A stretch of 64,000 nt of DNA from Brachybacterium sp. Z12 (GTDB lineage: Bacteria > Actinomycetota > Actinomycetes > Actinomycetales > Dermabacteraceae). The notes below the pieces were generated by a model, which was not told where the DNA came from, searched no databases, and saw only the letters and a list, made by a program, of their open reading frames with translations. Positions 1 to 64,000 of the stretch are shown in pieces (position 1 is the first letter of the stretch; each line of letters begins with the position of its first letter). The translations under genes and the position numbers were made by a program. Where the stretch lies: positions 2,046,001 to 2,110,000 of the forward strand of contig NZ_CP060496.1 of the NCBI RefSeq assembly GCF_014400405.1, in the 5' to 3' direction.

Positions 1-43
1 CTCCTGCCTCAAGGCAGGCAAGGTCAGCACGCTCGGTGCCTGA
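1..43 (+). CDS. rpmB: 50S ribosomal protein bL28, C-terminal fragment
   Basis: Only the last 13 codons are inside the window (frame beginning at base 2, TGA at 41-43). They read S-C-L-K-A-G-K-V followed by a short tail. This matches the C-terminal zinc-ribbon end of the Cys-containing actinobacterial bL28, which typically ends in TSCxKAGKV. The gene is on the plus strand and is followed 28 bases later by a strong hairpin, as expected for the end of a transcription unit. rpmB next to thiL is a familiar actinobacterial arrangement. The fragment is short, so the call rests on one motif plus context. Confidence 0.65.
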   Translation, partial: SCLKAGKVSTLGA

Positions 44-70
44 GCGAGACCGCATAGATTCATCCGCGTG

Positions 71-96
71 AGCCCTCACCCTTCGGGGTGGGGGCT
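71..96 (+). terminator. Hairpin terminator after rpmB
   Basis: AGCCC-T-CACCC and GGGTG-G-GGGCT pair around a TTCG tetraloop, followed by TTTCG. It sits just after the bL28 stop codon. The transcript of the next gene probably begins downstream, in the remaining roughly 95 bases. Confidence 0.75.
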
Positions 97-193
97 TTCG
101 TGCATCCCGGGGCCGGCGCCTCGAGGCAGGCATGCTCCTCCGCGCGCCTGGATATCCTGCCCGGACGCCGGAAGCAACGCCCGAGGAGACCTC

Positions 194-937
194 ATGCCCG
201 CGTCAGCACCCACCATCCTGGCCACCAGCGCCGGTTACCGTCCGCACCCCCGGCTGCGCTTCGGCTTCGGTCCGATGATGGCCTTCGCGATCGAGCTCGC
301 CCGGGAGCAGGGGCCCCTCGCGGACGGGCCACCGCGGATCTGCAACATCGGCACCGCCAGCGGTGACGACAAGAGCTTCCAGCGCGACATGGAGGAGGCT
401 GCACGGGAGGCGGGATACGTCCTGCACCACCTGAGCCTGTTCGCGCAGCCGAACGTCGAGGACACCGAGGGCTACCTGCGCGGATACGACGTGCTGTGGG
501 TGAACGGCGGCTCGGTGGTGAACCTGCTCGCGGTGTGGCGTGCGCATGGTCTGCCCGAGATCCTGCACCGGCTCTGGCAGGACGGAGTGGTGCTGGCCGG
601 GATCTCCGCAGGGTCGATCTGCTGGTTCGAGGGCGGGGTCACCGACTCCTTCGGCCCTGATCTGCAACCGGTGACGAACGGCCTGGGCTTCCTGCCTGGC
701 ACCAACGGCGTGCACATGGACTCCGAGGACCGCCGACGGCCGCTGCTGCGCGAGCTGGTCGCCGCAGGCACGCTGGGCCCTGCGCTGTGCACCGACGACG
801 GCACGGGCCTGCTGTTCCGCGGTGATGAGCTGGTCGAGGCGGTCGCGGAGATCGACGGGGCGCGGGTCACCCGGATCGAACGCGGGGCCGACGGCGCCGC
901 AGTGGAGACCGATCTGCCCGTGCGGCGGCTGCGCTGA
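194..937 (+). CDS. Peptidase E-like protein (S51 family)
   Basis: A 247-residue protein of the PepE/cyanophycinase-like S51 serine peptidase family, with a class I glutamine amidotransferase-like fold. The nucleophile elbow G-I-S-A-G-S places the catalytic serine at residue 138. The upstream V-N-G-G-S loop (about 103-107) and His174 in N-G-V-H-M fit the family. PepE enzymes cleave N-terminal aspartyl dipeptides in the cytoplasm; that specificity cannot be read here. The ATG at 194 has GAGGAG 5 bases upstream; longer readings from GTG 68 would cover the rpmB terminator and were rejected. The gene converges with the acetyltransferase gene, with 3 bases between the stops. Confidence 0.8.
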   Translation: MPASAPTILATSAGYRPHPRLRFGFGPMMAFAIELAREQGPLADGPPRICNIGTASGDDKSFQRDMEEAAREAGYVLHHLSLFAQPNVEDTEGYLRGYDVLWVNGGSVVNLLAVWRAHGLPEILHRLWQDGVVLAGISAGSICWFEGGVTDSFGPDLQPVTNGLGFLPGTNGVHMDSEDRRRPLLRELVAAGTLGPALCTDDGTGLLFRGDELVEAVAEIDGARVTRIERGADGAAVETDLPVRRLR

Positions 938-940
938 CCC

Positions 941-1898
941 TCAGGGCACGTCGCGCAGCTGCGCGGTGAGGCCGTTCGGGATCTCTACCAGCTGCACCGG
1001 GTCCACCTCGGTGCGGCGCAGGGTGACCAGCAGCGGGGCGGCGTGCGGGTCGGTGGGATGGTTGTCGAGGTCGAGTGACTCCACGCTCAGCCCGTGCAGG
1101 TCCTCGAGCATCGCAGCCAGGCAGAGGGCGACGTCGGCCCGGGCGTGCGGGGCGGCGGCATCGACGGCCTCGAGACAGCCTTCGCGGCGCGCGCCGACCG
1201 GCTCGTCGTAGAGGTCTGCGAGCGCGGTGATCACGCCGTCGCGGACCACGGCCCAGGAGTGCTCGTGCACGGACCCCTCGTAGAACCCCTCCCCCGCCTC
1301 GGGGCGGAGGATCTCCGCGGAGCGGTCGGTGACCAGCTCGCGTGCTGCCAGGTGTAGCGGTCGGTGAGGGCGTCGACGAGCTGTTCGCGGGGCAGATCGT
1401 TCCATGGGACAGCTCGCGCGGCGCCGTCGTGGCTCTCGCGGACCGCAGCGCACCAGCGGGCGGTGCGGTCCGCGGCCACGTCGACGCGCAGCAAGGGCAC
1501 GTCGAGGTAGGTCACGGCGCCGTGGGCACGCAGGAAGGCGTCCCGCTCGGAGCCGGGGACCACCTTGCTGGACAGCGGTTTATCGCTGTGCGTACCGAGT
1601 TCGCGGAGAAGCGCTGTGCCGTGGCCCTGGCGCCGGTGCGCGGGGTCGATCTCGATCTCGACCAGATCCTGTTGCGGATGGACGATGTTCGGGCCGATAC
1701 GTCCCACGCCGATCACAAGCGGGCGGCCGGCCCCGGGATCGTCGATCTCGAGCACCAGGGCACGGAAGCCCTCGCGCCAGCCGTCGGGCTTCAGCCACTC
1801 GAAGCGGTGGCCGTCGCGGTCGACGTCGGACGGCGTGACGGGGCGGAACCGCCGCGCCGCGCCGCCCGCTCCCCGTCGTCCACCCCGCCGTCGTTCAC
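941..1898 (-). CDS. Tandem GNAT-family N-acetyltransferase (two frameshifts)
   Basis: The restored product is about 319 residues, with an N-terminal GNAT domain carrying the acetyl-CoA loop R-R-Q-G-H-G-T-A and a degenerate second half. The substrate is unknown. The likely start is GTG 1898, which overlaps the stop of the upstream dehydrogenase gene as GTGA, so the two genes are probably translationally coupled. Reading shifts frame near 1860 and again near 1338; both are consistent with one missing base. The frame after the second break gives a continuous C-terminal segment ending at 941. I treat the breaks as sequence errors. Confidence 0.6.
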
Positions 1899-2971
1899 TC
1901 CGCCGCGACGTCCGCGAAGGTCGAGGTGTCGATCACGGCGCGGAAGTGAACGTCACCGGCGACCACGCGATCGTAGGCGGCGTCGGCGTCCTGGACCCCG
2001 ATCACCTCGATCTTCGCGGCGAGGCCGTGCTCGGCGCAGAAGTCGAGCATCTCCTGGGTCTCGGCGATGCCGCCGATGTTGGAGCCGGCAAGCACCTTGT
2101 TGCCACCGATCAGGGAGCCGAAGCCGACGGGCTGCTTCGCGGGAGGCAGTCCCACGACCGCCATCACACCGCGAGGCGTGAGCAGCCGCAGGTAGCGGTC
2201 CACCGGGATGTCGGCGCTGATGGTGTTCAGGATCAGGTCGAATTCGCCGCTGTGGTCGCGGAAGAAGTTCTCGTCGGTGGTGGCGAGGACGCGCTGCGCG
2301 CCGAGCGCGAGGGCGTCCTGCTCCTTCTTCAGGGAGCGCGAGAGCACCGTGACCTCGGCGCCCATGGCTGCGGCGAGCTGCACACCCATGTGGCCGAGCC
2401 CGCCCAGTCCCAGCACTGCGACCCGCTTGGCCCGGCCGGCGACCTGCTCGCCGGCGCCCCAGCGGCGCAGCGGGGCGTAGGTGGTGATCCCGGCGCACAG
2501 CAGCGGGGCTGCGGCCTCGAAGGCCATCTCGTCAGGGACGCGGCACACGAAGCGCTCGTTCACCACGACCTTCTCGGCGTAGCCGCCCTGGGTGACGGTG
2601 CCGTCGACGTCCTTCGCGTTGTAGGTGCCGACATTGCCCTCCAGGCAGTTCTGCTCCTGATCGGCGCGACACTCCTCGCAGGTGCCGCAGGAGTTGACCA
2701 TGCAGCCAACGCCCACGCGGTCCCCGACCTTCCAGCCGGTGACGTCCTCGCCGACAGCGGAGACGACGCCCGCGATCTCGTGGCCGACGGTCAGCGGGAA
2801 GCTGGCCTCGCCCCACTCGTTGCGGATGGTGTGGATGTCGCTGTGGCAGATCCCGGCGGCTCTGATGTCGATGACCACGTCATCGGCGCGCGGGTCGCGG
2901 CGCTCGATAGTGGTGACGCGGAACGGCTGGTCGTGGCCGGTCTTCTGCAGGGCCTTCACGGTGATCGGCAT
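1895..2971 (-). CDS. Zinc-dependent NAD(P) alcohol dehydrogenase (CAD/AdhC-like)
   Basis: An intact 358-residue medium-chain dehydrogenase of the cinnamyl-alcohol dehydrogenase/YahK type, which interconverts alcohols and aldehydes. Catalytic zinc ligands are Cys42 (C-H-S-D-I-H) and the G-H-E motif at 63-65. Structural zinc cysteines are 95, 98, 101 and 109. The dinucleotide-binding turn is G-L-G-G-L-G. An upstream in-frame ATG at 2977 abuts the GGAGGA ribosome site, so the second ATG at 2971, about 7 bases from GGAGG, is the better start. It overlaps the following acetyltransferase gene by 4 bases. The natural substrate is not deducible. Confidence 0.85.
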   Translation of the reverse strand: MPITVKALQKTGHDQPFRVTTIERRDPRADDVVIDIRAAGICHSDIHTIRNEWGEASFPLTVGHEIAGVVSAVGEDVTGWKVGDRVGVGCMVNSCGTCEECRADQEQNCLEGNVGTYNAKDVDGTVTQGGYAEKVVVNERFVCRVPDEMAFEAAAPLLCAGITTYAPLRRWGAGEQVAGRAKRVAVLGLGGLGHMGVQLAAAMGAEVTVLSRSLKKEQDALALGAQRVLATTDENFFRDHSGEFDLILNTISADIPVDRYLRLLTPRGVMAVVGLPPAKQPVGFGSLIGGNKVLAGSNIGGIAETQEMLDFCAEHGLAAKIEVIGVQDADAAYDRVVAGDVHFRAVIDTSTFADVAAE

Positions 2972-3035
2972 GAACATTCCTCCGGCGGGTCGGTCTCGGG
3001 GGCGCAGAGAGCGCCATCCGACAGCCTAGCCGCGC

Positions 3036-4063
3036 TCAGGCGAAGTGGTCGAAGCCCTCGCCCTCGATGGGCACGCCGCCCAGCAGCACGCCCGGCCCCT
3101 GCGGTGCGGGGGGCAGGACGCGGCCGATCGCCCGGAACCCCGGCGGCAGCTCCTCTGTTGCGAAGGTCGCGAGCATCGCGTGCTCCTCCCCGCCGTGGAG
3201 CACCCATTCCCAGGGGTCGGCGCCGAGCTCCGCCGCGAGTCCGGCGAGCTGCGCGACGTCGGACGCGAGCGCACCGCGGTCCAGGTCGATGGTGACGCCG
3301 GAGGCACGGGCCAGTCGCCCGCCGTCACGGACCAGGCCGTCGGAGAGGTCCATCATGGCGTGGGCGGCGCGGCCGCCGGTCCAGCCCAGCGAGAGATCGG
3401 GATCCGGGGCGTCATGCCAGCGCACATGCTCCGCGGCCGAGGGGTCCTGGATGCCGCTGAGCATGAGGGTGGGGCGTCCGCTGTCGGCTGTCTTGAGCAG
3501 GGCCCGCCGCCCGAGCACGAGCGCGAGTCCGGCGGCGGAGCGGCCCAGGCGGGGAGCACCGATGGCGAGGACGTCGCCCGGCAGGGCGCCGGAGCGGGTG
3601 ATGGCCCGCTGCTCCTCGGGGAGGGTGCCCATGGCCGTGACGGTGACCATCAGCTGATCGGCGCGCCCGAGGTCGCCGCCGACGATGCTCGCGCCGTCGG
3701 CCTCGGCGCGTGCGGTGAGCCCGATCGTGAGCTCCTCGAACACGGCTGCGGGGGTGTCGGCAGGGGCGGAGATCGCGACCACCAGCGCAAGCGGCCTCGC
3801 TCCCATCGCGGCGACGTCGGCGAGATTCTGGACCGCCGCCTTGTGACCGATCCAGCGTGCGGTGGTGACATGACGGAGGAAGTCGTGGCCCTCGACCAGT
3901 GAATCGGTGGTGACCACCAGGCGCGGGGAGGGCAGGCGCACCACGGCGGCGTCGTCCCCGGGCCCAGCTCCACCTCGGCACCGAGCCGCAGGTGCGGGAG
4001 CATGCGGGCCAGGAGCGCGGCCTCGCCGCGAGGGATGGAGCTGTGGGGAACGTCGCCTGCCAT
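3036..4063 (-). CDS. thiL: Thiamine-monophosphate kinase (one frameshift)
   Basis: ThiL phosphorylates thiamine monophosphate to thiamine diphosphate with ATP. The restored protein is about 342 residues. The N-terminal part begins at ATG 4063 and the main part carries T-T-D-S-L-V-E-G-H-D-F, the aspartate-rich G-G-D-L-G-R and M-M-D-L-S-D-G-L motifs of the AIR-synthase-like fold. The frame breaks at the CCCC run 3956-3959. Adding one base there restores the conserved Mg-ATP motif G-D-D-A-A-V, which is strong evidence that a base is missing from the sequence. It is divergent from the DUF3515 lipoprotein gene. Confidence 0.9.
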
Positions 4064-4096
4064 GCCCCCAGTGTGCACGACCGGTAGGCTCGTGAC

Positions 4097-4594
4097 GTGC
4101 TCCGATCCCGTCTGCTCGCCCTCCCCGCCGCCGGTCTGATGGCCCTGGGTCTGGTCTCCTGCGGCACCGTCCAGGTGCCTGCCGGGCCCGAGGCGGCGCA
4201 TCCCGTGTGCGCCGATGTCATCCTCGGCGCTCCGCCCGAGGTGCTGGGCCTGGAGCGCCAGGAGACGTCCAGCCAGGGCACCGCCGCGTGGGGCGGCGGC
4301 GAGGACACCGTGGTGATGCGCTGCGGAGTGACCCCGCCCGGGCCCACCACGGACATGTGCACCCGCCTTGCCGACGCCAACGGGGTGGAGGTCGACTGGA
4401 TCGTGCGCGAGCTCGAGGACGGCGTGTTCCTCTACACCACCTACGGTCGCGAGCCCGCGATCGATGTGACCGTGCCGCGCTCGGCCGCGCCGGACCAGCC
4501 CTCGGGTGCTGCGCTGGACCTCTCCCAGGTGGTCAGCCGGAGCATCGAGGCGACCGCCCACTGCGTGGGCCCGGGTGACGAGGGCTCCGAGTAG
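4097..4594 (+). CDS. DUF3515 family lipoprotein
   Basis: A 165-residue exported protein. The N-terminal hydrophobic segment ends in a lipobox L-V-S-C with the lipidated cysteine at 22. The body contains several cysteines and a G-V-E-V-D-W segment typical of the actinobacterial DUF3515 family, which is regularly encoded between ddl and thiL. The function is unknown. The start is GTG 4097. It ends 3 bases before the stop of ddl, which runs toward it. Confidence 0.8.
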   Translation: MLRSRLLALPAAGLMALGLVSCGTVQVPAGPEAAHPVCADVILGAPPEVLGLERQETSSQGTAAWGGGEDTVVMRCGVTPPGPTTDMCTRLADANGVEVDWIVRELEDGVFLYTTYGREPAIDVTVPRSAAPDQPSGAALDLSQVVSRSIEATAHCVGPGDEGSE

Positions 4595-4597
4595 CCC

Positions 4598-5711
4598 TCA
4601 GCGAGGGCCGAGGCGACGGGTGCGAGCGCGGTCGATCAGCTCGGCGATGAGCTCGGTGTAGCTCAGGCCCATGTTCTCCCAGAGCACCGGGAACATCGAG
4701 TACGGGGTGAAGCCCGGCATCGTGTTGACCTCGTTGATCAGCACCCGCTGATCGCGGGTGACGAACATGTCCACCCGTGCCAGTCCCTCCAGCCCGAGCG
4801 CGATGAAGGCGCGGGAGGCGGTCTCGCGGATCTCCTCGAGCAGCGGATCAGGCAGGGCGACGGGCACATCGATGCTGACCGTGCCCTTGCCGAAGTACTT
4901 CGCCTCGTAGTCGTAGAACTCGAGGTCGTCCCCGAGCTTCACCTCACCGGGCAGCGTGGTGCCCGGCTCCTGACCGTCGCGGCCCTGCAGCACACCGCAC
5001 TCGACCTCGCGGGCATCCAGCCCCTCCTCCACGAGCACCTTCGGATCCTCGACGAAGGCATCCTTCATCGCGGACTCGAGCTGGGAGGGGTCCGTCACGC
5101 GTGTCACGCCGAGGCTCGAGCCGGCGCGGGCAGGCTTGACGAACCAGGGCAGAGGGTGGTTCTTGCGCAGATGCGCCAGGACCCGGTGGGACTCCGCCGC
5201 CCAGCGGTCCTCATGGACCACGATGCCGGGAGCGCACTCGAGGCCGGCGGCGCGCAGCGCGAGCTTGGCCGCCGCCTTGTCCATCGCGGCGGCCGAGGCG
5301 AGAACGCCGCTGCCCACGTAGGGGATGTCGAGCATCTCGAGCATGCCCTGGACGGTGCCGTCCTCGCCGTAGGCGCCGTGCAGCAACGGCCAGATCACGT
5401 CGATGTCGGCGAGATCGTGCACTGCGCCCTCACGGAGGGTGCGCAGCGTGATCCGCTCCCCGGGCGGTGGCGGGAGCCGGGCAGCAGCACCTCGTTCCCG
5501 GCGGGGTCCACCTCGGGGCGCCGCCGTCGACGAGGGTCCAGTCGCTGGGGTCATCGGAGACGTGGATCCAGCGGCCCTCGCGGGTGATGCCGATGGCGAT
5601 CACGTCGAAGCGCTCGCGATCGATCGCGGCCAGGATGCCGCCGGCGGTCACGCACGAGATGCCGTGCTCCCCGCTGCGGCCGCCGAACAGGAGGGCGACG
5701 GTGGTTCTCAT
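4598..5711 (-). CDS. ddl: D-alanine--D-alanine ligase (two frameshifts)
   Basis: Ddl makes the D-Ala-D-Ala dipeptide for peptidoglycan using ATP. The restored protein is about 371 residues. The N-terminus has the G-G-R-S-G-E-H substrate loop, the central ATP-grasp part has V-K-P-A-R-A-G-S-S, and the C-terminus has the metal and substrate segment E-V-N-T-M-P-G-F-T. Frame breaks lie at the GGGG run 5515-5518 and the GGG run 5472-5474 (plus strand). One added base at each gives continuous sequence through the linker. ATG 5711 matches the family start; GTG 5738 would overlap the gpsA stop but adds nine atypical residues. Confidence 0.9.
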
Positions 5712-5734
5712 GAGCCCAGGATATTCACTGATGC

Positions 5735-6732
5735 TCACTCCGGGCGCACCGAGCGCGCCAGCAGGGCCGAGGTGACCTCTTCGATGCGAGCGCCATGGTC
5801 CACGACCGCCACCACGGCGCGAGTGATCGGCATGTCCACGCCCAGGTGGGTGGCGAGCTCCGCCACGGCACGGGCGGTCGCGACGCCCTCCGCGGTCTGG
5901 CCCACCTCAGCGGCGGCCGCAGTGACGTCCAGGCCCTTGCCCAGGGCGAGGCCCAGGCGGTGGTTGCGGCTCAGCGGCGAGGAGCAGGTGGCCACGAGGT
6001 CCCCCATGCCGGCGAGCCCGGAGAAGGTCTCGCGCCGGCCGCCGAGCGCCACGCCGAGCCGGGTGATCTCCGCCAGGCCGCGGGTGATCAGGGAGGCGGT
6101 GGTGTTGTGGCCGTGTCCGAGGCCGACCGCCGCGCCCACTGCGATCGCGATGACATTCTTCACAGCCCCCGCGACCTCGACCCCGATCACATCGGTCGAG
6201 GTGTAGGTGCGCAGGTAGGGCGCCTCGCTCCAGGTGGCCATCGTGTCCGCCAGCTCCTGCGAGGGGCGGCGACCACGCTCGCGCAGGGTCTGCGCTCGAG
6301 GATCTCCGCCGAGAGGTTCGGGCCCGAGAGCACGCCGACGAGCTCCGGAGCGGCGCCGCCGGCCTGGGTCAGGATCTCGCTGATGCGGGCATCGGTGCCG
6401 CGCTCGATGCCCTTGGTCAGCGACAGCACCGGGACTGCGGGCAGGGCGGGCCACGATTCGAGCGTCGCGCGCATCGCCTGTGCAGGGATCGCGACCACCA
6501 GTCCGTCGACGCCCTCGAGCGCCTCCTGCACGTGGGAGGTGGCGCGGATGCTCTCGGGCAGCGGATGCTCGCCGAGGTAGGTGCTGTTGCGGTGCTCCTG
6601 GCGGATCTCGTGGGCGACCTCCTCGCGGCGCGCCCAGAGCGTCACCTCGGCGCCGCCGTCGGCGAGGACCTGCGCGAAGGTGGTGCCCCAGCTGCCGGCG
6701 CCGAGAACTGCGAGACGGGTGGTGGGGCTCAT
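5735..6732 (-). CDS. gpsA: Glycerol-3-phosphate dehydrogenase [NAD(P)+] (one frameshift)
   Basis: GpsA reduces dihydroxyacetone phosphate to glycerol 3-phosphate for phospholipid synthesis. The restored protein is about 332 residues. It has the Rossmann motif G-A-G-S-W-G-T-T, the L-S-L-T-K-G-I-E segment, S-G-P-N-L, the catalytic region G-A-V-K-N-V-I-A, and G-M-G-D-L. The frame changes at the GGGG run 6263-6266, where one extra base reconnects A-A-P to S-Q-E-L. ATG 6732 overlaps the plsC stop (ATGA). It forms an operon with plsC, supplying the substrate for acylation. Confidence 0.92.
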
Positions 6733-7528
6733 GAGATCTGCTTCCAGGCTCGGTATCCCGGCTGGGGCCTGCCCACCTCGGGACGGTGCGTGTCCGTACG
6801 GCCGTCGTGCAGGGCCGTGGGCGGCTGTTGGCCGCGCAGCTCGCCGAGCAGCCCGGTGATCCTCACCATCAGCTCCCCGGTAACGCGCAGCGCCGCCTCG
6901 TGCATCGTCTCCCCGTCCAGCATGGAGACCGTGAACGGCTCGCCGACCAGCATCTGCACGCGCCGGCCGGGGCCGGGCCGCGGCACCGGGGAGCCGACGG
7001 GCCACAGCGCACGCCCTCCCCAGGTCGCGATCGGCAACAGCGGCGCTCCGGTCTCGAGGGCGAGCCGGGCGGCGCCTGTCCGAGCCTGCATAGGCCACAG
7101 CTCGCGGTCCCGGGTGTACGTGCCCTCGGGGAAGAGCATGATCAGCTCGCCTCGCTCGAGGGCGCGCGCGCGTCGGCCAGCGCATCTGAGCTGCGGGAGG
7201 TGCCGCGGCGCACCGGGATCTGCCGCGCGGCGCGCAGCAGGATGCCCAGCAAGGGGATGCGAAAGAGGACGTCCTTGGCCAGGAAGCGCGGGGCGATGCC
7301 GCCCGCCTGCAGGAGGTGCCCGTACGCGAAGGGGTCGAAAGCGCTCAGATGGTTCCCGCAGGCGATCATCGGGCCGGCCTGCGGCAGATGCTCGGTGCCG
7401 CGCCAGCGCGGCCTGGACAGCAGTGTGATCAGCGGACGCAGCGGGAGCTGGGCGAGGAAGATGATCGCTCCGGCACGTCGCGGAGGGATGCGCGCGGTGC
7501 CGATGTCCCAGCTGCGCAGCAGGGACAT
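6729..7528 (-). CDS. plsC: 1-acyl-sn-glycerol-3-phosphate acyltransferase (one frameshift)
   Basis: A membrane-associated acyltransferase that makes phosphatidic acid. The restored length is about 266 residues. The catalytic N-H-L-S-A-F-D (HX4D) motif is in the first part and F-P-E-G-T-Y-T in the second. The frame breaks between them near 7160-7170; one added base turns the premature end into A-L-E-R-G-E-L-I-M-L-F-P-E-G. ATG 7528 follows an AGGA site and overlaps the DUF2867 stop by one base (TGATG). It is immediately upstream of gpsA. Confidence 0.88.
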
Positions 7529-8095
7529 CAGCGTCCTGCCGAGGAGCCTCGGCCGAGCGCCTTCCGCGAGACCTGGCCGGTCAGCGAGGCTGCGGCCGGG
7601 TTCCTCGCGAGCGCACGGCGGCGCAGCGTGGTGGGTGCCCGGCGGGCCAGGGTGTTCACCGCTGCGGCATGCATCAGGCGCCGCGGCGCGAAGGCCAGGC
7701 GGCCGCGCACCGAACGGTACTTCACGGCGGTGGTGACCTGCAGCAGCTCTCCGCCCGGCAGGAGCGCGACGCCGATGCGCACGGTCAGCTTCTCGTCGTC
7801 ATCGATGATCAGCGCCTCGGAGCCGAGCACCTCGTCCGCGACGAACTCCTTCTCGGGGGCGGCACCATGTCGAACAGGCGGATCGCCTCGTCGCGCAGCG
7901 CACGCAGCCCCGTGATGTCAGCGGGGTGTTCTCGTGCGAGAAGATCGCGTCGGCCCAGACCCGCGGGTCCTGCTCGTCGACCCCTGCGGTGGGCACGATC
8001 ACCACATCGCAGTAGTCCGGGATCGGGATGTCGCGCAGCGCGAGCGACCCTGCCGCCCCGGCCACCGGCTCACCGGACAGGCCGTCGGCAGTCAT
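7528..8095 (-). CDS. DUF2867-family protein (two frameshifts)
   Basis: The restored protein is about 189 residues. The W-A-D-A-I-F segment followed by a leucine-rich helix and then L-I-I-D-D-D-E-K-L resembles actinobacterial DUF2867 proteins, whose function is not established. The frame breaks near 7922 and at the GGGGG run 7855-7859 on the plus strand. Both are explained by single missing bases. ATG 8095 has GAGGA upstream and overlaps the murA stop by 4 bases; the stop overlaps plsC. The tight packing between murA and plsC suggests co-expression with envelope genes. Confidence 0.6.
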
Positions 8096-9414
8096 CGGGA
8101 TTCCTCCCAGAACTCGGCGCCGAGGGCCCCGAGCTTGTCGCGGAAGGACTCGTACCCGCGATCGATCAGATCGATGCCGCGGATGGTGGAGACCCCTTCG
8201 GCGCCCAGGGCCGCGATCAGATACGAGAAGCCTCCGCGCAGGTCCGGGACGGTGATGTCCGCGCCGTGCAGCGCATTGGGCCCGGAGACTACTGCGGAGT
8301 GGTTGTAGTTGGAGCGGCCAAAGCGGCAGCTCGAGCCGCCCAGGCACTCCCGGTACACCTGGATCCGGGCGCCCATGTCGCCCAGCGCAGAGGTGAAGCC
8401 GAGCCGGTTCTCGTAGACCGTCTCATGGAGGATCGAGATGCCGTCGGCCTGGGTCAGGGCGACCACCAGCGGCTGCTGCCAGTCGGTCATGAAGCCGGGG
8501 TGGACGTCGGTTTCCAGCGCGATCGCCTTCAGCGGGGTTCCGGGATGGAAGAAGCGGATGCCGTCCTCGCGGATCTCCATCCCTCCACCGACCCTGCGGA
8601 AGACGTTCAGGAAGGTCGCCATCGGCTTCTGCTGAGCGCCGCGCACGAAGACGGAGCCCTTGGTGACCAGCGCGGCGCAGGCCCAGGACCCCGCCTCGAT
8701 GCGGTCGGTCAGCGCGGTGTGCTCGTAGCCGCCGAGCCGATCGACGCCTTCGATGGTGATGGTGCGGTCCGTCTGCAGGGAGATGAGCGCGCCCATCTTC
8801 TGCAGCACCGCGATCAGGTCCTCGATCTCCGGCTCGACGGCGGCGTTCGTCAGCTCGGTGACGCCCTTCGCCCGCACTGCAGTCAGCAGCACCTGCTCGG
8901 TCGCGCCGACGCTCGGGTACTCGAGATGGATCTTGGTGCCGCGCAGTCCGTTCGGCGCGGTGATGTAGATGCCCATCTCGCGCTTGTCCACGGTGGCGCC
9001 GAAGCTGCGCAGCACATCGAGGTGGTAGTTGATCGGGCGGTCCCCGATCCGGCATCCGCCCAGGTCGGGGATGATCGCTTCGCCCAGCCGATGCAGCAGC
9101 GGGCCGCAGAACAGGATCGGGATCCGCGAGCTGCCCGCATGGGCGTCGATGTCGACGACGTGCGCGCTCTCGACGTTCGAGGGGTCCAGCCGCAGCGTGC
9201 CCCCGGCGACGTCGTGCTCGATCTTCACGCCGTGGATCGACAGCAGGTTCGAGACGATCCGCACGTCGGAGATGTCCGGGACCGAGCGCAGCACGCTCGG
9301 GTCCTCGCCCAGCAGGGCGGCGACCATTGCCTTAGAGACCAGGTTCTTCGCCCCGCGGACGGTGATCTCACCGTCGAGAGGGCGTCCTCCGCGCACATGG
9401 AATGTCGAACTCAT
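8092..9414 (-). CDS. murA: UDP-N-acetylglucosamine 1-carboxyvinyltransferase
   Basis: MurA catalyses the first committed step of peptidoglycan synthesis, transferring enolpyruvate from PEP to UDP-GlcNAc in the cytosol. The 440-residue frame is intact and of usual length. It has G-A-K-N at 21-24 for substrate binding and Cys121 in L-G-G-C-R-I-G, the position of the catalytic cysteine attacked by fosfomycin. Its presence as Cys (not the Asp of mycobacteria) predicts fosfomycin sensitivity at the target level; this is inference. AAGGA lies ahead of ATG 9414. It heads the murA-DUF2867-plsC-gpsA-ddl cluster. Confidence 0.93.
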   Translation of the reverse strand: MSSTFHVRGGRPLDGEITVRGAKNLVSKAMVAALLGEDPSVLRSVPDISDVRIVSNLLSIHGVKIEHDVAGGTLRLDPSNVESAHVVDIDAHAGSSRIPILFCGPLLHRLGEAIIPDLGGCRIGDRPINYHLDVLRSFGATVDKREMGIYITAPNGLRGTKIHLEYPSVGATEQVLLTAVRAKGVTELTNAAVEPEIEDLIAVLQKMGALISLQTDRTITIEGVDRLGGYEHTALTDRIEAGSWACAALVTKGSVFVRGAQQKPMATFLNVFRRVGGGMEIREDGIRFFHPGTPLKAIALETDVHPGFMTDWQQPLVVALTQADGISILHETVYENRLGFTSALGDMGARIQVYRECLGGSSCRFGRSNYNHSAVVSGPNALHGADITVPDLRGGFSYLIAALGAEGVSTIRGIDLIDRGYESFRDKLGALGAEFWEESR

Positions 9415-9512
9415 GGTGTCCTTGCCTCGACGGTCGGACGTCGCTGACGCCCGTCTCTGACCGGGTCACCATACCGGAGCAGTCTGCTCGGGGGCCCGGG
9501 ATCCCGGCACCG

Positions 9513-10127
9513 TCAGAGCGAGTCGGCGGTGCGCGCCGGGAGGGTCTTCGGCATCCAGGAGGGACGCGTCGCCTCGAAATCGGTGATGGCCTGCTCGTGG
9601 CGCATGGTGAGGCCGATATCGTCCAGGCCCTCCATCAGCCGCCAGCGCGTGTAGTCGTCGACCTCGAAGCGGAAGGTCGCGTCGCCCGCATGCGCCTGAC
9701 GGTTCTCCAGGTCCACGGTCACCTCGGTGCCGGGGTTCTCCTCGAGGATCTTCCACAGCTGCTCGAGGTCGTCCTGCGACAGGATCCCGGCGACCAGGCC
9801 CTGCTTGCCGGCATTGCCGCGGAAGATCTCCGCGAAGCGGGAGGAGAGCACAGCCTTGAAGCCGTAGTCGCGCAGGGCCCAGACGGCGTGCTCGCGGGAG
9901 GAGCCGGTGCCGAAATCGTGACCGGCCACCAGCACCGAACCCTTTGCGTAGGCGGGCTGGTTCAGCACGAACTCGGGATCGTTCGTGCGCCAGGCGTTGA
10001 ACAGGCCGTCGTCGAAGCCGGTCTTGGTGACCCGCTTGAGGTAGACGGCGGGGATGATCTGGTCGGTGTCGACGTTGCTGCGGCGCAGCGGGACGCCGAT
10101 GCCGGTATGGGTGGTGAAAGCTTCCAT
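9513..10127 (-). CDS. leuD: 3-isopropylmalate dehydratase small subunit
   Basis: LeuD (204 residues, intact) with LeuC isomerises 2- to 3-isopropylmalate in leucine synthesis. It shows the swivel-domain features [12 protein letters not shown] and [15 protein letters not shown] 10127 has AGGAG upstream. It lies 32 bases after leuC on the same strand, so the two are one operon, controlled from the leuC promoter region. Confidence 0.95.
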
Positions 10128-10159
10128 GGTGGTGCTCCTGAGTTCTGGGGCAGCGGCGC

Positions 10160-11572
10160 TCAGGCGACCGGCTGCAGATCCGACGGGGAGGACAGGGTGC
10201 CGCGCACGGCGGTGGCGGCGGCGACCACGGGCGAGACCAGGTGGGTGCGCCCGCCCTTGCCCTGCCGGCCCTCGAAGTTGCGGTTCGACGTGGAGGCCGC
10301 GCGTTCGCCGGGCGCCAGCTGATCCGGGTTCATGCCCAGGCACATCGAGCAGCCGGCCTGGCGCCACTCGGCACCGAAGCCGAGGAAGATGCTGTCCAGC
10401 CCTTCCTGCTCGGCCTGCAGGCGCACCCGCGCCGAACCGGGGACCACCAGCACGCGCACGTCCGGGTGCTTGGTGTGCCCCTCGAGCACGGAGGCGAAAG
10501 CGCGCAGGTCCTCGATGCGACCGTTGGTGCACGAGCCCATGAAGATGGTGTCGACCTTGATGTCTTTCAGCGGGGTGCCGGGGACGAGGTCCATGTACTC
10601 CAGTGCACGCTCTGCCGCATTGCGGGCGCTGTCGTCGGTGAAGTCCTCGGGGGCGGGGACGGAGGCGGACAGGGGCAGGCCCTGTCCGGGGTTCGTGCCC
10701 CAGGTGACGAAGGGCTCGAGCTCGTCGGCGTCGATGAACACCTCGGAGTCGAAGGTCGCGTCGTCGTCGGTGCGCAACGTCTTCCAGTACTCGACGGCGT
10801 CTTCCCAGTCCTGGCCCTGCGGGGCGTGGGGGCGGCCCTTGACGTACTCGAAGGTGGTCTCGTCCGGGGCGATCATGCCCGCCCGGGCACCGGCCTCGAT
10901 GGACATGTTGCAGATGGTCATCCGCCCCTCCATGGAGAGGCTGCGGATCGCCTCGCCGCGGTACTCGAGCACGAAGCCCGCGCCGCCGCCGGTGCCGATC
11001 TTCGCGATCACCGCGAGGATGACGTCCTTCGCGGTGACGCCGGGCTTCAGAGTCCCGGTGACCGTGATCGCCATGGTCTTGAAGGGGGTCAGCGGCAGGG
11101 TCTGGGTGGCGAGGACGTGCTCGACCTCGCTGGTGCCGATCCCGAAGGCGAGCGCACCGAAGGCGCCATGGGTCGAGGTGTGCGAGTCGCCGCACACCAC
11201 GGTGATGCCCGGCATGGTCAGGCCCAGCTGCGGGCCGACGACGTGGACGATGCCCTGGTCCTTGTCCCCGAGGGAATGGATGCGCACGCCGAACTCCTCG
11301 GCGTTGCGGCGCAGGGTGTCGATCTGGGTGCGCGAGGTGATGTCCGCGATCGGCTTGTCGATGTCGATCGTGGGGGTGTTGTGGTCCTCGGTCGCGATCG
11401 TCTGGTCGATGCGGCGCGGGAGGCGCCCCTCCTGGCGGAGGCCGTCGAAGGCCTGCGGACTGGTCACCTCATGGAGGAGCTGGAGATCGATGTACAGCAG
11501 GTCCGGTTCGCCGTTCTCTCCTCGACGGACCACGTGATCCGCCCAGACCTTCTCCGCGAGGGTCCCCGCCAT
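10160..11572 (-). CDS. leuC: 3-isopropylmalate dehydratase large subunit
   Basis: LeuC (470 residues, intact) is the aconitase-type [4Fe-4S] subunit. The cluster cysteines are in G-S-C-T-N-G-R and Q-A-G-C-S-M-C, and [10 protein letters not shown] is the conserved active-site segment. ATG 11572 has AAGGA upstream and gives the standard N-terminus [10 protein letters not shown]. It is divergent from an IclR-type regulator gene, the usual place of LtbR/NdgR, the leucine-regulon regulator of actinobacteria. Confidence 0.95.
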
Positions 11573-11681
11573 GTCGATCCTTCCCTGCGCCCGGGATGCG
11601 GGCGCGTTCCTGAATGCTGAGATGCACTCGTGGTGCGAGCGCAGATCTCCATGGTGGGCGGGTCCACGATGCACGCACTTG

Positions 11682-11700
11682 CGTCTCACCAAATAAGACG
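11682..11700. promoter_or_regulatory. Inverted repeat in the leuC / IclR divergent promoter region
   Basis: CGTCT-N9-AGACG lies in the 141-base space between the leuC and regulator starts, 14 bases before the regulator ATG. The spacer C-A-C-C-A-A-A-T-A is AT-rich compared with its surroundings. Position and symmetry suit an operator for the adjacent IclR protein acting on both genes; that assignment is inference. Confidence 0.4.
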
Positions 11701-11713
11701 GCAGTATCGGAGC

Positions 11714-12448
11714 ATGGACAAGACCTCGGAGGAGAACGGCAGCGGCGTCGGCGTGCTCGACAAGGCGGCGATCGTGCTCGGCGCCCTCGAAGCAGGCCCC
11801 GCGACCCTCGCCCAGCTCGTGCAGTCGACCGGCCTGGCCCGGCCCACCGCCCACCGCCTGGCGGTGGCGCTCGAATATCACCATCTGGTCGCCCGCGACA
11901 TGCAGGGCCGCTTCATCCTGGGCCCGCGGCTGGGCGAACTGGCCGCCGCCGCCGGCGAGGACCGCCTGCTCGCCTCGGCAGGACCCGTCCTCGCCGCCCT
12001 GCGAGATCACACCGGGGAATCGGCCCAGCTCTACCGCCGCCAGGGCGATCACCGCATCTGCGTGGCCGCCGCGGAGCGGCCGATCGGCCTGCGGGACTCG
12101 GTGCCGCTGGGCTCGGCGCTGACCATGCGGGCGGGTTCCGCTGCTCAGATCCTGCTGGCCTGGGAGGAGCCGGATCGTCTCCACCGCGGACTCCTCGGTG
12201 CCCGCTTCACCGCCACCCAGCTCTCAGCTGTGCGCCGGCGGGGCTGGGCGCAGTCGATCGGTGAGCGCGAGCCCGGCGTGGGCTCCGTCTCGGCTCCGGT
12301 GCGCGGCCCCAACGGCCGGGTGGTCGCTGCCCTGAGCATCTCCGGACCCATCGAACGCATCACCCGTCAGCCGGGGCGCCTGCATGCCGCGTCCGTGATG
12401 AGCTCGGCGAACCATCTCACCGAGCTGCTGCGCCGCGCCGGCTCCTGA
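11714..12448 (+). CDS. IclR-family transcriptional regulator (LtbR/NdgR-like)
   Basis: An intact 244-residue regulator with an N-terminal winged helix ([19 protein letters not shown]) and a C-terminal IclR effector domain. Orthologous genes divergent from leuCD in actinobacteria (LtbR, NdgR) control leucine and other amino-acid genes; the same role is likely here from position. The start ATG 11714 with nearby GGAG gives M-D-K-T-S; an in-frame upstream ATG at 11630 has no ribosome site. It converges with the Usp gene, leaving 6 bases. Confidence 0.85.
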
Positions 12449-12454
12449 CCTCGG

Positions 12455-13272
12455 TCAGTCGCGTTCGATCCAGACCGGGGTGTTCGCGAAGCGCAGCACG
12501 TTGACCAGCTGCCGGGGAGCGCCGACCTTGCCCCCGCCCCCGCCGACCGCTCCCCCGCGACCACCATGAGGCAGGCGTCCTCGCTCGCCTGCACCAGTTC
12601 GCGCGGACTGTCGGAGGCGGCGATCGTCACGTCCCGCACGAAGACCGCCGGATGGGTCAGCGCGATCCGCTGCGCGGTGCCGGCGAGGATCTCCTGCGCC
12701 TGCTCCGGAGTGGTCTCCGGACGGACGATCAGGTGGATGTCCCTTCCGTAGGCCTCGGCGAGGTCCGCCGCGCGGATCGCCGCCTCGGTGGCGATCTCGT
12801 GGTGCACGAGCCCGATCGGTCCGCGCCCCTCGACATCGCCGCGGACCACCACCACCGGGCAGTGCGAGCGGGCAGCCAGCGCGAGGCTCTTGGAGCCGAC
12901 GATGAGGGTCATCAGGCGGCCCATCCCGCGACCGCCGAGCACGAGCAGGTCCGCCTCGGAGCTCGCCTCGACCAGCACGGGCACTGCATTTCCGTCGACG
13001 ATCTCCGAGGTCACCGGAAGGTCCCGGTGCGCCTCGCGGATGATCGCGACGGCGTCCTGGATCAGGCTGTGGGCGGCATTGCGGAAGCCTGAGCCGGCCA
13101 TGCCGGAGATCGGGTCGATGTTGACATCCAGCTCGGTCCAGACGAAGGCGTGGACGAGATGGAGGGTGCCGCCGACTGCGGCGGCGTGTTGGGCGGCCCA
13201 GCGGACCGCCTGATCGGATTCGTCGGCATCGAACACACCGACCGTGATTCGCGGAGAAGTGCTGTGCGTCAT
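12455..13272 (-). CDS. Universal stress protein with two Usp domains (one frameshift)
   Basis: The restored product is about 272 residues with two UspA domains. The first ends in an ATP-binding G-G-R-G-M-G-N9-G-S signature. The frame breaks inside 12531-12541, where two CCCCC runs lie side by side. One added base restores A-G-G-G-G-K-V-G-A-P and a Usp-like C-terminus ending W-I-E-R-D. Reading without repair overruns into the regulator gene on the other strand. A 14-base palindrome (CTGACC-TC-GGTCAG, 12445-12458) spans both convergent stop codons. Confidence 0.8.
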
Positions 13273-13339
13273 GTCACGACGATACTCCGAAGAAGCCGTC
13301 ACGGTCCGGGATCTGGCGGAAGACCCCGGAAACGACGAA

Positions 13340-13367
13340 GGAGCCGACATCCGAAGATGCCGACTCC
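13340..13367 (-). terminator. Probable terminator of the tRNA cluster
   Basis: A 12-base imperfect stem (10 of 12 paired) around CGAA, followed on the minus strand by the T-rich TTCGTCGTTTCC. It lies a few bases beyond the last tRNA-Glu. Confidence 0.55.
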
Positions 13368-13373
13368 TGCTCG

Positions 13374-13446
13374 TACCCCGTACCGGATTTGAACCGGTGT
13401 TACCGCCGTGAGAGGGCGGCGTCCTAGGCCTCTAGACGAACGGGGC
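13374..13446 (-). tRNA. tRNA-Glu (CTC), copy 2
   Basis: A 73-base cloverleaf on the minus strand. The anticodon stem CCGCC/GGCGG encloses CT-CTC-AC, giving anticodon CTC. The T arm is CCGGTTCAAATCCGG and the acceptor GCCCCGT pairs with ACGGGGT through a G-U end pair. No CCA is encoded. It differs from the other copy by one base in the D loop (A for C). Confidence 0.95.
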
Positions 13447-13498
13447 GGACGCGAGACCCGCAGGCCTCACTCGAGCGCGATCCGTGGATCACGCGTCG

Positions 13499-13571
13499 TA
13501 CCCCGTACCGGATTTGAACCGGTGTTACCGCCGTGAGAGGGCGGCGTCCTAGGCCGCTAGACGAACGGGGC
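13499..13571 (-). tRNA. tRNA-Glu (CTC), copy 1
   Basis: Essentially the same 73-base sequence and anticodon as the neighbouring copy, 52 bases away, with C in place of A in the D loop. The duplicated gene probably meets demand for GAG codons, frequent in this GC-rich genome. Confidence 0.95.
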
Positions 13572-13580
13572 GCGAGCCAA

Positions 13581-13600
13581 GCGTCAGTCGAAACTGACGC
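13581..13600 (-). other. UUCG-type hairpin between tRNA-Gln and tRNA-Glu
   Basis: GCGTCAGT and ACTGACGC form a perfect 8-bp stem. On the minus strand the loop is TTCG. It lies in the spacer of the tRNA transcript and may guide tRNA processing; this is inference. Confidence 0.5.
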
Positions 13601-13606
13601 GCAGCG

Positions 13607-13678
13607 CTGGGGTACCAGGACTCGAACCTAGAATGACGGTACCAGAAACCGTTGTGTTGCCAATTACACCATACCCCA
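13607..13678 (-). tRNA. tRNA-Gln (CTG)
   Basis: A 72-base cloverleaf: acceptor TGGGGTA/TACCCCA, anticodon stem ACGGT/ACCGT with loop TT-CTG-GT, T arm containing GGTTCGAGTCC, discriminator G. It is the first gene of a Gln-Glu-Glu cluster downstream of gltX. The first pair is T-A, as in bacterial tRNA-Gln. Confidence 0.95.
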
Positions 13679-13814
13679 TGGCCAGAAGCACTTTCTGCAG
13701 TCTTTCCCGTTCCGTTCCCCGGTGGATTCCGTGGACTTTCCGAACTGTTCTGCATGCCGTACCGAGGTAAGACTCTACCGGCTTCTTCGGCGGAGCACAA
13801 AGCGAGAAGGCCCC

Positions 13815-13854
13815 TGAGCGCTGTGAGGCTCGGCACCTTGCCTCACAGCGCTCA
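13815..13854 (-). terminator. Strong hairpin after gltX
   Basis: TGAGCGCTGTGAGGC and GCCTCACAGCGCTCA form a perfect 15-bp stem with a 10-base loop, starting 7 bases after the gltX stop. There is no T run, as is often true in actinobacteria. The rest of the 180-base gap to tRNA-Gln should hold the tRNA promoter; I see no clear consensus. Confidence 0.75.
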
Positions 13855-13860
13855 CCCAGC

Positions 13861-15380
13861 TCAGGCCGCGGTGGCCAGACGCTCGCGCAGGGACCGCAGC
13901 CGCGCGAGGCTCGAGGGCTTGCCCAGCAGCTCCATGGACTCGAACAGCGGCGGCGAGACCCGGCGCCCGGAGATCGCGCTGCGCAGCGGCCCGAAGGCGA
14001 GGCGCGGCTTGATGCCCATCTCCTCGATGATCGCGGCCCGGAGGGCCTCCTCGAGTGCGGCGGCGGCGAAGGACTCCTCGGGGACGGACTCGATCTCGGA
14101 GATCGCGCGGTCGAGCACGGCGACCGGATCGTCGCCGAGCTTCTTCAGCGCATCCTCCTGCACCACCAGGTCCTCATCGGCGATGAACAGGAAGCCCATC
14201 AGCTCGGGCGCCTCCCCGAGCAGGTTCATCCGGGTCTGGACCAGCGGGGTCGCTGCGGAGACCAGGGCGCGCTGCGCCTCGGTGATCTCCTCGCCGAGGA
14301 TCCCGCCGGTCTGGAGGTAGGGGATCAGGCGCTCGGAGAGCTCGGCCTCGGGCAGCAGCCGGATGTGGTCGGCGTTGATGGCGGTGGCCTTCTTGAGGTC
14401 CACGCGCGCCGGGTTCGGGTTCACATCGCCCGCATCGAAGCGCTCGATCAGCTGCTCACGGCTGAAGATGTCCTCGTCGGCGCTGTAGCCCCAGCCCAGC
14501 AGGGACAGGTAGTTGACCATCCCCTCCGGAGTGAAGCCCTGATCGCGGTAGAGGAACAGGTTCGACTCCGGGTCCCGCTTGAGAGCTTCTTGTTGCCGTC
14601 GCCCATGACGTACGGCAGGTGACCGAACTCGGGCACCTGCTCGGCGACGCCCACATCGATCAGTGCGCGGTACAGCGCGATCTGGCGGGGCGTGGAGGAG
14701 AGGATGTCCTCGCCGCGCAGCACGTGGGTGATCCGCATCAGCGCGTCGTCGACGGGGTTGACCAGCGTGTAGAGCGGCTGACCGTTGGCCCGCACGACCA
14801 CGAAGTCCGGGGTGGTGCCGGCCTTGAAGGTGATCTCGCCGCGCACCATGTCGGTGAAGGAGATGTCCTCCTCGGGCATCCGCAGGCGCCAGGTGGGCTC
14901 ACGGCCCTCGGCGCGGAAGGCGTCCTTCTGCTCCTGGGTGAGGTCGCGGTCGTAGCCGTCGTACCCGAGCTGCGGGTCGCGGCCTGCGGCGCGGTGGCGC
15001 TCGACCGTCTCCTCGGCGGTGGAGTAGGACTCGTAGATGTGCCCGGCGTCCTTCAGCTTCGCGATGACGCCCTGATAGATCTCGCCGCGCTCCGACTGGC
15101 GATAGGGACCATCAGGCCCTCCCACCTCGACGCCCTCGTCCCAGTCGATGCCGAGCCAGCGCATGGCGTCCAGCAGCTGGTGGTACGACTCCTCGCTGTC
15201 ACGGGCGGCGTCGGTGTCCTCGATGCGGAAGATGAGCTTGCCGCCGTGGTGGCGGGCATGAGCCCAGTTGAACAGGGCGGTGCGCACCATGCCGACGTGC
15301 GGCGTGCCGGTGGGGCTGGGGCAGAAGCGCACCCGCACCTCATCAGTCGGGGTGGCGGGTGATGCGGGAGCGGTGGTCAC
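13861..15380 (-). CDS. gltX: Glutamyl-tRNA synthetase (one frameshift)
   Basis: GltX attaches glutamate to tRNA-Glu and, in organisms with GatCAB, also to tRNA-Gln. The restored length is about 506 residues. The class I signature is [10 protein letters not shown] near residue 21 and the second signature is G-N-K-K-L-S. The frame breaks inside that second signature near 14578-14581; one missing A restores K-L-S-K-R-D, so the true protein has a normal KMSKS-type loop. GTG 15380 has AGGAG upstream. It lies upstream of tRNA-Gln and two tRNA-Glu genes on the same strand. Confidence 0.93.
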
Positions 15381-15429
15381 GCGAGGGACTCCTGTGAGAT
15401 GTCGGGGTGAATGTTCGTCGGCGCGCTGT

Positions 15430-16206
15430 TCAGCGGCGCACGATCGGGTTGGACAGGGTGCCGATGCCCTCGATGGTGATGTCGACCGTGGCGCCAGCGG
15501 GGACGGCGCGCACCCCGGCGGGCGTGCCGGTGAGCACCAGGTCCCCGGGCAGGAGGGTGACGACGGAGGAGATCTCGGCGATCAGCTCGGCGACGGAGCG
15601 GACCATGTCCGCGGTCGTGCCCTGCTGGGCGACCTCGCCGTCGACGCTGCTGGAGATGGCCAGCGAGGCAGGATCGAGATCCGTCTCGATCCAGGGGCCG
15701 ATGGGGCACGAGGTATCGAAGGCCTTGGCACGGAACCACTGGTTCTCCGCGCGCTGGGCGTCCCGGGCGGTGAGGTCGTTCGCACAGGTGTAGCCGAACA
15801 CGTGGTCAGCCACCTGCTCCGGCGTGATGTCCTTGGCCATCCGCTTCATCACCACGGCGAGCTCAGCCTCGAGGCTGACCTCCTCGCTGTAGGTGGGCAG
15901 GACGACGGGATCGCCGGGGCCCACCACTGCGGTGTTGGGCTTGAGGAAGAACAGGGCCTGCTCGGGAACCTCATCCCCCATCTCCGCGGCGTGGGCGGCA
16001 TAGTTCTTGCCGACGCACACCACCTTCGAGCGGGGGATGACGGGGGCCAGCAGGCGCACGTCCTCCAGCGGCACGATGGTGCCGTTCGGTCGGATCTCTG
16101 TGTACAGGGGATCACCGGTGATTCCGTAGACCATGTCCTGGCCGTCCTTCTCCTGGACGATGCCGTACATGGGATCTTCGCCGGTGGTGAATCGAGCGAT
16201 GCGCAT
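15430..16206 (-). CDS. Fumarylacetoacetate hydrolase-family protein
   Basis: An intact 258-residue FAA-hydrolase/2-hydroxyhepta-2,4-diene-1,7-dioate isomerase-type enzyme. The C-V-G-K-N-Y motif and the metal-binding E-x-E in S-L-E-A-E-L-A-V-V, followed by [12 protein letters not shown], are characteristic. It probably hydrolyses or decarboxylates a beta-diketo acid; the substrate is unknown. It is 49 bases upstream of gltX on the same strand, a pairing conserved in actinobacteria. Confidence 0.85.
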
Positions 16207-16285
16207 GCCTGTCAGTCTAGGCGGTCGCTCCGTCGCCTCCCGATACGATCAGCGCCACCAGCAGTCGACCGCGAGGAGGCCCTCC

Positions 16286-16810
16286 GTGAACGCACCCGGA
16301 GCGGAACCGCACAGCGGGCCGAGGCTCATCTATCGGGCCGGGCCCTCGACCCTGTACAAGGTGATCGTCGCCGTGCTCCTGCTGATCCTCATCGTCCCCC
16401 TGCTGGGCTGGACGGCGCTGGCCCTGCTGGCCCCGGAGCGTCCGATGCTCCTCCTCGCCGCGGCACCGCTCGTGCCGCTCGTGCTCGTCGGCGGGATGCT
16501 CCTGCTGATCCTGCGCCCTGCCTTCACCGTGACCTCCCGGGGAGTGGAGCTGCGCGGTCACTTCTCCACCCGGCGCGTCGAGTGGCCGGAGGTGAGGGTG
16601 GTCGAGATCGACCGGTACTGGTTCAACCGCGGAGGAGTCGTGATCGTCACCCGGGATGGTCGGCGGTTGAAGAGCGCGCTGACGAACTCGCACAGCACCC
16701 TGTACCGCGGGGAATCCCTGTACGACCACGGACCTGATCTGATGCACGCGGCGCGTCCTGCCCGCGCCGCGATCGAGACGCACCGGAGCTGGCTGCACGG
16801 CGCCCTCTGA
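16286..16810 (+). CDS. Membrane protein with bacterial PH domain
   Basis: A 174-residue protein. Two hydrophobic helices (about 25-47 and 53-75) are followed by a cytoplasmic-type beta-rich domain (F-T-V-T-S-R-G-V-E-L to V-V-I-V-T-R-D-G-R-R-L) resembling the bPH_6 domain of actinobacterial antigens. Function unknown. GTG 16286 has GAGGAGG upstream and is preferred over an in-frame earlier ATG that lies inside the FAA gene on the opposite strand. Confidence 0.7.
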   Translation: MNAPGAEPHSGPRLIYRAGPSTLYKVIVAVLLLILIVPLLGWTALALLAPERPMLLLAAAPLVPLVLVGGMLLLILRPAFTVTSRGVELRGHFSTRRVEWPEVRVVEIDRYWFNRGGVVIVTRDGRRLKSALTNSHSTLYRGESLYDHGPDLMHAARPARAAIETHRSWLHGAL

Positions 16811-16850
16811 CTCTCCTCGCTCACCCCTGGCTCTCTGACCCTCGACACAG

Positions 16851-16868
16851 TATTGTTTATTGTTCAAT
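16851..16868 (+). promoter_or_regulatory. AT-rich repeat upstream of the LLM oxidoreductase
   Basis: TATTGTTTATTGTTCAAT is an island of low GC in GC-rich DNA. It contains a direct repeat of ATTGTT and the palindrome ATTG-TT-CAAT, and ends 20 bases before the start codon. It resembles MarR/OhrR-type operators and may overlap the promoter. No dedicated regulator gene is adjacent. Confidence 0.4.
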
Positions 16869-16888
16869 CGTAAAGTTCGGGAGAGTCA

Positions 16889-17961
16889 TTGAGCATCGAT
16901 CCGCAGTCCATCACCTTCGGCCTCGACACCTTCGGGGATGTCACCGTCGATGCCCAGGGCGACCCGGTGCCCGCCTCGCAGGTGCTGCGGGACGTCGTCG
17001 CCCAGGGAGAGCTGGCAGACCAGGTGGGCATCGACCACTTCTCGATCGGTGAACACCACCGCCCCGACTTCGCCGTGAGCGCGCCCGACGTGGTGCTGGC
17101 TGCGCTCGCCTCCCGCACCGAGCGGATCACGCTCGGCACTGCGGTGATCGTGCTGAGCTCCGACGACCCGCTGCGGGTGGTCGAGCGCTTCTCGACCCTG
17201 GATGCCCTCTCGACGGGTCGCGCCGAGCTCACGGTGGGTCGCGGCTCCTTCACCGAGTCGTTCCCCCTGTTCGGCTTCGCGATGCAGGACTACGAGACCC
17301 TGTTCGAGGAGAAGCTGGACCTGCTCGCCGCGGCGATCACCGGCGAGCCGATCACGTGGACCGGGGCCACCCGGCCCCCGCTGAAGGAGCAGTCCCTCTA
17401 TCCGCCGCTCGAGCGGACGCTGCCCACCTGGGTCGCTGTAGGAGGCAGCCCCAACTCGGTGGTGCGAGCTGCCCGCCACGGTCTCCCGCTGATGCTCGCG
17501 ATCATCGGCGGCCCGGCACAGCGCTTCGCTCCGTACGTGCAGCTCTTCCACGAGGCGAACGAGAAGCTCGGCAACGGCCGCCTGCCCGTCGGGGTGCACT
17601 CCCCGGGCACATCGCCGCCGATGACGCCACCGCCCGCGAGCAGCTGGCCCCGCACTGGATCCACAACCGCAATGAGATCGGCCGCGAGCGCGGCTGGGGC
17701 CCCTCAGGCATCGCGGAGTTCGACGGCGAGATGCAGCACGGTGCTCTGTATGCGGGCTCGCCCGAGACGGTGGCGCGAAAGATCGCGACGACGATCAGCT
17801 CCCTCGGCGTGGACCGCTTCGATCTGAAGTACTCCAGCGGCCCGATGCCGCACGAGCAGCTGATGGAGTCGATCCGGCTGTATGGCACCGAGGTCATCCC
17901 GCGCGTGCGCGAGCTGCTCGCGGCGCAGCCGCCGGAGGCCTCCGTTTTCGACGAGGACTGA
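16889..17961 (+). CDS. LLM-class flavin-dependent oxidoreductase (one frameshift)
   Basis: The restored protein is about 357 residues with a luciferase-like TIM-barrel fold, using reduced F420 or FMN. The first part has F-S-I-G-E-H-H and R-I-T-L-G-T-A-V-I-V-L-S-S-D-D-P, typical of alkanal monooxygenase-like proteins. The frame breaks near 17608; one missing C restores S-P-G-H-I-A-A-D-D. The start is read as TTG 16889, 4 bases after GGGAGAG; a non-ATG start is unusual but no better one is present. The substrate is not deducible. Confidence 0.8.
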
Positions 17962-18012
17962 GCTCGCACGTCCCCGGCCCCGCGGTCGGCCGGGGCGAGT
18001 TCGCGAGTCACA

Positions 18013-18554
18013 TCAGAGCTCCGCATCCTCCAGCAGCATCGAGCGGAGGCGGAGTTCGGCCTCCTCTCGGCTGATGCCCAAACGCTCCTCCACCGCCAGC
18101 GGGTGCCCCGACGACTCGTCCGGCACGATCACGGGCGGCAGCCGGCCCGGCGCGCTCACCTGCACGGGCACCGACAGGGAATCCTCATGCCCCGGAAGGA
18201 GATTGGCCAGCGTCCCCCGGTACTCCCCGCGGAATCTCGGGTGCTCCCACTGCTCGACCAGGTCCAGATAGTCGTCCTCGCTCACCTTCACCCACGGCGC
18301 GAAGATCAGCAGCGCCTCCTCCCCTGCACGGGGAGCGACAGGAACCCCCTCAGGAAGCAGTCGACCGAGCTGCCGTTGTCGATCAGGCACAGCTCCTCGG
18401 TGGAGCGGGAGCGCGTCAGCTGCTCCCAGCGGTTCATCTGCAGCAGCGCCTCGGGCCGCGCGAAGTCGATCAGGGGCCAGGGATTGGCCTCGGTGCCGTC
18501 GCCGCCGTCGTGGCGCCGGCCGCAGCTGGTGCAGTCGTAGTCGATGTCCGGCAT
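18013..18554 (-). CDS. DUF2199-family protein (one frameshift)
   Basis: The restored length is about 180 residues. The N-terminus has a zinc-ribbon-like C-T-S-C-G-R-R-H, followed by C-L-I-D-N-G and R-G-F-L-S-L-P-V, then H-P-L-A-V-E-E-R-L-G-I near the C-terminus. These are the landmarks of DUF2199, which has no known function. The frame breaks at CCCC 18321-18324; one added base gives P-V-Q-G-E-E-A-L-L-I-F. ATG 18554 has AGGAG upstream. Confidence 0.7.
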
Positions 18555-18727
18555 CCCGGTCGCTCCTTCCCTCCGCGGCACCATGCCCGGAGATGTGGAA
18601 CACGGTAGGAACGCCGATCGGCCCGGGGCCATGGCCGTCGCGTCGTTGTGGACGAAGTGGAGATGGGGAGGAACAGTCGGCCTCGTAGGATGGGCCGGTC
18701 GAGATCTCGCCCCCACCAGGAGGACCC

Positions 18728-19667
18728 GTGGCCGACCCGCCCCAGACCGCAGCGGTTCGTGTGCTCTCGGCGGACGACGCCGCTTCGGCCCGTCGTGCGC
18801 ACGAGGAGCGGGCCGATGCTCTCACCGCCGCGCATCGGGAGCGGAAGAGTCGGGGCGAGAAGCACCCTGTCGAGGATTTCCTGTTCACCTACTACCCCTT
18901 CTCCCCGCCAAGCTGCGCCGCTGGCACCCGGGATGGGAGATCGCGTACGAGCTCGCCGCGGATCTCGGTGGGGACGGCGAGCCCTCGATCCCCGACGTCG
19001 ATGAGGCCGGGCACCGCTCCTGGTACCGCGACTCCCCGGCCCCCGTCCGGTGAGGCGCGCCGATGTCGAGCGCTATCTCGCCGAGCGCGGCGATGCGCTG
19101 GGCTTCATGACGCGGCTGCTCTCGGCGTCCTCACTCGCCCGACGCCGGCCCGAGTTCGGGTGCTTCGGCCTCCACGAGTGGGCGATGGTGCATCGGGTGC
19201 CCGAGGGTGGTCAGCGCCATGAGGACCTGCCGCTGCGCCTGACCCCGGCGGAGACCGACGAGGTGGTGGAGCGGGAGAAGCTGATCTGCTCGCACATCGA
19301 CGCCTTCCGCTTCTTCACCCCGTCGGCCGCACCGCGCAATGCGTCAGAGCCCACTCGCGCCACGCAGGTCGAGAACGACAACCCGGCCTGCCTCCACGTG
19401 GGGATGGATCTGTACAAGTGGGCGATGAAGCTGACGCCGCTGGTGCCCTCAGATCTGGTGCTGGACTGCTTCGAGCATGCCCGCGCGACCCGGGTGCTGG
19501 ACATGGAGGCGAGCCCGTACGACGTGCGCCCGCTGGGTTACGGCGCGGTCGCGATCGAGACCCCTGCGGGCAAGGCGGAGTATGTGCGGCGACAGCGCGG
19601 GCTGGCCGAGCAGGCCGATGCGCTCCGGCAACGGCTGCTGGCCGTCCTCGCCCCGTTCCCGCAGTGA
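18728..19667 (+). CDS. Conserved actinobacterial protein often named 3-methyladenine DNA glycosylase (two frameshifts)
   Basis: The restored product is about 313 residues. Features are H-P-V-E-D-F-L-F-T-Y-Y, L-R-R-W-H-P-G, F-G-C-F-G-L-H-E-W-A-M-V, F-D/S-A-F-R-F-F-T and C-L-H-x-G-M-D-L-Y-K-W. As I recall, proteins of this kind carry the glycosylase name by transfer; I see no helix-hairpin-helix motif, so the activity is doubtful. Frame breaks lie near 18904-18909 and at 19049, each a missing G. AGGAGG precedes GTG 18728. Confidence 0.55.
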
Positions 19668-19738
19668 ATGGGAGGATCCGCCGGCGTGATCTCCGCCCGG
19701 AGTCCGACGGCGTCTGACCACCCTGGCAGACTGGGCAC

Positions 19739-22300
19739 ATGTCGATCCTGATGCCGTTCCTGCCCGAGAGCTCCACCGACGCCGGACAGGACGCGATCGT
19801 CGACGGGTTCATCGAGGCCCAGGAGACCGTGGGCCGCACCCTCTACCCGCACCAGGAGGAGGCGCTGCTGGCGATCGCCGCCGGTGACCACGTCATCGCC
19901 GCGACCCCCACCGGCTCGGGCAAGACCACCATCGCCTATGCCGCGATCTTCGCCGCGATGGCCCGCGGCCAGCGCTCGTACTACACCGCCCCGATCAAGG
20001 CGCTGGTGAGCGAGAAGTTCTTCGACCTCGTCGCCCAGTTCGGTGCCGAGAACGTGGGCATGATGACAGGCGATTCGGCCGTCAACCACGACGCCCCGAT
20101 CATCGTGTGCACCGCTGAGATCTTCGCCAACCACGCGCTGCGCGACGGGCCCGGCAGCGGTGTGGGCCTGGCGGTGATGGACGAGTTCCACTACTACGGC
20201 GACCCGCAGCGCGGCTGGGCCTGGCAGGTGCCGCTGGTGGAGCTGCCCCACTGCCAGTTCGTGCTGATGAGCGCGACCCTCGGGGATGTGACCCGCTTCG
20301 TCGACGACCTCACCGAGCGCACGGACCGGGACACCACGGTCATCGCCGATGCGCCGCGCCCGGTGCCGCTCGACTTCCGCTGGTCGCTCACCCCACTGCC
20401 GGAGACGATCGAGACGATCCTCCAGGACCGGGATGCGCCCGTGTACATCGTCCACTTCACGCAGAAGGACGCCCTCGAGCAGGCACAGGCCCTTCAGGGC
20501 CAGAAGATCCTCACCGGCGAGGAGAAGACGCAGATCCGCGAGATCATCGGAGACTTCCGCTTCTCCAAGGGCTTCGGGCAGATCCTCTCCCGCCTGGTGC
20601 GCGAGGGCATCGGCGTGCACCACGCCGGGATGCTGCCCAAGTATCGGCGACTGGTCGAGAAGCTCGCCCAGTCCGGGCTGCTGAAGATCATCTGCGGCAC
20701 CGACACCCTCGGAGTCGGCATCAACGTGCCGATCCGCACCGTGCTGCTGACCGGGCTCGCGAAGTTCGACGGCAAGCGGATGCGGCTGCTGAACGCTCGC
20801 GAGTTCCACCAGATCGCCGGCCGCGCCGGCCGCGCGGGCTACGACACCATCGGGCACGTCGTGGTGCAGGCCCCGACGTGGACCATCGAGTTCGAGAAGG
20901 AACGGGCCAAGCAGCGAGCGCGCGAGGAGACGGGGAAGACGCCCCACAGCGCCAAGAAGCGGAAGAAGGAGCCCAAGCCCCGCATCCCGGAGGGCGCGAT
21001 CAGCTGGTCGGAGACGAACCTGACCAAGCTGGTCGAGAATGCTCCCGAGCCGCTGCGCCCGCACCTGAAGATCACCGCCGGCATGCTCCTGGCGCTGATC
21101 TCGCGCCCAGGCGATGCGATCGCCTCCGGCCGCCACCTGATCATGACGAGCCATCAGACGACGGCGCAGAAGCTGAAGCTGGTCAAGGACGCCGTGGAGA
21201 TCTTCCGTGGCCTCAAGGAGTCGGAGATCATCGAGATCCTCGATGCCCCTGACCATCTCGGCCGGCGCTTCGCCCTGGTCGAGGACCTGCAGCTGGACTT
21301 CACCATGAACCAGCCGCTGGCGCCCTTCGCGATCGCGATGATCGACTCCCTCGACGAGGAGTCGGAGTCCCTCACCCTCGACACCGTCTCGATCATCGAG
21401 GCGGTCCTCGAGGACCCGCGCCAGATCCTCCTCGCCCAGCAGAACTCCGCCAAGGGCGAGCTGCTGGCTGAGCTCAAGGCCGACGGAGTCGAGTACACCG
21501 AGCGGATGGCGCTGCTGGACGAGGTGACCTGGCCCAAGCCGCTGCAGGAGGATCTGGAGGCCGCGCTCGAGATCTACGCGCGCTCCCGCCCCTGGGTGCG
21601 CACCGATGACCTCTCCCCCAAGTCCGTGGTCCGCGAGATCTACGAGACCGGGCAGACCTTCAGCGAGTTCGTGCAGCGCTACGGCCTGCAGCGCTCCGAG
21701 GGCATCGTGCTGCGCTATCTCTCCGACGCCTATCAGGCGATGCGGCGCACGATCCCGCAGGATCTGCGCACCGAGGATCTCGACGACCTCATCGAATGGC
21801 TCGGGGTGCTGGTGCGCGGCATCGACTCGTCCCTGCTGGACGAGTGGGAGGCGCTCACCCATCCGGAGGATGCCGATCCCGACGGCGCCTCCGAGATCCG
21901 CCCCACGACCCCGCGCGGGCTCTCCTCGCAGACGAAGGTGCTGCGCACCATGGTGCGCGCCGCCATGTGGCAGCGGATCGAGCACTTCGCCTTCGAGCGG
22001 GAGGCGCGCCTGGGAGAGCTCGACGGCGCCTCCGGCTGGGATCGCCCGCGCTGGGCGGCGGCGATGGACGAGTACTACGACTCCTACGACGACGTCGGCA
22101 TCGACGGCGCCGCGCGCTCGCCGCAGCTGCTGCAGATCACCGAGGAGTCGAAGATCTGGCGGATCCGGCAGGTGATCGAAGACCCGGAGCGCAACCATGA
22201 CTGGGCGATCGAAGCGGAGCTGGACCTCGAGGCGACCGATGAGGCGGGCGAGCCGGTGCTCGCTATCACCCACGTCGGCGACCACGCCTCCCGCCCCTGA
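19739..22300 (+). CDS. Ski2-like DEAD/DEAH-box RNA helicase (DUF3516 C-terminus)
   Basis: An intact 853-residue superfamily 2 helicase. Walker A is A-T-P-T-G-S-G-K-T (55-63), the Walker B box is D-E-F-H (148-151), followed by S-A-T, H-H-A-G-M-L-P, the G-V-G-I-N-V-P segment and motif [13 protein letters not shown] charged insert near 390-420 (K-K-R-K-K-E-P-K) precedes a long C-terminal DUF3516-type region. It probably remodels RNA or RNP in the cytoplasm. Actinobacteria carry this in addition to other helicases. One of the few long genes here without a frame break. Confidence 0.88.
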   Translation: MSILMPFLPESSTDAGQDAIVDGFIEAQETVGRTLYPHQEEALLAIAAGDHVIAATPTGSGKTTIAYAAIFAAMARGQRSYYTAPIKALVSEKFFDLVAQFGAENVGMMTGDSAVNHDAPIIVCTAEIFANHALRDGPGSGVGLAVMDEFHYYGDPQRGWAWQVPLVELPHCQFVLMSATLGDVTRFVDDLTERTDRDTTVIADAPRPVPLDFRWSLTPLPETIETILQDRDAPVYIVHFTQKDALEQAQALQGQKILTGEEKTQIREIIGDFRFSKGFGQILSRLVREGIGVHHAGMLPKYRRLVEKLAQSGLLKIICGTDTLGVGINVPIRTVLLTGLAKFDGKRMRLLNAREFHQIAGRAGRAGYDTIGHVVVQAPTWTIEFEKERAKQRAREETGKTPHSAKKRKKEPKPRIPEGAISWSETNLTKLVENAPEPLRPHLKITAGMLLALISRPGDAIASGRHLIMTSHQTTAQKLKLVKDAVEIFRGLKESEIIEILDAPDHLGRRFALVEDLQLDFTMNQPLAPFAIAMIDSLDEESESLTLDTVSIIEAVLEDPRQILLAQQNSAKGELLAELKADGVEYTERMALLDEVTWPKPLQEDLEAALEIYARSRPWVRTDDLSPKSVVREIYETGQTFSEFVQRYGLQRSEGIVLRYLSDAYQAMRRTIPQDLRTEDLDDLIEWLGVLVRGIDSSLLDEWEALTHPEDADPDGASEIRPTTPRGLSSQTKVLRTMVRAAMWQRIEHFAFEREARLGELDGASGWDRPRWAAAMDEYYDSYDDVGIDGAARSPQLLQITEESKIWRIRQVIEDPERNHDWAIEAELDLEATDEAGEPVLAITHVGDHASRP

Positions 22301-22315
22301 GGGAGTTCCTGGACA

Positions 22316-22361
22316 GCAGCACGGAGGCCGGCGCCCCATCGGGGCACCGGCCTCCTGCTGC
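22316..22361. terminator. Bidirectional hairpin between helicase and repeat-peptide genes
   Basis: GCAGC-N-N-GGAGGCCGG-N-GCCCC pairs with GGGGC-N-CCGGCCTCC-N-GCTGC around ATC. It lies between convergent genes, 15 bases after the helicase stop and 41 bases after the peptide stop. Confidence 0.75.
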
Positions 22362-22402
22362 GCGCCCGCGCGGCGAGCGCGGCGCAGCACGTCAGCGAGG
22401 GG

Positions 22403-22647
22403 TCACCAGGGATTGACCTCGACCCAGGGGTTCACCTCGACCCACGGATTGACCTCGACCCACGGGTTCACCTCCACCTGCGGGGTGGTGACCTTCCACG
22501 GGTTCACCTCGACGGCGGAGGCGGCGCCGGCGCCGGCGACTCCGAGCGCGATCCCGAGAGCGGCGCCTCCTGCGAGCCGAGCCCCCGGGCCATCCAGCGG
22601 CGCGCTCGGGGCGCCACGTGAGTCCCCTCCATGTCAGATCTCATCAT
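22403..22647 (-). CDS. Small secreted peptide with five VEVNPW repeats (one frameshift)
   Basis: The restored product is about 81 residues. ATG 22647 has AGAGGA about 6 bases upstream; further in-frame ATGs follow at 22644 and 22632. A signal peptide is clear: basic R-R-W-M-A-R-G-A-R, hydrophobic A-G-G-A-A-L-G-I-A-L-G-V-A-G-A-G-A, then A-S-A. After it the protein is V-E-V-N-P-W, the spacer K-V-T-T-P-Q, then four more V-E-V-N-P-W in tandem and stop, so the mature peptide (about 36 residues) is nearly all repeat. The frame break is at CCCCC 22582-22586, inside the signal peptide; one added base joins both parts. It lies downstream of the secreted protease gene on the same strand. I do not recognise a family. 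Function unknown. Confidence 0.65.
22406..22513 (-). repeat. Coding hexapeptide repeats, 18-base unit
   Basis: Four tandem 18-base units (22406-22477) and a fifth at 22496-22513, separated by 18 bases of different sequence, all encode V-E-V-N-P-W. Units differ only at synonymous positions: GTG/GTC, AAC/AAT and CCG/CCC vary while the protein is unchanged. This pattern suggests selection on the peptide rather than recent DNA slippage. Confidence 0.85.
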
Positions 22648-22754
22648 TCTGGTCCTCTCGAAGGAAGCTGGACGGCTTTGGGGGAAGTCCGCTATGCCCA
22701 GAATACCCGGCGTGAGGGCAATCACAAGGTGCTCGTGCCTTCCCTCGCACGTGG

Positions 22755-22788
22755 GCAGGTGCCGGCCCCCTCGGGGACCGGCACCTGC
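22755..22788 (-). terminator. Hairpin after the secreted protease gene
   Basis: GCAGGTGCCGG-CCCC and GGGG-A-CCGGCACCTGC form an 11 bp plus 4 bp stem, 23 bases beyond the protease stop. It separates the protease from the repeat-peptide gene, so the peptide may have its own promoter in 22648-22754. Confidence 0.7.
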
Positions 22789-22811
22789 GGATCGTGCGTC
22801 GAGCCTCGTGG

Positions 22812-23856
22812 TCAGGCCGCCGCAGCCTCCTCATAGACCTCCTGGGCGACATCACCCAGGTACGGCCCGTACATGACGTTCGGCTGCGCCGTGTAGCCGA
22901 AGCTGTTCACGGAGATCTGCATGCCGTCGGCGCCATCACCGACGAACCACGGACCACCGGAGGAGCCACCGGTCATGTCACAGTCGATGGCCTGGTCGTC
23001 GGTGCCGCCGAGCGTGTCGTCGACTCCGTAGTCCTGGCACTGCTCGAGGCTCTCGCCGTCGAACGGGGCCGCGGCCGGGTAGCCGTAGGAGGTGTACAGC
23101 TCGCCGCGCTGGGTGTTGAACTCGATGCCGGAGGCGCCCACGGTGTCCGCGAGGTCCTGGCTGCCGGACTCGGCTGGACGACAGCGAACGCGATGTCGTA
23201 GTTCATGTCCTCCTGGCCGACCCACTGCTGGGGGCGTACAGCTCGGTCGCGCTCCACAGGCCGTGGGGCGTGTCTCCGTTGTCGTAGCCGGGGGCGAAGG
23301 CCCAGTTGCTGGCCCAGGTCCCGCCCTCGCTCGTGCAGTGCCCGGCGGTCGAGACGGTCGAGCCGTTGTCGGAGGCGACGGAGTTGCCGGAGCACACGTA
23401 GTCGCTGCCTCCGACGGTGAAGAAGACCTTACCGATGTGCGCGCTGTCGGTTGCTGCGGCGCTGGGATCCTCGTCCCAGCCCCAGTCGCCGGCCTCCGCC
23501 TCACCATCGCCCTGTCCGCCTGCGGCGATCGCGGGTTCGGCGTCGATGCTCGGCACCTGCACCGTGCTCGAGGACTCCACCTGACCGTCCGGGGCCTCGC
23601 TGCCCTCGATCAGCTCGTCGGCGGGAGTCGCCGCCTCCATCCGTTCCGCGGTCCAGTAGCCCGCTGCGTCCTCCTGGGCTGACTGCGAGAACGACGTGCT
23701 CTCGAACTGGTCATCGGCCGGCTCCGCAGAGGCCAGCCCGGCGCCGCCGAACGCCAGCGCCGCCGCGAAGGCGACACCTCCGGCGACGCGTGCGCCGCGC
23801 CCGAGATGGTGCGTCAACGGCGTGCAATGGTCCTGGGGTTCCTGATCGTGGGTCAC
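22812..23856 (-). CDS. Secreted trypsin-like/V8-type serine protease (two frameshifts)
   Basis: The restored preproprotein is about 348 residues. A signal peptide (hydrophobic G-G-V-A-F-A-A-A-L-A-F-G-G-A-G-L, then A-S-A) is followed by an acidic propeptide of about 120 residues and a chymotrypsin-fold domain. The catalytic triad is visible: His in T-A-G-H-C, Asp in N-Y-D-I-A-F, Ser in G-G-S-S-G-G-P. The domain is most like V8/glutamyl-endopeptidase-type extracellular enzymes. Frame breaks are at GGGGG 23230-23234 and near 23171-23174; one base added at each restores A-P-Q-Q-W-V-G-Q and V-Q-P-E-S-G. GTG 23856 has AAGGA upstream. Cleavage specificity is a guess. Confidence 0.8.
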
Positions 23857-24169
23857 CGTGAGGATCCTTCCGAGGGGTGGGGACGGGAGCGGCCGTCCTT
23901 GGCCGCGGACCACACCGTACGGGGCGTGAGCCAGATCACGGCAGGGGTCGAAAGTACGTGGTGACCGGCCGGTCACCGGCCCCTGGGACGTTCGGACGAT
24001 GACCAGCCTGCGCCCCGGAGGTGCCCAGATCCTCGCGCCCGCCGCTGTCTGCACAGGTGCTGCCGGGTTCTGGACGATCGTCCGCCACGCAGCCGCGGGC
24101 GAGCGGTCGGAGTCGTCGGCCTGGCAAGATCCAGACGAAAGTACCTCCGAGCTCGGGCGCGCCGGGCGT
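23857..24169. other. 313-base gap between protease and nitrate operon
   Basis: No supported gene. It should hold the protease promoter (minus strand). It contains the 18-base palindrome described separately and a direct repeat CGAAAGTAC at 23949-23957 and 24136-24144. No clear terminator for the nitrate operon is seen. Confidence 0.5.
23960..23977. promoter_or_regulatory. Perfect 18-base palindrome upstream of the protease
   Basis: GGTGACCGGCCGGTCACC is fully self-complementary with no spacer and lies about 104 bases upstream of the protease start. It could be a dimer-binding operator (TetR or GntR type). No regulator gene is adjacent. Confidence 0.45.
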
Positions 24170-24442
24170 TCAGGCCGCGGCGCGCTCGCGCGTCGCGATC
24201 TCGACCGCGGCGCACGCCTCCTCGAGGCTCGCTCCGCGCGCGACGGCCGCGCCCACCAGGAAGGCAGAGATCGGGGCCATCGAGCGCTGCACTCCGTCGG
24301 CCACCACCCCGGTCATCAGGTGGACCCGGTCGACGTCCAGATCCACGCCGTCCACATCGAGGATCTCGGCCACTCGCTCCAACCAAGGAAGGAGGGCGGT
24401 CTCCCAATCCTCCTGCAGGGTCACCGGGGGTCTCGCAGCCAT
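24170..24442 (-). CDS. DUF6457-like small protein at the end of the nar operon
   Basis: An intact 90-residue helical protein: E-D-W near the start, V-A-D-G-V-Q-R-S-M-A-P-I-S-A-F-L-V-G in the middle. This resembles DUF6457, small proteins often encoded near molybdenum-cofactor genes. Its ATG overlaps the narI stop by one base (TGATG), so it is co-translated with nitrate reductase. A role in molybdoenzyme maturation is inferred from position only. Confidence 0.65.
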   Translation of the reverse strand: MAARPPVTLQEDWETALLPWLERVAEILDVDGVDLDVDRVHLMTGVVADGVQRSMAPISAFLVGAAVARGASLEEACAAVEIATRERAAA

Positions 24443-25173
24443 CAGAACTTCACCTTCTCCCAACCGCGGCGCTCGGCCTCCTTGCGGGGGTCCTTGCTGC
24501 GATAGACGATGTACGGCCGGGTCAGATAGCCCAGCGGCGCCGCGAAGACGTGCACCAGGCGGGTGAACGGCCAGATCCCGAACAGCGCGATCGCACTGAG
24601 CACGTGCAGCTGGAAGAAGAGCGGGGCCTGCGCCATCAGCGAAGGGTCCGGCTGGAGGGTCCAGAAGTTGCGGAACCAGATCGAGACCCCTTCGCGATAG
24701 TCGTAGGCGCCGAAGGCCGTGTGCACCACGGTCGCCAGGACACCGCAGAAGATCGTCATCGCCAGCAGCAGGTACATGAGCTTGTCGCCCGCGGTGGTGG
24801 CGCCGAAGACGCGTCGATTGGTGCGCCGACGATAGAGCAGGATCAGCAGTCCGCCCACGCAGGCCACCGCCGCGGCCAGCCCGATCGTGATGGCCATCAG
24901 GTGGTAGACGTGGTCGCTGATCCCGAAGAACTGGGTCCAGGACTTCGGGATGCCGAGCCCCACCACATGCCCCACGAAGATCCCGATGATCCCGAAGTGG
25001 AACAGCGGCGACCCGATTGAGAGCAGCTTGGACTCGTAGATCTGGCTGGAGCGGGTGGTCCAGCCGAAGCGATCCGCCTTGAACCGCCACACGTGCCCGA
25101 GCACGAACACGGCGAGCACCATGTAGGGGAACACCACCCACAGCATCAGCTGGAGCGTGGTCACGTCATTCAT
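24442..25173 (-). CDS. narI: Respiratory nitrate reductase gamma subunit
   Basis: An intact 243-residue membrane cytochrome b subunit with about five hydrophobic segments. Histidines in the helices (for example F-H-F-G-I-I and the later L-H-V-L-S-A) fit the b-heme ligands. It passes electrons from menaquinol to NarH and anchors the complex. ATG 25173 overlaps the narJ stop (ATGA); the stop overlaps the DUF6457 start. Confidence 0.92.
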   Translation of the reverse strand: MNDVTTLQLMLWVVFPYMVLAVFVLGHVWRFKADRFGWTTRSSQIYESKLLSIGSPLFHFGIIGIFVGHVVGLGIPKSWTQFFGISDHVYHLMAITIGLAAAVACVGGLLILLYRRRTNRRVFGATTAGDKLMYLLLAMTIFCGVLATVVHTAFGAYDYREGVSIWFRNFWTLQPDPSLMAQAPLFFQLHVLSAIALFGIWPFTRLVHVFAAPLGYLTRPYIVYRSKDPRKEAERRGWEKVKF

Positions 25174-25994
25174 GAGGGTCGTCCTCTCAACAGGTCCACC
25201 GGGACAGGGCCGGGAGCCGCGGCACCGGAATCGCAGCCGCTCGAGGCGAAGGTCTGCCCTGCCATGTCCCCGGCGTCGCCCTCGAGTCCGTAGCCGTCCA
25301 GGCCCACGGTCTCGTTCTCGGGGCCCTCTTCGGCGAGCTTCAGCACCGCCTCGCGGTCCTCGACGTCCAGGGGAGGCAGGGTCGAGCACAGAGCCACCAG
25401 AGCCCCGTGCCAGGGAGAGCCGATGTCCGCCAGATGCAGGCGCAGCAGCTCCACGCCGGGTCGGTTCGAACGCAGGATCTTCGCACCGCGCTCGGCGTCA
25501 TGGGCCGCCCCGTACTCGAGCACCACCGGCAGGTGGTCCGGCAGCTCCTCGCTGCCGATCTCGAGGCCCGCGGTGCGGAAGTCCTGCTTGATGCGCAGCA
25601 GGGCCATGCCCCGCCGACGGGTGTCGCCATGGCTGAAGTAGGTCAGGTGCAGGCACCCGCGTCGGCGGGTGTCGAAGGTGTCGACATATTCCTCCTGCAC
25701 CGAGAGCGCGTCCCGCTCGGCCAGCATGTCGACCGTGCGCAGGAGTGCGGAGCGAGCGGGCTCGGGGAGCCCGGCGGCGAGCTCGCGCACCGCCGGATAG
25801 CGCGAGAGCGTCTCCTGATCCGGATAGGTCAGCAGCCAGGACACCGCGATCCAGGTGAACCGCAGCTGCTCGGTGCTCATCCCGGAGGCGTGCAGCAGGT
25901 CCCGCGGCGAGCGCGCCTTCGACGGAGCGAGCGCCGTGGCTCCCTTCCCTGGATCCTCGGAGCGTCGGCTCAGCAGCCGTGCCAGGGCGCCCAT
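25170..25994 (-). CDS. narJ: Nitrate reductase assembly chaperone
   Basis: NarJ (274 residues, intact) binds apo-NarG and assists molybdenum-cofactor insertion in the cytoplasm; it is not part of the final enzyme. It has the all-helical TorD/NarJ pattern with Y-V-D-T-F-D-T-R-R-R-G-C-L-H-L-T-Y-F. The C-terminal 50 residues are low-complexity. The start overlaps the narH stop by one base. An internal ATG at codon 39 (M-S-T-E-Q-L) is a possible alternative start. Confidence 0.92.
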   Translation of the reverse strand: MGALARLLSRRSEDPGKGATALAPSKARSPRDLLHASGMSTEQLRFTWIAVSWLLTYPDQETLSRYPAVRELAAGLPEPARSALLRTVDMLAERDALSVQEEYVDTFDTRRRGCLHLTYFSHGDTRRRGMALLRIKQDFRTAGLEIGSEELPDHLPVVLEYGAAHDAERGAKILRSNRPGVELLRLHLADIGSPWHGALVALCSTLPPLDVEDREAVLKLAEEGPENETVGLDGYGLEGDAGDMAGQTFASSGCDSGAAAPGPVPVDLLRGRPS

Positions 25995-27628
25995 CAGGCG
26001 CTCCCGGTGGCAGCGGTCGGGAACAGACCGTCGGGCCGGCCGTTGCCGTCCCAGTTGAGCAGGTTGATCCGCACGCCCTCGGGCCGATCGACCGCAGCCT
26101 CCTGGCGCTTGGAGGAGAAGCCGGGCCCAGACATCCCCATCGACTCCTCGGGCAGGGACATCCCCATCCCGGGACCGCCGGGGACGTTGAGCGAGCAGTC
26201 GGTGCCGGTGGACTCGAGATCGTGCGCGGACTCGTGATGGCTTGACGGGATCACATAGCGGTCCTCGTATTTCGCGATCGCCAGCAGGCGGTACATGTCC
26301 TGCATCGTCTGGCCGTCCATGCCGACGGCGTTGGCGATCCCCTCCCTCGGCTCCTTGCCGAGGTTGATGTCGCGCATGTACGAGCGCATCGCCGCCATCC
26401 GATACAGCACCCGTTCGACCGTGGGCACGTCCCCCGCGGTGAACAGGTTCGCGAGGTACTCCACAGGGATCCGCAGCGCATCGATCGCGGCGAACAGATT
26501 CTCCGCGTCCTCCGCGTCGTAGCCGGTGTCACGGACGACATCCACCACCGGGGACAGCGGCGGGATGTACCAGACCATCGGCATCGTGCGGTACTCAGGG
26601 TGCAGCGGGAGCGCGACCTCGTAGTCCTTGATCAGCTTGTAGGTGGGCGACTTCTGGGCGGCGAGGATCCAGTCGTGATGGATCCCGGCCTGTTCGGCGC
26701 CCGCGATGACCTCGGGATCATGGGGATCCAGGATGATGTCGCGCTGTGCCTCGTACAAGCCCTGCTCGTCCTTCGTGGACGCGGCCTCGGTGACCCGGTC
26801 CGCGTCGTAGAGCACCAGCCCGATGTACCGCAGGCGACCCACGCAGGTCTCGGCGCACACCGTCGGCTCCCCCTGCTCGATGCGGGGGTAGCAGAAGGTG
26901 CATTTCTCGGCCTTGCCGGTCTGGTGGTTGAAGTAGATCTTCTTGTACGGGCAGCCGGTGATGCACATGCGCCAGCCGCGGCAGTCATCCTGATCCACCA
27001 GGACGATGCCGTCCTCTTCGCGCTTGTAGATCGCGCCGGAGGGGCAGGAGGCGACGCAGGTGGGGTTCAGGCAATGCTCACAGATCCGCGGCAGATAGAA
27101 CATGAACGTCTGGTCGAACTCGAACTGCACCTTGTCCTCGATGCCCTTGAGCATCGGGTCCTTGTCCTTGTGCAGGTAGGTCCCGCCCAGGTCATCGTCC
27201 CAGTTGCCGGACCACTGGATATCCAGCCGTTCACCGGTGATCAGCGACTTCGGCGGGGCGGTGGGGATGTTCTTGGAGTTCGCGGGGGCGTTCAGCAGGT
27301 TGTCGTACTCGTAGGTCCACGGCTCGTAGTAGTCCTCGATGCCTGGCAGCTTCGGGTTCGAGAACAGCTGCATCAGCTTGGTGATGCGGCCGCCGGCCTT
27401 GAGCTTGAGGCGCCCGTTCCTGCCGAGCTCCCACCCGCCCTTCCACTTCTCCTGGTCCTCGTAGCCGCGGGGATATCCCTGCCCGGGCCGGGTCTCGACG
27501 TTGTTGAACCAGATGTACTCCGTTCCGGAGCGGTTGGTCCATGCCTGCTTGCAGGTCACCGAGCAGGTGTGGCAGCCGATGCACTTGTCGAGGTTCATCA
27601 CCATCGACATCTGGGCCATGACTCTCAT
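25994..27628 (-). CDS. narH: Respiratory nitrate reductase beta subunit
   Basis: NarH (544 residues, intact) carries the iron-sulfur relay between NarI and NarG. Cysteine clusters include C-I-G-C-H-T-C-S-V-T-C near residue 15, C-E-H-C-L-N-P-T-C, and C-R-G-W-R-M-C-I-T-G-C-P; the Trp-containing set is the [3Fe-4S] site typical of NarH. ATG 27628 has AAGGAG upstream. Length and motif order are normal. Confidence 0.95.
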   Translation of the reverse strand: MRVMAQMSMVMNLDKCIGCHTCSVTCKQAWTNRSGTEYIWFNNVETRPGQGYPRGYEDQEKWKGGWELGRNGRLKLKAGGRITKLMQLFSNPKLPGIEDYYEPWTYEYDNLLNAPANSKNIPTAPPKSLITGERLDIQWSGNWDDDLGGTYLHKDKDPMLKGIEDKVQFEFDQTFMFYLPRICEHCLNPTCVASCPSGAIYKREEDGIVLVDQDDCRGWRMCITGCPYKKIYFNHQTGKAEKCTFCYPRIEQGEPTVCAETCVGRLRYIGLVLYDADRVTEAASTKDEQGLYEAQRDIILDPHDPEVIAGAEQAGIHHDWILAAQKSPTYKLIKDYEVALPLHPEYRTMPMVWYIPPLSPVVDVVRDTGYDAEDAENLFAAIDALRIPVEYLANLFTAGDVPTVERVLYRMAAMRSYMRDINLGKEPREGIANAVGMDGQTMQDMYRLLAIAKYEDRYVIPSSHHESAHDLESTGTDCSLNVPGGPGMGMSLPEESMGMSGPGFSSKRQEAAVDRPEGVRINLLNWDGNGRPDGLFPTAATGSA

Positions 27629-27665
27629 CGCGGCTCTCCTTCGCTCTGCATGTGGGTTCGGGGGA

Positions 27666-30600
27666 TCAGTACTCGACAGGGGCGGTGCGCTTGCGGATCA
27701 TCGTCACCTCGTCGCGCTGATTGCCCGTGGGTCCGTAGTAGTTGAAGGCGTAGGAGAGCTGCGCGTAGCCGCCGATCAGGTGCGAGGGCTTGATCATGAT
27801 CCGCGTCAGCGAGTTCGTGACGCCTCCGCGCTTCCCATCCCGCTCCGTGACCGGCACGTTCACGGTGCGTTCCTGGCCGTGGTGCATGAAGGCGGTGCCC
27901 TTGGGCATGCGGTGGCTGACCACGGCGCGGGCCGCGACCACGCCGTTGCGGTTGACGGCTTCGACCCAGTCGTTGTCGGTGATGCCGACGGCTTCCGCGT
28001 CCTCGACGCTCATCCAGATGTTCTGCCCTCCGCGGGAAAGGTTCATCATGTAGAAGTTCTCCTGGTACATGGAGTGGATCGCCCACTTGTTGTGCGGGGT
28101 CAGGTAGCGCACGCTGATCCCGTCGGCGCCCTTGTCCCCGATCGGCGTCTCGCCGAACAGGGCGGTCATGTCCAACGGGGGTCGGAACACCGGCAGCGCC
28201 TCCCCATCTCCAGCATCCAGTCGTGATCGAGGTAGAAGTGCTGGCGCCCGGTGAGGGTGTGCCAGGGCTTCTTGCGCTCGACGTTGATGGTGAAGGGGCT
28301 GTAGCGCCTCCCGCCGGTCTCCGACCCGGACCACTCGGGGCTGGTGATCACCGGCACCGGGGCCGCCTTGGTGTCGGCGAAGTGGATCCGTTTGCCCTCG
28401 TGCTCGGCGGCGAGGTCGTGGAGCTTGACGCCGGTGCGCTTCTCGAGGGTCTTGAAACCCTGGGTGGCCATGTGGCCGTTGGTGGTCCCGGACAGCGCCA
28501 GGATGAACTCGCACGCCTGCAGGTCGGTCTCGATCTTGGGACGGCCGGCGGCCGCCCCGTCCCGCTTGACCCCGTTGAGCCGGCCCAGCTCCTCGACGTA
28601 CTCCTTCACCTCGTAGGTGATGCCCTTGGTGGTCATGCCGAGCGTGTCCAGCAGGGGCCCGATCGAGCTGAACTTGTCATAGATCTGCGTGTAGTCCCGC
28701 TCGACCTCGACCAGGGTGGGCATGGTGAGGCCCGGGATCGCCTCGCATTCACCGGCCTTCCAGTCCCGCACCCGGCCGTGCGGGGTGGCCATCGCGCCGG
28801 GGCTGTCGTGCTGAAGCGGGAAGGCCACCACATCCGTGCGGGTGCCCAGGTGGGTCTCGGCCAGCTCGCTGAACTTCTTGGCGATCGCCGCCCAGGCCTC
28901 CCAGTCGGTGCGGGATTCCCAGGGGTTGGTGATGGCGGGGTTGAAGGAGTGGATGAAGGGGTGCATGTCCGTGGTCGACAGGTCGTGCTTCTCGTACCAG
29001 GTCGACGCCGGCAGCACCACATCGGAGTGCAGGGTCTGGCTGGTCATGCGGAAGTCGAGGGTGAGGACGAGGTCGACCTTCCCGGTCGGTGCCTCCTCGC
29101 GCCACTTCACGTCCCGGGGCCGGAACTCCGGCGGGGTCTCCTCCTCCGTCGCCGCGGAGTCCACCCCCAGCAGGTGGCGGAAGAAGTACTGGTCGCCCTT
29201 GGCGGAGGAGCCCAGGGTGTTGGCGCGCCAGATCGACCAGATACGCGGGAAGTTCTCCGGGGCGTCGGGGTCCTCGGCCGCGAACTTGATCGTGCCGTCC
29301 TTGAGCCGGTCCACCAGGTACGGGATCGTCTCCTCCCCCGCCTCGGCGGCCCGGTCCGCCACGTCCAGCGAGGAGATGTCGAACTGGGGGAAGAAGGGCT
29401 GCCAGCCCAGCCGCTGGGACAGCGCCACCGCATCAGCAGTGGTGGTGCCGGAGAAGTGCCCGGCCCCCGTCTTCGCCGCGAGCGTGTCGGCCCCGAAGCG
29501 GTCGTAGCGCCACTGATCGGTGTGCATGTACCAGTAGGTGGTCTGGGTCATCTGCCGCGGGGGCCGGGACCAGTCCAGGGCGTTGGCCAGATGCATCCAG
29601 CCGGTGATGGGCCGGACCTTCTCCTGGCCGACGTAATGGGCCCAGCCGCCGCCGTTGACCCCCTGGGTGCCGCACAGGTTCGTCAGCGTCAGGAAGGAGC
29701 GATAGATGGTGTCGGAGTGGAACCAGTGGTTGGTGCCAGCCCCCATGATGATCATCGAGCGTCCGCCGGAGTCGATCGCGTTCTGCGCGAACTCTCGGGC
29801 GATCCGGGCCACGGCCACGCCGGGAACCCCGGTGATCCCCTCCTGCCAGGCCGGGGTGTAGAGAGCCTCGGCGTCGTCGAGGCCGGTGGCCCACTGCCCC
29901 GGCAGGCCCTCGCGGCCCACGCCGTACTCGGCCAGCAGCAGATCGAAGACGGTGGTGACGATGCGGCCGTCGATCCGACGCACCGGCACGCCCCGGGCCA
30001 CGTCCCCGCGGCCGCCCTGCCCGACGGTGTCGAAGCGGGGCATCAGCACCTCGGCCACCTCCTCGTGGTGGCCCAGCAGGCTCAGCGCGGGGTCGATGTC
30101 TCCCAGCTCGAGGTTCCAGCGGCCCACGCCGTCCTCCGAGAAGCGGTGGCCGAGGGTCCCGTTGGGGACCACGGGGCGCCGGTCGCCGCGTCGAACATCA
30201 TCGGCTTGAAGTCGGCGTGCTCCGTGGCCGCCTCGGCGGTGCGCTGCTCACCGGCCTCGCTGGCCACCAGGAACTTGCCGGGCACCAGGGTGCCGTCCTC
30301 ACGCTGCTCGAGCTGCACCAGGAACGGCAGGTCGGTGTACTGCTTGGAGTAGGCGTCAAAGTAGGCGGTCTGCCGGTCGACGTAGAACTCGCGCAGGATG
30401 GTGTGTCCCATCGCCATCGCCAGCGCGGCATCGGTGCCGGGATGCGGTGCCAGCCATTCGTCGGCGAACTTCACCGACTCGGCGTAGTCGGGCGCGATCG
30501 AGATGACCTTCTGCCCGCGGTAGCGGGCCTCGACCATCCAATGGGCGTCCGGGGTGCGCGTGAGCGGGACGTTCGAGCCCCACATGATGAGGTAGGCGGC

Positions 30601-31416
30601 GTCCCACCAGTCCCCGGACTCCGGCACGTCGGTCTGGTCGCCGAAGACCTGCGGGGAGGCGGGCGGGAGATCGGCGTACCAGTCGTAGAACGACAGCATG
30701 GAGCCGCCGATGAGCTGATGGAAGCGCGCTCCCGAGGAGAAGGAGACCTGGCTCATCGCGGGGATCGGCGAGAAGCCGGTGGCGCGATCGGGCCCGTACT
30801 CCTTGACGGTGTGGACGTACGCCGCCGAGATCATCTCCACGGTCTCGTCCCAGGAGGCTCGCACCAGCCCGCCCTTGCCCCGCACGGACTTGTAGCGGCG
30901 AGCCTTCTCCGGGTCGGAGACGATCGCCTTCCAGGCCTCGACCGGATCGTGGCCGGGGGCCTTCGCCTTCTCCTCGCGGTACATCTGCAGCAGAGCCGAG
31001 CGCACATAGGGGTAGCGGACCCGGGTGGGCGAGTAGGTGTACCAGGAGAAGGACGCGCCGCGGGGGCAGCCGCGCGGCTCGTACTCGGGCTTGTCCGGTC
31101 CGACCGAGGGGTAGTCGGTCTCCTGCGACTCCCAGGTGATCACGCCGTCCTTGACGTAGACCTTCCAGGAGCACGAGCCGGTGCAGTTCACGCCATGGGT
31201 GGAGCGCACCACCTTGTCGTGGCTCCAGCGCTCGCGGTAGAAGGAGTCGCCGCCGCGCCCGCCCACCTTGTGGGTCTCACGGTTGTCGTCGCTGATCTTC
31301 TCCGAGCGGCTGAACATCTTCCGCGCGCCGATGAGGGCGTCGAACAGCGGGGAGTCGATCCCGGCGGCGGGCTTGGCGGGCCGATCCTTCGGCGCCTGGC
31401 GGTCCTGGATGGTCAT
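27666..31416 (-). CDS. narG: Respiratory nitrate reductase alpha subunit (two frameshifts)
   Basis: NarG is the molybdopterin subunit that reduces nitrate to nitrite on the cytoplasmic side. The restored length is about 1250 residues. The N-terminal FS0 cluster is H-G-V-N-C-T-G-S-C with the fourth cysteine in R-G-C-P-R-G. The molybdenum-ligand aspartate is in F-Y-D-W-Y-A-D-L-P. Frame breaks lie at GGGG 30173-30176 and CCCC 28202-28205; one added base at each restores A-P-V-V-P-N-G and E-M-G-E-A-L-P-V. Without repair the reading frame splits into three. Confidence 0.94.
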
Positions 31417-31471
31417 GAGGTGCTCCTCCTGGAGACGAGGGGTGCGGGACGATCGGGACGAGGCACGGTCA

Positions 31472-32703
31472 TCAGGACACGGGGCTGGGGGCCGCAGCGC
31501 TCGCGCGTGCTCCTCGTGCGACGAAGAGCGTCACCACGATCGCGCCGAGGGTCGCCAGCAGCAGCAGCACGATCCCGAAGGAGTAGCTGCCGCTGTCGGC
31601 ATGAATCGCGCCCATGATCAGCGGTGGGATGAAGCCGCCCAGACCGCCGGCGGCGCCGACGAACCCGGTGACGGAGCCGACCACCGAGGGATCGCTGGTC
31701 TGGGCGACCAGGGCGAACACCGCGCCGGAGCCGAGCCCGAGGCCGCCTGCCATGACGATGTAGGCGACCGTGCCGATGGGCATCAGCGACGGCTGGAAGG
31801 CGAGCACCGCTGCGCAGAGCGCGACAGCCACGTAGGAGAGCTGCAGTGTGTTCGCTGCGCCCAGACGGTCCGAGAGGGTGCCGCCGAGGGGTCTCATCAC
31901 GACAGCGACGATCACGAACCCGGCCATGCGGAAGGAGGCGTCCGCCGCGTCGAGTCCGTACCAGTTCTGCAGCATCGTGGGCAGGAAGACGGAGAAGGCC
32001 ACGTAGCCGCCGAAGGACAGCGCGTAGAGGTAGCAGGCCTGCCAGGTCACCGTGAGCTTCATGACGGCCAGCGACTGGGCGACCATGTTCTTCCGGGAGG
32101 GCTGCCAGGTGGGGGCGTTGTGCATGAACAGCCAGGCCACCACGGCGTAGAGCACCAGGGCGATCGCGGTGAGCACGAAGGGGGCGGCGTCGCCGACCGA
32201 GTTGACCAGCGGCACGGTGGTGAAGGCGCTGATCGCGGTGCCGCCCATGCCCACGCCGTACAGACCGGTGGCCATGCCTCGCTTAGCGGGCGGGAACCAG
32301 GAGTTCACATAGGGCACGCCGATCGCGAACGTGGTGCCGGCGATGCCGAGGAAGAATCCGCCGAGCAGAAGGGTGGGGTAGGTGTGCTGGCCGATGAATC
32401 CGACGAAGAGGACGGGAATGACGGTGATGACCGATACGGCCGGGAACATCAGGTGCCCGCCGAGGCGGTCGGTCAGGCCTCCCATCACGATGCGGCCCAG
32501 CGACCCGACCAGGACGGGGATCGCGACGATCAGGGAGGCATCGGCGGCGAGGCCCTGCTCGACGTAGACGGGGCCCAGGGGGCTCAGCAGTGCCCAGGCC
32601 CAGAAGTTCACCCGAATCCGAGCGTGACCAGGGCAAGTGCACGCCAGGCTCCGGCTGGGACGGCGTTGGTGTCGGCGGCTCTGGGGACGGGGGACGCGGT
32701 CAT
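31472..32703 (-). CDS. narK: MFS nitrate/nitrite transporter (one frameshift)
   Basis: The restored protein is about 410 residues with 12 predicted hydrophobic helices. It has the MFS loop G-R-I-V-M-G-G-L-T-D-R and two nitrate-signature-like glycine-rich helices (G-I-A-G-T-T-F-A-I-G and G-F-V-G-A-A-G-G-L-G-G). It imports nitrate and/or exports nitrite. The frame breaks at CCC 32611-32613, where one missing base turns F-G-V-N-F-W into F-G-stop. ATG 32703 has GGAGA upstream. It is first in the narKGHJI operon. Confidence 0.9.
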
Positions 32704-32778
32704 GGTCGACTCTCCACGCTCGAGGGCAAGTGCGTGGATCGAGGACTGCCCGGTGACGCGTCGCGAGGGGTGATCTTC

Positions 32779-32801
32779 ACCCTTCAAGGGTCCTCGACCC
32801 T
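32779..32801 (-). promoter_or_regulatory. Overlapping palindromes in the narK leader
   Basis: ACCCTT-C-AAGGGT (32779-32791) overlaps AGGGTC-CTC-GACCCT (32787-32801). The shared AGGGT arm can pair with either neighbour. The site is about 76-98 bases upstream of the narK ATG, just after a TAGTCT -10-like box (32809-32814, minus strand). It could be a repressor operator or two alternative RNA hairpins. Confidence 0.45.
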
Positions 32802-32889
32802 GAGGCTCAGACTAGGGGACTTCGGTCCCGGAAATCATGGATTCGGGGAACCTCTTCGTTTCCAGTGCTTTATGGACGGTCGTGTCGGT

Positions 32890-32906
32890 GCATTCTCGAA
32901 GAATGC
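32890..32906 (-). promoter_or_regulatory. 17-base palindrome upstream of narK promoter
   Basis: GCATTCT-CGA-AGAATGC is a perfect 7-3-7 palindrome about 80 bases upstream of the -10-like box, a position suited to an activator. This stretch is more AT-rich than its surroundings. The binding protein is unknown. Confidence 0.45.
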
Positions 32907-32950
32907 GAATTCAGCAATGCGGGCGTCACGTAATTGAGCGTGATGAGAGG

Positions 32951-33499
32951 TCACTCGGGGGTGTCGAGCTCGAGATCCACCATGAGCTCGGAGGCGATCG
33001 TCTCGAGCGCCTCGCGCACATCGGCTTCCTCGGCCTCGGCGGGGAGCCGCAGCTCGGCCTCCGCCTCGAACAGCATGCCGCCGCCTTCCGGAGCCTCCCG
33101 GGTCCAGCTGCGCAGACCGTCGATGGTCGCACCCTGCGAGCGCAGCGCGGAGGTCACCTCGCGGACCATCCCGGTGGTGCGGTCCTGCCCCAGCAGGTGG
33201 AGGCGCAGCGCGGTCCGCGGTCCTGAATCCGCCCCCTCCACCGCCCCTTCGGTCGCCTCGACCGCGAGACCGGCCTCTTCGGCGAGGGCGGGCAGCGCCC
33301 CCAGGAAAGCCGCGACGCTCTCGTCCGGCAGCTCGACCTGGACGATGCCGGCGAACTTGCCGGCGAGCAGCGCCAGCTGGCTGTCGACCCAGTTCCCTCC
33401 GTGCTCGTCGACGGCGGCGGCGAGGGCGGCGACGAGGCCGGGGCGGTCGTCTCCGATGGCGGTCAGCACATAGGTGGTTGTCGTCACATGGGGCGTCAT
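32951..33499 (-). CDS. Double ACT-domain protein (GcvR-like)
   Basis: An intact 182-residue cytoplasmic protein with two ACT domains. The first begins V-L-T-A-I-G-D-D-R-P-G-L-V and the second has L-L-G-Q-D-R-T-T-G-M-V. This layout matches GcvR-type regulatory proteins that sense amino acids. It follows cimA by 48 bases, so it may sense branched-chain amino acids or glycine/serine; that is inference. No catalytic domain is present. Confidence 0.8.
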   Translation of the reverse strand: MTPHVTTTTYVLTAIGDDRPGLVAALAAAVDEHGGNWVDSQLALLAGKFAGIVQVELPDESVAAFLGALPALAEEAGLAVEATEGAVEGADSGPRTALRLHLLGQDRTTGMVREVTSALRSQGATIDGLRSWTREAPEGGGMLFEAEAELRLPAEAEEADVREALETIASELMVDLELDTPE

Positions 33500-33547
33500 G
33501 CGTTCAGGGTAGCCCCCGCGCCGCGACCGGGACCATGGGTCCCGGGA

Positions 33548-35177
33548 TCAGACCCCGGCCTTGTACAGACCGTAGGTGTACGCGTCGTAGACGGCCTCCC
33601 AGGAGGCCTCGATGACGTTCGGGCCCACGCCCACGGTCTGGAACTCCAGTCCGCGCCCAGAGGTGCGCACGAGCACCGGGTGGTGGCGTCGGTGCCGTGG
33701 TGGGCGTCGAGGATGCGCACCTTGAAGTCGCGCAGCTCGAAATCGTCGACCTCGGGGTGGCGTTCACGCAGCGCCTCGCGCAGTGCGAGGTCCAGGGCGT
33801 TGACCGGGCCGTTGCCCTCGGCGATCGCGACCTTGCGCTCGTGCGGCCCATCGCCGTCGGCGAGCAGCTTCACGGTCGCCTCGCTCTCGAGGCTGCCGTC
33901 GCGGCCGAGCTGCGAGGTGGCGCGCCAGGACTCGACGATCGAATAGCTGGGGGCCTGCCCGAGCTCATCCAGCAGCAGCAGCTCGAAGGAGGCATCGGCC
34001 GCCTCATAGGAGTAGCCGATCGCCTCGCGCTGCTTGACCGTCGCCGCGAGGCGCGAGAGCAGCTCGGGATGACCGGCCAGGTCGAATCCGAGCTCGCGCC
34101 CCTTGAGCTCGATCGATGCGCGGCCCGCCATGTCGGAGATGATCATCCGCATGTCATTGCCGACGGCTTTCGGATCGGTGTGCTGGTAGAGGTCCGGGTC
34201 CACCCGGATCGCGCTCGCGTGCAGGCCCGCTTTGTGGGCGAAGGCGCTCGCGCCGACGTACGGGGCTCGCGGGTTCACCGGCATGTTGACGATCTCGCCG
34301 ATCGCGTGGGCGATGCGGGTGGTCTCCTCGAACGTCTCGACGGGGACCAGATCCATGCCCATCTTCAGCTGGAGGTCCGCCATCAGGGTGACGAGGTCCG
34401 CGTTGCCGGTGCGCTCTCCGTAGCCGTTGATGCAGCCCTGGACGTGGGTGATTCCGGCCCGCACCGCGGAGATCGCGTTCGCGACCGCGCAGCCGGTGTC
34501 GTTGTGGGTGTGGGCGCCGAGGCGGGCCTCCCCGCTCCCGCGGCCGTGAGCCGGGCGCGCAGCTGGTCGACGATCTCGGTCACCTGGTGCGGGAGCATCC
34601 CGCCATTGGTGTCGCACAGCACCAGCACGGAGGCGCCGGCCTCATAGGCGGCGAGCAGCACCGAGGTCGTGTACTCCGCATCGTGGATGAAGCCGTCGAA
34701 GAAGTGCTCCGCGTCGAGGAACACCTCCCGGCCGAGGCCCACCAGGTGCTCGACCGTGTCGCGCACCATCGCGAGGTTCTCCTCAGCGGTGGTGCGCAGG
34801 GCTCCGGTGACGTGACGCAGATCGGACTTGGCGACCAGCGTGATGGTGGGTGCGCCGGAGTCCACCAGCGCCGCGACCTGGGGGTCCTCCCCCACCGCGA
34901 GGCCGGCTTTGCGCGTGGCGCCGAATGCTGCGAGCCGTGCGCTGCGCAGCTCGAGCTCCTGGGCGGCGCGGGCGAAGAACTCGGTGTCGCGGGGGACGGC
35001 GCCGGGCCATCCTCCCTCGATGTAGGTCACCCCGAGCTCGTCGAGGTGGCGGGCGACGGCCAGCTTGTCTGCGACGGAGAGCGTGAGCCCCTCCTGCTGG
35101 GAGCCGTCGCGCAGGGTAGTGTCGTAGAGATGGAACGACGGGATGGGAGCGATCGCCTCGGTGGCTGCGGTGGTCAT
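33548..35177 (-). CDS. cimA: (R)-citramalate synthase (two frameshifts)
   Basis: CimA condenses pyruvate and acetyl-CoA to citramalate, a threonine-independent entry to isoleucine. The restored protein is about 543 residues. The catalytic TIM barrel has Y-D-T-T-L-R-D-G-S-Q-Q-E-G near residue 18 and H-T-H-N-D-T-G; the LeuA-type dimer regulatory domain is C-terminal. It is closer to citramalate synthase than to LeuA (Y-I-E-G-G-W-P-G at the start of the barrel). Frame breaks are at CCCC 34530-34533 and near 33676. Seven bases after ilvE. Confidence 0.88.
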
Positions 35178-35184
35178 CGCGCGC

Positions 35185-36277
35185 TCACACCAGTCGGGTC
35201 AGCCAGCCGTGACGGTCCGGGATCCGGCCGTACTGGATGTCGGTGAGCTCCTTGCGCAGGGCGAGGGTGACCTGCCCGGAGCCGCCATCGCCCACGGTCC
35301 AGGAGCCGCCGTGGGCACGGAACTCGCCGATCGGGTTGATAACCGCGGCGGTGCCGCAGGCGAACATCTCGGTGATCTCCCCGCTGGTGACCTGCTCGAG
35401 CACCTCGCTCATGACCAGGCGCTGCTCGGAGACCTCGAGGCCGCGATCTTCGGCCAGCCGCAGGATCGAGTGGCGGGTGACGCCCTCGAGGATCGAGCCG
35501 GTCAGGGCCGGGGTGAGCAGCCGCCCGTCGCGGGTGATCGCGAAGACGTTCATCCCGGAGAGCTCGTCGATGCTGGTGTGGGTCTCGGAGTCCAGGAACA
35601 GCACCTCGTCGGCCCCGTGCTCGGCCGCCTCGTTCTTGCCCAGCAGCGAGGAGGCGTAGTTGCCTCCGCACTTCGCCGCGCGCCGGTGCCGCCGGCTCCG
35701 GCGCGCGCGTACTCGTCGGTGATCCACACGACCAGGGGCTGGACGCCCCGGGGAAGTACGGGCCGGCGGGCGAGGCGATCACGTAGTAGTCCACGGTGTG
35801 CGAGGCCCGCACGCCGAGGAACTCCTCGCTGGCGAACATGAACGGCCTCAGGTACAGCGACTCCTCGCTGGTGGCCTCCGGCACCCAGGGCTCATCCGCC
35901 GCGGTCACGGCCTTCAGCGAGGCGAGGAAGTCCTCGACCGGCAGCTCCGGGAGCGCGAGGCGGCGGGCGGAGCGCTGGAGGCGCTCACCGTTGGCCTCGG
36001 GCCGGAAGGTCCACACCGAGCCATCGGCGTGGCGGAAGGCCTTGAGCCCCTCGAAGATCTCCTGGCCGTAATGCAGCACGGCGGCGGCGGGCGAGAGCTG
36101 GAGCGGGCCGAAGGGCACCACCTCCGCCTCGCCCCATCCGCCGTCCACGGTCCAGCGGGCGCGGGCCATGAAGTCCGTGTAGTGCTGCCCGAAGCCCGGG
36201 TCGGCGAGGATCTGGGCGCGCTCGTCGTCGCCGACACGACGGGTGGTGCTGGTCTGGGTGAAGTCGAGCGCGCTCAC
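35185..36277 (-). CDS. ilvE: Branched-chain amino acid aminotransferase (two frameshifts)
   Basis: IlvE is a PLP enzyme of fold type IV that makes Val, Leu and Ile from their keto acids. The restored length is about 364 residues. Landmarks are Y-G-Q-E-I-F-E-G-L-K-A near the N-terminus, R-P-F-M-F-A-S-E-E, the PLP lysine in A-K-C-G-G-N-Y-A, and F-A-C-G-T-A-A-V-I. Breaks lie at 35746-35753 and at about 35678-35690, the second only a few residues before the catalytic lysine. Both fit single lost bases. Confidence 0.92.
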
Positions 36278-36327
36278 GGGGTTCTCCTCGGTGAAGGTGT
36301 GAAGGTCAGTGTGTCAGGGGCCGGGGC

Positions 36328-37405
36328 TCAGCGCCCGGAGATCGCCGCGACCAGGTCGTCGCCGATCTGCGAGGTCCCCCGGGCGGCGAGCTCCTCGGAG
36401 CCGGCGCGGGCGGCGAGGTCGTTCTCGACTGCGGCGCGCACCGCGGCGGCCGGTTCGAGGTGGCCCATATGGTCCAGCAGCAGCGCGACCGAGAGCACGG
36501 TGGCGGTGGGGTCGGCGAGGTCCTTGCCCGCGATGTCGGGGGCCGAGCCGTGGACCGGCTCGAACATCGAGGGGAAGGCGCCGGTGGGGTTGATGTTGCC
36601 GCTCGCGGCCAGGCCGATGCCGCCGCCGACAGCTGCGGCGAGGTCGGTGACGATGTCGCCGAAGAGGTTGTCGGTGACGATGACGTCGAAGCGGGAGGGA
36701 TCGGTGACCAGGTAGATCATCGCCGCGTCCACGTGGGCGTAGTCCACCGTGACATCGGGGTGCTCGGCACCGACCTGCTCGACGATCCGGCGGTAGAGGT
36801 GCCCGGCATGGACCAGCACGTTGTGCTTGTGGACCAGGGTGAGCTTCTTGCGACGGCGCTCGGCCTGCTCGAAGGCGTAGCGCACCACGCGCTCCACACC
36901 GACTGCGGTGTTGAGGGAGACCTCGGTCGCGACCTCGAGCTCGGTGCCGGTGCGCAGCGAGCCGCCGTTGCCCACATAGGGGCCCTCGGTGCCCTCGCGG
37001 ACCACCACGAAGTCCATCTCCCCGGATCGGACAGGGGCGAGGTCACGCCGGGGAAGAGCTTGGTGGGGCGCAGGTTGACGTAGTGGTCGAAGGCGAAGCG
37101 CAGCTTGAGCAGGAGACCGCGCTCGAGCACGCCCGAGGGGACTCCCGGATCGCCGACGGCGCCCAGCAGGATCGCGTCGTGCTCGGCCAGGCGTGCCATG
37201 TCCTCGTCGGTGAGCGTCTCCCCGTGCGGTGCCAGCGGCCCGCACCGAGGTCGAAATCGGTGGTCTCGACGCTCACGCCGACGGGCTCGAGGGCGGCGCG
37301 CAGGGCGCGCAGGCCCTGCGGGACGACCTCCTGGCCGATGCCGTCGCCCTCGATGACGGCGAGCTTCAGGACGGACGAGGGGGCAGGGGCGCTGGGGGTG
37401 CTCAT
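36328..37405 (-). CDS. leuB: 3-isopropylmalate dehydrogenase (two frameshifts)
   Basis: LeuB oxidises and decarboxylates 3-isopropylmalate in leucine synthesis. The restored protein is about 359 residues. It has I-E-G-D-G-I-G at the N-terminus, [10 protein letters not shown], the metal-binding [10 protein letters not shown], and [12 protein letters not shown]. Breaks are at CCCC 37220-37223 and CCCC 37020-37023; one base each restores T-G-E-T-L-T-D-E-D and D-P-G-E-M-D-F-V-V. It lies between serA and ilvE on the same strand. Confidence 0.93.
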
Positions 37406-37433
37406 GGCAGGACTCCGGTTCTTCGAGAAGCGA

Positions 37434-39039
37434 TCAGTAGACGAGGTCGACGGCGTGGATCGAGCGGGCGTCGATGGCCGCGCCCAGCTCCTCGGCGAAC
37501 TCGCGGTCCACGGACTCGTCGAGGTCCAGGACCACGAGGGCCTCGGCGCCGCGGCTGCGGCCCGCGCGGGAGACCTGCATGCCGGCGATGTTCACGCCGG
37601 CCTCGCCGAGCCGGAGCCCGTACTGACCGATCAGGCCCGGGCCGTCCTCGTAGCGGATGATCAGCAGGTGGTCGCTCAGCGGGACGTCCAGGGCGTGGCC
37701 GAAGACCTCCGTGAGCTTGTGCTCCTGGTCCACGCCGCTGAGCGTTCCGGAGACGGTGACGACCGTGCTGTCGCGCAGGGTGCCGCGCAGGGTGATGACG
37801 TTGCGGAACCGCTCGGTGCTCTCATCAGTCACCAGCTGCACCGTGATCCCGCGCTCCTCGGCCAGGACCGGGGCGTTGACGTAGCTGACCTGCTCGGTGA
37901 CCACGGAGCGGAACACGCCGCGCAGGGCGGAGAGCTTCAGCGCGGTGACATCCCGGGAGGCGATCTCGCCGTGGACCTCGATGTCGAGCAGCTCGGGCGA
38001 CTCCCCGCCAGGGTGGTGAACAGCTGGCCGAGACGGTCGGCGAGAGCGACTCCGGGGCGCACCACGTCATCGATCGCACCGCCGGCGACGTTGACCGCAT
38101 CGGGCACCAGCTCGCCGGCCAGCGCCAGGCGCACGGACTTCGCGACCGCGACGCCGGCCTTCTCCTGGGCCTCCGCGGTCGAGGCGCCGAGGTGCGGGGT
38201 GAGGGTGATGTTCTCGAGCTCGAGCAGCCGCTTCGCGGTCTCGGATGCGGCCGGCGGCTCGGAGCTGTAGACGTCGAGCGCGGCGCCGGCGATGCGGCCG
38301 GAGGAGAGCGCCTCGTACAGGGCCTCCTCATCGATCAGGCCGCCGCGAGCGGCGTTGACCACGTGCAGGGAGGGCTTGGCGAGGGCGAACTGCTCGGCGC
38401 CGATCAGGCCGGTGGTCTCCGGGGTCTTCGGCATGTGCACGGTGACGACGTCCGCCTCGCGCATCAGTTCGTCGAGCTCGACGACGCGGGCTCCGAGCTC
38501 GGCGGCACGGGTGTGGTTGACGTAGGGGTCGTAGGCGAGCAGCTCCACGCCGAGGGCGCCAGGCGCTCGGCGACCAGCTGGCCGATCCGGCCGAAGCCGA
38601 CCACGCCCACGGTCTTGCCCAGCAGCTCGACGCCGCTGAGCTGCTTGCGCTCCCACTTCCCGGCCTTCACGGAGGCGTCAGCACGGCCCAGATTGCGCAT
38701 CGAGGCCAGGATCAGCGCGACCGCGAGCTCCGCGGCGGAGGTGATGTTCGAGGTCGGGGCATTGATGACCATGACGCCCGCGCTGGTGGCGGCGGGCACG
38801 TCCACGTTGTCCAGGCCCACGCCCGCGCGCGCGACGACCTTCAGCTGCTTGGCGGCGGCATAGACCTCGGCGTCGACCTGGGTCGCGGAGCGGACCAGGA
38901 GCGCGTCGGCGTCGGCGACGGCCTCGAGCAGGGCACCGCGATCGGTGCCGTCGACGTGGCGGACATCGGCATCATCGCCGAAGACCTCGATGGTGGCGGG
39001 CGAGAGTTCTTCGGCGAGCAGCACGACGGGACGGGTCAC
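37434..39039 (-). CDS. serA: D-3-phosphoglycerate dehydrogenase (two frameshifts)
   Basis: SerA begins serine synthesis. The restored length is about 535 residues, the long actinobacterial form: substrate and NAD domains, an intervening domain and a C-terminal ACT domain ([12 protein letters not shown]). The NAD motif is G-F-G-R-I-G-Q; catalytic segments are [10 protein letters not shown] and T-P-H-L-G-A-S-T. Breaks lie near 38554-38558 and at CCCC 38003-38006. The start is GTG 39039 with AAGG upstream. ACT-mediated serine feedback is expected from the family. Confidence 0.93.
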
Positions 39040-39135
39040 TGGGGGTACCTTCCGGGACGATTCGGCGGCGGCGGGGAGAGCCGTCGTCAGGGCCGAGCAC
39101 AGACTACTGCCCTGTCCGCCATTCGGTCATCTCGG

Positions 39136-40452
39136 TCAGGATGCGAGACCCAGTCCCGCCAGCAGCCGATGGGCCAGGAGAGGGGCCTCCTCCTCGCTGA
39201 CATCGTGCAGCTGCACCATGAACTGTTCCTTCTCCCGGTGGAGGGTGACGCCCACGGAGTATGTCGAGTCGAGCCCCATCCCGATGGCGAACACGGCGAG
39301 GTCCGCCCCGGGCACCTCGGCGCGCGCGACGTAGCGGGTCGCGGAGAGGGGGTACGGGGAGGGCGTGCCCAGCCCGGTGCGGATGACCGAACCCCGCTGA
39401 TCCCCGCCCTGGAACATCAGCCCCACCTCGGTCACGTCCGGATCGCCCATCCCGGGCGGCAGCGCGAGCTTCAGACCCCGCACAGTGTGCTCGGTCCAGT
39501 CGCCGGGGACCTCCGTGCCCTCGACCAGCGGAAGGGAGGAGGGATCCTCGATGTGCACGCTGGGCGCGGAGTTGACGCGGTAAACCATGAGCACGGTGCC
39601 GTTGCCCTCGTCCAGTGCGAGCCCGTAGGTCACATCCCGCACCAGCGGCAGCTCCTCGCCGTCCCGCCGGACCGGGAGCGCGCCGCGCACGGAGGCCAGG
39701 AACAGAGGCCCGCTGAGCCCGTCGATCTCGAGGTGCTCCACCTCGGTGGCGGCATCGAGGATGCTCATGCGCGGCCCGTCGGCCGGGTATTCGAGCGGCT
39801 CGAAGCCGTACCCCTCGGGGAGGCCGTCCTCATGATCGTGTGTACCGGAGACCGGCATCTCGGCGAACAGTCCGTCGAAGACCGCCACGTCGACGCCCTC
39901 GAGGCCGAACGCCTCGACCAGCGCGGGAGCGATCTCGCCGGAGCGGGAGTTGTCCTCCTCCAGCAGCAGGGGCGTGTCGAGGATCTGCACGATCGTCTGC
40001 ACCAGGACGGTCGTGGCGGCCGTGCTCACCTCCTCGCGACCGCCGAAGGCCTCCTCGGCGCGCTCGTCGATGCGCTGCGGCTCCATGGTGAAGACGGGGG
40101 AATCGTCGGCGAAGCCCGGGGACCACCAGGTGCCATAGCGGTCTTCGCGCTCCAACTGACCCTTGGCGGTGCCGAACTCCTCATCGGCCGCGGCGAGGTC
40201 GAGCTCGACGAGATCGAGGTCCTCCTCGCTCGCCCAGCCGTCGAAGGTGCTGCCCGGCTCCTCGGTGGGCTCCTCGGAGGGTTCTGCGTCGTCCTCGCTC
40301 GCATCGCTCTCGTCCTGCGGCGCCGCGGTGCCTGTGGGCTCCTCCTCCCCGCCGAGGCCGGGCAGGAGCGAGCACGCCCCTGCCGTGGTCATCACCCCGA
40401 GGGCCCCGAGCCCTGCCAGTGCCGTCCGTCGTGTCGTCCTGCGCTGCGCCAT
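39136..40452 (-). CDS. Putative lipoprotein of unknown function
   Basis: An intact 438-residue exported protein. After R-R-T-T-R-R-T there is a hydrophobic stretch and lipobox T-A-G-A-C, with the lipidated cysteine at 27, then an acidic Glu/Asp/Ser/Pro linker (about 35-70). The remaining 370 residues have no motif I recognise. The start ATG 40452 is chosen because it puts the signal sequence at the N-terminus. It lies between ilvC and serA, separated from ilvC by a terminator. Confidence 0.7.
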   Translation of the reverse strand: MAQRRTTRRTALAGLGALGVMTTAGACSLLPGLGGEEEPTGTAAPQDESDASEDDAEPSEEPTEEPGSTFDGWASEEDLDLVELDLAAADEEFGTAKGQLEREDRYGTWWSPGFADDSPVFTMEPQRIDERAEEAFGGREEVSTAATTVLVQTIVQILDTPLLLEEDNSRSGEIAPALVEAFGLEGVDVAVFDGLFAEMPVSGTHDHEDGLPEGYGFEPLEYPADGPRMSILDAATEVEHLEIDGLSGPLFLASVRGALPVRRDGEELPLVRDVTYGLALDEGNGTVLMVYRVNSAPSVHIEDPSSLPLVEGTEVPGDWTEHTVRGLKLALPPGMGDPDVTEVGLMFQGGDQRGSVIRTGLGTPSPYPLSATRYVARAEVPGADLAVFAIGMGLDSTYSVGVTLHREKEQFMVQLHDVSEEEAPLLAHRLLAGLGLAS

Positions 40453-40527
40453 GTGCGCCCCTCCCCTGCCGGCCCGCGCGAGCCGGCGCTGCACTGCTGT
40501 CGGTCATCGCACATCATGCACGAACGA

Positions 40528-40564
40528 CGACGGCGGGCGCACCTCGAGGGTGCACCCGCCGTCG
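40528..40564 (-). terminator. Hairpin terminator after ilvC
   Basis: CGACGGCGGG-C-GCACC pairs with GGTGC-A-CCCGCCGTCG. It lies 17 bases after the ilvC stop and ends the ilvBNC operon. Confidence 0.75.
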
Positions 40565-40580
40565 CGGTGGAAAGGGTCGA

Positions 40581-41654
<1,074 letters not shown>

Positions 41655-41717
41655 CTATCGCCGGTTGTCTTGAATGATGGGCGGTCGTCTCAACTGTGGA
41701 GACGCCGCGGGGTGGGG

Positions 41718-42272
41718 TCAGCTCAGGAGGCTGCGGTCGGTGATCGCGCGTCCACCGCGGCCGATGGCGACCTCACCGGACTTGACGATCTCGCGGACGC
41801 CGAAGGACTCCAGCATCCCCAGCAGCGCGCTGAGCTTGTCCTGGGTGCCGGTGGCCTCGACGGTCACCGAGTCGGCGGCCGCATCGACCACCTTCGCCCG
41901 GAACATCTGGACGATCTCCAGCACCGAGGTGCGGGTGGAGTTGTCCGCGGTCACCTTGATCAGGATGAGCTCGCGCTGCACGGTGGAGCGGGCGTCGAGC
42001 TGGACGATCTTGAGCACGTTCACCAGTTTGTTCAGCTGCTTGGTGATCTGCTCGAGGCGTCGCTGGTCGACGTCGACCACCACGGTGATGCGGGAGATCT
42101 CCGGATGCTCGGTCGGTCCGACCGCGAGCGAGGAGATGTTGTACCCGCGGCGCGAGAACAGCGCGGTGACGCGGGTGAGCACGCCGGGCTTGTTCTCCAC
42201 CAGGACCGAGAGGGTCTGACTCTCGGGTGTCAAGACGAAGTCGGAGGTGTTCATGCTGTTCGGGGCGTTCAT
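41718..42272 (-). CDS. ilvN: Acetolactate synthase small (regulatory) subunit
   Basis: IlvN (184 residues, intact) activates IlvB and gives valine feedback inhibition. The N-terminal ACT domain begins L-S-V-L-V-E-N-K-P-G-V-L-T-R-V and the second half is an ALS small-subunit domain. Its ATG is 2 bases after the ilvB stop. The preferred start gives M-N-A-P-N-S-M. Confidence 0.95.
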   Translation of the reverse strand: MNAPNSMNTSDFVLTPESQTLSVLVENKPGVLTRVTALFSRRGYNISSLAVGPTEHPEISRITVVVDVDQRRLEQITKQLNKLVNVLKIVQLDARSTVQRELILIKVTADNSTRTSVLEIVQMFRAKVVDAAADSVTVEATGTQDKLSALLGMLESFGVREIVKSGEVAIGRGGRAITDRSLLS

Positions 42273-42274
42273 GA

Positions 42275-44032
42275 TCAGATGTCCCTCTCCCACTCGGGGC
42301 TCATGCCCTGCGCGATCTGGATCTCGTCGTTGGAGACGCCGGCGGGCACCATCGGCCACACCATCGCGTCGGCGCTGACGGTGAAGTCGACGACCACCGG
42401 GCGGTCGTTGATCTCCATCGCCTGCTGGATGGTCGCGTCGATGTCCTCGTCGCGCTCGCAGCGCAGTCCGGCGCAGCCGTAGGCGTCGGCGAGCTTGACG
42501 AAGTCGGGGATCCGGCGCGAACCGTGCCCGGTGTTCAGGTCGGTGTTGGAGTAGCGCTGGTCATAGAACAGGTTCTGCCACTGGCGCACCATGCCGAGGC
42601 TGGAGTTGTTGATGATCGCGACCTTGATCGGGATGTTGTTGATGACGCAGGTCGCGAGCTCCTGGTTGGTCATCTGGAAGCATCCGTCGCCGTCGATCGC
42701 CCACACGACCTTGTCCGGCTGGCCGACCTTCGCGCCCATCGCCGCGGGCACCGAGTAGCCCATCGTGCCGAGCCCTCCGGAGTTCAGCCAGGTGTACGGG
42801 TTCTCGTACCTGATGAACTGGGCGGACCACATCTGGTGCTGGCCCACGCCCGCCACGTAGATCGACTCGGGCCCGGAGATCTCTCCGATGCGGGAGATGA
42901 CCTTCTGCGGTGCGGTGAAACCGTCCTCGGTCTCGGTCCAGCCCAGCGGGTAGTTGTCCCGGAGCATGTCCAGGGTGTTCCACCAGGTGCCGTAGTCACG
43001 GGTGTCCGCGGCGGCGATGCGCTCCCGCAGCTCCGCGGCCAGCGCCCGGGCGATCTCGCCCGCCTGGCCGACGATCGGGACATCGGCCTCGCGGTTCTTC
43101 GAGATCTCCGCCGGGTCGATGTCGGCGTGGACGATCTTCGCGCCGGGGGCGAAGGACTCGAGGACACCGGTGACGCGGTCATCGAACCGGGCGCCGATGT
43201 TGACGATCAGATCAGAGCGCTGCAGTGCGGAGACTGCGGCGACCGTGCCGTGCATCCCGGGCATCCCCAGGTGGCTGGGGTGGGAGTCGGGCAGGGCGCC
43301 GCGAGCCATCAGGGTGGTGACGAATGGTGCACCGGAGACGTCGACCAGCTCTGCGACCTCCTCGCTCGCGCGGCCGCGCATCACGCCGCCGCCGAGCAGG
43401 AACACCGGCCGCTTGGCCTCCATCAGGAGCGAGGCGGCCTCACGGATCTGCTTGCTGTGCGGGCGCGGATCCGGGCGGTAGCCGGGGAGGTCCAGGGATT
43501 CGGGCCAGACGAAGTTCGTCGTCGCCTGCTGGGCATCCTTGGTGACGTCCACCAGCACGGCGCCGGGCCGGCCGGTCGAGGCGATGTGGAAGGCCTGCTT
43601 GATCACCTTCGGGATGTCGTCCGCCTTGGAGACCAGGAAGTTGTGCTTGGTGACCGGCATCGTCATGCCGACGATGTCCGCCTCCTGGAAGGCATCGGTG
43701 CCGATGAACGCGGAGCCGACCTGGCCGGTGATGGCGACCATCGGGATGGAGTCCATCTGAGCATCCGCGATCGCGGTGATCAGATTGGTGGCCCCGGGGC
43801 CGGAGGTCGCCAGGCACACGCCGACCTTGCCCGTGGCGTGGGCGTAGCCGCTGGCGGCGTGGCCGGCGCCCTGCTCATGGCGGACCAGGATGTGGCGGAG
43901 ACCCTCGGCGTCCATCAGCGGGTCGTAGGTGGGCAGGATCGCGCCGCCGGGAAGGCCGAAGACGACCTCTGCCCCGGCGTGCTTGAGGGACTCGACCAGC
44001 GCCTGCGCGCCAGTCATCTGCTGTCCGGTCAT
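42275..44032 (-). CDS. ilvB: Acetolactate synthase large subunit
   Basis: IlvB (585 residues, intact) is the thiamine-diphosphate enzyme at the entry to valine, leucine and isoleucine synthesis. The catalytic glutamate region is [11 protein letters not shown] near residue 55; the ThDP/Mg motif is [17 protein letters not shown] 44032 has AAGGAG upstream. The 200-base leader encodes an attenuator (see the leader peptide and terminator entries), so expression should respond to charged Val/Leu/Ile tRNAs. Confidence 0.96.
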
Positions 44033-44127
44033 CGGAACTCCTTCGTCGTCTCGGACGGTGGGCGTGGCGGTGAACTGCTGCGTCGACCTCCGGTCCCTCC
44101 TCCGTGCTGTGTCCGACGCACGAAAAA

Positions 44128-44155
44128 GCCCCTCCGCCTGGGGCTCGGGAGGGGC
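44128..44155 (-). terminator. Attenuator terminator in the ilvB leader
   Basis: On the minus strand GCCCCTCC-N12-GGAGGGGC is followed at once by TTTTTCG: an 8-bp GC stem plus T run, a classical intrinsic terminator placed between the leader peptide stop and ilvB. It ends transcription 96 bases before ilvB. Confidence 0.88.
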
Positions 44156-44166
44156 GCGGATGACAG

Positions 44167-44208
44167 CTCGTAGTGACGAGGGCGTCAGCCGCGCTCGGTA
44201 ACTACGAG
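44167..44208 (-). promoter_or_regulatory. Leader hairpin (arms 1:2) of the ilvB attenuator
   Basis: CTCGTAGT (44201-44208, minus) and ACTACGAG (44167-44174, minus) are perfect complements. The first arm is formed by the Leu-Val-Val codons of the leader peptide, so a ribosome stalled there prevents the hairpin. A possible alternative pairing is GCGCGG in the leader gene with CCGCGC at the base of the terminator; that part is tentative. Confidence 0.75.
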
Positions 44209-44223
44209 AAGGATCGTCTGCAT
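44185..44223 (-). CDS. ilvB leader peptide [12 protein letters not shown]
   Basis: A 12-codon reading frame: ATG 44223, then [11 protein letters not shown] and TGA at 44185-44187. Five successive codons for the three branched-chain amino acids sit exactly over the first arm of a hairpin and upstream of an intrinsic terminator. This is the architecture of ilv attenuators in enterobacteria and corynebacteria. Shortage of any of the three amino acids would stall the ribosome and allow transcription of ilvBNC. Confidence 0.88.
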
Positions 44224-44229
44224 GCCGAC

Positions 44230-44235
44230 AGACTA
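44230..44235 (-). promoter_or_regulatory. -10-like box TAGTCT before the leader peptide
   Basis: TAGTCT fits the actinobacterial TAnnnT -10 pattern and ends 6 bases before the leader ATG, so transcription may begin at or next to the A of the ATG, giving a leaderless transcript. No good -35 box is visible. The remaining part of the 190-base divergent gap (to 44413) should hold the nirB promoter; a TACCAT box lies near 44364. Confidence 0.45.
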
Positions 44236-44413
44236 GGCCTTTTCACATCCCGCGTGCCACCCGTCCGGATCGCGAGACCGGGCGGGCAGCAGGGTCGTGC
44301 CGCGCCACCTGCGGCCCCCTGCCGGACAGACAAAGGTCCTGCGAAGAGCGCGATTTCGCCGCCTACCATATGAGCGATTCCCCCGACCCCCGAGAGGTTC
44401 GAGAACAGCAGCC

Positions 44414-47098
44414 ATGAGCACCCCAGGACACTCCCCACTCATCGCCCCCGCAGAGCACGCGCCGCTGGCCGATCAGCGCATCGTCGTGATCGGCGGCGGC
44501 ATGACCGGCCATCGCTTCGCCGCGCGCCTCCGTGCCCAGGACCCCGAAGGTCGGTGGACGCTCACTGTCATCGGTGAGGAGCCGGAGCAGCCCTACGACC
44601 GGGTGCACCTGTCGAACTGGTTCGCCTCCCGCAACGCCGACCTGCTCTCCCTGGACGTCTCCGTCTGGGAGGACCCGCGGATCAGCCTGCTCACCGGGGA
44701 CAAGGCGGAGACGATCGACCGGGTCGCCGCTCACGTGACCACCACGTCCGGCACCACCGTGCCCTACGACCGGCTGATCCTCGCCACCGGCTCCTGGGCC
44801 TGGGCACCGCGTGCCGAGGGACGCGAGCTGCCGGGGATCTTCTCCTATCGCACCGTGGGCGACGTCAAGCAGATCGCCGAATGGGTCGCGCTCCGCGAGA
44901 AGACGCTGGGACGCCAGGTCCGCGGCGTCGTGGTCGGCGGCGGCGTGCTGGGCCTCGAGGCCGGCGCCGCGCTGCAGGATCTCGGCGCCGCCTCGACCGT
45001 GGTCGAGTTCGCCGACCGGGTGATGGCGGTCCAGCTCGACCAGGGCGGCGGCGAGATGCTCCGCCTCCTGATCCAGGACAAGGGCATCGACGTGCGCACC
45101 GGGGTGGGTGCCTCCCGCTTCCAGCCCGCCGGTGACGGGCAGGTCGGCACCGCCGTGCTCTCCGACGACTCCACGCTGGATGCCGACATCGTCATCTTCT
45201 CCACCGGTATCCGCCCCCGGGACCGGCTCGCCCGCGAGGCCGGGCTCGCGATCGGCGAGCGCGGTGGCGTGGTCGTCGGCGACTCCTGCCAAACCTCCGA
45301 CCCCGCGATCTGGGCGATCGGCGAATGCGCCTCCTTCCAGGAGTCCTGCGCCGGGCTCATCGCCCCGGGCAACGACATGGCCGACGTGGTCGTGGACCGC
45401 TTCCTGGGTGGCACCCGGACCCACCAGCGCACGGACGACGGCACCAAGCTCAAGGGAGTGGGAGTGGACGCCGCCGCCTTCGGCGACGTCAACGCCGTCA
45501 CCCCGGGGCCCTCGAGGTCGCCTTCGTCGACCCGGTGAACCGCAAGTACCGCAAGCTGGTGATGTCCGACGATGCGAAGGTGCTGCTGGGCGGCGTGTTC
45601 GTGGGAGACATCGAGCTGTTCTCCCAGCTGCGCCCGCTGATCGGCCGCCCCCTGGGCGCTGACCCGTCGGCCGTGATCGCCCCCCGAGGGTGGGGACGCG
45701 ATGGCCAATGCCGAGCTGCCCGACGATGCGGTGGTCTGCTCCTGCAACAACGTCTTCGCCGGCACCATCCGCGCCTCGGTCACCGAGCACGGCTGCACCA
45801 CGCTCGGCGAGGTCAAGGAGTGCACGAGCGCGGGCACGGTGTGCGGCTCCTGCGTGCCCACCCTGACGACGCTGCTGAACAAGGAGCTCGAACGCTCCGG
45901 CATCACCGTCTCGACCGCCATGTGCGAGCACTTCGCCCACTCCCGCGCCGAGCTGTACCAGCTGGTCAAGGAGGGAGGTCAGCAGACCTTCACCGAGATC
46001 GTCACCGCCTTCGGGCGGGGCCGCGGCTGCGCGGTGTGCAAGCCGGTGGTCGCCTCGCTGCTGTCGAGCCTGGGCACCACCTCCGGGCGCCTGCACTCGC
46101 CGGTCGGCGAACAGCTGGGCTCGCTCCAGGACACCAACGACCACGTGATGGCGAACATCCAGAAGAACGGTACCTATTCGGTGATCCCCAGGATGCCCGC
46201 CGGAGAGGTCACGCCCGAGCAGCTGCTGGTCCTCGCGCAGGTCGCCATCGACTACGGCCTGTACCTCAAGCTCAACGGCGCCCAGCGGATCGGTATGTTC
46301 GGGGCGCGGCTGGATCAGCTGCCCGAGATCTGGCGGCGGCTGGTCGACGCCGGCTTCGAATCCGGCCACGCCTACGGCAAGTCGCTGCGGATGGTGAAGT
46401 CCTGCGTGGGCTCCACCTGGTGCCGCTACGGCGTGCAGGACTCCACCTCGATGGCCGTCGCGCTCGAGCGGCGATACCGCGGACTGCGCTCCCCGCACAA
46501 GCTCAAGGTCGGGGTCTCCGGCTGCGCCCGCGAGTGCGCCGAGGCCCGCGCGAAGGACGTCGGCGTGATCGCGACGACCAAGGGCTGGAACCTGTACGTC
46601 GGCGGCAACGGCGGCGCACAACCCGCTCATGCCCAGCTGCTCATCGAGGACCTCGACGATGAGAACCTCGTCAAGTGCATCGACCGCTTCCTCATGCTCT
46701 ACATCCAGGAGGCGGACAAGGTCCAGCGGACCGCGCGCTGGGTCGAGGACCGCGCGGGCGGGATCGAGGAGCTGCGCCGGGTGATCGTGGAAGACTCCCT
46801 GGGCATCGGCGAGGAGCTCGAGGCGCAGATGGCCAACCACGTCGCGACCTACGAGGACGAGTGGACCGCTACCCTCGACGACCCGCAGCGCCTGGCGAAG
46901 TTCGTCTCGTTCATCAATGCGCCCGGGGTGGCCGATCCGGATCTCGCCTGGGTGCCCGAGCGCGGTCAGATGCGACCGGCGCACGAGATGGACCAGCACA
47001 CCGCCCCCGATCCGGTGCGGGCACGGGCGCTGGCCTCACTCAGCCTGGGGGCGACCAGCCCACTGGGCGATTCCGTCGACGGCGAGGAGATCCGCTGA
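44414..47098 (+). CDS. nirB: Nitrite reductase [NAD(P)H] large subunit (two frameshifts)
   Basis: NirB reduces nitrite to ammonium in the cytoplasm. The restored length is about 894 residues. The order is an FAD/NAD(P) domain (V-I-G-G-G-M-T-G and V-V-G-G-G-V-L-G-L-E-A), BFD-type iron-sulfur domains (C-S-C-N-N-V and C-G-S-C; G-C-A-V-C), then the siroheme-[4Fe-4S] domain with C-V-G-S-T-W-C and S-G-C-A-R-E-C. The first break is GGGG 45505-45508 (one lost G). The second, CCCCCC 45680-45685, needs one base removed, not added: the only such case in the window. The stop overlaps nirD. Confidence 0.93.
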
Positions 47099-47514
47099 TG
47101 ACCACCCAGGAACCGACCATGATCGATATCTGCGCGCTCAGCGACCTCTCCGTCGAGCGCGGCGCCGCAGCGCTGATCGGAGGTGATCAGGTGGCGGTGT
47201 TCCGCCTGGTCGACGATTCCGTGCGCGCCTGCCAGCAGCGCGACCCGTACTCCGGGACCAACGTGCTCTCGCGCGGGCTGGTCGGCTCGCATGAGGCCAG
47301 CGCCGACGATGGAGAGCCCGTGGAGCTTGTGCCCACGATCGCCTCGCCCATGTACAAGCAGGTCTGGAACCTCGACACCGGTGAGGTGCTCGACGCCGGC
47401 GGCGGCGAGAAGTTCCCGATCGCAGTGCATGAGGCGGAGGTGCGGGACGGCAGGGTGCTGGTCTCCGTCGCGCCGCGCCCGCTCGCAGCCGGTGCCACCG
47501 GGATCGCCCCGTGA
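47098..47514 (+). CDS. nirD: Nitrite reductase [NAD(P)H] small subunit
   Basis: An intact 138-residue Rieske-fold protein. It lacks the C-x-H pairs needed to bind an iron-sulfur cluster, like other NirD proteins. The R-D-P-Y-S-G-T-N-V-L-S-R-G-L segment is typical. It is required for NirB activity. Its ATG overlaps the nirB stop (TGATG) and its TGA overlaps the next gene's GTG (GTGA), so all are translationally coupled. Confidence 0.92.
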   Translation: MTTQEPTMIDICALSDLSVERGAAALIGGDQVAVFRLVDDSVRACQQRDPYSGTNVLSRGLVGSHEASADDGEPVELVPTIASPMYKQVWNLDTGEVLDAGGGEKFPIAVHEAEVRDGRVLVSVAPRPLAAGATGIAP

Positions 47515-48459
47515 CCGCCGCTCTCCCCGCGTTCGACGGGGTGCTGGGCGACGCGGTGCTCTCCCCGGCTCCGTGGCTCTGGTGGGCGGCGGGCCCGGCG
47601 CCCTCGACCTAATCACCGTGCGCGGGCTGCACCTGCTGCAGCAGGCGGACGTCGTGGTCATGGACCGGCTGGGGCCGCGCGGCCTCACCGAGCTGCTGGG
47701 GCCGGAGGTGGCGCTGATCGACGTGGGCAAGGAGCCGGGCCATCCCTCCCGTACCCAGGAGCAGATCGGGGCGCTGCTGGTCGAGCACGCACGTGCCGGC
47801 CGCCGCGTTGTGCGACTCAAGGGCGGGGACCCGTTCCTGCTGGGACGTGGCGGCGAAGAGGTCCTGGCCTGCCGCGCCGCCGGTATCGAGGTGCAGGTGG
47901 TGCCCGGCGTGACCTCCGCCATCGCCGGCCCCACGGCCGGGGATGTCCCGGTCACCCATCGCGGTGCCGCGGTCGCTCTGCACGTGGTCAACGCCCACGG
48001 GGATCTCGGTCCCGCGGATCTCGCGGCGCTCCGGGATCCCGGCACCACCACCGTGCTGATGATGGGCGTGGGGTGGCTGCCCCGGCTGGTCTCCCAAGCA
48101 TTGCTGAACGGCGTCGCCCCGAGACCCCGGTCGCGGTGATCCAGAGCGCGACCCTGCCCGAGCAGCGGAGCGTGCGCGGCACCCTGGCCACGATCGAAGG
48201 GACGGTGAGGGAAGCTGGCATCGGCTACCCGGCGGTGATCACGGTGGGTCGCACCTCTGCCGAGGGGTTCCTGGAGGCTCCCTCCCGCGACTCCCCCGAT
48301 TCACGCGACTCCCCTGCCTCCCCGGATCCCCCGGCTCTCCCGCCGCTCAGGTACGCGGGGCAGGGAGGAGGCGCTGCCCGCGACCGAACAGACGGACCGC
48401 ACCGCGGTGCCTGTGCTCATCGGTTGCGCGCACGGCACCCGGCTGCGCGAGGGCCGTGA
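47511..48459 (+). CDS. Uroporphyrinogen-III C-methyltransferase (SUMT, two frameshifts)
   Basis: SUMT uses SAM to methylate uroporphyrinogen III to precorrin-2, toward siroheme for NirB. The start GTG 47511 overlaps the nirD stop. Motifs are V-G-G-G-P-G-A-L-D-L, V-M-D-R-L, and R-L-K-G-G-D-P-F-L-L-G-R-G-G-E-E. Breaks lie at 47567-47568 and CCCC 48118-48121. After the enzymatic domain the frame runs through a Ser/Asp/Pro-rich stretch to a stop at 48459, overlapping the chelatase gene by 53 bases. The true end is uncertain: an extra frame error could hide a stop or a fusion. Confidence 0.85.
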
Positions 48460-49117
48460 CGTGATCCGGGCGATCCTGCGCCGGATCGCCGAGCAGCTCC
48501 CCTCCGTCGCTGTGCGGGAGGCGTACGTGGATGTGCAGAGCCCGGAGGTCACCGAGGTCGTGAGCCAGCTGGCCCCGGCGTGCGCCACGGTGCGCACTCG
48601 TGAGGAGGACACCCCGCCGGCTGCGGTGGTGGTGCCGCTGCTGCTGTCCACCGGTTTCCACGTGGGCGAGGACATCGCCGGTGCTGTCGCCGGTCATGAA
48701 GCGCTGGCCGCAGCGCCTCTCGGCCCTGATCCCCGGCTCGCCGCGGTGATGGCGCAGCGACTTCAGGAGGCAAGAGCACGGCCCGACGACGCAGTGGTGA
48801 TGGCGGTCGCCGGCACCAGCGACCGGGCGGGTCAGGAGATGGCCGCGCAGATGGGTGCGCTGCTCTCCGCACAGCTCCAGCGCGAGGTGACCGTCGGCTT
48901 CATCGCCGCGGCGCAGCCCACGGTCGCCGATGCCGTGGCTCAGGCTCGGAAGCGCACCGGAACCCGAGTGGCGGTCGCCACCTATCTGCTGGCGCCCGGC
49001 TACTTCCATGCCCAGCTGCGGCAGGTCGGCGCGGATCTGGTGGCGGCGCCGCTGGGTGACCACCCGCTGATCGCCGAGATCGCGGCGGATCGCTACCGCT
49101 CCGTGCTGGGCGCCTGA
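48407..49117 (+). CDS. Sirohydrochlorin chelatase-like protein (CbiX/SirB)
   Basis: A 236-residue protein with two CbiX-type halves: L-I-G-C-A-H-G-T-R at the start and V-M-A-V-A-G-T-S-D at the middle, then G-Y-F-H. It probably inserts iron into sirohydrochlorin to give siroheme for NirB. No dehydrogenase (Met8/SirC) gene is seen. GTG 48407 has no ribosome site; GGGAGGAGG lies at 48363-48371, so the start may be nearer 48374 (only CTG is available there) or the protein may be fused to the methyltransferase. Confidence 0.8.
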   Translation: MPVLIGCAHGTRLREGRDVIRAILRRIAEQLPSVAVREAYVDVQSPEVTEVVSQLAPACATVRTREEDTPPAAVVVPLLLSTGFHVGEDIAGAVAGHEALAAAPLGPDPRLAAVMAQRLQEARARPDDAVVMAVAGTSDRAGQEMAAQMGALLSAQLQREVTVGFIAAAQPTVADAVAQARKRTGTRVAVATYLLAPGYFHAQLRQVGADLVAAPLGDHPLIAEIAADRYRSVLGA

Positions 49118-49178
49118 GGGACGGGACTGCGGGCAGGAGCTGGGGCCCTGCAGTGCTGCAGCACCGCAGCCCACGAGT

Positions 49179-49231
49179 ATCCCCTCTGAGCTGTCGCCAC
49201 GGCGCATGCTATGCGACAGCTCAGAGGGGAT
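49179..49231. terminator. Perfect 19-bp inverted repeat between convergent genes
   Basis: ATCCCCTCTGAGCTGTCGC (49179-49197) and its exact complement at 49213-49231, with a 15-base loop containing GCATGC. It lies between the chelatase and ilvD stops and is best read as a bidirectional terminator, though the arms are unusually long. Confidence 0.8.
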
Positions 49232-49246
49232 GGAGTCTGGCTCGGC

Positions 49247-51077
49247 TCAGTCCAAGGGCCGCCGGGTCGCGCCGTAGGTCGCCGAGCGCACCAGGTGCGC
49301 GTAGACCTTGAGGGCCTGGGAGACCTTGCGCTCGCGATGCACCGGGCGCCAGGGCAGCGGGCCCTTCGCCTCGCGGCGGCGCGCCAGTTCGTCCTCGGGG
49401 ACATCGAGCTCGAGCAGGCGCTTGTCGACGTCGATGATGATCTTGTCGCCGTCCTCGATGAGGCCGATCAGCCCGCCCTCGGCCGCCTCCGGCGAGATGT
49501 GCCCGATGGAGACACCGCTGGTGCCGCCCGAGAAGCGGCCGTCGGTGATCAGGGCGCAGGTCTTGCCGAGGCCGCGACCCTTGAGGAAGGAGGTCGGGTA
49601 GAGCATCTCCTGCATGCCGGGCCCGCCCTGCGGCCCCTCGTAGCGGATCACCACGACGTCGCCGTCCTTGACCGTCTTCTCGAGGATCTTCTGGACCGCC
49701 TCCTCCTGAGAGTCGCAGACCACCGCATTGCCCTCGAAGTGGAAGAGGTCCTCGGTGATGCCTGCGGTCTTGAACACCGCGCCGTCGCGCGCGAGGTTGC
49801 CCTTGAGCACAGCGAGGCCGCCGTCCTTGGTGTGGGCATGTGGCACCGAGCGGACCACCCCGTTCTCGCCGTCGGTGTCCAGCTCGTCCCAGGTGTTCGT
49901 GGTCGAGAAGGCCTGGGTGGTGCGCACCCGCCCGGAGCGGCGTGGAACAGCGCCTCTGCCTTCTTCGAGGCCGTTCCGCCGCGGATGTCCCATTCGGCGA
50001 GCCAGCTGGCCAGGTCCGGGGAGTGGACGGTGTGGATGTTGTGGTCCAGCAGCCCGGCACGGTCCAGCTCGCCCAGGATCGCGGGGATCCCCCGGCACGG
50101 TGGACGTCCTCGACGTGGGCGGTGCCGTTGGGCGCGACCTTCGACAGCGTGGGCACCAGGCGCGAGATGCGATCGATGTCGTCGAGGCCGAAGTCGACGC
50201 CGCCCTCGATCGCGACGGCGAGGATGTGCAGGATGGTGTTGGTCGAGCCGCCCATCGCCACATCCATCGCCATGGCGTTGGAGAAGGCGGCCTTGGTGGC
50301 GATCGAGCGCGGCAGCACCGACTCGTCCTCGTCCTCGTAGTAGCGCTTGGAGAGCTCGACGATCTTCCGCCCGGCTTCGAGGAAGAGCTCCCTGCGGAAC
50401 GCGTGCGTGGCCAGCGTCGTCCCGTTGCCCGGCAGCGACAGGCCGAGCACCTCGGTGAGGCAGTTCATGGAGTTCGCCGTGAACATGCCGGAGCAGGAGC
50501 CGCAGGTGGGGCAGGCGTTCTCCTCGACCTCGGCGAGCTGGGCGTCGGTGATCGAGTCGTCGGCGCTGAGCGACATCGCATCGACCAGGTCGATGCGGTG
50601 CTCGGTGACGCCTTCGATCGGCTTGCCGGACTCGGAGGGGCCGCCCGAGACGAAGATGACGGGGATGTTCAGGCGCATCGCCGCCATCATGTGACCGGGG
50701 GTGATCTTGTCGCAGTTGGAGATGCACACCAGGGCGTCCGCGGTGTGGGCGTTGACCATGTACTCGATGGAGTCGGCGATGATGTCGCGGCTGGGCAGCG
50801 AGTAGAGCATGCCGCCGTGGCCCATGGCGATGCCGTCGTCCACGGCGATGGTGTTGAACTCCTTGGAGACGCCGCCGGCCTCCTCGATCGCCCCGGCGAC
50901 CAGGTCCCCCATGTTCTTGAGGTGGACGTGACCCGGCACGAACTGGGTGTACGAGTTCGCGATCGCGATGATCGGTTTGCCGAAGTCGCCGCTCTTCATG
51001 CCGGTGGCGCGCCACAGGGCGCGGGCGCCGGCCATATTGCGGCCGTGGGTAGAGGTGCGGGAACGGAGCTGAACCAT
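49247..51077 (-). CDS. ilvD: Dihydroxy-acid dehydratase (two frameshifts)
   Basis: IlvD dehydrates the dihydroxy acids to the keto acids of Val, Ile and Leu. The restored length is about 610 residues. Iron-sulfur cysteines are in [10 protein letters not shown] and [12 protein letters not shown]; the C-terminal part has G-R-F-S-G-G-T-S-G. Breaks lie at CCCCC 50089-50093 and CCC 49931-49933; one base each restores A-G-G-I-P-A-I-L and A-P-G-R-V-R-T-T. The gene is separate from ilvBNC. Confidence 0.93.
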
Positions 51078-51128
51078 GCAGGCATGCTACGCCGCCATGC
51101 GAGATGGCGGTGTCACCATCCGGACAGC

Positions 51129-51164
51129 GGACGGCCCGGCCCCTGATCGGGGGCCGGGCCGTCC
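51129..51164 (-). terminator. Hairpin terminator after gatB
   Basis: GGACGGCCCGGCCCC and GGGGCCGGGCCGTCC form a perfect 15-bp stem around TGATCG, 16 bases beyond the gatB stop. Confidence 0.8.
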
Positions 51165-51179
51165 GTGACTCACGGGATC

Positions 51180-52694
51180 TCAGCTCACGCCGAGCTTCTC
51201 CATGATGATCTCGCGCACGCGGCCGGCGTCGGCCTGACCGCGGGTGGCCTTCATGATCGGGCCGATCAAGGCGCCGATCGCCTGGACCTTGCCGCTCTGG
51301 ATCTTGGCGACCACATCGGGGTTGTCGGCGATGGCCTGATCGACGGCGCCGGTGAGCACCGAGTCGTCGGAGACCACCGCAAGGCCCTCGGACTCGACGA
51401 TCGCAGCAGGGTCGCCCTTCCCGTCCAGCACCTTGATGAGGACCTGCTTGGCGATCTTGTCGTTGATCTTCTTGCCGTCCACCAGGCCCTGCAGCTCGGC
51501 GACCTGGACTGGGGAGACTGCAAGAACTGTGAGATCGAGGTCGCGGTCCTTCGCGATGCGGGCCAGCTCGCCCATCCACCACTTGCGAGCGCTCTGGGCG
51601 CTCGCACCGGCGGCCACGGTCGCCTCGATGAGGTCGAGGGCGTCGGCGTTGATGACGTCCCGCATCTCGAGGTCGCTGAAGCCCCACTCGCCGAGCAGAC
51701 GGCGCCGACGGGCGGCGGGCAGCTCCGGCAGGCTGGTGCGGATCTCCTCGACCCATTCGCGGCTCGGGGCCACCGGCACCAGGTCCGGCTCGGGGAAGTA
51801 GCGGTAATCCTCCGCATCGGACTTCGGGCGGCCCGAGGAGGTGCCGCCGGTGTCCTCGTGGAAGTGGCGGGTCTCCTGGATGACCTTCTGCCCGGCATCG
51901 AGCACGCCCGCCTGGCGAGAGATCTCGAAGCGCACGGTCCGCTCGATCGAGCGGAACGAGTTCACGTTCTTGGTCTCGGTGCGGGTGCCCAGCTCCGCCT
52001 CGGGGTTCGCGCGCAATGACACGTTGATGTCGGCGCGCACATTGCCGCGCTCCATCTTCGCCTCGGAGACGTCCAGGGCCCGGAAGATGTCGCGCAGGGT
52101 GCGCACGTAGGCGGCGGCGACCTCGGGGGCACGGCCCTTGGTGTTCGGGATCGGCTTGGTGACGATCTCGACCAGGGGCACGCCGGCGCGGTTGTAGTCG
52201 ACCTGCGAGTGGGTCGCGCCGTGGATGCGCCCGGTGGAGCCGCCGACGTGGGTGTTCTTCCCGGCGTCCTCCTCCATGTGGGCGCGCTCGATCTCCACGC
52301 GGATGATCTCGCCGTCCTCGAGCTCGACGTCGACCCAGCCCTCATAGGCGATCGGCTCGTCGTACTGCGAGGTCTGGAAGTTCTTGGACAGGTCCGGGTA
52401 GAAGTACTGCTTGCGCGAGAACCGGCAGGTCTCGGCGATCGAACAGTTCAGCGCCAGCCCGATCTTGATCGCGTACTCGACGGCCTTGCGGTTAACGACC
52501 GGCAGCGCACCGGGCAGGCCCAGCGAGGTCGGGGTGATCGCCGAGTTGGGCTCGGCGGCGAAGATGTTGGGCGCGCCGTCGAACATCTTGGTGGCGGTGC
52601 CCAGCTCGACGTGGACCTCGATGCCGAGCACCGGGTCGAAGCGGGCGATGGCCTCGTCGTAGTCGACGAGGTCGATGTCTGCTGCAGTGCTCAT
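51180..52694 (-). CDS. gatB: Asp-tRNA(Asn)/Glu-tRNA(Gln) amidotransferase subunit B
   Basis: GatB (504 residues, intact) binds the misacylated tRNA and phosphorylates its side chain with ATP. It has G-I-E-V-H-V-E-L near the N-terminus, the C-N-C-S-type segment replaced here by [21 protein letters not shown], and a C-terminal GatB/YqeY tail ending in D-A-G-R-V-R-E-I-I. Its ATG overlaps the gatA stop (TGATG). It works with GatA and GatC. Confidence 0.95.
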
Positions 52695-54198
52695 CACTTC
52701 GCTCCGTTCGTGAGCTCGGGGGCCTTGGCCAGCAGGGGGCCGCCCCAGGAGTCCTCGAGCAGTGCCTCCAGGGCGCCGCCCACCCGGTACAGGCGCTCGT
52801 CGGCCCGGACCGGGGCGAGGAACTGGATGCCGGCGGGCAGGCCATCCTCCGCCAGACCGCTGGGGATCGTGATCGCCGGGGTGCCGGCGAGGTTGGCGGG
52901 GATGGTCGCGATGTCGTTCATGTACATCGCAGTGGGATCGTCGATCTTCTCGCCGAGACGGAAGGCGACGGTGGGTGCGGTGGGCGAGGCGAGCACGTCC
53001 ACCTGCTCGAAGGCGGCGGCGAAGTCGCGCTGCACGAGCGTGCGCACCTTCTGGGCGGAGCCGTAGTACGCGTCGAAGTAACCGGCCGAGAGGGCGTAGG
53101 TGCCCAGCAGGATGCGGCGCTTGACCTCGTCGCCGAAGCCGGCGCCGCGGGTGGCCTTCATGACGTTCTCCGCAGTGGGACTGTCCTCGGGGACGACCCG
53201 CAGACCGAAGCGCATGCCGTCGAACTTCGCGAGGTTGCTCGATGCTTCCGAGGGCATGATCAGGTAGTACGCCCCCAGCGCGTAGCGGAAGTTCGGGCAC
53301 TTCACGCGCACGATCTCCGCTCCGGCGCGCTCGAGCTGCTCGAGCGACTCGTTGAAGCGGGCGCTGACCTCGGGGCGAAGCCCTCGCCCTCGAGCTCCTC
53401 GATGACGCCCACGCGCAGACCCTTGACGTCCTTGCTGCGCGCGGCCTGCGCGAAAGCGCCGACCGGATCCGTGAGCGAGGTCGAGTCCAGCGGATCATGA
53501 CCCGCCATGAGCTCATGCAGCAGTGCCGAGTCCTCCACGGTGCGGGTGACGGGGCCGGCCTGGTCCAGCGAGCTGGCCATGGCGATCAGCCCGTAGCGGG
53601 AGACGGAGCCGTAGGTGGGCTTCACACCGACCGTGCCGGTGACGGCGCCGGGCTGACGGATCGAACCGCCGGTGTCGGTGCCGATCGCGAGCGGGGCCTC
53701 GTAGGAGCCCACCGCCGCGGCACTGCCGCCGCCCGAGCCGCCGGGGATCCGGTCGCGGTCCCAGGGGTTGCGCGTGGGCCCGAAGGCACTGGTCTCGGTG
53801 GAGGAGCCCATGGCGAACTCGTCCATGTTGGTCTTGCCCAGCAGGGGCAGGCCCGCCTTACGCAGCGCGGCGACCAGAGTCGCGTCGTAGGGCGGGATCC
53901 AGCCCTCGAGCATCTTGGAACCGGCGGTGGTGGGCTGGCCCTCGGTGACCACGACGTCCTTGACGGCGATGGGCACGCCGGCGAGGCCGTGCAGCTCCTC
54001 GCCGGCGGCGCGGCGGGAGTCGACGTCCTTGGCGGCGGCGAGCGCCTGGTCGGTGTTGACGTGGAGGAAGGCGTTCAGATCGCCGTCGACGGCGGTGATG
54101 CGGTCCAGGTGGGCGCGGGTGAGCTCCTCGGAGGAGACCTCACCGGCGGCGAGTGCGCTGGCCTGAGCGGCCGCGCTGCGGCGGATGATGTCATTCAT
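52694..54198 (-). CDS. gatA: Asp-tRNA(Asn)/Glu-tRNA(Gln) amidotransferase subunit A (one frameshift)
   Basis: GatA releases ammonia from glutamine for GatB. The restored length is about 501 residues. The amidase Ser-cisSer-Lys triad is visible: Lys in P-I-A-V-K-D, serines in [10 protein letters not shown] and D-T-G-G-S-I-R. The break is at GGGG 53372-53375; one base restores [15 protein letters not shown] 54198 matches family N-termini; GTG 54210 lies too close to the AAGGAG site. It follows gatC by 19 bases. Confidence 0.93.
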
Positions 54199-54217
54199 CG
54201 GTGGGTTCACGCTCCTT

Positions 54218-54514
54218 TCACTCTTCGCCCAGGATCTGCGGGACGGCGAAGCGGCCGTCCTGCGCCTCAGGAGCGCCGGCCAGCGCCTGCTCCTGGGTCA
54301 GGGTGTTCTCGACGACGTCCTCACGGAAGACATTCGTCATGGCAATGGGGTGGGACGTCGCGGGAACATCCTCGGTGGCGACCTCGGAGACGGAGGCGAC
54401 AGCGTCCATGATGGAGTCGAACTCGCCGGCGAAGCGGGCGATCTCCTCATCGGTGAGCTGGATCCGTGCGAGGTCGGCGAGGCGTGCAACGTCATCTCGT
54501 CCGATCGAAGGCAT
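54218..54514 (-). CDS. gatC: Asp-tRNA(Asn)/Glu-tRNA(Gln) amidotransferase subunit C
   Basis: GatC (98 residues, intact) stabilises the GatA-GatB complex. It shows the typical [16 protein letters not shown] opening, a D-x-I-M helix, and the central R-E-D-V segment. No clear ribosome site precedes ATG 54514. First gene of gatCAB. Confidence 0.93.
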
Positions 54515-54523
54515 AGGAGCATT

Positions 54524-55350
54524 CTAGGCCGGGTCGACGGGTCCGGCGCCCACCCGGTAGTGGTAGCCGCCGATCCGGCGGAAGCCGAGGTCGCGGTAGA
54601 GGCGACGAGCCGGGGTGCTGTCCGACTCGACCTCGAGCAGCGCGCGGCGCGCCCCTGCACGGCGGCGAGGGCGAGCAGGGCCCCGGACAGCGCACGCCCC
54701 AGGCCTCGGCGGCGGTGCTCCGGGTCCACCACGATCATGTTCAGCACCGCGACGGTCTCCTTCCCGGCGCTGACGAGCGCGGCGCGGCCGACGGCGGCGT
54801 CGGTGCCGGTACCGGGCGCAGGCAGGCGCACCTGGATCGCCGGGGTGCCGGCGAGGATGTCGTGCATCGTGTCGCGGGCGCCGTCCCCTTCGCGTGGGGC
54901 CAGGCGCCAGGCGGACTCGAACCAGTCCTCATCGAGGGCGCCGGTGGAGATCACGGCCGACGGATGGGGACGCGGCAGCGTGCCGGCCAGCTCCCGCTCC
55001 AGGATCTCGCTGCTCCCGGCGACCACATCGCCGCGGGCGGCGAGCGTGCCGTCCAGGGTCGCGGGCGAGACACCTTCGATGATCCGGTGCACCGGTTGCT
55101 CCCCCGCCATCGCGACCAGGGACTCCACCCGGCCCAGCGCGGCGAGGAGGTCATCCTCGGCGCTGGGGGCGTCGAGGGCGACGATGCTGTGGGCGCGTCG
55201 GGTCACGCCGCGGGAGCGCAGCAGCGAGAAGCCGTCCACGTCGAGGCGCTGCAGCGGCTGCCAGCCGGCGATCAGCGTCTCGAGCAGGCGGCTCCCGTGA
55301 AGCGGGCGGAGGGTCGGGGTCGAGGCGGAGCCTCTCGAGCGTCGAGTCAC
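54524..55350 (-). CDS. GNAT-family N-acetyltransferase (one frameshift)
   Basis: The restored product is about 275 residues with a C-terminal GNAT domain: V-A-V-L-N-M-I-V-V-D-P-E-H-R-R-R-G-L-G-R-A is the acetyl-CoA loop. The break is near 54645-54652; one lost base restores L-L-E-V-E-S and the closing L-Y-R-D-L-G-F-R segment, ending at TAG 54524. GTG 55350 directly abuts GGAGG, too close, so the true start may be further in. The substrate is unknown. It ends 9 bases before gatC. Confidence 0.7.
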
Positions 55351-55446
55351 CCTCCGAGCCTACCGAGGCCGCAGGGAGGCAGGTGCCGCCCACTGGCCGT
55401 TCCTCGCTAGACTTCGCTCTCCACCGGACCACGAAGGGACCTCGAC

Positions 55447-55671
55447 ATGTCCGTCGACCCGAACATCGATTACCACGCCCATGATCCTGAGGACGGAGAG
55501 GAGCGCTCCGACGACCCCGTGCTCCGCGAGGCCCAGGAGCTCGAGGCGAAGATGCGCCGCGCGCTGGCCACGAAGGACGATCCGCTGCGGGACGGCGAGT
55601 CGACCTCGGAGCGGCTGCGCAGGCTCGAGCGGGAGAGTTCCGCGTCCTCGCCGAGCACCCCCGAGGACTGA
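55447..55671 (+). CDS. Small acidic protein of unknown function
   Basis: A 74-residue frame with AAGGGA ahead of ATG 55447. It is rich in Glu, Asp and Arg and probably forms a central amphipathic helix (E-A-Q-E-L-E-A-K-M-R-R-A-L). No signal peptide or known motif. Codon positions look like coding DNA for this genome. Confidence 0.55.
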   Translation: MSVDPNIDYHAHDPEDGEERSDDPVLREAQELEAKMRRALATKDDPLRDGESTSERLRRLERESSASSPSTPED

Positions 55672-55732
55672 GCACAGCACCACATAGCCGGCCGATGGCT
55701 CGTTCGTCATGCGGGCTTGCCACACTGGGGGC

Positions 55733-60561
<4,829 letters not shown>

Positions 60562-60602
60562 TCACAGGCCGCCTTCACACCTGTCGGCCTGCGCCGTCTT
60601 GT

Positions 60603-61730
60603 TCAGTCGACCAATCGCTCGGCCCAGGAGGGGGCGATGCGCAGCAGGGCCTCGAGCGCCGACTCGTCGAGCAGCGTCGAGGCCGACGGCTGCGCGGAGG
60701 GGTCCACGAGCCCGCTGTGGACGGCGTGGGAGGCGCCGGTGTGGGCGATGACAGCCACTCCCGCAGCCTCCGCGTCGCTGTGGCCGAGGCGCCGCCAGGA
60801 CTCGAACATCATCTCCAGCTCGGGGCCAAGCAGCCCTCCGGGGCGGGGGTCGACGACGAGCTCGAAGACGCAGCCCTGGTCGGTGGCCTCGGCGATGCCT
60901 TCCCAGAGCACCCTGCCCTGGGGGCTGGTCAGCGGAGGAAGGCGGCGCGGCGAGATCGCCATCCGGCGCGCACCGGCGTCGCGTGCGGCGCGCAGCAGCT
61001 CGATGTCCGCTCCCACGCCGAGGGTCACCGAGTCCGCGCCGAGCCCGAAGTCCTCGAGCGCGACGAAGAGGGAGCGCCAGAGCACCCCGATCTCGGGGGC
61101 GGGGATCGGTGCGTAGCGGCGCCGCCCGGACGGGGTGGGGATGCGTCCCTCATGCACGGCGGCCACCGCGTCCTCGCGCAGCAGCAGCACGTGCAGCTGT
61201 GCTCCCGGGACCCGGTCCTGCAGGGTCTCGAGATGGCCGACCAGCCCCTCGGCCAGCAGCATCGGCAGATCACGCACTGCGCCGGGGTCGCCCAGGGTGC
61301 GCTCCCCCGACTGCAGGAACGTCGCTCCGGCGAGGGTGGCCGGCCCCAGCGCCGTGGTCATCAGCGCCCCCTCGTAGCCCAGCATCGCGATCCGTGCCGC
61401 ATCCAGCATCCGCTCGCGCAGCTCCCGGGCGTGCTGCCAGGCGAGTCCGGTGCCGGTGCCCAGGCGCCAGCCGTAGCTGACGAGGTCCCCGGTGGTCTCG
61501 GCGAGCAGGGCGAGGGTGGACGGCAGGAGATGGTCGGTCTCGTCGAGGCCGAGGGCCGAGGGCAGGTAGAGCCGGGTGGCGATCTGCTCCTCGAGGTCGT
61601 CGCCGAGCAGTGCGCGCAGGCGCAACAGCGCGGCCAGGTGCGGATCGTCCGGGAGATGGAGCGCGAGGGCCTCCTGCGGCGTGGGCGCGCGGAAGGTGCC
61701 GTCTCCGGTGAGGGTGACCAGTGGCTTCAT
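60603..61730 (-). CDS. MetE-like barrel protein (Rv3015c-type)
   Basis: An intact 375-residue protein. T-G-P-A-T-L-type segment (A-L-G-P-A-T-L-A-G-A), the G-A-V-R-D-L-style helix and the R-I-P-T-P-S-G-R-R-R loop resemble the C-terminal half of cobalamin-independent methionine synthase, as in the uncharacterised actinobacterial protein encoded next to ligA. I do not see the zinc ligands of MetE, so it may not be a methyltransferase. Its ATG overlaps the mnmA stop by 4 bases. Confidence 0.65.
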   Translation of the reverse strand: MKPLVTLTGDGTFRAPTPQEALALHLPDDPHLAALLRLRALLGDDLEEQIATRLYLPSALGLDETDHLLPSTLALLAETTGDLVSYGWRLGTGTGLAWQHARELRERMLDAARIAMLGYEGALMTTALGPATLAGATFLQSGERTLGDPGAVRDLPMLLAEGLVGHLETLQDRVPGAQLHVLLLREDAVAAVHEGRIPTPSGRRRYAPIPAPEIGVLWRSLFVALEDFGLGADSVTLGVGADIELLRAARDAGARRMAISPRRLPPLTSPQGRVLWEGIAEATDQGCVFELVVDPRPGGLLGPELEMMFESWRRLGHSDAEAAGVAVIAHTGASHAVHSGLVDPSAQPSASTLLDESALEALLRIAPSWAERLVD

Positions 61731-62836
61731 GAGCGGCGCTCCAGGGTGGCGGCGGCGAGGACCCTGTCCTCGTCGTAGAGGACGAGGGTCTGCCCGGGGG
61801 CGACGCCGCGGATCGGGGTGCTGAGCTCGACTCGCAGGCTGGCGCCGGCGGAGGAATCCTCGGCGCCGGCGGTGGCGGGGACCTCGAGGATCGTCGCCGG
61901 GGTCGCCTCGCCGTGGGCACGGATCTGGGCATGGACCTCGCGCCCCGCCTCGAGCGGTTCGAAGGAGATGACATCGGTGGCGCGCAGCTCGCGGGTGGAC
62001 AGCAGCTCGCCGGCCCCGATCACGACCTGGCGGGAGGAGGGATCGATGTCCACGACGTAGCGCGGGGCGCCGTCGGGCGCGGGATGCTGGATGCCCAGCC
62101 CCTTGCGCTGGCCGATGGTGAAGCCGTGGGTGCCGCGATGGGTGCCCAGGACGGTGCCGCTGTCGTCGAGGATCTCGCCGGGCGCCTCGCCCAGGTTGCG
62201 CTCGAGGAAGCCGCGGGTGTCCCCGTCGGCCACGAAGCAGATGTCATAGCTGTCAGGCTTGGTGGAGACGCCGAGACCGCGGGCCCTCGCTTCGGCACGC
62301 ACCTCATCCTTGGTCGCGTACTCCCCCAGCGGGAACAGCGAGCGGCCCACGGCCTCGGGCCCCATGACGGCCAGCACATAGGACTGGTCCTTCGCCATGT
62401 TGAGGGAGCGGTGCAGGGAGGGGGCGCCGCCCGGTCCGTCGGTGCGGATGGTCGCGTAGTGGCCGGTGCACACGGCGTCGAAGCCCAGCGCGGTCGCGCG
62501 CTCCAGGAGCGAGGCGAACTTGATCCGCTCATTGCAGCGCACGCAGGGGTTCGGGGTGCGGCCGGCGGCGTACTCGGACAGGAAGTCCTCGACCACCAGG
62601 TCATGGAAGTCATCGGAGAGGTCCCAGACGTAGTACGGGATGCCGATGCGGTCCGCCGCGCGACGGGCGTCGGAGGCATCCTCGACCGTGCAGCAGCCCC
62701 GAGAGCCGGTCCGGGTCTGGTCCCGGTTCTTGGACAGCGCCATATGCACGCCCACCACCTCGTGGCCCGCGTCGACGGCCCGCGCCGCGGCGACAGCGGA
62801 GTCGACCCCGCCACTCATCGCTGCCAGCACCTTCAC
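61727..62836 (-). CDS. mnmA: tRNA 2-thiouridylase
   Basis: MnmA (369 residues, intact) places sulfur on U34 of tRNA-Glu, -Gln and -Lys. The PP-loop is S-G-G-V-D-S; the catalytic cysteines are in N-P-C-V-R-C-N and Y-D-I-C-F-V; a second pair lies in R-G-C-C-T-V. The second of two adjacent GTGs (62836) gives the usual V-K-V-L-A-A-M-S-G-G start. A cysteine desulfurase gene upstream on the same strand probably supplies the sulfur. Confidence 0.93.
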   Translation of the reverse strand: MKVLAAMSGGVDSAVAAARAVDAGHEVVGVHMALSKNRDQTRTGSRGCCTVEDASDARRAADRIGIPYYVWDLSDDFHDLVVEDFLSEYAAGRTPNPCVRCNERIKFASLLERATALGFDAVCTGHYATIRTDGPGGAPSLHRSLNMAKDQSYVLAVMGPEAVGRSLFPLGEYATKDEVRAEARARGLGVSTKPDSYDICFVADGDTRGFLERNLGEAPGEILDDSGTVLGTHRGTHGFTIGQRKGLGIQHPAPDGAPRYVVDIDPSSRQVVIGAGELLSTRELRATDVISFEPLEAGREVHAQIRAHGEATPATILEVPATAGAEDSSAGASLRVELSTPIRGVAPGQTLVLYDEDRVLAAATLERRS

Positions 62837-62991
62837 CACGTCCGCCTTTCGCTCGTCCGGATGTTGCTCTTCCGGCTGTCCAGTGTACGGAGCGGGGCTC
62901 CCCCGCCGGGGTGGTGCGATACGTGATCTGCGACCCGCCTCCGCAGCTCCCGGGGAGGGCACCTCGGAGGCGTCCTGGTTACGATCGCGGC

Positions 62992-63833
62992 ATGGATCAC
63001 CCCGGCCTCGACGATCATCAGCAGGCGCTGCTCGCGCAGTGGGCACCTCACGCCGCGCTCGTCCATGACCACAGCTGGGGGCTGGTGCAGACGACGGTGC
63101 TCGAGCTCGAGGACCCGGAACGCGGCACGGTCATTCTCAAGGCCGGCGGGCCCGCGGACCATCATCTGGCGCGGAGCTGCGTGCGCATCGTGAGTGGCTC
63201 CGGCCCTGGGTGCGCACCGGGCATGCCCCGCAGCTGCTCGCCGCCGACGAGGAGGCGAAGCTGCTGATGACCCGGTTCCTCCCGGGGCAGCTGGTGGAGG
63301 GCCACCGCGCGCAGGACGATCCGGACACCTACCGGCAGGCCGGAGCGCTGCTCGCCCGCTTCCATGCGCAGCACACGGAGACCTCGACGGAGTGGGGCAC
63401 CCGCCTCGCGCAGCGGGCGCTGGACTGGCTGGACCGTCCCCACCGGATCGATGCCCCGTCCGCAGCCGCGCTGCGAGCCGAGATCAGCACGTGGCCCCGC
63501 AGCGGTGAGGTGACCCTGGTGCCGAACCACGGGGACTGGCAGCCCCGCAACTGGCTGATCGACGAGGGCACCGTGCGAGTGATCGACTTCGGCAGGGCGG
63601 ATCTGCGGCCCGCGGCCGAGGACTTCGCCAGACTGGCCCGGCAGGACTTCGCCCGCGATCCCGCGCTCGAACACGCGTTCCTGCAGGGATACGGGCACGA
63701 TCCGCGCGAGGCGGGGCTGTGGCGGCGCACGCTCGTGGTCGAGGCGATCGGCACGGCAGCCTGGGCGCATGGCGTGGGCGACGAGCCCTTCGAACGGGTG
63801 GGGCTGCGGCAGATCGCGCAGCTGGTCGGCTGA
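62992..63833 (+). CDS. Aminoglycoside-phosphotransferase-like kinase (one frameshift)
   Basis: The restored protein is about 280 residues of the APH/choline-kinase fold. The catalytic loop is H-G-D-W-Q-P-R-N-W and the metal-binding motif is I-D-F-G-R-A-D. The break is at GG 63173-63174; one added base restores A-R-E-L-R-A-H-R-E-W-L. The substrate is unknown; an antibiotic-resistance role should not be assumed. It sits between mnmA and the desulfurase gene on the opposite strand. Confidence 0.75.
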
Positions 63834-63857
63834 GCCCTGCCGCCCGCTGCGCGGTGA

Positions 63858-64000
63858 TCAGCCGAAGAGCGCACCGACCGCGCGGGCCCTCTCGAGCGAT
63901 TCGGGCAGTGCCGCGAGCAGGAGGTCGATGTCCCGTTCGGTGCTGGTCCAGCCCAGGGACAGGCGCAGCGCCCCGCGCGCCTGCTGATCGCTGACGCCCA
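63858..64000 (-). CDS. Cysteine desulfurase, C-terminal part (runs off the window)
   Basis: Only the last 47 codons are present: V-S-D-Q-Q-A-R-G-A-L-R-L-S-L-G-W-T-S-T and a helical end. R-L-S-L-G-x-x-T-T/S is the conserved C-terminal signature of NifS/IscS-type enzymes. It would provide sulfur for mnmA downstream. The stop TGA is at 63858-63860. Confidence 0.85.
   Translation of the reverse strand, partial: GVSDQQARGALRLSLGWTSTERDIDLLLAALPESLERARAVGALFG

Follow-up and report, generated by a model that had tools for sequence, protein, structure and literature searches.

In Actinomycetota, quorum signals are typically small molecules made by enzymes, and peptide signals encoded in precursors are a theme of Bacillota, according to the excerpted text of PMC10075063. 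The closest described systems are the tandem pheromone precursors of Bacillota, for which the available sections of PMC11343458 give a Sec signal, a propeptide of 50-120 aa and pheromones of 5-10 aa, present in internal and C-terminal copies that number up to 8. The window analysed here (the whole stretch of 64,000 nucleotides from Brachybacterium sp. Z12) holds, on its minus strand, a small gene for a predicted signal peptide followed by VEVNPW repeats. With a probability of roughly 40%, this gene may code for a Sec-exported precursor of multicopy hexapeptides, which would be cut outside the cell into short peptides that likely serve as a signal. The gene lies between a helicase gene and a peptidase gene, and the locus comprises the following features:

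19739-22300, plus strand: convergent DEAD/DEAH helicase with DUF3516, a constant neighbour (19/19 genomes)
22323-22355, no strand: G+C-rich hairpin in the gap that separates the convergent genes, possibly a shared terminator
22405-22403, minus strand: stop codon of the micro-protein
22406-22513, minus strand: mature repeat region VEVNPW-KVTTPQ-(VEVNPW)4, 36 codons, from translation of the window
22514-22582, minus strand: signal-peptide hydrophobic core and cleavage motif (ARLAGGAALGIALGVAGAGAASA), in frame with the repeats, from reading and a profile match
22582-22588, minus strand: break in the reading frame of the micro-protein gene in this assembly (relatives intact), from two tblastn pieces in different frames
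22585-22647, minus strand: ATG start codon at 22647-22645 and N-region of positive charge, out of frame with the repeats
22653-22659, minus strand: RBS-like GAGAGGA, to which GAGAGGA or a GAAAGGT-like sequence corresponds in relatives
22700-22727, minus strand: promoter-like TTGTGA-N16-TATTCT, a motif derived from these sequences
22711-22726, minus strand: CRP/GlxR-like palindrome TGTGATTGCCCTCACG, within the promoter-like site, where it overlaps the -35 region and the spacer
22812-24054, minus strand: secreted trypsin-like peptidase, its reading frame broken twice in this assembly and intact in relatives

The original prediction described five VEVNPW units, four of them in tandem, right after a signal peptide. 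These are present at 22513-22406, directly preceded by a hydrophobic stretch that ends in GAGAASA with an A-S-A signal-peptidase motif, and the tandem array was also detected by TRF. The further claim that the copies differ only synonymously was confirmed, as the five copies vary at 4 columns, each a third codon position, and all 22 differences over their 10 pairs are synonymous. An antisense reading (plus-strand ORF 22197-22715) was ruled out, since the columns that vary fall on third codon positions when read in the minus frame. The assignment of 22403-22647 to one micro-protein frame did not hold: the span measures 245 bases, which is no multiple of 3, and the start codon and the signal peptide are out of frame with each other. 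No ATG, GTG or TTG stands ahead of the mature part in the repeat-bearing frame of the window, and the protein of an intact relative aligns by tblastn in two frames, at 22647-22585 and 22582-22406. Since the neighbouring peptidase gene is broken as well and the Z12 genome (1 contig, 3.51 Mb) is listed as only 85.7% complete, indel errors of the assembly probably lie behind the broken frame; a true mutation in Z12 is a possible alternative. A broken frame, which the original prediction had counted against itself, is thus found in the Z12 assembly, but the frames of the relatives are intact. It is very improbable that the frame is spurious or decaying and gives no product in Z12. The frame break that parts the start codon from the signal peptide in the Z12 assembly would fit such a reading; however, the coding pattern, the promoter-like site and the position are conserved in 19 genomes, the frames of the relatives run from start to stop, and the broken peptidase next door hints at assembly errors.

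Homologues with conserved repeats in related genomes, the touchstone that the original prediction had set for itself, do exist: the gene was found in 19 of 38 Brachybacterium genomes. A protein search of these genomes (E ≤ 0.01) gave a match in 21, all inspected by reading, and the matches in G002, G013 and G018 (E 6.6e-6 to 0.003) proved to be without a signal peptide and such repeats. Reading of the strand opposite the helicase end, which covered 19 of the 20 remaining genomes (those with a helicase match; G029 has none), revealed a divergent member in G036, also matched by profile A1, in whose construction this member was included. A DNA pattern of VE[VI]NP followed by Q, W, R or a stop codon occurs in 15 of the 38 genomes, with only two matches outside the repeat genes (the G028 peptidase and an antisense-looking frame of G001, G001:C7), and the reversed pattern, used as control, gave 0 matches in the same genomes. 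Because the matches fall nearly all within repeat genes and the control gave none, the VEVNP-type repeats are not a product of chance. On a quickly built tree from the C-terminal part of the helicase in 37 genomes, 19/19 carriers fall within one 23-member clade (SH-aLRT 95) and presence of the gene needs a minimum of 4 state changes, for which a single origin followed by a few losses would be the simple reading. The 4 members of this clade that lack the gene are G002, G015, G016 and G020.

A family search, which took in 47 genomes and among these 9 of other genera, yielded no member beyond the genus after reading; the matches in G044, from another genus (E 3.3e-5 and 2.8e-4), arose through signal peptides of longer proteins without repeats. 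An order-wide search covered 396 genomes drawn from a larger group and matched 21, of which 12 belong to the genus and 9 lie outside; all nine outside matches were read and none is a family member. Six of these nine are S8 peptidases, one is a WYL-domain protein and one is a short frame of VTVSPH-like units. Two frames over degenerate DNA repeats were also judged unrelated to the family: a short one with RIAP-like units (G001:C26:9839-9976, L125) and one of 93 aa with RAAVNP-like units and no signal peptide seen (G163, L130), which is the ninth of the outside matches. The G022 protein gave no match to plasmids and phages at E ≤ 0.01.

All 19 members show, by reading, the signal-peptide layout, in agreement with the predicted secreted micro-protein. 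Their 120 units comprise VEVNPQ (40), VEINPQ (26), VEVNPW (14), IETNPL (8), VQINPQ (7), IETNPQ (6), IQGNPQ (6) and others (13). The unit type is clade-specific (VEVNPW, VEVNPQ, VEINPQ, VQINPQ, IETNPL/Q or IQGNPQ), and the change between clades reaches even the charged position of the unit, as VQINPQ and IQGNPQ are without E. Each gene carries 3-13 copies in a mature part of 28-85 aa, and the whole precursor measures 73-130 aa (17 intact genes, counted from 45 codons before the cleavage site). The first unit begins at the predicted cleavage site, right after A-x-A, in 18/19 genes, the exception being G036, where S-S-A is followed by a short stretch before the first unit. At the other end the last unit abuts the stop codon in 14/19 genes, and 5/19 have extra C-terminal residues; this C-terminal position and the copy number agree with the layout, and the layout only, of RRNPPA-type peptides. 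The spacer stretches (n = 56) are most often 1 (25) or 6 (18) residues long. They differ from the units in composition: K/R make up 1/720 residues in units vs 48/215 in spacers and tails, and D/E 107/720 vs 1/215.

Selection at the peptide level, which the original prediction had read from the synonymous variation, is apparent between genomes as well. When the window was compared with its nearest relative, G027, the units showed synonymous changes at 9 of 18.3 sites and no nonsynonymous change over 71.7 sites, and the 4 nonsynonymous changes of the mature part all lie within the spacer. Comparison of unit with unit inside genes gave a pN/pS of 0.065, a value favoured downwards by the picking of units by motif. 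When all in-register hexamers were compared with the spacers counted in, the value was 0.99; this covers the 11 genes with a chain length divisible by 6, although G024 and G009 among them are in fact out of register. Because the value rises to 0.99 once the spacers are included, the constraint bears on the units and not on the chain; judged by these substitution patterns, strong purifying selection acts on the units but not on the spacers. Such strict conservation suggests that the hexapeptide itself acts extracellularly, perhaps as a signal.

The release of short peptides is favoured because the unit and not the chain is conserved, the edges of the units coincide with those of the chain, and basic residues mark the spacers. 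The constant distance of the promoter-like site and the resemblance of the layout to published tandem pheromone precursors also speak for this reading. Against it count the long spacer-free runs in several species, where a protease would need to cut at W|V or Q|V, the lack of a recognised adjacent receptor, the extra end residues in 5/19 genes and the change of the unit between clades. An intact repeat peptide fits the same facts almost as well, and it is quite possible that the mature chain acts as a whole, as a small extracellular or cell-surface peptide in which NP turns between short VEV strands form a flexible multivalent polymer that binds wall, matrix or surface. The surface-binding peptide named in the original prediction is thus likewise a possible reading. 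Tandem units that are homogeneous per genome and variable between clades are also usual for structural repeats, NP occurs in 117/120 units with TP in the other three, the spacers often hold the 6-residue period (18/56), and Pfam Hexapep matches 3/18 scanned members at E ≤ 0.01, with the best score below the curated cut-off. However, an intact chain sits less well with a threefold variation in length and a fourfold variation in unit number, and no anchoring motif was seen by eye in the C-termini. Single-sequence AlphaFold2 models of the G026 member (mean pLDDT 61, pTM 0.25) and of the window frame (mean pLDDT 64, pTM 0.14) give a signal-peptide helix and repeats without secondary structure, which speaks weakly against such a chain; with their low confidence, these models are weak evidence and compatible with every reading.

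The trypsin-like peptidase gene lies within 5 kb of the micro-protein gene in 14/19 carriers. It matches the window in three tblastn pieces, and Pfam Trypsin_2 stays below its cut-off (E 0.16 for the window piece; 25.5 bits vs 27.6, E 2.4e-5, for the intact G014 relative). The genus has two related versions of this peptidase: the first precedes the micro-protein gene, and the second lies past the helicase. Of the 14 genomes that carry both the peptidase and the micro-protein gene, 13 have the peptidase signal peptide as the top match to the micro-protein profile once the micro-protein gene itself is set aside. Moreover, the pro-region of the peptidase reads IPAVEVNPQ in G028 (L041) and IPAVEVDPQ in G024 (L047), and both resemble the unit repeated in the adjacent micro-protein. 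From the shared signal peptide and the VEVNPQ in the G028 pro-region, we infer that the micro-protein gene may have begun as a copy of the peptidase gene start.

An origin of this kind also underlies the proposal that the micro-protein acts on the peptidase next door as a decoy or regulator, with repeats that mimic a site in the pro-region. The common signal peptide, the proximity of the two genes and the motif in G028 and G024 agree with it, the G028 site being one of the only two pattern matches outside the repeat genes in 38 genomes. Yet the shared signal peptide bears on origin more than on function, and the exact VEVNPQ is present in G028 alone among the 9 directly upstream peptidases. 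In the 38 genomes, both genes occur in 14, the micro-protein gene only in 5, the peptidase only in 8 and neither in 11 (peptidase E ≤ 1e-25), which rules out an obligate pairing with the peptidase as the sole function. A tree-based correlation test found 1 to 4 independent pairs, too few to decide for or against a link. A decoy or regulator is, on balance, unlikely.

The micro-protein gene and the DEAD-box/DUF3516 helicase stand tail to tail in 19/19 carriers. The upstream neighbour varies: it is the trypsin-like peptidase in 9 genomes, narI with or without DUF6457 in 7 and amino-acid biosynthesis genes in 2, and in G030 the contig ends just upstream. No adjacent pheromone-receptor (TPR) gene was recognised in the neighbourhoods of the 19 genomes, that of G030 ending upstream at the contig edge. 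PF18768 (RNPP_C) gave 0 matches in the 38 genus genomes, a weak test, as the model was also silent in Bacillus subtilis among its 14 controls. Nor were immunity, transporter/export or modification genes recognised at the 19 loci, where some of the neighbours were scanned with Pfam and immunity genes of an unknown kind would escape. A bacteriocin-like product, another of the functions first proposed, was left unsupported by this neighbourhood. Although the small size, the signal-peptide layout and the variation between species would suit a bacteriocin-like or otherwise antagonistic secreted peptide, typical bacteriocins are cationic, and the net charge of the mature part ranges from -10 to +1, positive in 1/19 only (G003). 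Such a function is highly unlikely.

Candidate expression signals lie on both sides of the gene. In 19/19 genomes the best promoter pair stands 207-220 bases ahead of the codon that opens the mature part, and it scores 9-12 of 12, but the TTGTGA/TATTCT motif was picked by eye from these upstream regions, which makes the scores partly circular and the perfect score of the window a result of construction. The best score of a single-base shuffle (300 in all) was usually 7, with 9 reached 24 times and 10 three times. The constant distance of the site is a stronger point than the motif scores. A TGTGA-N6-TCACA-like palindrome with at least 4 of 5 complementary positions is present in 10/19 upstream regions. 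Within one mismatch, the window has no site other than TGTGATTGCCCTCACG, and with 0.89 such sites expected by chance this is not significant by number alone. The palindrome resembles the GlxR consensus TGTGANNTANNTCACA, as given in the excerpt of PMC4254451 in which GlxR is described as mostly an activator. The Z12 genome has three matches above the cut-off to a Crp-type helix-turn-helix family, two of them strong. The placement of the palindrome inside the promoter-like site suggests repression. Within 130 bases after the stop codon, 16/19 genes have a hairpin with arms of 10 or more and no more than 1 mismatch, vs 22/190 shuffles.

The micro-protein family is undescribed as far as the searched literature, Pfam and NCBIfam extend, although the layout itself is already known from tandem precursors. 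As the original prediction had supposed, no family in Pfam or NCBIfam fits the repeat (18 members scanned), and the literature search returned no description of the gene. Like Pfam Hexapep, which forms a left-handed beta-helix, the micro-protein has a six-residue period with a branched hydrophobic residue. In contrast to Hexapep, most of its units are without glycine. Identity with the left-handed beta-helix was rejected, as the best match (E 7.4e-6) scores 25.9 bits against a curated cut-off of 27 and the two predicted models, of low confidence, contain no strands. Other Pfam and NCBIfam models match one to three members each; the ten from NCBIfam are mainly hexapeptide-repeat acyltransferases (best E 2.9e-5). 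Profile A1 found nothing credible among solved structures, where 15 sequences reached E ≤ 1 and the best was the proteasome subunit RPN2 (0.0076).

Nearly the same tandem hexapeptide occurs in S8 peptidases from other families of the order (L115, L117 and L119-L122; Peptidase_S8 confirmed by Pfam for L117 and L121). These proteins of about 520-550 aa, in which no signal peptide was seen, have a linker that leads into the catalytic domain and holds 4-5 tandem PFIETN, PLIETN, PFIATN or PFMKTN (FMKTNP) units; IETNPL is found in the G026 micro-protein too. However, the S8 repeats lie inside a peptidase, and the mature chain of the micro-protein comprises 28-85 aa in all. Because an S8 relative is present in just 1/38 genus genomes (G003, L124; E ≤ 1e-15) and has different repeats, GGMWAGV, at the same place in the linker, kinship was rejected and convergence appears likelier. 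In a WYL-domain protein (L118, WYL confirmed), a linker likewise holds roughly ten (E)VETNP-like repeats. From the trypsin-like peptidase next door, with which it shares a similar signal peptide and, in G028, the VEVNPQ motif, the micro-protein differs in having no catalytic domain and in not always being present together with it.

Summarizing, what the genomes display directly is the layout, the conservation of the units, a promoter-like site of conserved position and a distribution within one clade. We infer transcription, export, processing and a signalling role of the micro-protein, and a repetitive pheromone-type precursor appears to be the best of the three functions that had been guessed at first. 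The propeptide would be exported through Sec, and cleavage by signal peptidase I after A-x-A would leave a short chain of hexapeptide copies (VEVNPW in Z12). Extracellular proteases may then cut this chain at the basic or aromatic spacers and at the unit borders into short NP-containing peptides, which would act outside the producer, most likely as a kin signal. The hexapeptide would thus be the functional item, and its dose would be set by the copy number. A conserved multicopy hexapeptide precursor offers a concrete and cheap test of whether actinobacteria also signal via short linear peptides, as each residue of the candidate peptides is defined and the peptides vary from clade to clade. 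Should the chain instead act as a whole, it would be a minimal natural repeat polymer. A wider and rather doubtful proposal is a gene-encoded hexapeptide signalling of actinobacteria, with a multicopy secreted precursor, clade-specific dialects (NPW, NPQ, NPL) homogeneous per genome, control of the CRP/GlxR type, a receptor outside the known families and an origin separate from RRNPPA via the copied peptidase signal peptide. Unlike the Phr propeptides, the micro-protein belongs to another phylum, has no recognised adjacent RRNPPA receptor and would undergo a processing that is putative; it reaches up to 13 copies vs the up to 8 reported in the available sections of PMC11343458, and its spacers are often absent. 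Like the tandem Phr propeptides (Rap-Phr, RRNPPA, Bacillota) described in the same sections, it combines a Sec-signal layout and a similar length with a short peptide in internal and C-terminal copies, separated in places by spacers (PMC11343458).
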